From: a bacterium
Lineage (GTDB): Bacteria > BMS3Abin14
Length of the DNA: 47,922 nt
Assembly (NCBI GenBank): GCA_029210545.1
Contig: JARGFV010000005.1
Location: forward strand, 1 to 47,922
Direction of reading: 5' to 3'
Shown here: piece after piece, positions 1 to 47,922 of the stretch
How the letters are laid out: each line of letters begins with the position of its first letter
Numbering within the stretch: position 1 is the first letter of the stretch
The notes under the pieces: generated by a model
What the model was told of the DNA's origin: nothing
The model's input: only the letters and a program-made list of their open reading frames with translations
Databases searched by the model: none
Made by a program: the position numbers and the translations under genes

Positions 1-17
1 CAATGACTTACGGTGCG

Positions 18-78
18 GGTCATTGATTTGGGCGCCCCGCGCGGGGCGCGTTGATGACTTTTTGCGAAGTCATCAACA
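18..78 (+). repeat. Composite hairpin repeat, copy R1 (module C only)
   Basis: A GC palindrome (GCGCCCCGCGCGGGGCGC) is followed by the hairpin GATGACTT-TTTGCG-AAGTCATC at 53-74. The same module closes the larger copies near 17.8, 31.1, 32.6 and 47.8 kb. The bases just before it, CAATGAC and GGTCATTG, also pair with each other. This copy is truncated to the last module, or continues beyond the left edge. Confidence 0.8.
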
Positions 79-154
79 GTACGAAGATCGAAGAACGAAA
101 CACGAAGAAAGGGCATACCTTCGATCTTCGCGCTTTGTGCTTCGCGCTTAATGT

Positions 155-182
155 AAAACACCCCCGGATAAGTATCCGGGGG
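155..182 (-). terminator. Attenuator/terminator hairpin of the TPP riboswitch
   Basis: Read leftward, a perfect 10-bp GC-rich stem (CCCCCGGATA with TATCCGGGGG, 2-nt loop) is followed by TGTTTT. It lies 18 nt past the 3' end of the TPP aptamer, the usual place for a transcription-attenuating expression platform. The gene it would control is beyond the left edge. Confidence 0.8.
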
Positions 183-200
183 CGTCGATACCGTACTTTG

Positions 201-282
201 CGGATCTCCTTACGCCGGCATGACCCGGTTCAAGTTCCAAGGGTGTTGTCTCAGGTCCCGTCAAGGGACCGCCCCCGATCCG
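201..282 (-). promoter_or_regulatory. TPP (thiamine pyrophosphate) riboswitch aptamer
   Basis: The leftward strand carries the conserved THI-element parts in order: CGGATC (5' side of P1), GGGACCTGAGA, ACACCC, GAACTTGAACCGG, GTCATGCCGGCGTAAGGA, then GATCCG closing P1. TPP binding would favour the hairpin at 155-182 and stop transcription of a thiamine synthesis or uptake gene to the left. A poor promoter candidate, TTGACA at 327-332 with AACTAT at 302-307 (19-nt spacer), lies upstream. The aptamer is recognised from the family consensus; the target gene is not in the window. Confidence 0.9.
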
Positions 283-723
283 TCGCTCTTAAGTTGTGGG
301 GATAGTTTCGGGTTAAAGCTCTCTCTTGTCAAGAGGGAACGTTGACAGGGGGAACGGGCCCGAAATCCTGTGCGCCCATGGAATCTACCTTTAACGCTAA
401 AGGTGCCAATTTGAAACATTTTAATATAACCACCATGATGGTTTAGCGTCCTGCCGTGACGGTCCTAACCTGGCCCCGGCAGGGATCTGATTCCCGGCCA
501 TTCCTGACGGGGTTTCACCAACAAATTATGGGATAACCTGCTCCGTCATTCCGGGCCGATCAATAGTCCCTTCCTTATCCTTCCTCCCCCTTGAGGGGGG
601 AGGATCCGCCGTCGCTCAAGCTATGGCGGGACAAGTCAGAGGTGGGGGTGAAAGTGATTTTTGAGGGGGGAGGATCAGATGTAATTGCTCAGTCCTGAAA
701 GCAGGATGACAGGCAGGTTCGGA
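283..723. other. Gene-free spacer, 441 bp
   Basis: No ORF with a credible start or protein-like composition was found on either strand. The left part is the putative leader and promoter of the TPP riboswitch. Positions 581-652 hold a dispersed repeat listed separately. The middle (about 380-560) has no recognisable content. Confidence 0.6.
581..652 (+). repeat. Dispersed repeat S, copy 1
   Basis: About 70 bp beginning TTCCTCCCCCTTGAGGGGGG and ending CAGAGGTGGGGGTGAA. It is almost identical to 31129-31201, and a shorter version lies at 18836-18881. The first part is a C-rich/G-rich hairpin. No ORF crosses it. Confidence 0.8.
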
Positions 724-1737
724 TCAACAGATGCGCGGCAGCATTTCACCTGACAGCTTATCCACCAGCCTCGTTCCCCCCATGAGGGTATTCAAAACCA
801 CCTTTCCGGGCCTTTCCCCGGTGACGGTGCCGATGAGGACCGCGTCAGAGCCGTATGGGTGGTTCTGCATGATCCTCAGGGCCTCCTCGTGGGCCTTCTC
901 GGCCGCCACGACGACGAGTTTGCCCTCGTTGGCAAGGTAAAGGGGGTCGTAGCCCAGAAGTTCGCAGGCGCCCCTCACGGTGTCCCTGACGGGAATAGCC
1001 GACTCCTGGATCGCGATCCCCACCGAGGAGTGGGAGGCGATCTCCGAAAGGACCGTGGCAAGGCCTCCCCGGGTAGGGTCCCGAAGGACGTGGATATCAG
1101 ACCCGAGGGAGGCGACGAGTTCCCCGATCATACCGTTTAACGGCGCGCTGTCGCTCACCACGGGGGTCGTCAGGTCGATCCCCTCCCGGGAGGAGGCCAC
1201 GGCAATGCCGTGGTCGCCGATGGTTCCGGAGATGAGGACGCGGTCCCCCTCGGAGGCCTGGCCCCCGCCTATTTCCAGGTTACCCGGGATGACCCCGATC
1301 CCTGTGGTGTTGATAAAGAGCTTGTCGGCAGCGCCCCTGGGGACCACCTTCGTGTCGGCGGTGACGATGCGCACGCCGGCTTGGCCGGCGGCCCTGGCCA
1401 TGGAGGCGGCGATACGCTCCAGATCGGCGATGGACAACCCCTCTTCCAGGACAAAACCGGCCGAAAGGGCAATGGGCCGTGCACCGGACATGGCCACGTC
1501 GTTAACGGTGCCGTGGACGGCCAGGCTCCCGATATCCCCTCCCGGAAAGAAGATGGGATCGATGACGTAGGTGTCGGTGCTTATGGAAAGGCGCCCCGGG
1601 GGCAGCTCGAGAACGGCCATATCGTTGAGCTCCAAAAGGGCGGGGTCTGTGAAGTGCTTCAGGAAGACCTTTTCGGTCAGTTCGGAACTCTTCTTCCCGC
1701 CGGCTCCGTGGGACAGGAGAATTATATTATCAGACAA
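724..1737 (-). CDS. hypE: [NiFe] hydrogenase maturation protein HypE
   Basis: HypE dehydrates the carbamoyl group received from HypF to a cyanide ligand, which HypD-HypC then place on the hydrogenase iron. The 337-residue product has the N-terminal HGAGGK motif, an AIR-synthase-like ATP-binding fold with HGTVNDVAMSGARP, and ends in the essential C-terminal PRIC, whose Cys337 carries the modified group. The chosen start is a TTG (1735-1737) because AAGGAG lies 8 nt before it and the family sequence begins there. It is the last gene of the hydrogenase operon, 114 bp after hypD; that spacer contains an inverted pair of the ACTGTAAACCGTGAAC microrepeat. Confidence 0.96.
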   Translation of the reverse strand: MSDNIILLSHGAGGKKSSELTEKVFLKHFTDPALLELNDMAVLELPPGRLSISTDTYVIDPIFFPGGDIGSLAVHGTVNDVAMSGARPIALSAGFVLEEGLSIADLERIAASMARAAGQAGVRIVTADTKVVPRGAADKLFINTTGIGVIPGNLEIGGGQASEGDRVLISGTIGDHGIAVASSREGIDLTTPVVSDSAPLNGMIGELVASLGSDIHVLRDPTRGGLATVLSEIASHSSVGIAIQESAIPVRDTVRGACELLGYDPLYLANEGKLVVVAAEKAHEEALRIMQNHPYGSDAVLIGTVTGERPGKVVLNTLMGGTRLVDKLSGEMLPRIC

Positions 1738-1756
1738 ATGGTTATCTCCTTGTTGT

Positions 1757-1840
1757 TTACAGTAGACGGTTTACGGTTCACAGTAAGACCTTGCATTAAG
1801 CTCATACTGTAAACCGTGAACCGTGAACTGTTAACTCAAA
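1757..1840. repeat. Inverted pair of the CTGTAAACCGTGAAC microrepeat
   Basis: Imperfect short units (ACGGTTTACGGTTCACAGTA, then TACTGTAAACCGTGAACCGT) face each other and could form a hairpin between hypD and hypE. Related units occur near 23.35, 36.62, 36.72, 37.43 and 37.58 kb. Confidence 0.75.
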
Positions 1841-1851
1841 TATTCCAGGGT

Positions 1852-2955
1852 TCAGCTGGAATATTTGTACCAGGCGGCACAGCTTCCCTCGCTTGACACC
1901 ATGCACGAGCCCACGGGCGAATCGGGGGTGCAGGCCTTGCCGAACAGGGGACACCGGGGTGGGTCCATGAGGCCGCGCAGCACCTCGCCGCAGGCGCACC
2001 CTTTGGGCTCTGATCCCGCTTCCACAGAGTCGAGCCCGAACCTTCTGATTGCGTCATAGGCAGCGAACTCTTCACGAAAACCGAGTCCTGACGCGGGTAT
2101 GGTGCCGAGGCCTCTCCAGGGAGCGTCCACGGGCTCGAAAACCTGGTCAAGGATCCCCATGGCCTTTACGTTGCCCCCATTGGAAACGGCCCTTCCGTAT
2201 GCGTTTGCTACTTCATGTTTGTTCTCAGCAAGTTGATCGCAAATGTTTGATATACCAAGTAAAATATCAATCGGTTCAAACCCCGCGATGACGCAGGGTT
2301 TTTCATATCTGGCCGCAACCGGGCGGTAGGCATCCGCCCCCAGCATGACGCTGACGTGGCCCGGGCACAGGAACCCGTCTATGGCGATGTCCGGTGTTTC
2401 CAGGAGCGCGACCAGGGCCGGGGGGAGGAGCTTGAAGGCAGGGTATACGAACAGGTTCTTCAGTCCCGACTTCCTTGCTTTCAGGACAGTGGCGGCAATG
2501 GTTGGCGAGGTGGTTTCAAAACCCACACCCAGGAAAACAACAGACTTTTCGAAGTGTTTCCGGGCCCACATGACGGCGTCCAGCGGGGAGGTGGCAATGC
2601 GGACGTCGGCCCCGGAGGCCATTTCGGCCTCAAGACTGGTTTTTGTTCCGGGCACGCGGATCATGTCCCCGAAGGTGGCCACCAGGGTGTCTGTCCCGTC
2701 CGGCGGAGAAGCGAGGGCGATCATCCGGTCCATGTCGGACATGGCGGTGACGCAAACGGGGCACCCGGGACCTGAAACGAGCCTGACGTTCTCGGGGAGA
2801 AGCGATTTTATCCCGGCGCGGAAGATGGAGACCGTGTGGCTGCCGCAGATCTCCATGATCCTGATCTCGCGGTCGATCCTCCCGGCGGAGCCGTGGATCT
2901 TCTCGAGCAGCGCCTTCGCGACCCTGGGATCGCGGTATTCGTCAAGATATTTCAT
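1852..2955 (-). CDS. hypD: [NiFe] hydrogenase maturation protein HypD
   Basis: HypD is the iron-sulfur scaffold that, with HypC, assembles the Fe(CN)2CO group of the hydrogenase active site in the cytoplasm. The 367-residue product carries MEICGSHT (Cys37), GPGCPVC (Cys65, Cys68), GVGFETTSPT, FLCPGHVSVMLGA and a C-terminal cysteine cluster (CACGEV, PPRCPLFGKAC, GSC) for the [4Fe-4S] centre. The start MKYLDEYRDP is the family's usual one. No good Shine-Dalgarno precedes it, because composite repeat R2 begins about 8 nt upstream of the ATG. Translation may therefore be weak or depend on RNA structure in the repeat. Confidence 0.97.
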   Translation of the reverse strand: MKYLDEYRDPRVAKALLEKIHGSAGRIDREIRIMEICGSHTVSIFRAGIKSLLPENVRLVSGPGCPVCVTAMSDMDRMIALASPPDGTDTLVATFGDMIRVPGTKTSLEAEMASGADVRIATSPLDAVMWARKHFEKSVVFLGVGFETTSPTIAATVLKARKSGLKNLFVYPAFKLLPPALVALLETPDIAIDGFLCPGHVSVMLGADAYRPVAARYEKPCVIAGFEPIDILLGISNICDQLAENKHEVANAYGRAVSNGGNVKAMGILDQVFEPVDAPWRGLGTIPASGLGFREEFAAYDAIRRFGLDSVEAGSEPKGCACGEVLRGLMDPPRCPLFGKACTPDSPVGSCMVSSEGSCAAWYKYSS

Positions 2956-2962
2956 GGTGACT

Positions 2963-3187
2963 GTAATATCGCAAAAGGTCCTGGTGGGACTTTTGCTCTA
3001 CGGATAGGGAAAAGCGCGGTTTTCCCTATCCTCACGGATCGAGCTTGCGGCCCTCGACTCTCGATCCGGGCGCCTTTCCCAGGCGCGGCTGTGAAGATCA
3101 TCTCATTATCGCAAAAGGTCCTGGCGGGACTTTCCGCTCCTTGGAAATCGAAAAGTGTCATTTTCACTTTCCTCTATCCTCCGTGAG
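2963..3187 (+). repeat. Composite hairpin repeat, copy R2 (A-B-A) inside the hyp operon
   Basis: Module A at about 2968-3037 contains hairpin GCAAAAGGTCC/GGGACTTTTGC and a perfect 12-bp stem GGATAGGGAAAA/TTTTCCCTATCC (3002-3013 with 3020-3031). Module B follows (GATCCGGGCGCCTTTCCCAG), then a second, more diverged module A. The element lies between hypD and hypC, antisense to the operon. It covers the last codons and stop of hypC and abuts the hypD start. Confidence 0.85.
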
Positions 3188-3409
3188 GTTCACACCCATG
3201 TACTCTTCGAACAGCTTGAGGGTCTCCAGTGCGTCGTCCTCGTCCAGTTTGTTGATGATAAACCCGGCGTGGACGAGAACATAATCCCCCACCTGGATAT
3301 CCGGCACGAGGTCGGCGCTGGCGTGCTTTGTGGTGCCGCCCACCTCCACGGTAGCTACATTGAGCTCTTCGTCGATGACCGTTACCTTGCCCGGTACCGC
3401 GATGCACAT
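3164..3409 (-). CDS. hypC: Hydrogenase maturation chaperone HypC
   Basis: HypC (81 residues) carries the iron with its CO and CN ligands from HypD to the large-subunit precursor. It begins MCIAVPGKV; the Cys2 exposed after Met removal is the functional residue, so the ATG at 3407-3409 is preferred over upstream in-frame codons. An OB-fold-like strand pattern (VIDEELNVATVEVGG, VGDYVLVHAGF) and LFEEYMG match the family. The ATG lies 2 nt past the hypF stop and uses GGGGAG inside the hypF end. The last codons and the stop (3164-3166) are formed by repeat R2, so the C-terminal tail may have been replaced by the repeat. Confidence 0.95.
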   Translation of the reverse strand: MCIAVPGKVTVIDEELNVATVEVGGTTKHASADLVPDIQVGDYVLVHAGFIINKLDEDDALETLKLFEEYMGVNLTEDRGK

Positions 3410-3411
3410 CT

Positions 3412-5757
3412 TCAGATCTCCCCTTCCCTGCGGGCGTGCATGGCGCAAACAGCCTGCCCCAGGGAAATGCCGCCATCGTTTGTAGGGACCTGGCGGTGGA
3501 AAAGAGGTTTAAGGGATCGTTTTTCAAACTCCGCTGCCAGGCGGACGCAGAAGATCTCGTTCTGAAAAACGCCGCCTCCAAGAGGGATGACCGGCTCGAG
3601 GCCCTCCTCCCCCTTCATGACGGCGGCCACTGCATCGGCCATGGAGGCGGCAAGGGTACCGTGAAAACAGCCGCCGACCGAAGCTGCAGAGCCACCCTGA
3701 CGAAGGATCTCCACCGCTGCGCAAAAAGCCGGGCCGGGATCGATAACCAGGGCACCGTTGCCATCCTCATCCATGGAGTACGGAAGAATATCGGTAACCC
3801 CCTCGTCCGTCAACATCTCCAGTTCGATGGCGGCCTGACCCTCGTACCTGGACCGGATGCAGGTTCCGGTCAGGGCCGAAAAAGCATCGAAAAGCCTGCC
3901 GGCGCTGGAGGTTGCGATCCCGTGACTGCGTCTGGAACACATGGAGACGATAGTCTCCAGCTCATTTCCCGGCACCGATGGGAAAAATTCGGCGGCCGCT
4001 TGAATGGCTTCGGTTTCCCCCATGGTCTCGACCATCCAGGAAACGGCCATGCGCCACGGCTGGTCGATCGCTTTTTCGCCCCCCGGCATCCACACCGGTT
4101 TCAGGTATCCTTTCCGTTCCATTCTGTGCCCATCGACACGCAGGATCTCACCTCCCCAAACCGTACCGTCGGTACCGTAACCGGTGCCGTCGAGGGACAG
4201 GCCCAGGACAGGCCCTGTTTTGCCTGCTTCGGCCTGGCAGCTGAGAATATGGGCGTGATGGTGCTGCACGGCGACGACGGGAAGATCCTCCGGCCATGGG
4301 ACTCCCATGGGAAATTCGGCAAGGGATGTGGTCATGAAGTCGGGGTGCAGGTCCCTTGCGACCGCCGCAGGGGTGACCTGGAGGATGTCCATGAGATGGG
4401 AGACGACCTCCAGGAGGAAATCCAGAGTTTCGAGGTTCTTGAGATCACCCAGGTGCTGGCCGATGAAGGCCCTGTTGCCGCGCGTGAGGCACACTGTCCC
4501 CTTCAGTTCGGGACCGAGGGCGAGGACAGGATCGGTCTCGAAGGGCAGGAACACGGGTGAAGGGACGAAACCCCTGGCCCGCCTGAGGACCACCGGTCCT
4601 GAATCGGGGTTGACCGGGTCGAGCCGGACGATGGAATCGTCGCAGCGAAGGAGAATATCCCTGTCGTGGGTCAGCCAGGCGTCCGCAATGCCGTGCAGTC
4701 TCCCCATAGCCTCCTGATTGTCCGAGCAGAGCGGCTCTTCCGTGATGTTGGCGCTGGTCATCACGAGAAACTCAAATTCCTCCATGAGGAGGTGGTGCAT
4801 GGGCGTGTAGGGCAGCATGAGGCCGAAATACCGGCTTTTGGGGGCCACGGCAGGGGAGATCGCCGCTTCAGGGCTCTGACGCCGCCTGAGGAGAGCTATG
4901 GGGCTCTCCGTGCTGGTGAGGATCTTCCTGGCGTGGTCATCGAGACGGCACAGCTTTTCTGCTGCGGCCAGGTCACGGACCATGAGGGCAAGCGGTTTTT
5001 CCTCACGCCCTTTCTTCTCCCTCAGCCTTTCGACTGCGTAAGAAGAAAGGGCGTCCACCGCCAGGTGAAAACCACCGAGACCTTTAATGGCCACGATCTT
5101 CCCCTTCTTGAGCAGTTCAAGAGATTCCGCAAGGGAATCCAGCCTTGCGCTTGTCCCGTTGTTGTGGACAAGCGCAAGGGAAGGACCACAGTCCGCGCAG
5201 GCGTTGGGCTGGGCGTGGAACCTCCTGTCGGCCGGGTCATCATACTCCCTCTGGCAGGACGAGCACATGGTGAAGCTAGCCATGGAGGTATTTGGCCTGT
5301 CGTAGGGCACCTTTTTAATGATGGTATAACGCGGTCCGCAGTTGGTGCAGTTGATAAAGGGGTATCTGTATCGGCGGTCAGCCGGGGTCAGCAGTTCCCT
5401 GACGCAGTCGGGGCACGTTGCCGTGTCGGGGGATACGAGGACTCTTGGATCAGCGCCCGCGAGGCTGTGTCGGATGGTGAAATCCTCGTAACCGATCGGT
5501 TTTTCTTTTTCAGACTTTATGGAGGTTATCCGGGCAAGCGGAGGAGGGTCATTTTCAAGGCGGGAAAGAAAGGTTTCCAGATCATCTTTCCCGCCCTCGA
5601 TCTGAATGACGACACCGTCGGAGGTGTTGCTGACCCAGCCGTAAAGGGAGCACTCCGTGGCCAGGCGGTAGACGAATGGCCTGAAACCTACCCCCTGGAC
5701 GATCCCTTCCACGGTGATGCGGTAACGCTCAGCCAACCCCTGTCCCCTTGCATCCAT
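3412..5757 (-). CDS. hypF: Carbamoyltransferase HypF
   Basis: HypF makes carbamoyl-AMP from carbamoyl phosphate and transfers the carbamoyl group to the HypE C-terminal Cys, the source of active-site cyanide. The 781-residue product has the expected domain order: acylphosphatase-like (GIVQGVGFRPFVYRLA, about 16-31), two zinc fingers (CPDC with CTNCGPRYT, CSSCQREYDD with CADCGP), a YrdC-like domain (GLGGFHLAVDA) and a Kae1-like C-terminal domain with VQHHHAHILS and SLDGTGYGTDGTVWGG. The length is normal. The ATG at 5755-5757 has only a weak upstream Shine-Dalgarno. It follows hypB across a 268-bp repeat-containing spacer. Confidence 0.97.
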   Translation of the reverse strand: MDARGQGLAERYRITVEGIVQGVGFRPFVYRLATECSLYGWVSNTSDGVVIQIEGGKDDLETFLSRLENDPPPLARITSIKSEKEKPIGYEDFTIRHSLAGADPRVLVSPDTATCPDCVRELLTPADRRYRYPFINCTNCGPRYTIIKKVPYDRPNTSMASFTMCSSCQREYDDPADRRFHAQPNACADCGPSLALVHNNGTSARLDSLAESLELLKKGKIVAIKGLGGFHLAVDALSSYAVERLREKKGREEKPLALMVRDLAAAEKLCRLDDHARKILTSTESPIALLRRRQSPEAAISPAVAPKSRYFGLMLPYTPMHHLLMEEFEFLVMTSANITEEPLCSDNQEAMGRLHGIADAWLTHDRDILLRCDDSIVRLDPVNPDSGPVVLRRARGFVPSPVFLPFETDPVLALGPELKGTVCLTRGNRAFIGQHLGDLKNLETLDFLLEVVSHLMDILQVTPAAVARDLHPDFMTTSLAEFPMGVPWPEDLPVVAVQHHHAHILSCQAEAGKTGPVLGLSLDGTGYGTDGTVWGGEILRVDGHRMERKGYLKPVWMPGGEKAIDQPWRMAVSWMVETMGETEAIQAAAEFFPSVPGNELETIVSMCSRRSHGIATSSAGRLFDAFSALTGTCIRSRYEGQAAIELEMLTDEGVTDILPYSMDEDGNGALVIDPGPAFCAAVEILRQGGSAASVGGCFHGTLAASMADAVAAVMKGEEGLEPVIPLGGGVFQNEIFCVRLAAEFEKRSLKPLFHRQVPTNDGGISLGQAVCAMHARREGEI

Positions 5758-6025
5758 TGTTCAGATCAAGAGCTTTTCAACACAGGGTACACAGGGTGAC
5801 ACGGGGTAAGGCCGTAAACCAGAAAAGAATGTCATAAACATTTTTTAAGCGGTTCTCCCCTGTGAAACCCTGCCTGCCCTGAGCAAGCCGCAGGCCCTGA
5901 GCCTGGTCGAAGGGTGAAGCGGCATCAAACCGGCCGCGCTGTGGTTAGTTGGCTTTTGCTTACTACGCGTCCTTTGGGTGCATTATGGTGGACAGCGGTT
6001 TGTGGTTACAGCCAAGAGGACTTTT
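5758..6025. other. Spacer between hypB and hypF with microrepeats
   Basis: The spacer holds short imperfect repeat words: ACACAGGGTACACAGGGTGA near 5780, a CTGAGCCTGGTCGAAGGG element near 5897-5917, and TTGGCTTTTGCTTACTACGC near 5950. Similar words occur in other spacers here. No ORF or promoter stands out. Confidence 0.6.
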
Positions 6026-6694
6026 CTAGACACCAGACACTTGTTTCCTCGTGAATTCCTTGACGAATTCGGACCAGCTGTCCAGTCCTTCTCCAGTACG
6101 ACACGACGTTTCCAGTATGCGGATGCCCGGATTGAGGGAACGGGCGCCTGCGACCGCCTTTTCCACAGAAAAATCGGTGTAGGGCAAAAGATCCATCTTG
6201 TTGACCACCATGACGTCGGCCGAGTGGAACATGGAAGGGTACTTGAGCGGTTTATCGTCCCCCTCGGTGACGCTGATGACCGAAACCCTGATCCCCTCCC
6301 CCAGGTCGAAGGCCGAGGGACATACCAGGTTCCCGACATTTTCAATAATGAGGAGATCGAGATCCTCCAGGCTGAAATGATCAAGAGCCCTCCTGATCAT
6401 TTCAGCCTCCAGGTGGCACGCTCCGCCCGTCTGGATCTGGTGGACGGGGACCCCGGTGGCGGCGATACGCAGGGCGTCGTTTTCGGTCTGGATGTCCCCC
6501 TCGATGACGCCTATGGACAGCGTCTCCGAAAGGGACCCGAGGGTCTTTTCGAGGAGGGACGTCTTCCCGGAACCGGGTGAACTGACCATGTTCATGACGG
6601 CAACGCCCTTTTCCCGGAACAGCTCCCTGAGCTCTGCGGCGAGCATGTCGTTGCGGGAAAGGACCTTCTTTTCGAGTCTGATCGTGTCGGACAA
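6026..6694 (-). CDS. hypB: Nickel-insertion GTPase HypB
   Basis: HypB is a GTPase that, with HypA, delivers nickel to the hydrogenase large subunit. The 222-residue product has Walker A SSPGSGKTSLLE (38-49), EGDIQTENDA, the G-domain metal site GACHLE (Cys93, His94) with Cys125 in GNLVCP, and NKMD (165-168). It lacks both the N-terminal CxxCGC high-affinity nickel motif and the histidine-rich stretch of some HypBs, so nickel loading probably relies on the G-domain site and HypA. The start is a TTG with GGAGG 6 nt upstream. The 124-bp spacer after hypA contains inverted CAGTAATCAGTACTCAG-type microrepeats. Confidence 0.97.
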   Translation of the reverse strand: MSDTIRLEKKVLSRNDMLAAELRELFREKGVAVMNMVSSPGSGKTSLLEKTLGSLSETLSIGVIEGDIQTENDALRIAATGVPVHQIQTGGACHLEAEMIRRALDHFSLEDLDLLIIENVGNLVCPSAFDLGEGIRVSVISVTEGDDKPLKYPSMFHSADVMVVNKMDLLPYTDFSVEKAVAGARSLNPGIRILETSCRTGEGLDSWSEFVKEFTRKQVSGV

Positions 6695-6818
6695 CTGTGT
6701 CCTCCGGGAGTCAGAATTCAGTAATCAGTACTCAGTAATCAGATTAAAGGAAACAGCAGAAAGACTTATCTATCAAGTTTTTTGTCCGGCTACTGATATC
6801 TGATCACTTAAGTCTGAA

Positions 6819-7166
6819 TCAATCTATCTCTATATCCACGATCTCCAGTTCATCACCGGCCAGAAGCCGGGTGTCGAACCCCTCACATTCAGGGCAGCTT
6901 ACGATAAATCCGCTCCTCCCCTCGAAATCGGCGCCGCACGGTTTGCATCTGATCCGTGCCGGGGTCCGCTGGATGAGCAGGTCGGCCTTGCCCGCCAGCT
7001 TCTTTTCGCCCTTGATGGCGTCGAAGCTGAAGGTCAGGGAATCGGTTTCCACACCGGAAAGGTCGCCGACCTTCAGGCGCACCTTCCTGACGGCGCCGGC
7101 CCCGTGTTTGAGGGCTTCCTTCTCGACGATCTCCAGGATCTCCATGGCGATGGAAAGCTCGTGCAA
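6819..7166 (-). CDS. hypA: Nickel metallochaperone HypA
   Basis: HypA (115 residues) binds nickel at its N-terminal MHE motif and works with HypB. The zinc site is Cys74, Cys77, Cys91 and Cys94 (CKPC, CPEC). The start must directly precede His2, and the codon there is TTG, with AGGAG 9 nt upstream; there is no ATG option. This is one of three TTG starts in the hyp genes. The gene follows the protease gene after 236 bp that contain a perfect 21-bp inverted repeat. Confidence 0.97.
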   Translation of the reverse strand: MHELSIAMEILEIVEKEALKHGAGAVRKVRLKVGDLSGVETDSLTFSFDAIKGEKKLAGKADLLIQRTPARIRCKPCGADFEGRSGFIVSCPECEGFDTRLLAGDELEIVDIEID

Positions 7167-7365
7167 TGCAGGGTTCTCCTGTTTCGTACGCGCGTTTGTG
7201 CGTCAAGCGTACATGCGAAAAAACGTACGGGCAATCCAGAAACAATCGTTAAACAGGCGAGCATTAATGCGATAAACAATAGAATGGCTGTGAGTAATAA
7301 AACGATAGTAGTATAGGGTTACAATGATCTGTCGCAGTGACGCACTTAGGCTCCACGCATACGCG

Positions 7366-7417
7366 CCCAGTTATTCCTGAAAATACGGAAAAAATTGTAT
7401 TTTCAGGAATAACTGGG
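7366..7417. terminator. Perfect 21-bp inverted repeat overlapping the protease stop codon
   Basis: Arms 7366-7386 and 7397-7417 are exact reverse complements (CCCAGTTATTCCTGAAAATAC on the plus strand, split here as CCCAGTTATT and CCTGAAAATAC) with a 10-nt loop. Read leftward, the first arm contains the last five codons and the TGA of the protease gene. The loop read leftward has a run of six T but no T tail follows the stem, so it may be a processing or retro-regulatory hairpin rather than a simple terminator. Confidence 0.85.
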
Positions 7418-7939
7418 TGGGCCGGGCTGGACCAGGGGACGATCGATATGTTCGCGGTAATCTTCCGGGTCGAGACCTGCCGTCTCAAGCACGATCTCCA
7501 GTACCCTGGGAAGTTTTTCCCGGATGGCGGGAGACAGCTCCATGGACATTGTGAGTTCGGCCGGTTCGATCCCGATGATGGTGGTGTGAGGCGGCGTCCT
7601 CATGGTCCCGGACAGGTTGACGACCTCGGCGATGCTGATCTGGTGGACGGAGGTTTTGTACAGATCAGGGAGATGATCGAAATCGTCGATGTCGAACCTG
7701 TAGATAGAGGAAGGCTCATCGCCGCCCTTGACACAATCGACGACGATGAGCCTGTCTGCTTCCATGATGAGATGAAACAGCTTGAAACCGTCCGTACCGC
7801 CTTCGATGACCTCGATATTATCAGGGAGGGGGTACCCCTGGAGGTTTGTGACGACATGAACTCCGACGCCCTCGTCCCTCAGGAGCACGTTCCCCACTCC
7901 CAGGATCACTGTCTTGCCTGTGGTATCCGGCTGCCCCAT
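7403..7939 (-). CDS. hyaD: [NiFe] hydrogenase maturation endopeptidase (HyaD/HybD type, M52)
   Basis: This protease removes the C-terminal peptide of the large subunit after nickel insertion. The 178-residue product starts its fold with ILGVGNVLLRDEGVG and has the three nickel-sensing ligands at Glu23, Asp68 (VVDC) and His99 (TSVHQIS). The ATG at 7937-7939 directly follows GATAAGGAG with no spacer, so a GTG at codon 11 (before ILGVGN) is an alternative start; an upstream stop excludes a longer form. It lies 21 bp after the cytochrome b gene. The C-terminus (about residues 160-178) is longer than usual for HybD and ends inside a perfect inverted repeat. Confidence 0.93.
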   Translation of the reverse strand: MGQPDTTGKTVILGVGNVLLRDEGVGVHVVTNLQGYPLPDNIEVIEGGTDGFKLFHLIMEADRLIVVDCVKGGDEPSSIYRFDIDDFDHLPDLYKTSVHQISIAEVVNLSGTMRTPPHTTIIGIEPAELTMSMELSPAIREKLPRVLEIVLETAGLDPEDYREHIDRPLVQPGPPSYS

Positions 7940-7960
7940 CTCCTTATCGGTACTCCAGCA

Positions 7961-8560
7961 CTAGGCTTCCTCGGGCTTGATACCGAAAAACATCTGGAGG
8001 ACCGATTTGAAGTCTTCAAACACGGACAGGTACACGTGGAACAGGATCGTGAACATGAAGAACCACATCACCAGGTAGTGAATGGCGTGGATCATGCTCA
8101 GTCCGCCGAAGGCGGCTACCACCGAAGCCCAGAAGGGATCTGTCTTCCACAGCATCGCAAAGCCTGTAAGGGCCATGAACCAGACCGCGATGGTCCAGAT
8201 CACGTAGGTGCTCTTCTGCCATCCGTTGTACTTGGATGTCGCCGGCTTTGTCTTCCTGAGGAAGTAGTAGTAGGCCATATAGGGGAACAGCTTGCCCCTG
8301 TTCTTCTTCTCCGGCATGAAGTACTTGATGTCGCGGGGTGTGCCGAAGATGGCCCAGTAGACGCGGGTCACCGAGTTGAGAAGGATCACGAAACCGAATA
8401 CGAAGTGCAAAAATCTCGCCATGTTCATGTCGATCCCCGCCAGGCTGAAGTTGGGTTTGTGGATAAAGAACCCGGTGGAGGCTAACACGATCATGCTGAC
8501 GAGGTGCGTGTGGTGCATGATCCTCGCCGGTATCGGATGGTCGTAATGTTTTTTGGCCAT
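7961..8560 (-). CDS. hyaC: Ni/Fe-hydrogenase b-type cytochrome subunit
   Basis: This integral membrane dihaem cytochrome b anchors the hydrogenase on the periplasmic face and passes electrons from hydrogen to the quinone pool. The 199-residue product has four hydrophobic helices, near residues 18-34, 47-70, 118-142 and 150-182. Candidate haem-ligand histidines lie in HHTH, FLHFVFG, MIHAIHYLV and FHVYLSVFED. GGAGG precedes the ATG by 5 nt. It sits between the large subunit gene (13 bp upstream) and the protease gene, a common order for group 1 uptake hydrogenases. Confidence 0.93.
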   Translation of the reverse strand: MAKKHYDHPIPARIMHHTHLVSMIVLASTGFFIHKPNFSLAGIDMNMARFLHFVFGFVILLNSVTRVYWAIFGTPRDIKYFMPEKKNRGKLFPYMAYYYFLRKTKPATSKYNGWQKSTYVIWTIAVWFMALTGFAMLWKTDPFWASVVAAFGGLSMIHAIHYLVMWFFMFTILFHVYLSVFEDFKSVLQMFFGIKPEEA

Positions 8561-8573
8561 GGTGCCCTCCCCT

Positions 8574-10139
8574 CTAACCGATCCTGAACTTGCGGATCTG
8601 GTTGGTCCCGGGGTCGATGATGTGAATGGCGCAGGCCAGACACGGATCGAAGGAGCGGATCACCCGAACGATATTGATGGGGTTCTCGGGATCGGGCACG
8701 GGGGCGCCGATGAGGGCCTCCTCGTACTGTCCCCGGACATCGTTCTCGTCCCTCGGGGACGCGTTCCAGGTTGAGGGCACGACGCACTGGTAGTTCTCGA
8801 TCTTCTTGCCCTTGATCCTGATCCAGTGACCCAGGGCGCCGCGTGGAGCCTCGTAGAAACCGGCGCCATCGGCGGATTCGGGAACCTCCCAGTGGTCGCC
8901 GTCGTGGATCTTGAACCCGGGATTGCCGGCGGCCTCGATGAGCTGGCCCAGCCACACGTACATCTGGTCCGCGAGCGCCACCGTCTCGATCATGCGGGCG
9001 GCGTGCCTGGCGACGGCGCCGGGCTTGGCACCGGCCTCGACGAGACTCAGCAGGGTCGGGTTCTTCTCGACGATCATCCTGGCGAGAGGTCCGACCTCGA
9101 AAGCCATTCCGTCGTAGCGCGGGGCCTTGACGAAGGTGTAAGCGCCTGCCTTGTCCCGGTCGAAGATCTGCTCGCCGTCGTAGGGGTGCACGGGAGCTTT
9201 CTCCTTGTACCAGGCGTACTTGACCGATTCGGTGACCTTCGCCTGGTCGAAAGCCTCGACCTTGTTGAGGTTCAGGTTCCGGACGACGCCGGGTTTGAAG
9301 TACATGTTCTTGCCGGAGGCGTCCTCGGGGAAGGCGCCGTAGGACAGGTAGTTGTAGTGACCGCCGCCGACTCCCAGCTTGGCCAGCTCGAAGAGAGGCC
9401 CGCCGGGGCCGCCGAGAAGCAGGACGTCCTTCATGTACACGTTCTTGATGAAGGCGACGACCTCGTCGAGCATGGACTTGAACCGTCCGATCTGCTCGGC
9501 GTTGGGGATCTGGGTCACGCCGCCGACCACGATGCCCTGGTAATGGGGCACGCGGCCGCCGCCCAGCATGGCGCCCATGTTCTTTGCCGTGACCTGTATC
9601 TTGAGAGCCTCGAGGTAGTGAGCAACGGCCATGGTGACGATCTCGGGATCGGCCACGGACCACTGGTCGGGCTCATACCTGGGAGTCAGGGGGTAGGTGT
9701 CGCCCCTCTTGACGAGGCTGACGATCTTGTCCTTGACCGCGTTCAGGCCGGCGTCGTTACCTGAATAGCCGGCGATGGCCATGATATCCAGGTAATCAAG
9801 AGCGGTCAGGTGATAGAAGTGAATGATATGATCGTAGAGATACTCGGTCCCCATGAGCAGGTTCCGCATGATGCGCCCGCCGTCGGGAACCTGGGCCCCA
9901 AAGGCGTCGTCCAGGCAGGCGGCCGAAGCCATCTGGTGGACGGAAAAACACACGCCGCAGAACCGGCTGGTGACGTAACTGGCGTCCCGGGGGTCCTTCC
10001 CCGTAAGGAGGGCCTCGAAACCGCGGGCCATGGTGCCGCTGCTCCAGGCGTCCTTGACGACGCCGTTTTCGATCTCCACGTCGATCTTGAGGTGCCCCTC
10101 GATCCTGGTGACAGGATCAACCGTAATCCTCTGGCCCAT
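8574..10139 (-). CDS. hyaB: [NiFe] hydrogenase large (catalytic) subunit, group 1
   Basis: This subunit holds the Ni-Fe(CN)2CO site that splits hydrogen. The L1 motif is RFCGVCFSVH (Cys61, Cys64; Phe replaces the usual Ile) and the L2 motif is DPCLACAIH (Cys500, Cys503). Fifteen residues follow His506 (IIDPGTNQIRKFRIG) and should be cut off by the maturation protease. VTRIEGHLKIDVEI is the typical N-terminus. The length (521) is slightly short of the family's 550-600. The ATG overlaps the small-subunit stop (TAATG), so translation is coupled. The last L2 cysteine is a normal codon, so this is not a selenoenzyme. Confidence 0.98.
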   Translation of the reverse strand: MGQRITVDPVTRIEGHLKIDVEIENGVVKDAWSSGTMARGFEALLTGKDPRDASYVTSRFCGVCFSVHQMASAACLDDAFGAQVPDGGRIMRNLLMGTEYLYDHIIHFYHLTALDYLDIMAIAGYSGNDAGLNAVKDKIVSLVKRGDTYPLTPRYEPDQWSVADPEIVTMAVAHYLEALKIQVTAKNMGAMLGGGRVPHYQGIVVGGVTQIPNAEQIGRFKSMLDEVVAFIKNVYMKDVLLLGGPGGPLFELAKLGVGGGHYNYLSYGAFPEDASGKNMYFKPGVVRNLNLNKVEAFDQAKVTESVKYAWYKEKAPVHPYDGEQIFDRDKAGAYTFVKAPRYDGMAFEVGPLARMIVEKNPTLLSLVEAGAKPGAVARHAARMIETVALADQMYVWLGQLIEAAGNPGFKIHDGDHWEVPESADGAGFYEAPRGALGHWIRIKGKKIENYQCVVPSTWNASPRDENDVRGQYEEALIGAPVPDPENPINIVRVIRSFDPCLACAIHIIDPGTNQIRKFRIG

Positions 10140-11203
10140 TAGTTGTCACCTCCTTCTTCAGGCGGTCCGCCCTTACCGAGCCGGCCGGTCATGGCCTGCC
10201 CGATGAAGTGGCCGGCAAGCCCGACGGCTACGACTCCGGTGGCAACGGCGCCGATGGTCTCAACCTTGTAGCCCCTGATCTCCTTGGTCCTGTCGTAAAG
10301 CGGAGACATGCCGGCGTAAAACTCCGGCTCGGAGCAGCCCTGGCACACGGCGCTGCAGCCGATGCACCAGTTCAGGCCGTCGCTCCAGCGTCGCTTGGGG
10401 CAGTCGGAATAGGTGAAGGGGCCCTTGCACCCTTTGAGGTACATGCACCAGTTCCTCTGCTCGGAGCTGTTCCAGTCGGTGAGGAACTCGCCGTTGTCAA
10501 AATGGCCTCGGCGTTCGCAGTTGTCGTGGATGAGCTTGTCGTAAAACACCAGGGGCCGCCCGATCTTGTCCATGGGGGGCGGCTTCTTGTACAGCAGGTA
10601 ATAGACGATGGTCCCGATCATCCTCTCGGGATGGACCGGGCAGGTGGGGACGTTGATGAGAGGCTTCCTGGGAACCAGGCCCTTTTCCATGGCCTCGCCC
10701 ACACCCATACCCCGTCCGGGGGTCGGGCAGTCGCCCGGGATGCCGCCGTAGGCCGCGCAGGCGCCGATGGCGATAACAGCCGCAGCGTTGGCGGCGGCTT
10801 CCTTGACGGTGTCAATGAAGTTGACGCCGCCGACCTGGCAGAACCTGGGATCTTCGGCCGGGATGGAACCCTCGACGATAAGCACGTAGCCCCCTTCTTT
10901 AATGGTGTCGCGAAGGGCTTTCTCGGACGCATGGCCGGCAGCGGCCATGAGCGATTCGTGATATCGGAGCGAGATGGTGTCGAGCACGAGTTCAGCTGTG
11001 CCCGGGTGAGATGAGTTGATAAACGAGATGGTGCAGCCAGCGCAATCCTGACCTTCCAGCCAGATCACGGCAGGTTTCCTGGCCGCCCCTTCGAGGGCTT
11101 TTGCCACCCGTGGGACGGCTGCCTCGGAAAGGCCCAGAATGCTCGCTGTACCGGCGCAGAACTTCAAAAAGTCGCGTCGGCTGATGTTCCGGAATGACGT
11201 CAT
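10139..11203 (-). CDS. hyaA: [NiFe] hydrogenase small subunit, Tat-exported and membrane-anchored
   Basis: This 354-residue subunit carries three Fe-S clusters that relay electrons from the active site. The Tat signal is SRRDFLKF (8-15), so the folded heterodimer is exported. The proximal cluster begins with DCAGC (Cys54, Cys57), the ordinary form lacking the two extra cysteines of oxygen-tolerant enzymes. Distal and medial ligands lie in IHDNCERRGHF, NWCMYLKGCKGP and NWCIGCSAVCQGC. A C-terminal hydrophobic helix (ETIGAVATGVVAVGLAGHF) is the membrane anchor that meets the cytochrome b subunit. It is the first gene of the operon, with GGGGGA 8 nt before the ATG. Confidence 0.98.
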   Translation of the reverse strand: MTSFRNISRRDFLKFCAGTASILGLSEAAVPRVAKALEGAARKPAVIWLEGQDCAGCTISFINSSHPGTAELVLDTISLRYHESLMAAAGHASEKALRDTIKEGGYVLIVEGSIPAEDPRFCQVGGVNFIDTVKEAAANAAAVIAIGACAAYGGIPGDCPTPGRGMGVGEAMEKGLVPRKPLINVPTCPVHPERMIGTIVYYLLYKKPPPMDKIGRPLVFYDKLIHDNCERRGHFDNGEFLTDWNSSEQRNWCMYLKGCKGPFTYSDCPKRRWSDGLNWCIGCSAVCQGCSEPEFYAGMSPLYDRTKEIRGYKVETIGAVATGVVAVGLAGHFIGQAMTGRLGKGGPPEEGGDN

Positions 11204-11312
11204 TAAACGTATCCCCCTTTCTCATTAAAAGAGTCCCGTTCAGACACAGTTCTATCAATGGAATACGGCTTCCCCACCTCCCTTCATAGCACTGGTAAGA
11301 TATTCCGGTAAT

Positions 11313-11340
11313 ACTATACGGATCGTTATAGCCATGTCAA
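11313..11340 (-). promoter_or_regulatory. Sigma70-type promoter of the hydrogenase operon
   Basis: Read leftward: TTGACA (11335-11340), a 16-nt spacer, then TATAGT (11313-11318), predicting a start near 11306 and a leader of about 100 nt before the small-subunit ATG. No sigma54-type TGGCAC/TTGC pair was seen, so the operon appears to use a housekeeping promoter. Confidence 0.75.
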
Positions 11341-11491
11341 CAAAGAGGGCAGACCCGAAATCCGAGATTGGTTTTATCTTGCCTCCGGTCGGGGTGTCCG
11401 ATGGGGATTTTTTGCGAGTCCATCAACCTTCATGGTTGTCACTGCGAGCCGAAACCCGGGCGTGGCAGTCTAAGGCCTCCACCTGCGTCAG

Positions 11492-11536
11492 ATATTTTTA
11501 TAATCAACCGTTTTCCCCGGTTGATTATAAAAATAT
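11492..11536. terminator. Perfect 19-bp inverted repeat overlapping the phosphodiesterase stop
   Basis: Arms 11492-11510 (ATATTTTTATAATCAACCG) and 11518-11536 are exact reverse complements with a 7-nt loop. Read leftward the first arm contains the last codons and the TAA (11525-11527) of the phosphodiesterase-like gene. The AT-rich distal part of the second arm gives a T-rich tail, so it could stop leftward transcription before the hydrogenase promoter. Confidence 0.8.
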
Positions 11537-12292
11537 GATCTGCCCATCCTGGAGGATCTCGATGTATTCCCTGCTGATCTCGGCCAGTTCTTCGTAGATC
11601 ACCTCCTTGTGGGACGGTTTGGAGTGGGAAATGAAAAACCGCAGGGGCAGGTTTTTCATCTTGAGAACTTCCCTGGCCAGGAGGTTGGGAGTCAGATGAC
11701 CGGTCTTGATGGCCAGGTCGGTCAGGCTGTTGGGAAAGGAAACCTCGACAATGACGGCGTCAAGGGTGTGTTCGTCGCACGCCTTCCATATGTTATCCGT
11801 TGGACCGGTGTCGCCGGTGTATACGATCCTCTTGCCCTTTTCGCTCTCCACAAGGTAACCCACGGCCGGTGTCGTGTGGTTCACGTGGTAGGCGGTGACC
11901 CGGTGCTTTTCGAGCTGGATGGTCTTTTCCACCATCATGGGCTCGAACTTGATGGTGGGCTTTTCCGGTGTGGGAATGAGGGAAAAATCGGGCCAGATGA
12001 GTCCGTTGAATACGTTCTGCCTGAGGATGTCGATGACTTCCGGATCGCTGTGCAGGTGTACGATGTGCTCCACGTTGCGGGTCACAAGGTTGTCGGCGAA
12101 GAACGGGATCGCCTTGATGTGGTCGAGGTGGGCGTGGGTGATGAAAATGTGCTCGATGGCTCTCTGGTCCTGGAAATCGAGGGCAAGCCCGATGGTGCCC
12201 GCGTCAAGGAGCACGGTCCTGTCAACGAGGAAACCCGGCATGTTGTGTTTGGGAAACTCCGCTCCGGCACAGCCCAGGATGTGTAAACGCAT
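11525..12292 (-). CDS. Metallo-beta-lactamase-fold hydrolase, class II cAMP phosphodiesterase-like
   Basis: The 255-residue product has the metal motif THAHLDH (52-58), an NHTTPAVGYLVE segment, YTGDTGPTDN and a later FISHSKPSH histidine, as in class II cyclic-nucleotide phosphodiesterases and RNase Z relatives. It lacks the substrate-recognition arm of true RNase Z. Class II phosphodiesterase is favoured because the next operon encodes a CHASE2 adenylate cyclase and a cNMP-binding remnant, so it may hydrolyse cAMP. GGAGG lies 6 nt before the ATG. The 3' end is embedded in an inverted repeat. The specific substrate is an inference. Confidence 0.75.
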   Translation of the reverse strand: MRLHILGCAGAEFPKHNMPGFLVDRTVLLDAGTIGLALDFQDQRAIEHIFITHAHLDHIKAIPFFADNLVTRNVEHIVHLHSDPEVIDILRQNVFNGLIWPDFSLIPTPEKPTIKFEPMMVEKTIQLEKHRVTAYHVNHTTPAVGYLVESEKGKRIVYTGDTGPTDNIWKACDEHTLDAVIVEVSFPNSLTDLAIKTGHLTPNLLAREVLKMKNLPLRFFISHSKPSHKEVIYEELAEISREYIEILQDGQIIFL

Positions 12293-12838
12293 GGAAAACC
12301 TCCGGTTTTCAGTTTCAGGGTCCAGGTTCCACGTTCCAAGAGTACGTCTTGAACCGCTGCTTCAAATTTACGGTTTTTTTCGGTTCATCACAACAATGCG
12401 TACCTGAGTGGTGTCACCTCAAAGCCCGGAAAAGCATCCACCACAGAGGTCACAGAGGGTCACAGAGGAAACCAGTAATCCTTCCCTTCCTCTCACCTGA
12501 CCTCCCCCGTCAGGGGGAGGGATTTCTCCGAAATCGGCAGATGGGGCCTTCAAGGCCAGGATCAAAGCTTGCTTTCATCCCGGCCTTGAAGGCCCAGCCG
12601 TTCAGGTGAGAGAAAGATGATCGCCATGCTTTCTGCCGTAACAGCCCTGGCCTTTCTCTGTGTAACTCTGCCCTTCGACGCACTTATCACGCCGTTGGCG
12701 TGACTCAGGGTCCCGAGCCTGTCGAGGGATGGGACGGGCAGCCTACCAGCGGGCCGCCTCCGTGTCCTGGTGTGTCAAGGCTTTGAAGCTCCTGGCACAC
12801 TCAACGTTTCAGGGCACCAGGAACGCATTTTCATAAGG
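12293..12838. other. Gene-free, repeat-filled spacer, 546 bp
   Basis: The spacer holds a 65-bp dispersed repeat (12379-12443), CACAGAGGTCACAGAGGGTC microrepeats (12439-12470), an inverted CTCCCCCGTCAGGGGGAG word near 12500, a pair of 'CAAGGCC'-centred words near 12550-12595, and CCGAGCCTGTCGAGGG near 12713. No coding signal was found. Confidence 0.65.
12379..12443 (+). repeat. Dispersed repeat D, copy 1
   Basis: GGTTCATCACAACAATGCGT, then an ACCT-AG-GGTGTCACCTCAAAGCCC core, ending in a CCACCAC word. It matches 18720-18783 with only a handful of changes. Function unknown. Confidence 0.75.
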
Positions 12839-15028
12839 TCAGCTGTATTTTACATCAAACACCCGCAACTTCTCAGTTTTACCCTTAACATTGGTGCGGT
12901 CAAGCTCGACAAGGTTGAAATATTCATCCACCTTTTCGGCCGATGCCTCCGTGAGGAGGAGTTGGCCGGGCTTCGCGAGGCCGGAGAAACGGGACGAGAC
13001 GTTGACAACGTCCCCGATCACGGTGAACTCCATTCGCTCCATGGATCCGATATTCCCGAGGAAGACGTCTCCCGTGTTGATCCCGATCCCGATCTGCATG
13101 GTGAACCCGTCATATTTCCGGGCCCATTTTTCGTTCAGTTTCGGCATGAGCTTCAGCATGGCTACGGCGCACTCGACGGCATTCCTGACCGGGTTTTCCA
13201 GTTCGATGAGGCTGCCGAAAACAGCCACCATCGCATCCCCGATGTACTTGTCCAGAGACCCCTGGTACTGGAAGATGACGTTGGCCATCTCGTTGAAATA
13301 CTCGTTGAGGATGGCCACCAGCCTGTCCGGGGGCATTGTCTCGCTGAGGGTGGTGAAATCCCTGATGTCGGAAAAAAGCACCGTGACCACCTTTCGATCG
13401 CCCCCGAGGTTCACCTCCATCTTGTTCGCGATGACCTGTTCGACGATCTGGGGGGACAGGTAACGTGCCAGGTTGGTCCGGACCGTCTCCTCCTCTTTCA
13501 TCTGCTCGGCCAGTTCCTGGGACTCCAGGAAGTAGGCGGTCTGGGTGGCGTAGGACAGAAGGAGCCTCAGATCGTTGTCGGTGGCCTGGAATTCGGGTGG
13601 TCCTGCCACGAACAGGATCCCCATGGGGGTACGCACAGTCTTGAGAGGCACGTACACGTGGGCGCCTGAGTGGATGTCCCCCCTGGTCGTGATGAGTTCC
13701 CCGCTGTCGATTACCTCATTGATGTACCTGTCGTCGCTGGCGATCCCCTCGTTCCCGATGACAGCCTCTTCACTCCAATCTCGCCGAAGGTCCCCCTGGA
13801 GGAGGAAAAGGCGGACAGTCTCGAGACCCAGCACCTGCCTGAGCAGGACGAGGGGGACGACGTAGGGCTGCTGCCCTGTTTCCTCGGCGTCCTCCAGTTC
13901 GGACATCTTCAGGATGGCGTCGGAGCGCTTGCGCTCAAGGTCAAGGACCTCTTCGGTCCTCCTCGCGTGGAGGGCCACCTGGACAGGGTACTGGACGAGG
14001 CCGGCGAGGTAGAGAGGGACCACCTCGAGCATGATGTTGATCCGAAGGAGGAGCATGGCTCCACCGGAGATGACCGCCAGGAAGATGATGAGTGTCAGCG
14101 CTCCGCCCTTCCAGCCGGCACGGCCCAGGATCGAGCCGAGGGCCAGGCTCAGAACGAAGATGAGCACGAGGCTGAGTTCGGTCCCGGTGCGGACCACCCA
14201 CGAATCGTTGAGGATCGTCTCTAAAACCGCGGCGTGGAGGTAGACACCCGGGATGATCCCGATGGGGCTGCGCCAGAAATCCCTCAGGTCCTGGGATGTC
14301 GCCCCCAGGAGGATCACCTTGTCGGCGAAGGTTCCCTCGGGGAAATTGGTGTTGATGACGTCGATGAACGGGACGATGGGAATATCCCTGATCATTTTCG
14401 AGGTGATGTGGATCATGGCCCCAGGGGGCGGATTGTAGGAGACGTCCGGTTCGAATATACGGGCTCCCTCGAGGCCGAGGGGGTTGAAAATATCATCACC
14501 GAACTCGATGGGCCGGGGCGCGCCCCGGACCGTACCGTCGTCGTCCACCTCGAAGACGATGCTGGCAACTCCCGCCGCGGCGTCAGCCAGGTCGGGAAAA
14601 GGGATGGAAGCATTGAGGATCTGGAAGCCGGCCTCGTTGACCTTCATCTCCATGTGCATGGCGAGGTAGGTGGGAAGCCGCGTCCGAACCGCCTCCACGA
14701 AAATCATGTCCTCTTCCTTGATGAGGCCGTGGGAAGAAAAATCGATGTCCACGAGGAGGGCACCGGCCCCGGCATCCGCCAGGGTCCCCAACAAGGACGC
14801 GTAAAGGGTCCTCGGCCAGGGCCAGACGCCCACCTCCTTGAGGGAGTTCTGGTCGATGGCCACCAGGGCCAGGGGAGCCTGGATATGTTCAGAGAGGAAC
14901 GGGTAGCGAAGGTCCAGGGTCACGAGCTCGAACTTTTCCAGCTGCCCCAGGAGCAGGGCTGCCGCCACCAGCACCCCGATGACCAGGGGGATGATGTAGA
15001 CCCTCGCCTTTCCGCTTCGTTCAAACAT
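12839..15028 (-). CDS. CHASE2-domain class III adenylate cyclase
   Basis: The 729-residue membrane protein probably makes cAMP in response to an extracytoplasmic signal. It has an N-terminal transmembrane helix (about 10-28), a CHASE2 sensor domain (about 35-275, with LVAIDQNSL and VWPWPR), three closely spaced helices (about 280-355), a coiled linker, a GAF-like stretch (about 385-500) and a class III cyclase domain (about 545-700). The two metal aspartates are in FSDIRDFT and KYIGDAMVAVFG, and the late NVSSRF matches the transition-state Asn/Arg region. The SLDK lysine favours ATP over GTP. GGGAG precedes the ATG by 8 nt. The gene follows the cNMP/GAF remnant across a 14-bp-arm hairpin. Confidence 0.92.
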   Translation of the reverse strand: MFERSGKARVYIIPLVIGVLVAAALLLGQLEKFELVTLDLRYPFLSEHIQAPLALVAIDQNSLKEVGVWPWPRTLYASLLGTLADAGAGALLVDIDFSSHGLIKEEDMIFVEAVRTRLPTYLAMHMEMKVNEAGFQILNASIPFPDLADAAAGVASIVFEVDDDGTVRGAPRPIEFGDDIFNPLGLEGARIFEPDVSYNPPPGAMIHITSKMIRDIPIVPFIDVINTNFPEGTFADKVILLGATSQDLRDFWRSPIGIIPGVYLHAAVLETILNDSWVVRTGTELSLVLIFVLSLALGSILGRAGWKGGALTLIIFLAVISGGAMLLLRINIMLEVVPLYLAGLVQYPVQVALHARRTEEVLDLERKRSDAILKMSELEDAEETGQQPYVVPLVLLRQVLGLETVRLFLLQGDLRRDWSEEAVIGNEGIASDDRYINEVIDSGELITTRGDIHSGAHVYVPLKTVRTPMGILFVAGPPEFQATDNDLRLLLSYATQTAYFLESQELAEQMKEEETVRTNLARYLSPQIVEQVIANKMEVNLGGDRKVVTVLFSDIRDFTTLSETMPPDRLVAILNEYFNEMANVIFQYQGSLDKYIGDAMVAVFGSLIELENPVRNAVECAVAMLKLMPKLNEKWARKYDGFTMQIGIGINTGDVFLGNIGSMERMEFTVIGDVVNVSSRFSGLAKPGQLLLTEASAEKVDEYFNLVELDRTNVKGKTEKLRVFDVKYS

Positions 15029-15043
15029 GTGGAAATCTCCCTT

Positions 15044-15082
15044 ATCCAGAAATTCAGCAACGATCGGACTGAATTTCTGGAT
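15044..15082. terminator. Perfect 14-bp inverted repeat between the GAF remnant and the cyclase
   Basis: Arms 15044-15057 (ATCCAGAAATTCAG) and 15069-15082 pair exactly across an 11-nt loop. It begins 1 nt after the stop of the cNMP/GAF ORF and ends just before the Shine-Dalgarno of the cyclase gene. No T tail follows, so it may be a processing or attenuation hairpin. Confidence 0.7.
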
Positions 15083-15637
15083 TTAGCTGCTCAGCCTGTT
15101 CACGACCCGGGTGAGGGCTTCCGTGGCCTTCTTAAGTTCCTCGAAGCTCAGTGCGCTGTTGATGGCGATGGTGGAGTAGGATGCCAGGACCTTCCCGGCA
15201 ATGCCGTCACCAACCTTCAGCGTGATCTTCTCCGCGCGCTCCGTGCCGAAAGCGGCAACGATCCGGAGGGTCTGGCCGTCCTTGCCGATGAGCATGACCG
15301 ACCCGTTATCAGCGTCAACGACCCGCCGCGCCTCATCCAGGATGAGGGCACAGACCTGGTCCAGGTCCAGCGCGGCTTTCAAGGACTCGAATTGCTGTTT
15401 CTTCAGTTTCGTGTATTCCGTATTCAAAAGCCTCGTGCGGGCGCTCATGGCCTCCAGGATTTTGAAAGCGAGGGTCGGATCCCGGCTGATGCCGGCGAAG
15501 AACTTCTTCCTGTCAACAGTGAGGAGACGCGTGTCACCAAGGGCTGTGGCCGTGGCCGAACGCCCGAGCCTCTCGAACAGGGCCATTTCTCCGAAGATCT
15601 CCCCCTCTTTCAAGGTGGCGATGTGAACATGTCCCAC
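15083..15637 (-). pseudogene. Truncated cNMP-binding/GAF protein remnant
   Basis: The readable 184 residues contain only the second half of a cyclic-nucleotide-binding domain (GEIFGEMALFERLGRSATAT is its phosphate-binding cassette), followed by a helix pair and a GAF domain (about 85-175, with DNGSVMLIGKDG). The first beta strands of the cNMP domain are missing. The only possible start is a GTG without a Shine-Dalgarno, placed exactly where the ORF overlaps the end of an FAD-oxidoreductase fragment in another frame. I infer a deletion fused two neighbouring genes out of frame. An expressed short GAF protein cannot be excluded. Confidence 0.65.
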
Positions 15638-16020
15638 AGGATGGTGCTCAGGATCTTGTTCTCGTCAGAGTGATCGGATTGCTCTTTCCGAACAACTTCC
15701 AGCATGGAGGATGTCAGGAACCTGAAATCGCGGAAAAGGTCCGTCACCTTGAACAGGAACCTGCCGTACCGGTTATCGATGATGAGGCTGCGGTAATCCG
15801 ACAGGAACCTCTTCTGGAAATGTTTCGCCCCGACTCCGTCCATGACAACCGTTTTTGCCGCCGATTTGCCCATGAAATAGGCCGCTCCGATGCCGTCCTT
15901 GTAAAGCCTGGTGGAACCGGTGTCGCCGATCATGACCACACGGTCTGCGTAACCGCCCACGGGAGATCCGACGTTCATGGCCGGAAAGCAGTTGTGCCTG
16001 GCACCATCCCCTCTCCCCGC
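15610..16020 (-). pseudogene. C-terminal fragment of an FAD-dependent oxidoreductase
   Basis: The frame reads INVGSPVGGYADRVV-like sequence (here NVGSPVGGYADRVVMIGDTG) followed by RLYKDGIGAAYFMGKSAA, DNRYGRFLFKV and KILSTILWDMFT, typical of the C-terminal half of geranylgeranyl-reductase-like flavoproteins. The nucleotide-binding N-terminus is absent. Upstream the frame runs into a CCCCCGGCAAAGCCGGGGG hairpin repeat (about 16033-16051), and downstream it is cut after DMFT and joined out of frame to the cNMP/GAF remnant. It has no start codon with a ribosome site. I call it a decayed gene. Confidence 0.65.
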
Positions 16021-16027
16021 ATGGTTG

Positions 16028-16072
16028 TCACGTACCCCCGGCAAAGCCGGGGGATTTCCTTAAGGATTAAAC
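16028..16072 (+). repeat. Dispersed CCCCCGGC-AAA-GCCGGGGG hairpin, copy 1
   Basis: GTCACGTACCCCCGGCAAAG and following bases form an 8-bp GC stem with an AAA loop, then ATTTCCTTAAGGATTAAA. A close copy is at 22206-22250. This one marks the 5' truncation point of the FAD-oxidoreductase fragment. Confidence 0.7.
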
Positions 16073-16203
16073 AGCCCTGATCAAAACAGGATCGCCGATC
16101 TTTCAGCACATCGTTTCATAAAACAGAATTGCACTTATCGGGTTCAGGATGCCCTCCCGGCTGCTTCGGCGTCCGCTAAAGGACGGTTTGCCGGGCGGGG
16201 TCA

Positions 16204-17442
16204 TCAGCTTTCATCTGCGTCCGGGATGCGCTCCTTGATGTTGTGTATGACGTCGATGCTGAAAAAGAATGCGTCCATCATTTCCGGATCGAAGTGGGTC
16301 CCCGTCTCACTCCTCATGGTCTCAAGGATGCGGTCCTCGTCCCAGGCGTCCTTGTAAGCCCTGGATGAGGAGAGCGCGTCGTAGACGTCGGCGATGGCCA
16401 CGATGCGTCCGAAGGCAGGAATTTCGTCGGCTTTTCGACCTCGTGCCCTGCCCGAGGGGCCTTCGAACCCCAGGATCGCCTTTCCCGTTCCCGGGTCAAT
16501 GAACCCCGGGTAACCGCTGCCGTCCCAGCGTTCGTGGTGGTTTAAGGCGATCATTGCCGAAGCTTCGTCGTATTCGGAGAACGTGTCGGCGAAGAGTTTC
16601 GCTCCGAGCCACGTGTGCTGCTTCATGAGGTCGAACTCATGATCGTTGAGTTTGTCCGGTTTTTTCAGGATGATGTCAGGGATGGCCACCTTGCCCACGT
16701 CGTGGAGCATGGAGGCGATCTTGAGGATGTCCTTGTCGCGGTCGATCTCCCGTTCCGGAATACTCCGCCGCATCGCCCAGACCTCGTAGATGGCCACCGA
16801 GTATGAAGCAACCCGCTGGACATGGGAACCCGTCTCCTTCGGGTCGCGCAGCCGCGCCATCTCGATGGTCCTCAGGATCATGGAGCGCGTCATGTTCGCC
16901 CGTTCGATGGCGTTGGCTGCGATACTGGCAAAATGCAGGACCATGGGTTCCAAAGATTTCAGGAAGCTGACGATTTCACCCTTTTTATTCTTCGCGTTGA
17001 TGAGCTGGAGGACACCGATGACGTCGTTACGCCTGGTTTTGAGGGGGATGGTGAGGATCGACTGGGTCTTGTATCTGGACATTTTGTCGAAATCCCGGCT
17101 GAAAGAGTATGGAGCGTCTTCGGGGATCTCGTAAGCGTCGGGTATGTTCAGGATCTCACCGTTGGTAGCAGCATAGCCGGCGATGGAGCGTGTGTTGATC
17201 GGGACTGTAAAGCTGGAGTAGATGAGTTTCTTGCCGGTGGGGAGGGCCTTTTGAAGAGTGTCGTTCTGGGTGTAGGTGAACTCGAGCTTGTCGCCGGACC
17301 TGGTATAGATCGATCCCGCGTCGGCGCTGACGAATTTACGTGCCTCGGTGAGGATCCTGTCGAGGAGAAGATCGAGATCCTTGACCTGGTTCAGTTCGAG
17401 ACCGAGGTCGATGATACTGGTGAGTTTATCCTGGGTTATCAT
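16204..17442 (-). CDS. GAF-HD-GYP domain protein (probable cyclic-di-GMP phosphodiesterase)
   Basis: The 412-residue cytoplasmic protein has an N-terminal GAF domain (about 8-165, with ADAGSIY and GVLQLINAKNKKG) and a C-terminal HD-GYP domain (about 190-400). The metal site includes HDVGK at about 246, HHERWDGSGYP (the GYP motif as GSGYP) and DVYDAL. HD-GYP proteins degrade cyclic-di-GMP, often under control of the attached sensor domain. The start MITQDK is chosen over an upstream in-frame codon because GGGGG lies 7 nt before it. It is a monocistronic unit flanked by gene remnants and repeat R3. Confidence 0.9.
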   Translation of the reverse strand: MITQDKLTSIIDLGLELNQVKDLDLLLDRILTEARKFVSADAGSIYTRSGDKLEFTYTQNDTLQKALPTGKKLIYSSFTVPINTRSIAGYAATNGEILNIPDAYEIPEDAPYSFSRDFDKMSRYKTQSILTIPLKTRRNDVIGVLQLINAKNKKGEIVSFLKSLEPMVLHFASIAANAIERANMTRSMILRTIEMARLRDPKETGSHVQRVASYSVAIYEVWAMRRSIPEREIDRDKDILKIASMLHDVGKVAIPDIILKKPDKLNDHEFDLMKQHTWLGAKLFADTFSEYDEASAMIALNHHERWDGSGYPGFIDPGTGKAILGFEGPSGRARGRKADEIPAFGRIVAIADVYDALSSSRAYKDAWDEDRILETMRSETGTHFDPEMMDAFFFSIDVIHNIKERIPDADES

Positions 17443-17508
17443 GGGAAAACCCCCTTGCAGCGCGTCGGAAAACATTGACGCGCTGCCTGAAACACCTTGA
17501 AACTTGAC

Positions 17509-17820
17509 AGGGTCGCAAAAGTCCGTGCGGGCCTTTTGCTTAACGGGAACCGAAAAGCGTGGTTTTCGGTTCCCTCACGGGGGCTACTGGCATATCGCAA
17601 AAGTCCGTGCGGGCCTTTTGCTTAACGGGAACCGAAAAGCGTGGTTTCCGGTTCCCTCACGGATCAGTGACATGTATTTCAGTCACTGATCCGGGCGCCG
17701 CTCCCAGGCGCGGCAGTTTTCACGGGTCATCGATCCGGGCGCCCTTCCCAGGCGCGGCGGGTCATTGATTTGGGCGCCCCGCGCGGGGCGCGTTGATGAC
17801 TTTTTGCGAAGTCATCATCT
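17509..17820 (+). repeat. Composite hairpin repeat, copy R3 (A-A-B-B-C), the most complete
   Basis: Two module A copies start at 17514 and 17595; the first has a perfect 12-bp stem GGGAACCGAAAA/TTTTCGGTTCCC at 17545-17556 and 17563-17574. Two B units follow (GATCCGGGCGCC then CCCAGGCGCGGC, each preceded by an inverted GTCAY word). Module C (17757-17816) ends with hairpin GATGACTT/AAGTCATC. The element fills most of the 430-bp gap between the HD-GYP and HAD genes; nothing else was recognised in the gap. Confidence 0.88.
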
Positions 17821-17872
17821 TTAATTGCCACACAGTTAGCTGACATCTCATTTGCATCATGAATAATGCGGG

Positions 17873-18511
17873 CTAGCCATCGATCGCCGTTGGTCCGGCG
17901 AGCGGCAGGTCGATGCCTTCAGCCCTCAGCAGCGTCTCTGTTCGCTCCGCGCTTTCGAAAAGGTAGGCCCGGACGCCGAACTCATTCCCCTTTTCGACGT
18001 TGCCGGGATTGTCGTCGAAAAAGGCGATCTCGTGGGGGAGAAGGGCAAACCTCTCACAGGCGATGCGGAAGATCTCCGGGTCGCGCTTGGAAAACCCTTC
18101 CTCGTAGGAGTTGACGACGGTGTCGAAGGCCGGCAGGAGAGCGTCCCGCTCGTCCAGATCGTAAAGCCAGTTGGTCTGGTCGGTGAGCAGGCCGACCTGG
18201 AGCAGTTCCCGGAGCCTCGAAACCAGGGATGCCATCGCGCCGTCGGGTTGGAAGGCGGTGAGGATCGCCACCCTTTCCGTGTACATGTCGGCGTCGATAT
18301 CGCATGCGGCGGCAAGGTCGTTCCAGAAGCTTTTCTCAGGAGCCCGGCCGTGGAGATAACCGTTTGAGAAGATGATCTCGATGGCGTTGTCGTAGATCTC
18401 CTTCTGCCCCACACTGTATTTGCGGGCGATGGCGGAGAGCCCATCGCGGAACCCTTCCGTATAGTAGACGCCGCCCAGGTCGAAGTAAACGGCTTTGATC
18501 TCGGTGTTCAT
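17873..18511 (-). CDS. HAD-superfamily hydrolase (YihX-like, subfamily IA)
   Basis: The 212-residue protein is a small cytoplasmic phosphatase-type HAD enzyme. Motif I is FDLGGVYY, with Asp11 as the nucleophile and Gly in place of the second Asp, as in YihX-type enzymes. Motif II is LLTDQT, motif III the lysine in FSKRDPEIF, and motif IV FFDDNPGNVE. The helical cap lies at about 18-95. Substrate not predictable; sugar phosphates are typical for the group. AAGGAA lies 7 nt before the ATG. It stands alone, with repeat-rich spacers on both sides. Confidence 0.85.
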   Translation of the reverse strand: MNTEIKAVYFDLGGVYYTEGFRDGLSAIARKYSVGQKEIYDNAIEIIFSNGYLHGRAPEKSFWNDLAAACDIDADMYTERVAILTAFQPDGAMASLVSRLRELLQVGLLTDQTNWLYDLDERDALLPAFDTVVNSYEEGFSKRDPEIFRIACERFALLPHEIAFFDDNPGNVEKGNEFGVRAYLFESAERTETLLRAEGIDLPLAGPTAIDG

Positions 18512-18719
18512 AAAAAAGTTCCTTTTCGAATTTTGCGTTGTGGGTATTGTGTATGCATGTTCATAGCCCTTGGCACTTAGAGCTTAGCTCTTTTACCCGA
18601 CTATGCCTTCCTCCTGAAACTTTGTACAGATGCCAGACCCAAAGCCAACCAAAACCTGATTCACCGCGAAGTACGCCAAGTTTCGCAAAGCAGGTCATGA
18701 AAAGAGCCATTATTTTTTT

Positions 18720-18783
18720 GGTTCATCACACTAATGCGTACCTTAGAGGTGTCACCTCAAAGCCCGTGAAAGCATTCACCACG
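18720..18783 (+). repeat. Dispersed repeat D, copy 2
   Basis: GGTTCATCACACTAATGCGT followed by ACCT-AG-GGTGTCACCTCAAAGCCC, matching 12379-12443. Same orientation as copy 1. Confidence 0.75.
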
Positions 18784-18835
18784 GCTTGTCCCGCAATCTT
18801 GTCATCGCGAGCCCAAATATAGTCAATTTCCATAT

Positions 18836-18881
18836 TCTTCCTCCCCCTGTTGAGGGGGGAGGACCGAGGTGGGGGTGAAAG
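18836..18881 (+). repeat. Dispersed repeat S, short copy
   Basis: TTCCTCCCCCTGTTGAGGGG plus GAGGACCGAGGTGGGGGTGA. It resembles 581-652 with the middle 25 or so bases missing. Confidence 0.65.
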
Positions 18882-19398
18882 GAACCTGCCCAGGCGAAGC
18901 GATCTCAGGCGTATGCCATCGGAGCCTCAAGGTTTTCACCACGGAGCCACGGAGAAAGTCGGAGGAAAGCACAAACCTCTTTAGGGGGAAGTCTCAGGCG
19001 TCTGCCGTAAAGGCGCTTAAAGGCTGTTTCACCACAGGTCACAGAACACAGAGAAAACCGGTGACCTGGGTGAGGCTCGGGCGTGCGCCGTTAAAGCAGG
19101 CAGGGTAAGAACTATTCCCTTCACTTGTCTTCTCCCGTCGGGAGAAGGATTTCTTCGAATCAGTTGTGAGAGATATGACCTCGCTCACAGATACTCATTT
19201 TTACGATGATCCATTTTTTTAATAAGATCTTTTTTACCCCGGTTTTACTTGGCGTTACTTTGCGTCCTTTGCGGTCAGTTGGCTTTTCCCGGTTTTGATT
19301 TCAGATCTTTGGATTTAACCTGAAACTTGAAACCTGGAACCTGAAACTGTATCCTCCCATCCTCACGGAATAAGCAATATTCAGGAAGGGAGGATATT

Positions 19399-20253
19399 CT
19401 GCTCATAGGCGCCCACGAATCCATCTCCGGCGGTTTTGCCCGCTCCATCCTCAGGGCCGTGGAGGACCGCTGCGAGGTCGTCCAGATCTTCACCGGCGCT
19501 CCGGGCCGGTGGAAGGTTCCCCCCGTGGACCCGGAAGCCGCCGAATCTTTCAAGGGGGCTGTGGCGGAACACGGCATCCGCGCCGTCCATGTCCACGGGG
19601 CCTACCTCATCAACCCCGCCGGTCCTGACCCCGAGCTGTGGAAGCGGTCCCTTGCCGCCCTCGGGGAGGAGTATCTCCGCTGCCGCGCCCTTGATGTGGA
19701 CGGCCTCATCATCCACCCGGGCAGCCACAAGGGCACCTCCATCGAGGCCGGGATCGAAAGGGCGGCCGGGATGGTGGGGACCCTGCTGTCGGAATACCCC
19801 GAAGGGCCGCCGGTCCTGCTGGAAAACACCGCAGGGTCCGGCTCTGTTCTGGGCGGTCCCTTCTCTGAGCTCGCCGCCATAAGGGAAGCTTCCGGGGCTA
19901 AGGACAGGGTTTTTTTCTGCTTCGATACGGCCCACGCCTTCGCGGCCGGGTACGATCTGCGGGACAGGAAAAAGGTTGGCGGGACGATGAAACGGATCGA
20001 CGACGAGGCGGGGCTTGCCCATGTCCGGGCGGTGCACCTGAACGACACGAAAAAGGAGTTGGGATCCGGGGTGGACCGGCACGAGAGGATCGGTGAAGGG
20101 TTCATCGGGGACGACGGGTTTGCCGCCCTCCTGGCCATGGAGGAGTTTTCGTCCCTGCCGGGGTTCCTGGAAACGACCCCCGTCCCGGATGCCGAGGGAC
20201 GGTACCGGCCCCAGGTGGAAAGGCTCCTGGGGCTCCGGGGAGCGCGGCCGTGA
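19399..20253 (+). CDS. nfo: Endonuclease IV (AP endonuclease), apparent non-AUG start
   Basis: This Zn-dependent AP endonuclease incises DNA 5' of abasic sites in base-excision repair. With a CTG start it has 284 residues, beginning MLIGAHESISGG, which matches the family N-terminus; E. coli Nfo has 285. All metal-ligand segments are present: VHVHGAYL, IIHPGSHKG, VLLENTAG, FDTAHAFAAGYD, VHLNDTK, VDRHERIGEG and GFLETTP. There is no in-frame ATG, GTG or TTG between the upstream stop (19342-19344) and a GTG at 19459 that would delete the first strand and helix. AAGGGAGG at 19386-19393 sits 5 nt before CTG (19399) or 2 nt before ATT (19396). The gene overlaps the exporter gene by 4 nt. Confidence 0.9.
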   Translation: MLIGAHESISGGFARSILRAVEDRCEVVQIFTGAPGRWKVPPVDPEAAESFKGAVAEHGIRAVHVHGAYLINPAGPDPELWKRSLAALGEEYLRCRALDVDGLIIHPGSHKGTSIEAGIERAAGMVGTLLSEYPEGPPVLLENTAGSGSVLGGPFSELAAIREASGAKDRVFFCFDTAHAFAAGYDLRDRKKVGGTMKRIDDEAGLAHVRAVHLNDTKKELGSGVDRHERIGEGFIGDDGFAALLAMEEFSSLPGFLETTPVPDAEGRYRPQVERLLGLRGARP

Positions 20254-20891
20254 CCCTGCCCTTTTTATTCGGGTCCGCCTTCGTGGTGGCCCTCTCCGGC
20301 GCTCTCATGCCGGGACCGCTCCTGACGGTGACGGTTGCCCATTCCCCCCGGTTCGGGTGGACCTTCGGCCCCCTGGCCATCCTGGGCCACGCTATCCTCG
20401 AACTGGGTCTGATCTCTCTTTTCTTCCTCGGCGCCGGGCCTTTGCTCCAGTCGGCCGAGGTCCAGTCGGTGGTGGGCCTTGTGGGAGGTCTGATCCTTCT
20501 CTGGATGAGCTGGGGCATGATCGCTCTTGCCCGGTCCGGCGGCGTCGCCGAAGGGGAAGCGAAGGAACCGCCCGGGGGTAACCGCGCCGTGTGGCTGGGG
20601 ATCCTGTCGAGTATCTCCAACCCTTACTGGACCCTGTGGTGGGCAACGGTGGGGCTGGCTTTCCTGACCAGGGCCGCCCAGTACGGTGTGACCGGCATCA
20701 TCACATTTTTCCTGGGCCATATCTCCGGTGACCTGGCCTGGTACACGCTGGTCTCCGCGGGGGCTTCCCGGGGGAAAAAGTTCGTGGGGACGCCGATCTA
20801 CTCCCGGGTGGTTGCGGGCTGCGCCGGGCTGCTGGTCGTCCTGGGGTGGTGGTTCGTGTGGTACGGAGCCAAGCTGGCACTCACGCTTTGA
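20250..20891 (+). CDS. LysE/RhtB-family amino-acid exporter
   Basis: The 213-residue inner-membrane protein has about six hydrophobic helices and the family signature near the N-terminus, ALSGALMPGPLLTVT, plus SNPYWTLWWATVGL in the central part. Family members export amino acids such as lysine, threonine or homoserine; the substrate here is not predictable. The GTG start overlaps the nfo stop (GTGA), so the two are co-translated. There is no obvious functional link with DNA repair. Confidence 0.88.
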   Translation: MTLPFLFGSAFVVALSGALMPGPLLTVTVAHSPRFGWTFGPLAILGHAILELGLISLFFLGAGPLLQSAEVQSVVGLVGGLILLWMSWGMIALARSGGVAEGEAKEPPGGNRAVWLGILSSISNPYWTLWWATVGLAFLTRAAQYGVTGIITFFLGHISGDLAWYTLVSAGASRGKKFVGTPIYSRVVAGCAGLLVVLGWWFVWYGAKLALTL

Positions 20892-21022
20892 GCGCAATAT
20901 AATTCGTATTTCAGATCTCGAATTACCAACCTCTTTTTTTTCTCGCAATCCTCAATTCGCTATTTTCGATCGTTTTTTCCATTTAACCTTTTGAAAAAAA
21001 GCGGGAAATCGATAAAAATGTT

Positions 21023-21050
21023 TTGAATAAACAATAATTAGCTGTAAAAT
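21023..21050 (+). promoter_or_regulatory. Sigma70-type promoter in an AT-rich island, upstream of the AT-hook gene
   Basis: TTGAAT (21023-21028), a 16-nt spacer and TAAAAT (21045-21050) predict a start near 21057. The surrounding 20892-21110 is strikingly AT-rich compared with the rest of the window, with A and T tracts that an AT-hook protein could bind. Confidence 0.65.
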
Positions 21051-21117
21051 ATACAGGCGTTATTAAATACACAAATCCTGAAATCCTGAAACGCAAAATA
21101 AAAAAAGGGAGTTTGCC

Positions 21118-21708
21118 GTGGAGAAGGAATTCGAAAAGGTAAAGGAAGCGCTCGAGGATTTCGGCAAGAAGATCGTCGACGCCGTGAAGAAGGGCAAGGG
21201 TGAGGCCGACAAGGTCACGCGCATCGCCCAGGTGAGGATCGAGGTCGGTTCTCTGGGCAGGCAGCGCAAGGACCTGTGCCTCGAGCTGGGTGACCTTTTT
21301 TACGCCAACCTCCAGAAGGCCAGCGCGAAGGGGCAGGCCGACATTGCCGAGACGGTGGCCAATATCTCCGAACTCGACAAGAGGGTGGCTGGACTCAACA
21401 GGATGTTGAAGGCCATCCGGGAGGACAAGCCAGCGCCCGGCCGGCGGGGCCGGCCCCCCAAGGCCGAGGCTGCCAAGAAAGGTAAAGCGAAGGCCCCAAC
21501 GGCTAAATCTGAAACCCCCAAACGCCGCGGACGGCCCCCGAAGGCCGCGTCCGCCAAGAGCGAAGCCCCCAAACGCCGCGGACGGCCGCCCAGAAAAGCA
21601 GCGGCCAAGGCCGCGTCTTCCAAGCGCCGGGGCCGCCCGTCCAAGTCCGCCTCCGCCCCAAAAGCAGCCCCCAAGGCTGCCACAGACACTCCAAAGGACG
21701 CCAGGTAG
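21118..21708 (+). CDS. Four-AT-hook, lysine/alanine-rich DNA-binding protein
   Basis: The 196-residue product has an N-terminal helical, coiled-coil-like half (1-105, charged, with FEKVKEALEDFGKKIVDAVK and ISELDKRVAGLNRML) and a basic tail with four AT-hooks of the RRGRPPK type (GRP cores at 111-113, 138-140, 155-157 and 172-174), spaced by Ala/Lys/Ser/Pro-rich linkers. The tail resembles histone H1 and HMGA proteins, and the helical half could oligomerise. I infer a nucleoid-associated protein or regulator of AT-rich DNA. The start is GTG with GGGAG 6 nt upstream. It is probably cotranscribed with nikR, 15 bp downstream. No precise family was recognised. Confidence 0.8.
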   Translation: MEKEFEKVKEALEDFGKKIVDAVKKGKGEADKVTRIAQVRIEVGSLGRQRKDLCLELGDLFYANLQKASAKGQADIAETVANISELDKRVAGLNRMLKAIREDKPAPGRRGRPPKAEAAKKGKAKAPTAKSETPKRRGRPPKAASAKSEAPKRRGRPPRKAAAKAASSKRRGRPSKSASAPKAAPKAATDTPKDAR

Positions 21709-21723
21709 GGCCGGGACAGGCCA

Positions 21724-22140
21724 GTGAGCGAAAAAACCACCCGGTTCGGGGTGTCCATCCCGAACCGGCTCCTGGAGCGGTTCGACAGCCTCATTGAAGA
21801 GAAGGGATACGGCAACCGTTCCGAGGCCCTTCGCGACCTCATCAGGGATTTTCTCGTGGAGGCCGAGTGGGAATCGGACGAGGAGACCATCGGCACGGTC
21901 ACCTTGGTCTACGACCACCACGTGCGGGAACTTTCCGAGGAGCTGAACTCCATCCAGCACGAGATGGGCGATGCCATTATCTCCTCCCTCCACGTACACC
22001 TGGACCATCACATGTGCATGGAGGTGGTCCTGGTGAGGGGGAAGAGCAGCGAGATCCGCAGGATGGCCGACCGCCTCATCGGCACGAAAGGCGTGGTGCA
22101 TGGGAAGCTGACAGCTGCAACTGTTGGAAGATCGTTCTGA
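21724..22140 (+). CDS. nikR: Nickel-responsive regulator NikR
   Basis: NikR is a ribbon-helix-helix repressor that shuts down nickel uptake when nickel is plentiful. The 138-residue protein has the RHH domain ([20 protein letters not shown] and [14 protein letters not shown]) and a C-terminal ACT-like nickel domain. The square-planar nickel ligands are all present at His79, His90, His92 and Cys98, each 3 residues beyond the E. coli numbering. The start is GTG with a modest ribosome site. A strong terminator follows. With the hydrogenase and hypAB in the same neighbourhood it fits cellular nickel management, although no nik transporter gene is in the window. Confidence 0.96.
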
Positions 22141-22163
22141 AGCAATTCCATATTCCAAATTCC

Positions 22164-22197
22164 AAAAAAGCCGGGGCGTTGAGCCCCGGCTTTTTTG
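22164..22197 (+). terminator. Rho-independent terminator after nikR
   Basis: GCCGGGGC (22170-22177), loop GTTGA, GCCCCGGC (22183-22190), then TTTTTT. An A run precedes the stem, so it could also act leftward. Confidence 0.92.
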
Positions 22198-22205
22198 TTG
22201 AAAAG

Positions 22206-22250
22206 TCATGTGCCCCCGGCAAAGCCGGGGGGGTTCCCTAAGTACTAAAT
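22206..22250 (+). repeat. Dispersed CCCCCGGC-AAA-GCCGGGGG hairpin, copy 2
   Basis: GTCATGTGCCCCCGGCAAAG and following bases, then GTTCCCTAAGTACTAAAT. It is homologous to 16028-16072. Confidence 0.7.
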
Positions 22251-22353
22251 TCAAAGCCGGACGAGCTGCGTGAAGCCGCTTTTGCCGCTTCTACAGAAAC
22301 CGCGTTTATTTTTTTCGCAGTTACAGGTCTTTTTTGAGATTTGAGATTCGCTC

Positions 22354-23079
22354 CTATTCCGGCCTGAACGCCCCGGCTTTTATTTTCGGGTTCAGGGTGA
22401 TTCCCTGAATTTCCGTCGTACCCGTGTGAAACCCCGACGCCCAGTTTTCCTCGTGGTGGGGGAACAGCACTCCCTCCACCTCCCTGAAGTCCGAATAGGC
22501 CGTCTCGAAGTGGGTCTTCAGCGTCTCGGTGTTGAGCACCGCCTGGCTGTAGACGATGAGGGAGCTTTGCGGGTCGGCATAAAGGCGCAGGATGAGCCCG
22601 GGTTCCAGGATGATCTGCAGGCCGATGGTCATCTTCTCCCCGACCCTGGCGGCCGGGGCCTGGGCCACATCCCCCCGGCGCTCGTCCAGGATCCATGGGA
22701 TATCGGCGCGGGCCGCCTGGAGGACCATCGATTTCAGCAGCGCCCCATCCACCTGCTGGATGCCCCTGCCGTTGGGGTCGGTACGCCACCCGCGCTCCCG
22801 GTCCAGGTACCGCCTCTCGGGGTTGACCTCGTAAGGGAGATCGACATAAAGCCGATCAGGCCTTGAGAAGAGCCTTTCCACGGCTCCCGGAGCCTTTTGC
22901 ATCTTTGCATCCACGGTCCCGGTCATCCGGTAGGCGGTCACGTCATTAAGCTTTTCGCCACCGTATGCAGCAATAATCTTGTCGATGAGCGAGTCCATGG
23001 CGGAACCAGCTGTGGCTGTTGTAGCAATCAGCTGACTGCTGATTGCTACAACAAAAAACAGAAACATGATCCTTTTCAT
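22354..23079 (-). CDS. Exported LolA/outer-membrane-lipoprotein-sorting-like protein
   Basis: The 241-residue precursor has a clear signal peptide (MKRIMFLFFVVAISSQLIAT..ATA, cleavage near 26) and then a beta-rich domain (YRMTGTVDAKMQKAPG, RPDRLYVDLPYE, MTIGLQIILEPG) resembling periplasmic lipoprotein-carrier-type proteins. Exact role unknown. The start at 23077-23079 (GGAGA upstream) is chosen over an 83-codon N-terminal extension that would run through the tRNA-Val gene. The signal-peptide codons contain a perfect 15-bp inverted repeat (23018-23032 and 23038-23052). Confidence 0.7.
   Translation of the reverse strand: MKRIMFLFFVVAISSQLIATTATAGSAMDSLIDKIIAAYGGEKLNDVTAYRMTGTVDAKMQKAPGAVERLFSRPDRLYVDLPYEVNPERRYLDRERGWRTDPNGRGIQQVDGALLKSMVLQAARADIPWILDERRGDVAQAPAARVGEKMTIGLQIILEPGLILRLYADPQSSLIVYSQAVLNTETLKTHFETAYSDFREVEGVLFPHHEENWASGFHTGTTEIQGITLNPKIKAGAFRPE
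23018..23052. repeat. Perfect 15-bp inverted repeat inside a signal-peptide coding region
   Basis: GTTGTAGCAATCAGC, loop TGACT, then GCTGATTGCTACAAC. The mRNA hairpin would form 27-61 nt after the start codon of the LolA-like gene. Confidence 0.85.
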
Positions 23080-23158
23080 AATCTCTCCATGGGGTTCAGG
23101 TTTGGAACGTTGGGCAGGTGATGGTTGTATGGAGGGTTTTAACCCGAAACTCAAAACT

Positions 23159-23212
23159 CCCACCACAAAAAAAGAACGGACCGATAGGGGTCCGCTCGTT
23201 TTTTGTGGTGGG
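23159..23212 (-). terminator. Terminator of tRNA-Val, with an arm that copies the tRNA 3' end
   Basis: Read leftward the stem starts in the tRNA 3' end (CCCACCACAAAAAACGAG), continues GCGGACC, turns at CCCTATC, and returns as GGTCCGTTCTTTTTTTGTGG. The two arms match as inverted copies at about 22 of 24 positions, including the tRNA CCCACCA. The T7 run suits termination. Confidence 0.75.
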
Positions 23213-23280
23213 CGATACTGGATTTGAACCAGTGACTTCTGCCGTGTGAAGGCAGCACTCTCCCGCTGAGTTAATCGCCC
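23206..23280 (-). tRNA. tRNA-Val (anticodon CAC), CCA encoded
   Basis: Read leftward: acceptor GGGCGAT pairs with ATCGCCC, followed by A and CCA. The anticodon arm is CTGCC-TTCACAC-GGCAG, giving anticodon CAC for GTG codons. The T arm contains GGTTCAAATCC. The length is 75 nt with CCA. It has its own promoter and a terminator. Confidence 0.96.
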
Positions 23281-23300
23281 GTTTGAACTGGAACGAACTA

Positions 23301-23328
23301 TATATATCCCGATGGGGGAGGGTGTCAA
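23301..23328 (-). promoter_or_regulatory. Sigma70-type promoter of tRNA-Val
   Basis: Leftward TTGACA (23323-23328), a 16-nt spacer, TATATA (23301-23306). The predicted start is about 13 nt before the tRNA 5' end. Confidence 0.8.
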
Positions 23329-23333
23329 GGTTT

Positions 23334-23420
23334 GGAGTTTACTGTTTACAGTTCACGGTTTACAGTGCAACCGCTGCTATTGCTCAAAGGTTTGGCATGC
23401 CTTTACTGTGAACAGTCAAC
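23334..23420. repeat. CTGTAAACCGTGAAC microrepeats near tRNA-Val
   Basis: GTTTACTGTTTACAGTTCAC and GGTTTACAGT on the left, and TTTACTGTGAACAGTCAAC (23402-23420) on the right, form an imperfect inverted pair. Confidence 0.6.
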
Positions 23421-23421
23421 T

Positions 23422-23452
23422 GGAAATTAAGCAGCTTAACTGCTTAATTTCC
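23422..23452. terminator. Perfect 13-bp inverted repeat at the DUF1178 gene end
   Basis: GGAAATTAAGCAG (23422-23434), 5-nt loop, CTGCTTAATTTCC (23440-23452). Read leftward, the first arm holds the last codons and the loop region holds the TAA stop (23436-23438). Confidence 0.8.
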
Positions 23453-23834
23453 TAACCGGCACCTTGAAGTACTCCACCCCTTCCTCCTGGAGTTCCTGTT
23501 CCTCCTCGTCGGTCACGGTGCCCCGGATGTTGCGGTACTCGACTTCGTCAAAGTGCATCTTCAGGGCCTCATCGGCGAAACCCGGGCCCACGTTGTCGAA
23601 GTTCTCCTCCAGGTACCGGGCCAGCGCCTTCGCGAAGTTGGGGGGGGCGGCGGCCCCTCGTGAGCTGCCCTTAACCGCCACGTGGCCCCCTGAGGGGAGG
23701 GCGTTCACCTCCGTAACGCCGCACACCGGGCAGCTGAGCCTGCCGGCCTTCTTCTCGAGGTCGAACTCTTCCCTGGACTTGAACCAGCCCTCGAAAGTAT
23801 GTTCCCGCGTGCACTGAAGGTCGTAGATGATCAT
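23436..23834 (-). CDS. DUF1178 family zinc-ribbon-like protein
   Basis: The 132-residue soluble protein begins MIIYDLQCTREHTFEGWFKS and has CPVCG near residue 35, the usual cysteine pair of DUF1178 proteins; a C-terminal VEYRNIRGTVTDEE segment also fits. Function unknown. Two in-frame ATGs are possible: the family-like MIIYDL (23832-23834) is used, though GGAG is only 3 nt away; MELMIIYDL (23841-23843) would add three residues. The gene ends within an inverted repeat. Confidence 0.85.
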   Translation of the reverse strand: MIIYDLQCTREHTFEGWFKSREEFDLEKKAGRLSCPVCGVTEVNALPSGGHVAVKGSSRGAAAPPNFAKALARYLEENFDNVGPGFADEALKMHFDEVEYRNIRGTVTDEEEQELQEEGVEYFKVPVRKLSS

Positions 23835-23924
23835 AAGCTCCATGCCTCTTGCTGCCAAGTTTACATTAAAAGTAAGCCATAAGGGAACAGTGTCAATGAG
23901 GGGAGACGGAAAGGGTGTGCATTA

Positions 23925-24015
23925 GCGCAAAGCTTGAAGAACGAAGTCGTAAGAAAAGGCAAAGACACGGTTGGGTCTTCCCTTCGCACATCGCTCTTCG
24001 TGCTTCGTTCTCATC
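23925..24015. repeat. CGAAGNACGAAG microrepeats before clpB
   Basis: GCTTGAAGAACGAAGTCGTA and, facing it, CGCTCTTCGTGCTTCGTTCT. The same word family occurs at 80-150 and 26707-26762, always as an inverted pair. Confidence 0.65.
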
Positions 24016-24020
24016 TCAAT

Positions 24021-24076
24021 TTGACACTGCCCATGGGGTGGTTAAAATTGACACTGGCTGATAAACCACGGAAAAT
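24021..24076 (+). promoter_or_regulatory. Two overlapping sigma70-type promoters of clpB
   Basis: P1: TTGACA (24021-24026), 16-nt spacer, TAAAAT (24043-24048). P2: TTGACA (24048-24053), 17-nt spacer, GAAAAT (24071-24076). The two -35 regions are within a direct repeat TTGACACTG. No clear heat-shock sigma32 pair was seen. Confidence 0.65.
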
Positions 24077-24099
24077 ATTTTCAAATTGGGGTGAAGATC

Positions 24100-26706
<2,607 letters not shown>

Positions 26707-26762
26707 GAGCAAAGAGCGAAGCACGAAGTTACTTCGCACTTCGTACTTTGTTCTTCGCGCTA
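26707..26762. terminator. Imperfect inverted microrepeat between convergent clpB and kinase genes
   Basis: GCAAAGAGCGAAGCACGAAG faces CTTCGTACTTTGTTCTTCGC with a short loop. The pair could form a long imperfect hairpin stopping both genes. The right arm reaches the TAG of the kinase gene (26760-26762). Confidence 0.6.
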
Positions 26763-28475
26763 GTTTTGCCTTACCGGAATGGTAAAGCTGAACGTACTTC
26801 CCTTGCCTACCTCGGAATCCACCCAGATCTTCCCCCCATGGAGTTCCACGAAGCTGCGGCAGATGTAAAGGCCGAGGCCGGCTCCCCTGTAGCTCCTCGA
26901 CGTTCCCGACTGGACCTGGAAAAACTGTTCGAAGACCCGCTGCCTTTCCTCTTCGGGGATGCCGATCCCCTTGTCCGTGACGCTGATCTTCAGGAATAAC
27001 CCACGGTCGGTCTCCCGCCGTCCCTCGAGCAGGCCCGCCGAGATGACCACCGGCGATGCCGGCGGGGAGAACTTCAGGGCATTGGTCACCAGGTTGACGA
27101 GGATCTGGGTGATCTTTTCCGGGTCACCGTCGAAGGGGGGAATATCCTCGGGGATCTGGACCTTGATGATCGGCGTAACTTCGGTCACGTGGCGCGTCGA
27201 GGAGAGGACTGATTGGATCACGTCGTCCAGGTCCACTTCCCGGTATCTCAGAGCCACCTTGCCGGACTCCAGGTGGCCGGTGTCAAGGAGGTCGTTGATG
27301 AGGGTGAGGAGATCCTTGCCCTTTCGCAGGATCTGGCGGATATACTCGTCCTGTTCCCTGGTGAGTTCCCCGACATGGGCTTCGGCCAGAAGCTCGGAAA
27401 AACCAATGATAGAGGTGAGAGGCGTCCTCAGTTCGTGGGAGACCATGGAAACGAAATCCGACCGGGCCTTGCTGAGTGCTTCGAGCTCCTCGTTGGCCCT
27501 CTTGAGCTCCTCGTTCAACTTCTCGAGCCGCTCGTTCTTTTTTTCTATCCTGCTGTAAAGGGAGGCGTTCCTCAGGGCGTTGGTTCCCGCAGCCGCGATG
27601 ATCCTCGTCATGGTGATCTCATCCCCGGTGAACCCGCACTCGGTCCTCGTGGTCCTCAGCAGCATGGCGCCGAGAATCTCGCCGCGGAAAGTGAGGGGGA
27701 CGGACATGACGGATCGAAACGGCATCCCTGCCAGGGATTCTTTCACTTCTTCCATGAGGGGGTCGGAAAAGACGTCCTCAACCACGACCAGCTCTCCGGT
27801 GCGGAACGATTTCAGGATCTCGGGGTACTTGAGGAGGTCGATGACAAGTTCCGAAACGTTGGGATCGTCGTGGGAGACGAGAAGGCGTCCCTTGGGGAGG
27901 CGCTGGTCGTCCCCCCAACTGCCTTCCACAGCGATGATGGAGCAGCGATCCCCGTTCAGGAACTGGGCCGTCTTGGTCACCAGGATGAAGAGCACCTGCT
28001 TCAGGTCGAGGGAGGATGTGGTCGTTTCCAGGATCTCGCAGGCCAGAGCGAACTGCCCCGTCTTCTGGAGAAGGTCCCGCAGGGCGATCTTTTGCTGGAG
28101 GTTGACCTTGACCCTGGCCAGGACCTCCACCGGCGAGAACGGTTTCGTGAGGTAATCGGTGGCCCCGGTCCGGAGCCCCTTGACGATATCTTCCCGCTTG
28201 TTCAGGGCCGTGACCATGAGGATGGGGATGCCGGAACAGGTTTCGTCGGACCTGATGGAGCGGCAGACTTCGTACCCGGAAAGGCCCGGCAGGATGATAT
28301 CCAGGCAGATGAGGTCGGGGTGTTCGGTCAGTGCGGTCGCGAGCCCTTTTGTCCCATCCGCTTCCTCGAGAACCTGGTATCCTTCGTTCAGGAAAATGTT
28401 CTTGAGGATGTTCCGGGAAACGGCGTCGTCCTCGATGATGAGGATCCTGGGGGGGGGTGAATACTCGGCCGCCAT
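26760..28475 (-). CDS. Hybrid sensor: receiver-GAF-histidine kinase
   Basis: The 571-residue cytoplasmic protein has an N-terminal receiver (Asp59 as phospho-acceptor in DLICLDIILPG), a GAF domain (about 145-310), a coiled-coil (EKLNEELKRANEELEALSKA), a HisKA box SHELRTPL with His347, and an HATPase domain with N box NLVTNALKFSPP and DKGIGIP. There is no transmembrane segment, so the signal is intracellular or relayed through the receiver from another kinase. The start ATG lacks a strong Shine-Dalgarno. It is divergent from gap and convergent with clpB; no dedicated partner is adjacent. Confidence 0.92.
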   Translation of the reverse strand: MAAEYSPPPRILIIEDDAVSRNILKNIFLNEGYQVLEEADGTKGLATALTEHPDLICLDIILPGLSGYEVCRSIRSDETCSGIPILMVTALNKREDIVKGLRTGATDYLTKPFSPVEVLARVKVNLQQKIALRDLLQKTGQFALACEILETTTSSLDLKQVLFILVTKTAQFLNGDRCSIIAVEGSWGDDQRLPKGRLLVSHDDPNVSELVIDLLKYPEILKSFRTGELVVVEDVFSDPLMEEVKESLAGMPFRSVMSVPLTFRGEILGAMLLRTTRTECGFTGDEITMTRIIAAAGTNALRNASLYSRIEKKNERLEKLNEELKRANEELEALSKARSDFVSMVSHELRTPLTSIIGFSELLAEAHVGELTREQDEYIRQILRKGKDLLTLINDLLDTGHLESGKVALRYREVDLDDVIQSVLSSTRHVTEVTPIIKVQIPEDIPPFDGDPEKITQILVNLVTNALKFSPPASPVVISAGLLEGRRETDRGLFLKISVTDKGIGIPEEERQRVFEQFFQVQSGTSRSYRGAGLGLYICRSFVELHGGKIWVDSEVGKGSTFSFTIPVRQN

Positions 28476-28575
28476 AATTCTGCAAAACTAGCGTAAATGT
28501 AACTGTAAAGCAACACTTAACACTTTTTCTACCTGTCCCACGAATCCCCATTTTTCAGGGCCAGGGAGAAAAAGT

Positions 28576-28603
28576 TTGACTTGATCCGCCCCCTGTTTAT
28601 AAT
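28576..28603 (+). promoter_or_regulatory. Sigma70-type promoter of gap-pgk
   Basis: TTGACT (28576-28581), 16-nt spacer, consensus TATAAT (28598-28603). The predicted start near 28610 leaves a leader of about 120 nt that ends with the start of a truncated module A word (GGGTCGCAAAAAAG, 28686-28699). Confidence 0.85.
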
Positions 28604-28730
28604 TTGAACTTTTCGGTGGTCATCAGGATGTCGGGGGTTGTCGGCCCTGCCGACGCTTTCCTCAAAGACCGATCAACTGATGATAGGGTCGCAAAAAAGC
28701 CAATATTAATCGAAAAAACAGGAGGTTCCC

Positions 28731-29738
28731 ATGGCCATTAAAGTGGCGATCAACGGATTCGGCCGCATCGGCAGGCTGACCGTCCGCAGTGCGATGAACG
28801 ACCGGGCTATCGAGTTCGTGGCCATCAATGATCTGACTGACGCAAAAACCCTCGACTGGCTCTTCGGTCACGATTCCGTGCACGGTTGCCTTCCCGGGGG
28901 CACCTCGGAAGTCTCGGGCGATTCCATCGTCATCAACGGCAAGCCGGTCAAGGTGTTTTCCGAGAAGGACCCGTCCAACCTGCCATGGAAAGAACTGGGT
29001 GTGGATGTTGTCCTCGAATGCACCGGCCTGTTCCGGGGCCGGGACACGGCAGGCAAACACCTTGATGCGGGAGCCTCCCACGTGATCATCTCCGCGCCCG
29101 GCAAGAATCCGGACATTACAGTGGTCATGGGGGTCAACCACCAGGATCTGGATCCCGGCAAGCACCGGATCATTTCCAACGCTTCGTGCACGACAAACTG
29201 CCTGGCTCCCGTAGCCAAGGTCCTGGATGATGAGTTCGGGATCGTTCACGGCGTCATGACAACGGTCCACGCCTACACCAACGACCAGCGAATACTGGAC
29301 CTGCCTCACAGCGACCTGCGCCGTGCCCGTGCTGCCGCCGTATCCATGATCCCGACCACCACCGGCGCCGCCTCGGCGGTGGGTGAAGTGCTTCCCCAGC
29401 TCAAGGGCAAGCTGGACGGCCTCGCCGTCCGGGTCCCCACCCCAAATGTGTCCCTGGTGGACCTTTCGGTGGAGCTTGAAAAGGAGACCGACGCCGATTC
29501 GGTTAACGCCGCCATGAAAAGGGCCGCCGAGACCGACCCCCTTGCGGGATATCTGGTTTACATGGACGAGCCCCTCGTTTCCGTGGATTTCAACGGTTGG
29601 GAGGCTTCATCCATATTCGACGCTCCCATGACCAAAGTGGTGGACGGAACCATGGCCAAGGTGCTCTCCTGGTACGATAACGAATACGGTTACTCGTCCC
29701 GCCTGAGGGACCTGGCCAAGTACCTTTACGGAGTCTGA
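28731..29738 (+). CDS. gap: Type I glyceraldehyde-3-phosphate dehydrogenase
   Basis: This cytoplasmic tetramer oxidises glyceraldehyde 3-phosphate to 1,3-bisphosphoglycerate with NAD. The 335-residue product has the Rossmann start INGFGRIGRL, the catalytic SNASCTTNC with Cys153, the HAYTNDQ histidine region, and the C-terminal SWYDNEYGYS. AGGAGG lies 5 nt before the ATG. It is followed 1 nt later by pgk; the gap-pgk-tpiA-secG order matches many deltaproteobacteria. Confidence 0.98.
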   Translation: MAIKVAINGFGRIGRLTVRSAMNDRAIEFVAINDLTDAKTLDWLFGHDSVHGCLPGGTSEVSGDSIVINGKPVKVFSEKDPSNLPWKELGVDVVLECTGLFRGRDTAGKHLDAGASHVIISAPGKNPDITVVMGVNHQDLDPGKHRIISNASCTTNCLAPVAKVLDDEFGIVHGVMTTVHAYTNDQRILDLPHSDLRRARAAAVSMIPTTTGAASAVGEVLPQLKGKLDGLAVRVPTPNVSLVDLSVELEKETDADSVNAAMKRAAETDPLAGYLVYMDEPLVSVDFNGWEASSIFDAPMTKVVDGTMAKVLSWYDNEYGYSSRLRDLAKYLYGV

Positions 29739-29739
29739 C

Positions 29740-30930
29740 GTGCTGAGGAAGAAAAAGCTCGAAGATGTGGATCTGAAAGGGAAAAAGGCCCTTATCCGTG
29801 TCGATTACAACGTGCCCCTTGATGCCAACGGCAACATCACTGACGACAGCCGGATCCGGGCGACCCTGCCCACCATAAACCATGTTCTGGATCAGGGCGG
29901 CAGCGTCATCCTCATGAGCCACCTGGGCCGCCCCAAGGGGAAACGTGTCCCTTCCATGAGCCTCGATCCCGTGGCGAGGCGCCTGGCCCGTCTTTTAAAA
30001 CAGGACGTGACCCTCCTCCCCGATTGCGTGGGGGCGGAGGTGGCCCGGGCAGCCCGGGAGCTTCAGCCCGGGGGGGTCCTCCTGCTGGAGAACCTCCGGT
30101 TCCATCCCGAGGAGAGGGCTAACGACCCCGGGTTTTCCCGGCAGTTGGCCGAACTCGCCGATGTCTACGTCGACGACGCTTTCGCCACCGCTCACCGGGA
30201 GCACGCCTCCGTTGTCGGTGTCCCTGCCTTTTTAAAGCCGGCTGTCGCCGGGTTCCTGGTCAACCACGAGATCGACTACTTCAACAGGGCACTCGGGGAG
30301 CCGGTTCGCCCCCTGGTGGCGATCCTCGGCGGCGCCAAGGTTTCCGACAAGATCCGGACTATCATGAGCCTCATGAAAAAAGTGGACAAGATCATTATCG
30401 GCGGCGGGATGGCGTTCACCTTTCTCAAATACATGGGGTACAAGGTTGGGCGGTCCCTGGTGGAGGAGGATATGCTCGACCTGGCCGGCGAGATCATTAC
30501 CGAGGCCAGGAAGAAAGGCATCCCGGTCTACTTCCCGGTGGATTGTGTCGCGGCCACCGCGGTGGACGAGAAGGCAGAATCGATGATCGTTCCTGCCCAG
30601 GAGATCTCTGACGACCTCATGGGCCTCGACATCGGGCCCGCCACCATCACCCTTTTCAGGGAGGTGATCGGGTCGGCCGGAACCATTATCTGGAACGGGC
30701 CCATGGGAGTTTTTGAACTCTCATCTTTCAGCAAGGGGACCTTCTCCATGGTGGAGGCCCTGGCCGGATCTCAGGCCCTGACCATTCTCGGCGGTGGTGA
30801 TACCGATGTCGCAGTCCACGCCACGGGAAATTCGGACAAGATCGATTATATATCCACCGGTGGCGGGGCGTTCCTCATGCTGCTGGAAAAGGGGGAACTC
30901 CCGGGCATTAACGCCCTGGATGACTTATGA
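29740..30930 (+). CDS. pgk: Phosphoglycerate kinase
   Basis: It transfers phosphate between 1,3-bisphosphoglycerate and ADP in glycolysis/gluconeogenesis. The 396-residue, two-lobed protein shows RVDYNVPLD, SHLGRPKGKR, the EERANDPGFSRQLA and DAFATAHREHAS segments, GGAKVSDKI, WNGPMGVFE and the nucleotide-binding GGGDTDVA. The start is GTG 1 nt after the gap stop, implying coupled translation. Length normal. Downstream lies a 523-bp gap with repeat R4. Confidence 0.98.
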   Translation: MLRKKKLEDVDLKGKKALIRVDYNVPLDANGNITDDSRIRATLPTINHVLDQGGSVILMSHLGRPKGKRVPSMSLDPVARRLARLLKQDVTLLPDCVGAEVARAARELQPGGVLLLENLRFHPEERANDPGFSRQLAELADVYVDDAFATAHREHASVVGVPAFLKPAVAGFLVNHEIDYFNRALGEPVRPLVAILGGAKVSDKIRTIMSLMKKVDKIIIGGGMAFTFLKYMGYKVGRSLVEEDMLDLAGEIITEARKKGIPVYFPVDCVAATAVDEKAESMIVPAQEISDDLMGLDIGPATITLFREVIGSAGTIIWNGPMGVFELSSFSKGTFSMVEALAGSQALTILGGGDTDVAVHATGNSDKIDYISTGGGAFLMLLEKGELPGINALDDL

Positions 30931-30945
30931 TAGTCCGCCTCGATA

Positions 30946-31124
30946 TTGATAGAGTCGCAAAAAGTCCAATCCGGGACTTTTCGCTCCACGGAAAGGGAAA
31001 AGCGTCGTTTTCCCTTTCCTCACAAATCAATGACTTATCCCGCAAATTAATGACTTGCGGGACGGGTCATTGATTTGGGCACCCCACGCGGGGTGCGTTG
31101 ATGGACTTTTTGCGAGTCCATCAA
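30946..31124 (+). repeat. Composite hairpin repeat, copy R4 (A-C)
   Basis: Module A has a perfect 12-bp stem GGAAAGGGAAAA/TTTTCCCTTTCC (30990-31001 with 31008-31019). It is followed by paired AATGACTTA words and a module C in which the palindrome has become GCACCCCACGCGGGGTGC and the last hairpin GATGGACT/AGTCCATC (31100-31122). Both changes keep the pairing. Confidence 0.88.
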
Positions 31125-31128
31125 TATT

Positions 31129-31201
31129 CTTCCTCCCCCTTGAGGGGGGAGGATCCGCCGTCGCTCAAGCTATGGCGGGACAAGTCAGAGGTGGGGGTGA
31201 A
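31129..31201 (+). repeat. Dispersed repeat S, copy 2
   Basis: It is nearly identical to 581-652 over about 70 bp, including GCCGTCGCTCAAGCTATGGC. It is attached directly to the end of R4. Confidence 0.85.
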
Positions 31202-31401
31202 TCTATTCCCCCTCTCCCCGACACTCTCCTCCTTCGGCAAGCTCAGGACGGTGAGCCTGTCGAACCAGAGGGAAAGTGAGGAGAGGAACGATTATATAAG
31301 CACCGCCCCGGAAAATTAGCACCGCCCCGTAAAACGGATCGAAGAGAATATTTTTCCGGGTAGTTATTACCCACAGGGCAGAAAAAGCCTCCTGTCGGCA
31401 T

Positions 31402-31430
31402 TTGACATGTGATCGGCCAGGTGGTATAGC
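31402..31430 (+). promoter_or_regulatory. Sigma70-type promoter of tpiA
   Basis: TTGACA (31402-31407), 17-nt spacer, TATAGC (31425-31430). The predicted start is near 31437, about 17 nt before the ATG, so tpiA can be expressed separately from gap-pgk. Confidence 0.75.
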
Positions 31431-31453
31431 CCGCCTGCTCTGGAGAAGATACC

Positions 31454-32221
31454 ATGGCGAGAAAACCGCTCATCGTAGCAAACTGGAAGATGAACAAGAC
31501 GATCTCCGAATCTGTGGACTTCGTCGAGGAGTTTCTGCCCCTCGTGTCCGGTGTTGAAGATGTGGACGTAGCCATCGCTCCACCCGCCACGGCCCTGGCC
31601 GCTTTAGGAAAGGCCCTGAGCAGGAGTTGGGTGGCCCTGGCAGCCCAGAACATGCATTGGGAAGGTTCAGGGGCGTTTACCGGTGAGATCAGCCCCGTCA
31701 TGCTTCGGGACATCGGCTGCCGGATGGTCATCGTCGGCCATTCGGAACGGCGTCAGTTCTTCGGAGAGGGGGACGGCGAAGTGGCCCGCAAGATCGCGGC
31801 TGCCATGAGAGAGGGAATAACCCCGATCCTCTGTGTAGGGGAGACCCTCGGGGAGCGGGAGTACGGCAAGACCTTCGATGTGGTGGAAAGGCAGCTTCTC
31901 GGTGCTCTGGACGGGACCGTGGTCGAGGGCGGGGCAGATCTGGTGGTCGCCTATGAGCCGGTTTGGGCCATCGGCACCGGCAAGACGGCAACCCAGGGAG
32001 AGGCCCAGGAGGTCCACGGTTTCATCAGGGGGCTTATGGCCGGTCTTGTGGGAAAAGAGGTGTCGGACCAGATCCGTGTCCTTTACGGCGGCTCGGTCAA
32101 ACCCGACAATACCTCATCCCTGATCACCATGGAGGATATCGATGGCGCCCTTGTCGGCGGCGCCGGCCTGGATCCTGAGAGCTTCGCCGGGATCGTAAAG
32201 GCGGCGAAGGCGAGAGAATAA
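31454..32221 (+). CDS. tpiA: Triosephosphate isomerase
   Basis: It interconverts dihydroxyacetone phosphate and glyceraldehyde 3-phosphate. The 255-residue TIM barrel has the catalytic lysine in ANWKMNK, histidine in IVGHSERR, glutamate in VAYEPVWAIGTG, and the phosphate loop GGSVKPDN and VGGAGLD. GGAG precedes the ATG by 8 nt. It is flanked on both sides by directly oriented copies of the composite repeat (R4 and R5), with its own promoter inside the pair. Confidence 0.98.
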   Translation: MARKPLIVANWKMNKTISESVDFVEEFLPLVSGVEDVDVAIAPPATALAALGKALSRSWVALAAQNMHWEGSGAFTGEISPVMLRDIGCRMVIVGHSERRQFFGEGDGEVARKIAAAMREGITPILCVGETLGEREYGKTFDVVERQLLGALDGTVVEGGADLVVAYEPVWAIGTGKTATQGEAQEVHGFIRGLMAGLVGKEVSDQIRVLYGGSVKPDNTSSLITMEDIDGALVGGAGLDPESFAGIVKAAKARE

Positions 32222-32640
32222 AACGACACAAAGACGCGGTGACGCGGAAATGGGGAGAAACGGCGCCGGCAGGATCAGTAGCCCGTCATTACGAGCTGAT
32301 ATCGGGCGAAGCGATCCCGGTTTCCGAAATAGCGGTAGAAACTTATTCACAACTCCTGATAGAGTCGCAAAAAGTCCAATCCGGGACTTTTCGCTCCACG
32401 AAAAGGGAAAAGCGGGGTTTTTCCTTTCCTCACGGAGATTACTGATAGATCGCCAAAGTCTATGCGAGACTTTGGCTCAACGGAAAGGAAAAGGCGGGGT
32501 TTGTCCTTTCCTCACGGATCGCGACATATTTGCCGGTCATCGATCCGGGCGCCCCGCGCGGGGCGCATTGATGACTTTTTTCGAAGTCATCAACTTAGAA
32601 CGCAGAGTAAATCTGTCTTATTGGAGGCGATTGAAAAACG
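32222..32640. other. Repeat-filled spacer between tpiA and secG, 419 bp
   Basis: After a short ACACAAAGACGCGGTGACGC microrepeat, most of the gap is composite repeat R5. No promoter with good consensus was seen, so secG may be read through from tpiA. No ORF. Confidence 0.6.
32356..32597 (+). repeat. Composite hairpin repeat, copy R5 (A-A-B/C)
   Basis: The first module A is nearly identical to R4 for its first 45 bp. The second module A has stem 1 changed to a perfect GCCAAAGTCT/AGACTTTGGC (32452-32461 with 32467-32476). A GGTCATCGATCCGGGC word leads to the GC palindrome and hairpin GATGACTT/AAGTCATC (32570-32591). Confidence 0.87.
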
Positions 32641-33024
32641 ATGATGATACTTTTCCTGAAGATCCTTCACATAGCCGTGGCAGTTTTCCTTATCCTGGTC
32701 GTGTTGCTCCAGACGGGCAAGGGAGCCGAGATGGGTGCCGCTTTCGGCGGGTCGAGCCAGACCCTTTTCGGCGGCGCCGGGCCTGCCGGATTCATGGCCA
32801 AGTTAACCACGACAGCTGCCATCTGTTTCATGCTCACGTCCCTTGGACTGGCATACATGTCGTCCACCAGCAGCCGAAACATGGGAATCGAGGTACCGAC
32901 CACCCAGGCCCCTGTAACGTTACCCGGTGAGACCGGTGCGGGCCAGGTCCCTGAAGAGGCCGTCCCCGAGAGTTCGGCCCCGACATCAGCGACACCGGAA
33001 ACGGCCGGCACCGAAGGCCAGTAA
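32641..33024 (+). CDS. secG: Preprotein translocase subunit SecG
   Basis: SecG is the small auxiliary membrane subunit of the SecYEG channel. The 127-residue protein has two hydrophobic helices (about 3-22 and 52-74) joined by LLQTGKGAEMGAAFGGSSQT, the conserved cytoplasmic loop, and a Pro/Thr/Glu-rich C-terminal tail typical of deltaproteobacterial forms. GGAGG lies 13 nt before the first ATG of an ATGATG pair, rather far. A strong terminator follows the stop. Confidence 0.95.
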   Translation: MMILFLKILHIAVAVFLILVVLLQTGKGAEMGAAFGGSSQTLFGGAGPAGFMAKLTTTAAICFMLTSLGLAYMSSTSSRNMGIEVPTTQAPVTLPGETGAGQVPEEAVPESSAPTSATPETAGTEGQ

Positions 33025-33035
33025 ACAGTTCCAGT

Positions 33036-33073
33036 AAGAAAAAAGGCCGGCAATGCAGCCGGCCTTTTTTCTT
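33036..33073 (+). terminator. Rho-independent terminator after secG
   Basis: Arms AAGAAAAAAGGCCGGC (33036-33051) and GCCGGCCTTTTTTCTT (33058-33073) pair perfectly over 16 bp with loop AATGCA. The T run lies within the descending arm. Confidence 0.92.
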
Positions 33074-33192
33074 ATTTCATACTGAGAATACGTAACTGGT
33101 TAAGTGTGTAGGTGTGTAGGTATGAATGCTACATAACTGATCTTCCATTGCGGCTCCCCGCGTCCCCGTGTCTCCGCGTCGGTCTTTCTCTG

Positions 33193-34275
33193 TCAGGGCG
33201 CCGAGCTCCGGGCCGTGGCTCCAACCCCGATATCTTTTTCACTGCGCGTGATCCGGGCTACCGACGTCCGGGCTCTCGGGACGATCACCTGGATCTCTCC
33301 GAGGACCTCCTCCGGGGGTTGTACGGCGCCCGGAATCTCTTTCTGGACAACCAGGTTCAGCCTGTCACCGGTCCTGAGTCCGTCGTCTGATCCCAGGTCG
33401 ATGAACACGATGTCACTCTCTCCCATAATGGTTTTGCCGTCGGGGTTGGCGAGGATCATGCCGGTGAGCGCACCGACAGCTCCTGAGGAGCCTTCCCGGG
33501 GCAGCCAGGTCAGGTAGTCGATGTGCTCCATGACCTGGTCACCGAATTTGATATCCCTGTAGACATCTCCAACGATGGCGGTGGCAAGTTTCTCGCGGGC
33601 ATCCACCACCGTCATGTCACCCAGGACCCTGGCCAGGTATCCGACTCTCTTGCCAGTTGCGGGATGTCTGACCTCGTTGTAGACCCGCACCACGGAATAA
33701 CGGGCGTCGGTCTGAAGGCTGGTCCCCTTGTCCGTTTCAACATAGACTTTCATGCCGGGACTGACCAGCATACGGTTTTCTTCGGCGGAGGTGATCGTTC
33801 CGATCCCGATCTCCTCGTCATCGATAATAAAACCGTAGGTACTTAGAGCCAGGATCATCTCCTGCTTGATTACCTCGGCGGGAGGTTCCGGTTCAGGTAC
33901 CGGCTCCGGTTCGGGCAGCGAGGCAGGTTCGGGTAGCGGGGCAGGTTCAGGTTGGGCCATCACGGGCTCAGGCGGCGGCAGGACAGGCCTGGCCTCGACA
34001 GGAGGCACAGCAGTGCGCACCACCTTCTCGGGGATAACTATCTCCTGACCCGGGTAGATGAGGTGGGGATTTTCGATATCCCGGTTAGCGTTCCAGACCT
34101 GGGGCCATACGAAAGGATCGTAAAGATAAAAAGAAGAGAGGTCCCACAGCGTGTCGCCCTTCTGGACGATGTGGACCTTGCCGGAAGCGTTGACCGCAGC
34201 CGGAATGATGGAAAGGGACATCAGGACGAACAGAGCGTAAACAGCCACGGCCCGATAGGTGCCGGTTCGCTTCAT
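33193..34275 (-). CDS. Secreted LysM-domain protein
   Basis: The 360-residue protein has a signal peptide (MKRTGTYRAVAVYALFVLMS, cleavage about residue 30), a LysM domain (about 31-80: VHIVQKGDTLWDLSS, NPHLIYPGQEIVIPE) that binds peptidoglycan, a Pro/Glu-rich linker (PEPEPVPEPEPPAE), and a beta-rich C-terminal region (about 140-350) with VYVETDKGTS and RTGDRLNLVV. It is probably a periplasmic envelope protein. MKRTG is chosen as start (GGAG 6 nt upstream) over an unlikely N-terminal extension. A TTGACA/TATCAT promoter lies 165 bp upstream. Confidence 0.88.
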   Translation of the reverse strand: MKRTGTYRAVAVYALFVLMSLSIIPAAVNASGKVHIVQKGDTLWDLSSFYLYDPFVWPQVWNANRDIENPHLIYPGQEIVIPEKVVRTAVPPVEARPVLPPPEPVMAQPEPAPLPEPASLPEPEPVPEPEPPAEVIKQEMILALSTYGFIIDDEEIGIGTITSAEENRMLVSPGMKVYVETDKGTSLQTDARYSVVRVYNEVRHPATGKRVGYLARVLGDMTVVDAREKLATAIVGDVYRDIKFGDQVMEHIDYLTWLPREGSSGAVGALTGMILANPDGKTIMGESDIVFIDLGSDDGLRTGDRLNLVVQKEIPGAVQPPEEVLGEIQVIVPRARTSVARITRSEKDIGVGATARSSAP

Positions 34276-34309
34276 GGCGCTCTCCTTATGGCAAAGGCTT
34301 CCTTTATTT

Positions 34310-34436
34310 TGCCCCCCGGTATCTGGTGTCGGGAAGGCCGGCATCAGTGTGCAAATGAAACCCCGAACGCGGCTTCCGATGTGATGCCCGCGTGGAGCCA
34401 GGGGGCTGCCGGTAAACCTCGGGCTTGCTGACAGAC
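34310..34436 (+). promoter_or_regulatory. Possible degraded cobalamin riboswitch (B12-box-like)
   Basis: GAGCCAGGGGGCTGCCGGTA (34394-34413) resembles the 3' B12 box AGYCAGGAGACCTGCC with one base missing. Upstream GGGAAGGCCGG and GTGTGCAAAT are loosely like other parts of the aptamer. No cobalamin gene lies downstream on this strand. This is a weak call, and the resemblance may be chance. Confidence 0.25.
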
Positions 34437-34445
34437 CCTCCGGGG

Positions 34446-34474
34446 ATGATAAGCTCAGGGAAAAAGCCTGTCAA
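34446..34474 (-). promoter_or_regulatory. Sigma70-type promoter of the LysM gene
   Basis: Leftward TTGACA (34469-34474), 17-nt spacer, TATCAT (34446-34451). It predicts a leader of about 165 nt. Confidence 0.75.
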
Positions 34475-34564
34475 GATATGCAAAACCCGTGATTATCCCC
34501 GCCGGATTTTGCATGTATCAGCGGCGTGTCGGGAACACCCCCGACATGCTGCCGACAAACTGTA

Positions 34565-34625
34565 TCTAGGAGCCTGTCGGAGAACCCCATGCAGGCTCCT
34601 GGATATAGTTTATCGGAAGTAGCAT
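34565..34625 (+). repeat. Dispersed repeat E, copy 1 (GCCTGTCGGAGAACC)
   Basis: GCCTGTCGGAGAACC, then TGGATATAGTTTATCGGAAG and ATTTAG. It aligns with 36353-36410 at roughly 40 of 57 positions. A related inverted word (GGTTCTCCGATATGTCTAG) ends at the TPR gene stop. Confidence 0.6.
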
Positions 34626-34740
34626 TTAGACCGAAAAAAACAAATATATGGCACATTTGGTAATTCACCGGAGTTATTTACCGGTTTAATGCTCTTGTTT
34701 TCAAGAAAAGACCCAAAAAAGGGCTTTCCGAAAAACCTAC

Positions 34741-34774
34741 AGCAGCGTGTCAAGAGGTTTTCCGACACGCTGCT
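34741..34774 (-). terminator. Perfect 11-bp hairpin after the TPR gene
   Basis: AGCAGCGTGTC (34741-34751) and GACACGCTGCT (34764-34774) pair with a 12-nt loop, 41 bp past the TPR stop. There is no T tail; it is possibly another member of the CTGTCGG repeat set. Confidence 0.5.
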
Positions 34775-34815
34775 AGTCACGCCGTTGGCGTGATGTGCAG
34801 GGTTCTCCGATATGT

Positions 34816-35538
34816 CTAGTTGGCAGGGTGCCGCCCCACCTTGTCCTTTCCCAGAAAACTCATGTACATCAGGGCCTTGGCGTGATTCGGATTGGCCTTG
34901 AGGACCTCTCCCCACTGTTCGTTGGCTCTTTCCAGGAAACCGCGGGAAAAGTATGTGATCCCGAGCTGGATCCGGGCGTCCAGATAATCCGGGCGGGTTT
35001 CGATGGTTCTCGACAGGATCCCGAGGGCCTCGTCCGTCATCCCGATCTCCCTGAGTGTCACGGCCAGCCGCACCTGGATATCCGGGAAACCGGGCGACAG
35101 GTTGAGCGCTTTCCGGTATTCCTCGATGCTCTCCACGAACATACCCAGTTCTCGGTAGATATCGCCTGTCTCCTTGTGACGGTTAGCCAGCTTGCCGGCC
35201 ACGAAAGGTTCGATGGGTGCCTTTTTCCGGGACGCTCTCTGCCGGGCCTGGTCGATAACCTCCTTTGCCCGTCCGTACTGTCTCATTTCGTTGAGAGTTA
35301 CCGCCAGGTTCAGGGAGGCTTCCGTGTAGTCCGGGTTGAGCCTGACCGCTCTTTCCAGATACTCGCGGGCCCGGGGGAACTCCCCCTTTTGATAATACAG
35401 CTGGCCAAGACGGTTGCACACGTCCGCGAAGTCAGGGTTGCCGCGATAGATCGAAAGGAGAGCCCCCTCTGCCTGGTCCATGTGACCCTGGGCGATGAGG
35501 TCGTCGATCTCTGACACCGTGTACCTTTTCCCGGTCAT
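34816..35538 (-). CDS. TPR-repeat protein
   Basis: The 240-residue protein has no signal peptide and about five tetratricopeptide repeats from residue 40 on (for example FADVCNRLGQLYYQKGEFPR, ARVLERAVRLNPDYTEASL-like helices, and LDARIQLGITYFSRGFLERA). An N-terminal segment MTGKRYTVSEIDDLIAQGHM precedes them. TPR proteins serve as protein-interaction scaffolds; no partner is predicted beyond the envelope genes beside it. The start at 35536-35538 is chosen because AGGAG lies 7 nt upstream and it clears the preceding gene by 28 bp. Confidence 0.85.
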   Translation of the reverse strand: MTGKRYTVSEIDDLIAQGHMDQAEGALLSIYRGNPDFADVCNRLGQLYYQKGEFPRAREYLERAVRLNPDYTEASLNLAVTLNEMRQYGRAKEVIDQARQRASRKKAPIEPFVAGKLANRHKETGDIYRELGMFVESIEEYRKALNLSPGFPDIQVRLAVTLREIGMTDEALGILSRTIETRPDYLDARIQLGITYFSRGFLERANEQWGEVLKANPNHAKALMYMSFLGKDKVGRHPAN

Positions 35539-35566
35539 TTGCGCGCTCCTCTTTGCCTGCACCGGG

Positions 35567-36289
35567 TCAGTGTCCGCTGCCTCCCTGGGCATCCGGCAAG
35601 GCCGCGTCAGCTTCCCCGGCCAGTTTACGGGCACGATCAAGGATCGGATCCGGGAAGGGGCCTTGCAGGACCCGTCCGGTCCTTGCCAGCGCCGCCTGGG
35701 GTTTGTCCTTGTTGAGATAGAAAGAAGCGATTCCCAGCTCGTGTTCCCCCTCTTTCGTCAGCAGTTCGGTGACTCGTTCATCGGCCTCTTCGACCCATTC
35801 CCCCCCGGGGTAGGTTTCAAGATACCTTTGAAAGAGGACCCTGGCTTCACGAATGATCGAAATATCCCGATCGTGGGGGAGGTAGCGTTTGATCGAAAAG
35901 AAACCGAGGCGCATCTTTTCCAGCTGCCTGACCTTGGAGAGGGCCTGGTAGAACAGCGCTTTTTCCGCGAAGGGACCGCCGGGGTACGATAACAGGTAGG
36001 TTCCGTAGCCGACTTCGGCTTCGGACAGTTTTCCCTGCCTGTAGCGCGTCTCGGCCAGCAGGAACTGGACTTCTCCACCGAGCCGGGTCCCGGCTGTGAT
36101 GAACTTGAGATCTTCCAGCGTTTCCTGGGCAGCCTCGTAGCGGTGCTTTTCCATGCTGGTTCTCGCCTGGTCCAGCCTCTCTTCCGGAGATTCCTCCCTG
36201 ACCTGGGGGGCCGAACAGGAAACGGTCACCAGAGCCAGGGCCGTGACAAGGGCAACGGCTGTAAAATGCATTTTTTTTAGATCATTCAT
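35567..36289 (-). CDS. bamD: BamD-like outer-membrane assembly lipoprotein
   Basis: The 240-residue lipoprotein has a lipobox at VTVSC (Cys25) after a 24-residue signal, then TPR-like repeats (PEERLDQARTSMEKHRYEAA, FLLAETRYRQGKLSEAEVGY, VLFQRYLETYPGGEWVEEAD) in the spacing of BamD/YfiO. BamD is a required part of the complex that inserts beta-barrel proteins in the outer membrane. The MNDLKK start is preferred because it gives an intact lipoprotein signal; upstream in-frame codons would bury it. It leads the bamD-TPR gene pair. Confidence 0.88.
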   Translation of the reverse strand: MNDLKKMHFTAVALVTALALVTVSCSAPQVREESPEERLDQARTSMEKHRYEAAQETLEDLKFITAGTRLGGEVQFLLAETRYRQGKLSEAEVGYGTYLLSYPGGPFAEKALFYQALSKVRQLEKMRLGFFSIKRYLPHDRDISIIREARVLFQRYLETYPGGEWVEEADERVTELLTKEGEHELGIASFYLNKDKPQAALARTGRVLQGPFPDPILDRARKLAGEADAALPDAQGGSGH

Positions 36290-36352
36290 TGGTCCGCCTT
36301 TATGCGTCAACTCCCTGTCCGGATAGCGCGGCTGTGAATCTTCATGCACGAG

Positions 36353-36410
36353 ACTGTCGGAGAACCTTGACAGATACATGGATATGATTTGTCTGAAGCT
36401 GTTAGTATGG
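36353..36410 (+). repeat. Dispersed repeat E, copy 2
   Basis: GACTGTCGGAGAACC, then ATGGATATGATTTGTCTGAAG and TGTTAG. It is similar to 34565-34625, in the same orientation, and together they bracket the TPR and BamD genes. Confidence 0.55.
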
Positions 36411-36433
36411 ATAAAAATGGCTCCATGTGTCAA
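36410..36433 (-). promoter_or_regulatory. Possible promoter of bamD-TPR
   Basis: Leftward TTGACA (36428-36433) followed after about 18 nt by CATACT. The -10 is a poor match, so this is tentative. It starts directly after the hairpin at 36435-36490. Confidence 0.4.
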
Positions 36434-36434
36434 G

Positions 36435-36490
36435 GAAACCCTAAATCCCGCAATCGGGCTATAGTGACCCGATTGCGGATTTAGGGTTTC
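36435..36490. terminator. Long inverted repeat at a pseudogene breakpoint
   Basis: GAAACCCTAAATCCCGCAAT-CGGG (36435-36458) pairs with CCCGATTGCGGATTTAGGGTTTC (36468-36490; split as CCCGATTGCGG and ATTTAGGGTTTC) with one bulged base and a 9-nt loop. The right arm is coding sequence of an MBL-hydrolase fragment; the left arm is its inverted copy. Confidence 0.8.
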
Positions 36491-36609
36491 TTGTTCTCAG
36501 CCACATCAACCCGGGTCCGGAGCCGGAAACCCTCGCCCTCCTTGCCCGGAAATATTTCGACGGTGAAGTTGTTGTTGCCGAGGACGGGATGGTGATTAAC
36601 TTAGTTTAG
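36469..36609 (+). pseudogene. C-terminal fragment of an MBL-fold hydrolase
   Basis: One frame reads PIADLGFLVLSHINPGPEPE, then LALLARKYFDGEVVV and AEDGMVINL before a TAG. This matches the last 45 or so residues of RNase Z/MBL-type hydrolases (LSH histidine, then AEDGM..L). There is no start or upstream domain; the frame ends abruptly at the inverted repeat, where the sequence folds back on itself. I interpret it as the decayed tail of a gene cut by an inverted duplication. The same family is intact at 11525-12292, but this tail is not a close copy of it. Confidence 0.6.
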
Positions 36610-36611
36610 AA

Positions 36612-36745
36612 TAGTGTACGGTCTACTGTTTACAGTCAGAGCCCGTGAAAAACGGCGGGACCCTGTCTCCTCGGATTCCCGCCGTTTCTTGTCTTTTCGT
36701 TTGTGAACTGTGAACCGTTTACCGTGAACTGTAAACGGTAACGCC
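36612..36745. repeat. Inverted pair of CTGTAAACCGTGAAC microrepeats around a terminator
   Basis: GTGTACGGTCTACTGTTTAC (36614-36633) faces GTGAACTGTGAACCGTTTAC and GTGAACTGTAAACGG (36704-36738), with the terminator hairpin of the zinc-ribbon gene in between. Confidence 0.65.
36650..36687 (-). terminator. Terminator after the small zinc-ribbon gene
   Basis: AAACGGCGGGA and TCCCGCCGTTT arms pair perfectly over 11 bp, with a T5 run on the leftward strand. Confidence 0.8.
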
Positions 36746-36747
36746 AG

Positions 36748-36855
36748 TTACTCCTCCTTCTCGAAGCTGTCGGCTGCTCCACAGGAGGGACATTTTTTAG
36801 GTTTGCAGCGGCCTTCCATGGTCTTACCACATTCCCTGCACTTGAATACAGCCAT
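36748..36855 (-). CDS. 35-residue RCKP-type rubredoxin-like zinc-ribbon protein
   Basis: Too short for most gene finders. The product begins MAVFKCRECGKTMEGRCKPK and continues KCPSCGAADSFEKEE. Two CxxC knuckles (CREC and CPSC) around an RCKPKK stretch match the small rubredoxin-like proteins of anaerobes that bind zinc or iron. AAGGAG precedes the ATG by 6 nt. It follows the Fur/PerR-like gene on the same strand with a 72-bp gap, and a terminator follows it, so a regulator-linked role in redox or oxidative stress is plausible but unproven. Confidence 0.85.
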   Translation of the reverse strand: MAVFKCRECGKTMEGRCKPKKCPSCGAADSFEKEE

Positions 36856-36927
36856 GGGAAACTCCTTTTGGTTAGATATCAGATATCAGTAATCAGGTTT
36901 CAGATCACTGACTACTGGCTACTGCCC

Positions 36928-37344
36928 TTATCGGCATTCCCCGCAGAGGCCCACCAGGTGGATCTGGACGTGGTGGACTTCAAAGGACCCGGCTTCGGCG
37001 ATGAAAGGCGTCAGGTTGCTTTCATGACCATCATCGAGATCGCAGATGCTGCGGCAGGATCTGCAGAAGGTGTGGACGTGTTCCCATGTCGCCGGATCGT
37101 AGTGGGCCCTTTCCGGGTTTATGGTGAGTTCCTGCAACTCTCCCATGTCCCGCAGAGTCTGGAGCGTCTTGTAAACGGTGGTGAATGAGATGGCCGGATG
37201 AACCTTGAGAACCTGCCGGTAGATGTCCTCTGCCGAGGGATGGTCACGATTTCCCTGGAGCAGTTTGAAGATACTCACCCTCTGCGGTGTGATCTTGAGT
37301 CCCGACTCGCGGAACCTGGCAACAATCTCTTCAATGTCACGCAT
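36928..37344 (-). CDS. Fur-family regulator, PerR-like
   Basis: The 138-residue dimeric metal-dependent repressor has the winged-helix domain (ITPQRVSIFKLLQGN and SFTTVYKTLQTLRDMGEL) and the dimerisation/metal domain, with structural zinc ligands CRSC (94, 97) and CGEC (134, 137), and the regulatory-site HYDPATWEHVH. Both zinc pairs and the lack of a Zur-type ligand set favour Fur or PerR. PerR is preferred because a rubredoxin-like gene is downstream, a common pairing in anaerobes; iron uptake genes are absent. AGGAG lies 8 nt before the ATG. Confidence 0.88.
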   Translation of the reverse strand: MRDIEEIVARFRESGLKITPQRVSIFKLLQGNRDHPSAEDIYRQVLKVHPAISFTTVYKTLQTLRDMGELQELTINPERAHYDPATWEHVHTFCRSCRSICDLDDGHESNLTPFIAEAGSFEVHHVQIHLVGLCGECR

Positions 37345-37423
37345 TCGGTATTCTCCTGGTAACCATGGTGTTTGATCCTAAAACGCTTATAAAGATTAAC
37401 GGGAAAGTCAATAAGGGGGAGAA

Positions 37424-37620
37424 GTCCACAGTTAACAGTTTGCGGTTTACAGTCAAATAAAAGCACAAAACTGAAAATCGTGGATTATTGTGTTGCGCCG
37501 TTTTCTATTTAGATAAATGCCCGGGTGTTCAGGGGATGGTAGATGATGTCGGAGGAGAAGTGTGTCAGCCTCGAACTGTAAGCTGTAAACTGTACACCGT
37601 AAACTGTACACCGTAAACTT
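37424..37620. repeat. CTGTAAACCGTGAAC-type microrepeats upstream of the Fur gene
   Basis: ACAGTTAACAGTTTGCGGTT (37428-37447) and, facing it, GAACTGTAAGCTGTAAACTG then ACACCGTAAACTGTACACCG (37572-37618). They lie between the Fur gene and the small membrane protein gene. Confidence 0.6.
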
Positions 37621-37622
37621 CC

Positions 37623-37856
37623 CTACCACAGATGCCAGTCCTTCCAGTCCTTTTCCATTGTTTCGATGAAAAAGCCGAGAATGGGGAAGTAAAGAACCAG
37701 GAGCGGTGCGATGGAGGGGAAGGTGACCCAGAAGGGGGCCGATCCCAGGAGAGAAACGATGATGACGAGAGCCAGGACACCCAGGAAGAACCTCAAGGAG
37801 CCGTACTTCCACCCTGTGGCGGAATAGCGCTTTACGCTTGACCAATCGTAATACAT
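37623..37856 (-). CDS. Small two-helix membrane protein, function unknown
   Basis: The 77-residue product begins MYYDWSSVKRYSATGWKYG, has two hydrophobic helices (about 20-39 and 42-65), and ends MEKDWKDWHLW. It contains no recognised domain. MYYDWS is chosen as start because GGGGG lies 6 nt upstream; an 11-residue extension is possible. It stands alone between microrepeat spacers, and a perfect 18-bp inverted repeat lies on its upstream side. Confidence 0.65.
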   Translation of the reverse strand: MYYDWSSVKRYSATGWKYGSLRFFLGVLALVIIVSLLGSAPFWVTFPSIAPLLVLYFPILGFFIETMEKDWKDWHLW

Positions 37857-37927
37857 GGCTGCCCCCCGGCTGAATGTGGAAGAGTTCACCTGCTTCCAGT
37901 AAAAAACAGGTGGCCGATGATGTCAAG

Positions 37928-37993
37928 CCACAAAAAACGGTGACCATAAAGATCACCACCATCCAGGTTGCCACAGGTCACCGTTTTTTGTGG
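37928..37993. repeat. Perfect 18-bp inverted repeat
   Basis: CCACAAAAAACGGTGACC (37928-37945) and its exact reverse complement (37976-37993) flank a 30-nt loop. A T run on each strand would let it terminate transcription in either direction. Confidence 0.75.
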
Positions 37994-38079
37994 ATCAGCA
38001 GCATGGCGGGAAACCATGTCTCGCCTGTTACGAGGGGTTCACGGTTGGATGTTTGATCTGAACTTGGAACCCGGAACTT

Positions 38080-38130
38080 TGATGGACGCGCAAAAAGTCC
38101 CGGATTGGACTTTTTGCGACCCTATCAACT
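38080..38130 (+). repeat. Composite hairpin repeat, fragment R6
   Basis: GATGGACGCGCAAAAAGTCC leads into a perfect CGCAAAAAGTCC/GGACTTTTTGCG hairpin, then ACCCTATCAAC. It corresponds to the first stem of module A joined to a module C end. Confidence 0.75.
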
Positions 38131-38144
38131 TTGAACTCGGAACT

Positions 38145-38184
38145 CCCAAAAAAACAGGGTCCTGCAGGGCCCTGTTTTTTTGGG
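38145..38184. terminator. Perfect 15-bp T/A-tailed hairpin
   Basis: CCCAAAAAAACAGGG (38145-38159), 10-nt loop, CCCTGTTTTTTTGGG (38170-38184). It is shaped like a bidirectional terminator, but no gene ends directly next to it. Confidence 0.7.
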
Positions 38185-38415
38185 GCTGCCCTTCGACGCG
38201 CTCCCCTCATTGTCGCGGGGTTGCTTGCTCAGGACTACCACCCTCCGACAGGCTCAACGGTCCTTTTCCTCATCTACCCTGAGATTGTCGAAGGGTGGTG
38301 CCGAAGGCGAGACTTCCCCCTTCGCTCATAATGGGCTACGGGGGACAAGCTCACTGTTGACCTTCGGTCAAGTTCTCGTCTCGCTTTCTTTCCTTACATG
38401 GCCTGCCATGAGCAA

Positions 38416-38453
38416 ATAACGAAGCCCGCCTTGTATAAGGCGGGCTTCGTTAT
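38416..38453 (-). terminator. Hairpin downstream of tRNA-Leu
   Basis: ATAACGAAGCCCGCCTT (38416-38432), loop GTAT, AAGGCGGGCTTCGTTAT (38437-38453): 17 perfect pairs, 9 bp past the tRNA 3' end. Probable tRNA-Leu terminator. Confidence 0.75.
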
Positions 38454-38461
38454 GCGTCGAA

Positions 38462-38548
38462 TGGTGCCGAAGGCGAGACTCGAACTCGCACAGGCGGTTG
38501 CCCACCACCCCCTCAAGATGGCGTGTCTACCAGTTCCACCACTTCGGC
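38462..38548 (-). tRNA. tRNA-Leu (anticodon GAG), CCA encoded
   Basis: Read leftward: acceptor GCCGAAG pairs with CTTCGGC, followed by A and CCA. The D arm contains GTGGAACTGGTAGACAC, the anticodon arm is CCATC-TTGAGGG-GGTGG (anticodon GAG), and a long type II variable arm and T arm GAGTTCGAGTCTC are present. The length is 87 nt with CCA. In related genomes a tRNA-Leu often follows secG; here an envelope and regulator block separates them. Confidence 0.96.
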
Positions 38549-38561
38549 AAAATGAGGGCCT

Positions 38562-38590
38562 ATTATTTTCAAAGGCCCGTCGTTTGTCAA
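38562..38590 (-). promoter_or_regulatory. Sigma70-type promoter of tRNA-Leu
   Basis: Leftward TTGACA (38585-38590), 17-nt spacer, AATAAT (38562-38567). A perfect 12-bp inverted repeat AGGTTTGAAAAC/GTTTTCAAACCT (38590-38601 and 38625-38636) lies immediately upstream. Confidence 0.75.
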
Positions 38591-38660
38591 GGTTTGAAAA
38601 CGGTAGGATGTCCGACGGCTTGCTGTTTTCAAACCTGTCGTCTGAAGATAGAAATATAAG

Positions 38661-38695
38661 AGAGTTGTTAAGCGAAGCCTAACAACTCTTTTATT
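38661..38695 (+). terminator. Terminator-like hairpin upstream of galU
   Basis: AGAGTTGTTA (38661-38670), 9-nt loop, TAACAACTCT (38680-38689), then TTTTATT. It points rightward toward galU with no gene upstream on that strand, so it may be a leader attenuator or protect galU from upstream read-through. Confidence 0.6.
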
Positions 38696-38751
38696 CATAT
38701 AGGCAAATCTGTTATATTTTCCTGATAGATTCCAACAAGAAGGGAGTCCGC

Positions 38752-39627
38752 TTGAAGGTCACCAAGGTCGTCATCCCGGCTGCGGGGAAAGGTACCCGAT
38801 TCCTCCCCGCCACCAAATCGGTCCCGAAGGAGCTCTTGCCCCTCGTCGACAGGCCCCTTATCCACGAGGTCGTGTTGGAAGCGGCCCGTTCGGGTATCCG
38901 GGACCTGATCCTCGTGACGGCGGAGGGCAAGGAGGCCGTTCAGAGATATTTCGAAAAAGATCCGGCCCTGGAGAATTTCCTGGAGGCAAGGGGAGAACTG
39001 GGTTTTTTGGAGCAGGTGAAAGCAGTGTCCGGGATGGTGCGGGTCAGTTCGGTGATCCAGGACAGCCCCAGAGGCCTGGGTCACGCCATCCTCTGTTCCC
39101 GGGGACTTGTGGGAAATGATCCTTTCGCTGTGATCCTTCCCGACGATCTCATCGATTCCGTTGTTCCCTGTGTGGCTCAGCTCGCAGACCTTTTTGTCCG
39201 GACAGGGAAGACCATCGTCGCTCTCCAGGAGGTCCCCGGGGACCAGACCCATCTTTACGGGATCGCCGACGGGGAAAGGACCGATCCGGGTGTCTACAGG
39301 ATCCGGAAGTTCGTGGAAAAACCGCCTCCCGGTTCCGCGCCCTCGAACCTCGCCGTGATCGGGAGGTACATCCTGGTGCCGGAGATATACGATCTCATCG
39401 AGGGAGTCCAGCCTGGTGTCGGCGGAGAGATCCAGCTTACCGACGCCCTTGACCGGCTGGCCGTAGAGGACGAGGTTTACGGGCTTGTTTTCGAGGGGTT
39501 GAGACATGACGCCGGGACCCGGCTCGGTTTTCTCATGGCCAATATCCATTACGGACTCAAGGATGAGGAGCTTGGGCCACCTCTCCTCCGATACATTACC
39601 GATAAAATAGCGGCAGGCGGAACCTGA
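38752..39627 (+). CDS. galU: UTP-glucose-1-phosphate uridylyltransferase
   Basis: GalU makes UDP-glucose for polysaccharide and lipopolysaccharide synthesis. The 291-residue protein has the N-terminal nucleotide-binding loop VIPAAGKGTRFLPATKSVPK, the DDLIDS/PDDL metal region, GVYRIRKFVEKP and GEIQLTDALD. The start is TTG with GGGAG 5 nt upstream; the family begins exactly here and no ATG is available. It heads an apparent six-gene operon: hsp20 starts in the base after the galU stop. Confidence 0.96.
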   Translation: MKVTKVVIPAAGKGTRFLPATKSVPKELLPLVDRPLIHEVVLEAARSGIRDLILVTAEGKEAVQRYFEKDPALENFLEARGELGFLEQVKAVSGMVRVSSVIQDSPRGLGHAILCSRGLVGNDPFAVILPDDLIDSVVPCVAQLADLFVRTGKTIVALQEVPGDQTHLYGIADGERTDPGVYRIRKFVEKPPPGSAPSNLAVIGRYILVPEIYDLIEGVQPGVGGEIQLTDALDRLAVEDEVYGLVFEGLRHDAGTRLGFLMANIHYGLKDEELGPPLLRYITDKIAAGGT

Positions 39628-40092
39628 ATGAAAAGGAAAGATTTTATCTGGGACACCGGATGGACGTTAAACCGGTTTGTCCGGTTGATCCACGGGTTCT
39701 CAGGCAGGGTCCCCATGGCCCCTGACTGGGCTGGTGAAACGGCCCATCCGCCCGTGGATATCGTCCAGGATGACCGGGGGCTGCTTATCGAACTGGAAGC
39801 TCCCGGCATGGTTCGGGAGGACCTTGCTGTCGGTATCGATGGTGAGCGTCTCACCATCGAGGGTTACAAGGCCGGACGACTTGATTCGGGCTGCCTCAGG
39901 TACCTTTGCCTTGAAAGGGAGTTCGGTGTGTTCCGGCGCGTCATCGATATCCCGGCCAACGTGGATACCTCAGGTGTAAGCGCTGAACTTGCCAATGGGG
40001 TCCTGCGGATCAGGCTGCCCCTGGTCAGTGACAGGCGTAAAGCGGTGGTCAAGGTGCCCATTGCCGGTGGGACCGGGGTGGAAAATGAGTGA
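39628..40092 (+). CDS. Small heat-shock protein (Hsp20/alpha-crystallin)
   Basis: The 154-residue ATP-independent holdase has the alpha-crystallin domain at about 40-140 (PPVDIVQDDRGLLIELEAPG, FGVFRRVIDIPANVD and the closing GVLRIRLP). Such proteins bind unfolding proteins until ClpB/DnaK or Lon take over. It directly abuts galU and overlaps lon by 8 nt, so holdase and protease are made together. No dedicated promoter or heat-shock operator was seen. Confidence 0.93.
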   Translation: MKRKDFIWDTGWTLNRFVRLIHGFSGRVPMAPDWAGETAHPPVDIVQDDRGLLIELEAPGMVREDLAVGIDGERLTIEGYKAGRLDSGCLRYLCLEREFGVFRRVIDIPANVDTSGVSAELANGVLRIRLPLVSDRRKAVVKVPIAGGTGVENE

Positions 40093-42538
40093 AGACCGAA
40101 ACAACGACATCGAGGAAAGGGATAAAGAAAATGCCGGCGGCGAAGGGATGAAGATCCCCGAGATCCTGCCGCTGCTGCCTGTCCGTGATCTGGTGGTTTT
40201 CCCTTACATGATCGTGCCCCTGGTCGTGGGCAGGGACAAGTCGATCCACGCCCTTGACGAAGCCCTGAAGGGCGACCGGCTCATATTTCTCACGGCCCAG
40301 CAGGAGGGGGAGGTGGAAGAGCCGGGTACGAAGGATATGCACGACCTCGGCACCGTCAGCGTCATCATCCGCATGCTCAAAACACCGGACGGTAAGGCCA
40401 AGATCCTGGTCCAGGGACTCCAGCGGGGCAAGGTCACCGAGTATCTGTCCACCGATCCCTATTTTTCCGTTCGGCTCGATCTCATCGATGAGCCTTTCCA
40501 TAAATCGCTGCCCCTCCAGGTTGAGGCCATGGTACGGGCCACGAGGGAAGGCCTCATGCGGGTGGTCCAGCTCGGCAAACCGGTTCCCCCCGACGTGCTG
40601 GCAGTGGCTGACAACGTCAGTGACCCGGGACGCCTGGCGGACCTGACCGGTTCCAGTCTGGGGCTGGGGCTCGTGGAAGCCCAGAAGGTGCTGGAGACCG
40701 TCGATCCCATCGAGCGTCTCACCTATGTTCACGGGATCCTCGACAGGGAGATCAAGATCCTCGAGATGCAGCAGAAGATCCAGGATCAGACCCAGGAGGA
40801 GATGAGCAGGACCCAGAGGGATTATTACCTCAGGCAGCAGCTCAAGGCGATCCAGGAAGAGCTTGGAGACAAGGACGAACGGCAGGCCGAAATAGGTGAC
40901 TTCAGAGAAAGGATCGAAAAGGCTTCGCTGCCCGCGGAAGTCCTGGATGAGGTTGTAAAGCAGGTTGACCGTCTTGGAAAGATGCATCCCGACTCCGCGG
41001 AGGCCGCCACCTTGAGGACCTATCTGGAGTGGGTGGTCGAGATCCCGTGGAAGAAGGGTACACGGGACAGGCTCGACCTGGATAAAGCCCTTAAAGTTCT
41101 TGATGAGGACCATTACGATCTGGAAAAGATCAAGGAGCGGATCCTGGAGTACCTCGGCGTTCTGAAACTGAAAAAGGAACTGAAAGGACCGATCCTGTGC
41201 CTGGTCGGTCCCCCGGGTGTTGGAAAAACCTCCCTGGGCCGTTCCATTGCCAGGGCCATGGGCCGCAAGTTCGTGCGGATGTCCCTGGGCGGTATCAGGG
41301 ACGAGGCCGAGATCAGGGGGCACCGCAGGACCTACGTCGGGGCACTTCCGGGAAGGATCCTCCAGGGGATGAAACAGGCAGGTTCGAAAAACCCGGTGTT
41401 CATGCTGGACGAGATCGACAAACTCGGTGCCGATTTCAGGGGAGATCCCTCCTCGGCGCTTCTGGAAGTCCTCGACCCGGAGCAGAACAACAACTTCCGG
41501 GACCATTACCTGGCTGTGCCCTACGATCTTTCCTCGGTCATGTTCATTGCCACGGCCAACATGGCCGATCCGATCCCCCAGGCGCTCAGGGACCGTATGG
41601 AGGTCATCCGTCTGCCCGGTTACACATCGGTCGAAAAAATACACATAGCCGAAAGATACCTCGTTCCCCGCCAGCTGGATAGAAACGGCCTGTCCGCAGA
41701 ACTCCTCCGGATCTCGGGAGGGGCCCTGGACCGGATCGTTCTTGAGTACACGCGGGAAGCGGGAGTCCGCAACCTGGAGAGAGAGATCGGGAACGTGTGC
41801 CGGAAGGTGGCAAAACGGATCGCCATGGGCAAAAGATCCGGGACTCGCGTGACTGCCGGCAACCTGGAAAACTACCTTGGAGTTCCCCGTTTCCGGGAGG
41901 TCAGGAGAGAGGACAAGGCCAGGGTCGGTGTGACTGTGGGGCTTGCCTGGACCCCTGTGGGTGGCGAGACCCTTAATATCGAGGTTTCGGCTGTCAAGGG
42001 GAAAGGCTCCCTTACCATGACGGGCTCCCTGGGAAACGTCATGAAGGAATCGGCCCTGGCGGCACTGACCTATATCCGTTCAAGAGGAAGGAAACTCGGG
42101 ATCACGCCTCAGTCGGTCCTTGCAACCGATGTCCACGTCCATGTTCCCGCCGGGGCGACCCCCAAGGACGGACCCTCTGCCGGGATGGCCATCACCACCG
42201 CCATGATATCGGCCCTGACAGGAAAAACGCCCCTCCCCGCCGTCGCCATGACCGGGGAGATCACCCTTACCGGGATGGTCCTTCCCATCGGCGGCCTCAG
42301 GGAAAAACTCCTTGCCGCCAAACGTTCGGAGATCGCGAAGGTCGTTATTCCCGGCCTGAACCGGCCGGACCTGAAGGAGATCCCGTCCTACGTGACCCGG
42401 GGAATGGAGATCGTGACGGTGGACGACCTGGATCAGGCCATTGACGAGGTCTTCGAAAAAGGGGCTTTTGCCGGGCCCGCCTCCCGGACAAAGAAAACCG
42501 GGAAAGGCCGAAAAGGAACCGCCCATGCCAAGAAATGA
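40085..42538 (+). CDS. lon: ATP-dependent protease Lon
   Basis: Lon degrades misfolded and regulatory proteins. The 817-residue product has the substrate-binding N domain (PLLPVRDLVVFPYMIVPLVV), a coiled region, the AAA+ domain with Walker A GPPGVGKTS from residue 375 and Walker B FMLDEIDK, and the protease domain with catalytic Ser698 (DGPSAGM) and Lys741 (GGLREK), 43 residues apart as in E. coli. MSEDRN is chosen as start; it overlaps hsp20 and follows GGGGTGG. The next gene starts 14 nt before the lon stop, so the protease is tied in expression to a sensor kinase. Confidence 0.97.
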   Translation: MSEDRNNDIEERDKENAGGEGMKIPEILPLLPVRDLVVFPYMIVPLVVGRDKSIHALDEALKGDRLIFLTAQQEGEVEEPGTKDMHDLGTVSVIIRMLKTPDGKAKILVQGLQRGKVTEYLSTDPYFSVRLDLIDEPFHKSLPLQVEAMVRATREGLMRVVQLGKPVPPDVLAVADNVSDPGRLADLTGSSLGLGLVEAQKVLETVDPIERLTYVHGILDREIKILEMQQKIQDQTQEEMSRTQRDYYLRQQLKAIQEELGDKDERQAEIGDFRERIEKASLPAEVLDEVVKQVDRLGKMHPDSAEAATLRTYLEWVVEIPWKKGTRDRLDLDKALKVLDEDHYDLEKIKERILEYLGVLKLKKELKGPILCLVGPPGVGKTSLGRSIARAMGRKFVRMSLGGIRDEAEIRGHRRTYVGALPGRILQGMKQAGSKNPVFMLDEIDKLGADFRGDPSSALLEVLDPEQNNNFRDHYLAVPYDLSSVMFIATANMADPIPQALRDRMEVIRLPGYTSVEKIHIAERYLVPRQLDRNGLSAELLRISGGALDRIVLEYTREAGVRNLEREIGNVCRKVAKRIAMGKRSGTRVTAGNLENYLGVPRFREVRREDKARVGVTVGLAWTPVGGETLNIEVSAVKGKGSLTMTGSLGNVMKESALAALTYIRSRGRKLGITPQSVLATDVHVHVPAGATPKDGPSAGMAITTAMISALTGKTPLPAVAMTGEITLTGMVLPIGGLREKLLAAKRSEIAKVVIPGLNRPDLKEIPSYVTRGMEIVTVDDLDQAIDEVFEKGAFAGPASRTKKTGKGRKGTAHAKK

Positions 42539-44027
42539 CGGACAGACCGTCGGCCCCATCCTCGTCATCGATGACGAGAAGTTCTTCCGGGACCTGATGG
42601 CCAATATCCTGGTGGATGAGGGTTACGAGGTCCATGTTGTGGGCACCGGGGCAGAGGCCCTGGCCGCCTGCGCGGAAGGTCGATTCAGGGTCGTGGTCAT
42701 GGACCTGGTGCTGCCGGATATCATTGGAACGGAGGTCCTTGCCAGGATCAGGGAACGGGACCCGGGCATCGCGGTTATCATGGTGACAGCTTACGCCAGC
42801 ATGGAAAGTGCCATAGAGGCCCTGAAGGCCGGAGCCTACGACTACATCAAGAAGCCGATCGTGAAGGAGGATCTCGTTCACTCGGTGCAGCGCGCCCTGG
42901 AAAGGCAATACCTTTCCATCCGCAATGTCCAGCTCGTTCGCCAGCTGGAGGCACGCATCGAGGAGATGAAGATCATGAGCAGGGAGAAGGAGGAGGTTTT
43001 CCGGATCCTGGACGAAGGGCTCGTGATCATGGAAGACAGCGGTCGTATCTTCGACCTCAACCCGAAGGCTGTCGAGCTCCTGGGCGGCGGTTCTTCCCCA
43101 CTGGCTGGAACCGATTTCTTCGAGACCGGTTTCCCGGTGCCGGAAGGTTTCATGACGTCTGTCCAGGCCGCCGGGGGACAGGCCGTGAGGAGCCTCGTTC
43201 AGTTCCAGGCATCCGCTGGGCAGGCCCGGGAGATCGAACTCTTGGGCCTTTCCATGGCAAATGCTACCGGGCCGTCCCGGGTACTGTTCGGGCTCCGGGA
43301 CCTCACCGGGATCCGGGAACTGGAACGGAACCGGGAGGAGTTTCTGGCCATCGTATCCCACGATCTGAGGACCCCCCTCACATCCCTCAAGGGGTTTATC
43401 GAGGTCCTGTTAAACGGCGATTATGATAACCGGGAAAAATTCCAGGAATACCTGGGTATCCTCGATTCCGAGGCCGATCGGATGATCTTTCTCATCAGCG
43501 ATCTCCTGGACCTGGGCCGCCTGGAATCAGGCAGGATGACGATGCATGTGGAGCCCTGTTCCGCCGTCGAACTCATCGATTACGCCATGAGAAGCATGGA
43601 GGGTTTAGCTGCCGGGAAAGAGGTTCGCCTGCAGTTGACGGGCGGGAGCAACGAACCGTTCGTGATCGAAACGGATCGACAGCGCTTCCTGCAGGTGCTG
43701 GTCAACATCTATTCCAACGCCATCAATTTCTCCCCCCAGGGAGGTGTGGTGGAAACGGTCATCAGGAGGGTCAACGGCGAGGTCAGCATCGAGATCCTCG
43801 ATGAAGGGCCGGGTGTGCCTCCCGAGGAGCAGGAGCGTATTTTCGAAAAATATCACCAGGTCCCGAGGGCTTCATCGGGACGGGGGAAGGGAAGCGGCCT
43901 GGGCCTTGCCATCGTAAAGAAGATCATCGATCTGCACGGGGGTTCCATCACACTTCAGGATCGGGAAGGCAGGCCGGGGAGCCGTTTCGTCTTAAGAATG
44001 AAAACCGTTAGCGGGGAGGATGGCTGA
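42525..44027 (+). CDS. Receiver-PAS-histidine kinase
   Basis: The 500-residue cytoplasmic hybrid sensor has an N-terminal receiver (Asp60, [10 protein letters not shown]), a PAS-like domain (about 155-265, [20 protein letters not shown] start), a HisKA box [14 protein letters not shown] with His279, and an HATPase domain ([33 protein letters not shown]). It has no DNA-binding output. It begins inside the end of lon (AAGGAA upstream) and its stop overlaps the next kinase start (TGATG). The partner is probably the neighbouring signalling proteins. Confidence 0.92.
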
Positions 44028-46084
44028 TGGCTTACAGGATCCTTGTGGTCGATGACAGCCCCTTCATCCACGAGCTTGTCAAGGACGTGCTCGTCAAGGA
44101 GGGATACGAGATCGATCGTGCCATGGACGGGCACGAGGCCATGCTGTCCATCGGCGAAGCACCGCCTGACCTCGTTCTCCTGGACATCATCATGCCGGAG
44201 ATGAGCGGGTACCAGGTGTGCCGGCTCATCAGGAGCGACGAGAGGTTAAAGGCCCTGCCCGTTGTGATGATGACCGCAAAGGACACCCAGAAAGACCGCT
44301 TCTGGGGCCTTGAAGTCGGAGCCGACGCCTACATCACCAAGCCGATCGAGCAGCAGGCCCTTCTGGAGACCATATCGTCCCTCCTCAAGGAGAAGCGTGA
44401 ACCCATAAAGCCGGTGAGCCCCGATGAGCTTTCCAGTGAATCGCTGAAAGGGCGTGCCGATGATATCCTCGAGCGCAAACTTCTCGAGCTGACCATCATC
44501 AACGAGACAGGGAAACTGTTCACCTATCTTGACCGTCCTGACGCCCTGCTCATGAACAGCCTCAACCTCATCTGCCAGGTGGTGGATTACGATCTGGGAT
44601 CCATATTTGTGGCGCTTCCGGGAGCCGGCGAGAAACTGGTTGCCCTCAAATACCGGAACCTGCCCCTCAAAGTCTCGAAGAAGGCGGTGATCAAAAAGGG
44701 GACAGAGACCCTCGCCCTCGAAAGGAAGACGGAGGTCGCGGCCATCGCGGCTCTCGAAGCCAGGCTCATCGAGGAATCCGATCTCAGGGACACCTTGTCG
44801 CGAAAGGCGGCTGCCTCTGAACTCATGGTCACCCTGCGTTCCTCCCGGGGGGTCCTCGGGAGTGTCACCCTGTTCTCACACCGGAACAACTTTTTCATAC
44901 CCGACGACCGCGCTCTTGTGGAAATGATCGCGGCCCAGCTCTCGATCCTGCTGGATAACGTCCAGCTGCTCCAGGAACGGGACAGGCAGGTCACCGGACT
45001 GGAGCTGGAAAAGAACCGGGTCGAGGCGATCCTCCGGAACATGGGGGAGGGTGTTATCGTCACCGACTGGTCCTACAGGATCATTCACGCGAACCCCCTG
45101 GCCCATGAACTGCTGGGAGTTGACGATGAGGTCGAGGGGCGGCATCTGTTCGACCACATCCCCGCGGAAACGTTCCGGATCCTCCAGGAACAGCACATCG
45201 GCGTCAAGAACCCCACCTGGACGGTCCGTTTCACCTCCATCAAGGACAAGATCCCCCTGGTGGCCAGCGTGGCCGTGGTGGATGAACGCGAGGAACAGAC
45301 CCTGGGGCTCATCATCCTTCTCAGGGACATTTCCGAGGAGGAGGAGCTCGACCACCTTAAGACAAGGTTCCTGGAGAATGTCTCCAACCATCTGAGAAAC
45401 CCCCTGACCTCGCTCAAGGGATTTCTGGATCTCCTCTGGGACGATACCTACGACAAGGCCCCCCCGCGTCAGAAGGAATACCTCGATATCATTGCAGAGG
45501 AGACGGCAAAACTCGCCGAGATCGTGGAGGATCTTCTGAGCCTCTCCAGGATAGAGCTGACCGATTTCAGGTTCAATCCGGAGCCCTTCAACGTGTCCGA
45601 GACCCTGCTCAACGCCATGATCAGCAACCAGTCTTCCGCCCAGGCCCGAGGGATCACCCTCAAATCGGAGATCGCCGAAGGGCTGCCGGAGGCCTATGCG
45701 GACAAGGAAGGGGTAGCGGACATCACCAACAGGCTTTTGTCCAACGCCTTGAAGTACAATCCGCCGGAAACCGAGGTGATCATTGGAGCAAGGATCTGCG
45801 AGCGTCCCGGCCGGGAGGGCGATGTGGAGGTCTTCATCAGGGATTTCGGTCCAGGGGTTTCCGAGGACCGAAGGGAGGCGATCTTTGAGAAGTATACCAG
45901 GCACAGGATGCTCATCGACGCCGACGGCCAGGGCGTGGGACTGGGTCTTCCCATCTGCAGGCGCCTTGTGGAGATAAACGGCGGCATCATCGGTGTCGAG
46001 CCTGCCGAGGGAGAAGGCAGCCTCTTCTTTTTCACCCTCGCCTCCGCGGACAGGTCCGTAAGGGACGGAGACAGCCAGGAATGA
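44027..46084 (+). CDS. Receiver-GAF-PAS-histidine kinase-like protein with an altered H box
   Basis: The 685-residue protein has a receiver (Asp53, LVLLDIIMPEMSG), a GAF domain (about 160-320), a coiled linker, a PAS domain (about 335-440, with GEGVIVTDWSYRIIHANP), a HisKA-like region and an HATPase domain (RLLSNALKYNPP, RDFGPGVSED, GVGLGLPI). The H box reads [17 protein letters not shown]: the usual phospho-acceptor His is Asn454 and a His sits one residue later (455). The ATP site looks intact. So it may use the shifted His or act as a non-phosphorylating partner. It overlaps genes on both sides by 1 and 4 nt. Confidence 0.9.
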   Translation: MAYRILVVDDSPFIHELVKDVLVKEGYEIDRAMDGHEAMLSIGEAPPDLVLLDIIMPEMSGYQVCRLIRSDERLKALPVVMMTAKDTQKDRFWGLEVGADAYITKPIEQQALLETISSLLKEKREPIKPVSPDELSSESLKGRADDILERKLLELTIINETGKLFTYLDRPDALLMNSLNLICQVVDYDLGSIFVALPGAGEKLVALKYRNLPLKVSKKAVIKKGTETLALERKTEVAAIAALEARLIEESDLRDTLSRKAAASELMVTLRSSRGVLGSVTLFSHRNNFFIPDDRALVEMIAAQLSILLDNVQLLQERDRQVTGLELEKNRVEAILRNMGEGVIVTDWSYRIIHANPLAHELLGVDDEVEGRHLFDHIPAETFRILQEQHIGVKNPTWTVRFTSIKDKIPLVASVAVVDEREEQTLGLIILLRDISEEEELDHLKTRFLENVSNHLRNPLTSLKGFLDLLWDDTYDKAPPRQKEYLDIIAEETAKLAEIVEDLLSLSRIELTDFRFNPEPFNVSETLLNAMISNQSSAQARGITLKSEIAEGLPEAYADKEGVADITNRLLSNALKYNPPETEVIIGARICERPGREGDVEVFIRDFGPGVSEDRREAIFEKYTRHRMLIDADGQGVGLGLPICRRLVEINGGIIGVEPAEGEGSLFFFTLASADRSVRDGDSQE

Positions 46085-47718
46085 CACGCCCGGTGCCGAT
46101 ACGATCAGACCTGCCGCTCCCGCGGGATGAACTGAAGGGGTTTTTTCAGGAGCTGTCCCAGTTCACCGGTCTGGGCATCTCCTATTTCCCCGCCGGTTCC
46201 GATCAGCCTTATCTGATCGCGGGGGAGAGTACCTTCTGCATGCAGCTCAAATCCACGCCGGAGGGGGCCCGCCGATGCCAGGCGTCCACCGGTCAGATAC
46301 TGGCCCGGTGCCGTGCCGATGCCGGGCCCGAGTTCGACATCTGCCATGCCCGCATGGCAGAAATGGCGGTTCCCCTCCGCAGTGCGGAAGGACTGGATCT
46401 CGGGACGGTCTTCGTGGGACACGCCCTGATCCAGGGGATGTCCGAGGAACACAAGGAACACGTCAGGACCCTGGCCGGCGAACTGGGGTTCGCTTCCGCC
46501 GATCGCCTGATAATGGAGGCATCACGGAGCCCTGTCTACACACGTTCCCGCCTGGAGGCCCTGGGACGGTTTATCCGGGAGCAGCTGGTGGAAAAGGCCA
46601 GGGACAGGGGTGCCATAGAGGACACCACGGAGTACCTGCTTCAGAAGTACGAGGAGCTCATGTTCCTGTATGCGGTAACAGAGAGCCTTGCTCCCGACAG
46701 CGGTCACAAAAGAGCCCTGACCGTTATCCTGGACAAGGGCGCCCAGAAGGTCGGCGCCAAATGGGGAACATTCCTCCTCGCTGACACAGAGGGCTTGGGA
46801 ACTCTTGAGGTTCTGGAGACCTACGGGGAACTCCCCTGGTCCGGCGACGGGCAGGCCGGCTCGGGGCTGGAGGAGGTCTGTCTGCCATGCTCCGGGCCCG
46901 CCCTTGTCTCGGCGCCCCTGGCGGAGGGCGGTGAGGAGAACCTTCTTATCGTGCCCTTCCGCCTCCGGAACTTCAGGGAAGGTTACGTCGTGTTCGGGCT
47001 GGCGAAAAAGGGGGCGATCGGGGATGGCGATCTGCGGTTCGCCCTGGCCCTCTCGCGGCAGGCCTCCTCCGTATTGTACGCCGTTCACCTCTACCAGGAA
47101 CTGGCCGACCTCCTCTTCGCCACCCTGGGAGCCCTGTCCTCGGCCATCGACGCCAAGGACCCTTACACCCACGGACACTCCCAGCGGGTCGCCGAATTCG
47201 CCGTCATGGCAGCCGGTCACATGGGCTACAACTCCAAGTTTCTCACCATGCTCAAGATCGCGGGGCAGCTCCACGACTTCGGGAAAATAGGGGTAAGGGA
47301 ATATATCCTGGGCAAGGAGGGCAGGCTGGATGATGAGGAGAAGCTGGCCATGAACGAGCATCCGGTCATCGGCGCCCATATCCTCGGAAAGTTCAAATCC
47401 TTCGCGGAGATCGTACCCGGGATCCGGCACCATCACGAACGGTACGACGGCGGCGGCTACCCGGAAGGGCTCCGTGGCGAGGAGATCCCTCTGGTGGGCC
47501 GTATTATCGCTGTGGCCGACGCCTACGATGCCATGACAACCACCCGCCCCTACCGGGCCAGGCTCCAACACAAGGATGCCCTGGTGGAACTGAGGAGGTT
47601 CGCGGGTATCCAGTTCGATCCGGCTGTGGTGGAAGCGTTCATTGCGGCCCTGGGAGGCCCTCGGGGAACCCCTGAGACTCCTGGCGGTATTCGTGCGGAA
47701 AATGCTACACTGCTATAA
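46081..47718 (+). CDS. PocR-GAF-HD-GYP protein (ligand-sensing cyclic-di-GMP phosphodiesterase)
   Basis: The 545-residue protein starts with a PocR-type sensory domain (about 12-175) with the characteristic cysteines FCMQLKSTPEGARRCQ (Cys53, Cys66), Cys77, and CHARM (Cys88, His89). A GAF-like region (about 190-335) and a C-terminal HD-GYP domain follow, with HDFGKIGV at 398 and HHERYDGGGYP (GYP motif). PocR domains bind small hydrocarbon derivatives or possibly metal; HD-GYP domains break down cyclic-di-GMP. It ends the galU-hsp20-lon operon, its ATG overlapping the previous stop (ATGA). Confidence 0.92.
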   Translation: MTRPVPIRSDLPLPRDELKGFFQELSQFTGLGISYFPAGSDQPYLIAGESTFCMQLKSTPEGARRCQASTGQILARCRADAGPEFDICHARMAEMAVPLRSAEGLDLGTVFVGHALIQGMSEEHKEHVRTLAGELGFASADRLIMEASRSPVYTRSRLEALGRFIREQLVEKARDRGAIEDTTEYLLQKYEELMFLYAVTESLAPDSGHKRALTVILDKGAQKVGAKWGTFLLADTEGLGTLEVLETYGELPWSGDGQAGSGLEEVCLPCSGPALVSAPLAEGGEENLLIVPFRLRNFREGYVVFGLAKKGAIGDGDLRFALALSRQASSVLYAVHLYQELADLLFATLGALSSAIDAKDPYTHGHSQRVAEFAVMAAGHMGYNSKFLTMLKIAGQLHDFGKIGVREYILGKEGRLDDEEKLAMNEHPVIGAHILGKFKSFAEIVPGIRHHHERYDGGGYPEGLRGEEIPLVGRIIAVADAYDAMTTTRPYRARLQHKDALVELRRFAGIQFDPAVVEAFIAALGGPRGTPETPGGIRAENATLL

Positions 47719-47742
47719 TCAAAAATCGAGTTAAATTAGAAG

Positions 47743-47922
47743 ATTGATGGACTCGCAAAAAAGTCCATCAACGCGCCCCGCGCGGGGCGCCCAAATCAAT
47801 GACTCACCGCGCCTGGGAGAGGCGCCCGGATCGATGACCGGCAATAGCAGCCGCGCCCGGGGAGGGCGCCCGGATCGAGTGCCAATGGCTGTGTGTTCGA
47901 TCCGTGAGGGAACCGAAAACCA
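47743..47922 (-). repeat. Composite hairpin repeat, copy R7 (inverted, runs off the window)
   Basis: In reverse orientation it shows module C (hairpin GATGGACT/AGTCCATC at 47746-47769 and the GC palindrome), two B units, then the start of a module A whose arm is TTTTCGGTTCCC, as in R3. The order read on the minus strand is A-B-B-C, identical to R3. The remainder lies beyond the right edge. Confidence 0.85.

Follow-up and report, generated by a model that had tools for sequence, protein, structure and literature searches.

How does a long and perfect hairpin come to straddle the end of a gene? Long perfect stems are rarely built by point mutations, and their origin is an open question. At 7366-7417 of the DNA studied here, the last codons and stop codon of a protease gene are mirrored exactly by the non-coding sequence that follows. 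Because the gene end supplies a known template, orthologues reveal which way the copying went, and relatives with and without the arm at one gene can be set side by side, the birth of terminator-like hairpins becomes directly testable. The window, meaning the whole stretch of 47,922 nucleotides that was analysed, is one entire contig (C5) of the 2.72-Mb genome of an uncultured bacterium, which is in 241 contigs and 97.5% complete.

Inverted repeats at gene ends in the window

A first-pass annotation had described inverted repeats at the ends of three protein genes and one tRNA gene, with the 3' end of the gene as one arm. All four repeats are borne out, with perfect arms of 21, 19, 13 and 14 bp, and each has the exact reverse complement nearby that marks a template-switch product (quasipalindrome). 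The description of the gene end as an arm fits two of the protein genes fully, since the stop codon lies within the arm for the HycI hydrogenase maturation protease (7403-7405) and for a metallo-beta-lactamase/class-II phosphodiesterase-like protein (11525-11527). For the DUF1178 gene it fits only in part, with the last codons in the arm and the stop in the loop. The features are as follows.

7366-7417: HycI gene-end repeat, arms 21 bp, loop 10
7366..7386, no strand: HycI downstream arm (the copy), 21 bp, non-coding, without counterpart in the gene ends of 8/8 relatives
7397..7417, minus: HycI gene arm, 21 bp, last codons (..PSYS) and stop TGA; ORF 7403-7939
11492-11536: phosphodiesterase-like gene-end repeat, arms 19 bp, loop 7
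11492..11510, no strand: phosphodiesterase-like downstream arm (the copy), 19 bp, without counterpart in 3/3 family orthologues
11518..11536, minus: phosphodiesterase-like gene arm, 19 bp, last codons (IFL) and stop TAA; ORF 11525-12292
23422-23452: DUF1178 gene-end repeat, arms 13 bp, loop 5
23422..23434, no strand: DUF1178 downstream arm (the copy), 13 bp
23440..23452, minus: DUF1178 gene arm, 13 bp, codons R-K-L-S; ORF 23436-23858, stop TAA 23436-23438 in the loop
23159-23212: tRNA-Val repeat, outer arms of 14 bp around a nested 9-bp hairpin, then seven T
23159..23172, no strand: tRNA-Val downstream arm, 14 bp, mirror of the tRNA 3' end, its outer part past the T-run of the nested terminator
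23174..23197, minus: tRNA-Val nested terminator-like hairpin, 9 pairs, then seven T
23199..23212, minus: tRNA-Val tRNA arm, 14 bp, with the CCCACCA end; tRNA-Val(CAC) 23206-23280
1837-1867, minus: fifth, weaker gene-end repeat, arms 12 bp, loop 7, at the end of ORF 1852-2955

The window holds 40 perfect repeats with arms of at least 10 bp and 16 with arms of at least 13 bp, against means of 1.57 and 0.02 (maxima 7 and 1) in 200 dinucleotide shuffles of the same sequence. Some long inverted repeats lie within genes (5005-5054, 5143-5179 and 6369-6408), and a perfect 16-bp repeat with a 5-bp loop (23017-23053) sits inside the predicted gene 22354-23079 on the minus strand, near its start. The window also contains a TPP riboswitch (190-286, minus; Rfam RF00059, 61.8 bits). 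Degenerate seven-base repeats (GTTTACT GTTTACA GTTCACG GTTTACA) occupy 23334-23368, and words akin to them come after several arms in the genome, as if intergenic DNA grew by slippage too.

Excess of repeats at gene ends in the genome

The window's genome was sampled over 848 kb in two parts (448 kb and 400 kb), with genes from a simple hexamer caller; the second 400 kb was fetched after the hypothesis had been formed and serves as a held-out part. Repeats were counted when they were perfect, spanned a gene end and had arms of at least 13 bp. Dispersed repeats of that arm length were dropped before counting (25 in the 848 kb, 4 in genome G003, 2 in G004 and 2 in E. coli). The null model puts each new arm at a random non-coding position and lets its template lie to either side.

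Repeats span 16 of the 753 gene ends in the pooled sample, where 2.8 are expected (p=1e-8). The excess is present in the first 448 kb (10/410 genes vs 1.7 expected, p=5e-6), in that sample after removal of the window (7 vs 1.2) and in the held-out 400 kb (6/343 vs 1.1, p=5e-4). The genome-wide scan named as a check by the first-pass annotation therefore gives gene-end repeats at about 5-6 times the expectation for neutral placement. Gene starts match the null model (2 spanning repeats vs 3.0 expected), as do repeats lying wholly within 60 bp downstream of genes (13 vs 11.4). Repeats are, in addition, over-represented throughout non-coding DNA.

The downstream arm as the derived copy

Comparison of orthologous gene ends, the other check named by the first-pass annotation, shows ends that mostly lack the arm and retain the coding end. 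The HycI repeat is missing in 8/8 relatives examined (an N-terminal HycI fragment, L007, is not among them), while the protein end GPPSY is largely conserved in relatives. The phosphodiesterase repeat is missing in 3/3 relatives and the DUF1178 repeat in 5/6; at this site the DUF1178 gene of G008 (L027) carries a distinct 14-bp pair. A 15-bp repeat at gene L054:11897-12910 extends just 6 bases into the gene and is missing in 6/6 relatives.

The repeat is confined to one partner in 23 orthologue pairs, which represent 16 repeat-bearing genes. Across them, 54 of the 86 residues encoded by the arm are identical, vs 57.5 expected from whole-protein identity; two of these pairs are REP-like insertions in G004 with zero identical residues. 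The coding arm is thus kept at the normal rate in orthologues without a repeat, which makes the non-coding downstream arm the derived copy and the template arm the ancestral one. The window's organism is the sole g1 genome in the set, and in a set without a congener its intergenic copies are not alignable base by base.

Turnover between relatives is visible at single loci. Gene L058:15191-16726 has a hairpin around its stop of 17 bp in the window's genome, 15 bp in G003 and 9 bp plus wobbles in G008; the place is the same, yet both arms differ in sequence among the three, and the orthologues in G002, G004 and G009 have no hairpin. In the G008/G003 pair L159/L192, a common 10-bp hairpin has a G-C pair turned into C-G, with both arms changed. 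Such co-changing arms would be consistent with repeated re-copying or with compensatory selection. In the samples, 142 orthologue pairs between the window's genome, G008 and G003 were defined by reciprocal best hits; at arms of at least 10 bp, the repeat is on both sides in 2, on one side only in 6 and 5, and on neither in 129 (odds 8.6, p=0.05). Sharing is above chance, a hint of selection.

Distribution among relatives

Genomes G003, G008 and G011 form the genus g4. Repeats with arms of at least 13 bp stand at 8/388 gene ends in G008 (1.3 expected) and at 2/168 in G003 (0.2 expected). None was found in G001 (0/356), G002 (0/93), G004 (0/81), G007 (0/79), G009 (0/92) or G010 (0/74), nor in E. 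coli K-12 (0/214 genes). The window's genome with G008 and G003 (26/1309) differs from these six other family genomes (0/775) at p=6e-6 (Fisher); G006 and G011, which together have 1/27 genes with such a repeat, located in G011, were excluded from the Fisher tests. When the arm is lowered to at least 10 bp, some of the others carry a few gene-end repeats (G004 3, G007 1, G001 1, E. coli 2). The best reading is a process active both in the window's organism and in g4, a neighbouring genus.

Loss of SbcCD, a nuclease that cuts hairpins, is a factor associated with template-switch products. SbcD (TIGR00619) is above its curated cut-off in none of the nine family genomes G000-G008, active or inactive, with weak sub-cut-off matches in three, so this protein does not distinguish active genomes from inactive ones.

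tRNA ends

In the samples of the window's genome, 4 of the 6 tRNAs have a perfect repeat (arm 10-24) that runs into the CCA end, compared with 1/35 elsewhere (G008 1/8, G003 0/7, other family genomes 0/17, E. coli 0/3). Mirrored tRNA ends were scored solely where they abut tRNAs; a genome-wide count of CACCA..TGGTG pairs was discarded as a measure because chance matches swamp it (170 vs 77 in a reversed control, window's genome). The CCA end cannot be adjusted to its neighbour, so the downstream arm is the copy at tRNAs too. At L261 (G000:C22) 237-290, the GCACCA end of a tRNA-Leu is mirrored in the perfect 24-bp hairpin that comes after it. One tRNA in G001 adjoins a near-perfect mirrored repeat, which indicates that the tRNA form is not confined to the clade.

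RNA level or DNA level

The first-pass annotation further suggested that the copied ends are used as terminators or as shields of RNA 3' ends, and this was not supported as stated. When the window's genome and g4 are taken together, a T-rich tract (at least 6 T within 8 bases close to the stem's 3' end) accompanies 3 of the 51 long gene-end hairpins, vs 15 of the 59 that lie wholly downstream; 24 of the 51 are perfect. Inspection of the 3' flanks at 7366-7417, 11492-11536 and 23422-23452 found no T-rich tract of the kind that defines an intrinsic terminator. The tRNA-Val locus does have such a tract, in the form of its nested 9-pair hairpin with seven T, and the mirrored CCCACCA stands outside it. 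Being beyond the T-run, this outer arm should be absent from the RNA.

If pairing were kept for the sake of RNA, G-U mismatches should exceed A-C mismatches on the sense strand. With overlapping hairpins merged, which is the count that we rely on, G-U and A-C mismatches in the window's genome and g4 number 18:15 at gene ends, 28:34 downstream and 46:49 together. The corresponding ratio for downstream hairpins of E. coli is 7:0, a small set of seven mismatches that differs from 46:49 at p=0.013 (Fisher). A looser first count gave 21 A-C and 6 G-U downstream, and 3 A-C and 4 G-U at gene ends. With no G-U excess in either count, RNA-level selection recognizable by G-U tolerance was rejected. Nevertheless, the hairpins may stabilise RNA 3' ends. 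Predicted RNA folds of the four are stable (z -4.0 to -7.5), and hairpin midpoints peak at 0 to +20 from the stop codon, with 19 more at -20 to 0.

Alternative explanations

These observations bear on the explanation that the hairpins are RNA structures, terminators or 3' shields against exonucleases, that selection has built up one base at a time while compensatory changes kept the arms paired. It agrees with enrichment at gene ends but not starts, with midpoints that peak between the stop codon and +60, with the stability of the predicted folds and with the few hairpins common to orthologues in which both arms have changed. Rho is above cut-off in 11 of the 12 family genomes, which rules out its absence as the reason for the hairpins and is a further point in favour of RNA hairpins, as Rho-made RNA 3' ends in E. 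coli are trimmed by exonucleases (PMC7815308); judging from gene content, Rho-made ends in this family could possibly be trimmed back to the hairpin. We still regard selection of this kind as unlikely, given the rarity of T-rich tracts, the equal numbers of G-U and A-C mismatches, the mirrored tRNA-Val CCA past its T-run, the many orthologues without a hairpin, and long perfect arms that far exceed what a terminator requires. Selection need not be involved if inverted copies arise everywhere and simply persist longer where one arm lies in a constrained gene, as the repeat excess across all non-coding DNA might suggest. By our estimate, however, such neutral survival yields at most about a two-fold excess and should raise gene starts too, whereas ends are up 5.7-fold and starts are not enriched; it is ruled out as the full cause and is decidedly improbable as the explanation.

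Insertion of dispersed REP-like palindromic elements at gene ends has to be considered because such repeats do exist in the genome and two gene ends of G004 have them. In the window, one dispersed palindrome of REP-like type (TTGATGGACT..AGTCCATCAA and related sequences, frequently adjacent to GCGCGGGGCGC) is found at 50-77, 17794-17817, 31098-31124, 32568-32593, 38089-38118 and 47744-47771, and members of a second family (GGGAAAA GCG.. TTTTCCC and related sequences) at 3002-3031, 17545-17574 and 30990-31019. The two gene ends in G004 (L193 and L195) were apparently replaced by REP-like palindromes, with altered C-termini. But of the 10 gene-end repeats with arms of at least 13 bp in the first 448 kb, none is marked as a repeated sequence, and coding arms are homologous to orthologues without repeats. 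The many copies typical of REP/BIME-like elements were thus not found in that sample; a REP origin of the four repeats is refuted as far as the sample reaches, and insertion is extremely improbable in general. Terminators built on a DNA uptake sequence, as in Neisseria, have arms that share one common uptake word; here the arms differ between gene ends, which does not fit this type. An assembly or amplification artefact in the form of fold-back chimeras would be a concern in a fragmented genome bin of 241 contigs, yet the same pattern is seen in G008, a separate single-contig assembly of 2.03 Mb, an orthologous hairpin with a paired change is common to G008 and G003, and the excess is tied to gene ends, to which artefacts would be blind. 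We therefore judge an artefact very unlikely.

Probable inverted copying by template switching

The arms are perfect, they are enriched at gene ends, the coding arm is ancestral, repeats turn over between relatives and the arms change together. On this basis, the hairpins are probably inverted copies of gene ends that come from short-range template switching during replication, are renewed, and are retained at 3' ends. The origin put forward by the first-pass annotation, inverted copying through template switching at replication forks, thus gains support from the end excess and the derived downstream arm, while template switching itself is something we infer from its product. It is the simplest account of the perfect arms, their direction, the turnover and the lack of RNA-strand bias.

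We infer the fold-back step, the way it is seeded and whatever advantage the hairpin gives RNA 3' ends as follows. The growing strand would fold back at the gene end, where a short pre-existing hairpin perhaps acts as the seed; the last codons, the stop codon or the tRNA CCA end would be copied in reverse, after which the strand would return. The product would be a perfect palindrome with an old coding arm and a new non-coding arm. Such a process would be self-renewing, with arms that keep pace with changes in the gene itself, and gene ends would retain its products more often than other places do. Mutation alone does not account for a five-fold higher density at ends than in the rest of the intergenic space. 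Two candidate explanations are seeding by existing short terminator hairpins and retention because a 3' hairpin protects transcripts.

A broader proposal, which we offer tentatively, is that the 3' hairpins of this clade are self-templated: replication would mint and re-correct them from the last codons or the CCA end, and selection would keep those that help to end or protect transcripts. If so, a hairpin would change in step with the coding sequence. The findings as a whole point to a lineage in which replication or repair seems unusually liable to copy by folding back, and the system may offer an unusually direct view of new hairpins arising at gene ends.

Comparison with known systems

Our literature search turned up no account of inverted copying as the origin of hairpins at bacterial gene ends; related phenomena are known from other settings. 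Template-switch mutations create and maintain RNA hairpins (Monttinen and Loytynoja 2022, PMC8794818). In that study, as here, a single reverse-complement copying event gives a perfect stem and the arms can be corrected in concert; that system concerns RNA genes and ancestral reconstructions, whereas the present one concerns 3' ends of bacterial protein and tRNA genes, at many loci, with the gene end as template. For repeats of 6-9 bp reported earlier, template switching on imperfect palindromes was likewise proposed as the source, but they lie within coding sequences, while those described here are 10-25 bp long and straddle gene ends.

Intrinsic terminators and post-stop repeats resemble the present hairpins in clustering at the 3' ends of genes. 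An E. coli map places inverted repeats downstream of the stop codon, scarce upstream of it and mostly as parts of terminators (PMC6060812), and a survey of 118,019 genomes gives a bacterial inverted-repeat peak at +50 to +80 (PMC13155455). In contrast to those repeats, the hairpins described here straddle the stop and mostly have no T-tract. The coding palindromes of nematomorph mitochondria (PMC6649704) are also long perfect inverted repeats that involve coding sequence. Both of their arms are coding, whereas at the gene ends studied here one arm is coding and the other is non-coding.

Follow-up and report, generated by a model that had tools for sequence, protein, structure and literature searches.

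What kind of element is repeated along this 47,922-nt stretch of DNA (the window), and why do its hairpin stems keep pairing while their sequences change? A preliminary description had listed seven places as copies of one family, with modules in a fixed order (A, B, C), and offered three options: a structured RNA, a REP/BIME-like element or a MITE. Related sequence is present at all seven places, and the stem variants quoted there occur in the sequence, but two relics, each a lone terminal repeat, had been overlooked (Table 1). The A-B-C order describes a modular build and is not strict, since one internal fragment runs A-B-A'.

The window is a whole contig (C5) of the host assembly, a 2.72-Mb draft genome in 241 contigs, and its first and last bases fall inside repeat copies. 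Several further host contigs likewise start or finish within a copy, and MITE copies explain many of the breaks in these draft genomes. A BLAST search with positions 17500–17825 returned 53 similar places in the host genome. The copy at 17505–17817 is flanked by ACTT and TCTT, a decayed 4-bp duplication.

Table 1. Copies and relics of the repeat family in the window
Position	Strand	Feature
1–75	+	Right part of a copy: hairpins 3–5 and right terminal repeat; truncated at contig start
2960–3187	+	Internal fragment, modules A-B-A', without terminal repeats
11404–11425	-	Relic: lone right terminal repeat
17505–17817	+	Long full copy: left terminal repeat, two A (82-bp period), two B, C, right terminal repeat
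28681–28700	+	Relic: lone left terminal repeat, ~30 bp upstream of the ORF at 28731
30947–31123	+	Full copy between exact 4-bp ATAT duplications (30943–30946, 31124–31127)
32357–32592	+	Long full copy (A, A', B, C)
38080–38127		48-bp minimal form: both terminal repeats only, joined as one hairpin; ACTT on each side
47745–47922	-	Reverse-oriented copy (C, B, B, beginning of A), truncated at contig end

The commonest full unit is 155–157 bp long, holds no transposase gene and carries at both ends the terminal inverted repeats of 16–20 bp (TGATRGASTCGCAAAAAGTC) that characterize a MITE. The 16-nt terminal motif has 286 matches in the host genome at 0–1 mismatch, compared with 0 for a reversed control. 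The left terminal repeat is followed by hairpins 1–4, and hairpin 5 is the right terminal repeat itself. Hairpin 1 takes its first arm from the inner portion of the left end (TGATRGRGTCGCAAAAAGTCC); hairpin 2 (GGAAAGNGAAAA...TTTTCNCTTTCC) has a small conserved loop, and hairpins 3 and 4 are CAAATCAATGACTT...AAGTCATTGATTTG and GCGCCCC...GGGGCGC, respectively. In hairpin 5, the outer 8 nt of the right end pair with the bases just inside them, at least seven of the eight doing so in 108 of 128 copies; applied to the left end, the same test is passed by 1 copy of 128. One host copy (L109:878-1034, G000:C150) bears left-end sequence at its right end, which breaks hairpin 5, and has a Y1 transposase gene 0.8 kb away.

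In long copies (such as 17505–17817 and L077, from the same genome), the stretch separating the first hairpin pair from hairpin 5 holds additional hairpin-pair modules, repeated in tandem with an 82-bp period; such copies are tandem expansions of these modules. Five sense-strand copies were folded as single-stranded DNA, and four kept the hairpin chain, including one from Desulfurivibrio and one zetaproteobacterial copy; the remaining one, from genome G002, paired its two ends together instead, as did the minus strand of the host copy. Folding z-scores ranged from -7 to -12. Elsewhere in the host genome (L064:416-521, G000:C8), next to a full MITE, there is a short element that resembles the family at its ends (TGACAGGGTCGTAAAAAGTC ... 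GCGAGTCCATCA) but has a different interior; it is possibly a second non-autonomous family with the same ends.

BLAST with a 157-bp unit found matches in 11 of 61 genomes, namely the host and 10 of the 11 other members of its family, and none in the 49 genomes of other families. The covariance-model search that the preliminary description had proposed (model R1), with at most 150 candidates scored per genome, recovered at least 153 copies in the host genome; ten other genomes of the family gave 150, 145, 140, 127, 112, 79, 73, 44, 29 and 15, the highest of these counts being possibly too low, and one member of the same family (G001) had 0. Across 84,980 species genomes, the hairpin-1 pattern occurred in 29 stretches from few organisms: host-family members, Desulfurivibrio sp. 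AMeS2, and Zetaproteobacteria including a Mariprofundaceae genome. The complete five-hairpin unit with a 4-bp duplication is present in Desulfurivibrio and in three zetaproteobacterial genomes; in the NCBI taxonomy, Desulfurivibrio belongs to Thermodesulfobacteriota and Mariprofundaceae to Pseudomonadota. A search for carriage on plasmids, phages or viral contigs gave no match.

We quantified conservation of the fold in 43 diverse copies from 15 genomes, comparing 45 pairs with shuffles. Cells were paired in 91.4% of cases (87.7 ± 0.3% in shuffles), both partners had changed in 19 of the 45 pairs (9.8 ± 1.5), and covariation scored 0.155 (0.094 ± 0.004); shifting the partner columns by 1–3 lowered pairing to 36–55%. 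Covariation is spread over all four internal hairpins, and the fifth retains pairing despite length changes. The covarying stems described from the window are thus borne out on a broader set, and conservation of the folded structure across copies is real.

The elements could be MITEs whose stems covary as a by-product of quasipalindrome correction, in which the template switches from one palindrome arm to the other, and not because structure is selected; we regard this account as possible but do not favor it. GT and AC mismatches are equally common in 128 copies (182 versus 212), as it predicts if selection is not strand-specific, and the tandem modules imply frequent local rearrangement. However, 6 of 15 lineage consensuses retain C-A mismatches at pairs 50/67 and 85/103, which shows that the arms are not quickly homogenized; the five-hairpin layout is preserved across separate phyla, and the hairpin-2 loop and its flanking spacers are conserved too. 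The mismatch parity itself points either to structure at the DNA level or to the lack of strand-specific selection, and part of the covariation could stem from arm-to-arm template switching.

Mobility was assessed from target duplications, with element boundaries taken as TGA...TCA. An exact 4-bp direct repeat flanks 38 of 80 full copies (5-bp in 7), compared with 2.9 on average and at most 9 at 4 bp when right flanks were shuffled. In a larger set, exact 4-bp duplications were found at 45 of 101 copies in the host family, 6 of 8 in Desulfurivibrio and 8 of 19 in Zetaproteobacteria. The target is the palindromic A[ANNT]T (consensus Y-A-[ANNT]-T-R), in line with the palindrome or stem-loop targeting of some IS1182-family members. 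Nearly all copies are intergenic, and overlaps with ORFs called by a crude finder are partial except for one 91-aa ORF.

A unit at G004:C2:53939-54093 is absent from the matching place in a sister species (G009:C10:121567-121661). This empty site reads CCACGTTGG-ACAT-TGGACGTTGG, with a single copy of the 4-bp target, and the filled site reads CCACGTTGG-GCTT-element-ACTT-TGGACGTTGG; the insertion is recent enough that the sister species retains the empty site. Assembly duplication of a single locus, against which the preliminary description had cautioned, is excluded by the differing flanks, the separate target duplications and this empty site. On the same G004 contig, another repeat family (L285:4804-5139 and 16685-16848) has many matches in G009, and one of its copies lies at a near-empty G009 site.

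The preliminary description had also advised looking for a mobilizing transposase, and an IS1182-like gene with matching ends is indeed present in the host genome, with truncated relatives in two genera. A DDE_Tnp_1 search of the family led to this 520-aa ORF (G000:C1, L209:1258-2820, minus strand). The element ends around it are TGACGGCATCGCAAAAAGTATC, which precedes the start codon by ~85 bp, and TGATGGACCCGCAATTAGTC on the downstream side. The best NCBIfam match of the protein is IS1182 (E 1.6e-33, 116 bits against a curated cut-off of 270), and Pfam DUF772 and DDE_Tnp_1 exceed cut-off. Related genes, truncated or at a contig end, have the matching upstream end TGACGGACTCGCAAAAAGT in G009 and the upstream end TGATGGCTTCGCAAAAAGT in G007, the latter identical over 19 nt to the right ends of local MITEs. 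Judging from these shared ends, the IS1182-like transposase is likely the partner of the MITE. The one complete IS copy found has flanks ACCT and ATAT, with no duplication. A MITE at L209:1067-1240 (G000:C1) sits 4 bp (ACCT) from the IS1182-like element and neither has a duplication of its own, as if one had inserted at, or recombined with, the other.

It is rather unlikely, though conceivable, that another DDE transposase mobilizes the family and that the IS1182-like IS simply has the same ends. Hundreds of copies reside in genomes without an IS match: most MITE-rich genomes, including those of Desulfurivibrio and Zetaproteobacteria, have no protein match to the 520-aa transposase, and no transposase lies between such terminal repeats in the 1.19 Mb of Desulfurivibrio sequence examined. 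Set against this, matching ends accompany a transposase gene in three genera, and the variant in G007 is that of the local MITEs. The host genome yielded no integrase-core (rve) transposases, and no such gene in the family was bounded by the ends. Where terminal repeats stood in pairs 1.6–3 kb apart in the host, they belonged to two separate MITEs with ordinary genes, such as ParA, between them.

Covariation, strong folding and largely intergenic positions would also suit a functional RNA, or a signal acting at the RNA level (terminator, mRNA stabilizer or small RNA), that spreads as repeats, but we consider this very improbable. A one-strand transcript fold is expected to tolerate G-U and not A-C, yet G-U is not in excess on either strand, and orientation relative to tandem gene pairs is random (16 same, 17 opposite); both observations disfavor a one-strand RNA. 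The elements have no Rfam match, and terminator-like sites in 30800–32700 are no more frequent than in shuffles. Of the earlier suggestion of selection on folded RNA or single-stranded DNA, conservation of a folded structure stands and a one-strand RNA is disfavored; single-stranded DNA or a cruciform would suit the strand symmetry better, although mismatch parity and random orientation alone fall short of proving selection on DNA structure. Mobilization as REP/REPIN elements by a RAYT (Y1 transposase) can practically be dismissed: Y1_Tnp genes occur in 8 of 12 family genomes, but the element-free G001 has them too, the examined Y1 loci lack flanking elements apart from the chance-like case of one MITE 0.8 kb away in G000:C150, and 4-bp duplications and inverted terminal repeats are foreign to REPINs.

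Among the three options first offered, the MITE is supported by the terminal repeats, target duplications, empty site and matching IS; the REP/BIME-RAYT option lacks support, and the one-strand RNA is disfavored. We conclude that the repeats are a new, unusually widespread family of non-autonomous DNA transposons (MITEs), whose chain units stand at 4-bp target duplications. We put at roughly 80% the probability of this overall reading, which includes, less surely, movement in trans by an IS1182-type enzyme and hairpins kept as DNA structure. The IS1182-type DDE transposase would bind the shared ends and cut and paste, or copy, the unit in trans, and modules would multiply via slippage or recombination between repeats. 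With less assurance, we infer that the hairpins are retained because an extruded or single-stranded DNA structure aids movement or tolerance, and not through folding of a transcript.

In bacterial MITE families, the interior usually drifts freely and the range is usually one genus or family. The present family is set apart by a five-hairpin chain kept by compensatory change across phyla and by its expandable hairpin-pair modules. Conservation of the whole interior by compensatory change between phyla suggests that it matters for the element itself. The hairpin chain may even be a working cis part whose DNA hairpins the IS1182-type enzyme needs to recognize or excise the element or to choose a target, and which compensatory change has for that reason kept across phyla; we infer such a role in transposition from the conserved hairpins and hold it as tentative. 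The IS1182-like element itself lacks the hairpin chain, so its transposase need not require hairpins. IS1182-type transposases are reported to act, as a group, on stem-loops, and the MITE gives them a natural non-autonomous substrate that would allow structure-dependent transposition to be tested directly.

We know of no matching terminal inverted repeats in bcr1 of the Bacillus cereus group. It resembles this MITE in being a mobile repeat of high copy number, reaching 130 per genome, and is tied to TTTAT repeats and to a single species group (PMC6542083). Correia, Nezha and other bacterial MITEs share terminal inverted repeats, target duplication, high copy number, folding and trans-mobilization by an IS with matching ends (PMC3049150); in contrast, the interior here is an ordered five-hairpin chain with compensatory change between phyla and expandable modules. 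BOX of Streptococcus pneumoniae, with short non-coding modular A-Bn-C repeats of 67–637 bp, tandem internal modules, strong folding and ends reported to resemble an IS (PMC3049150), is analogous in build, whereas this MITE has a clear 4-bp duplication, a covarying five-hairpin chain and a spread over unrelated phyla.

The IS1182 family is relevant through the putative partner transposase. Its member IS1272 reportedly targets stem-loops or inverted repeats and takes their place without target duplication, and some members target palindromes according to a review as cited there (PMC5678879); the present MITE differs from IS1272 in its 4-bp duplication at a palindromic site and in forming non-autonomous hairpin-chain derivatives. 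REPINs mobilized by RAYT (PMC3116915) are likewise intergenic, high-copy paired hairpins, but this MITE has target duplications and no RAYT link. Thiomargarita MITEs (5-bp TATAG or 10-bp duplications, PMC4853749) and the triplex repeats of PMC4666352 were set aside as different. In the open-licence literature, we found no description of this element or of any MITE tied to IS1182.

The window also holds repeats of other kinds. A second family of 84 nt (CCTCCCCCTTGAGGGGGGAGGATCC...GGTGGGGGTGAA) occurs at 569–652 and 31118–31201 with 95% identity, the latter copy beginning at the right edge of the MITE at 30947–31123, and has a shorter relative at 18828–18881. Degenerate short repeats of the GTTTACAGT/ACTGTAAAC type lie in both orientations at 1754–1840, 23322–23380, 36613–36741 and 37423–37611, and a 70-nt repeat is 89% identical between 12375–12444 and 18713–18782. 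A TPP riboswitch aptamer scores above the Rfam gathering threshold at 190–286 on the minus strand.
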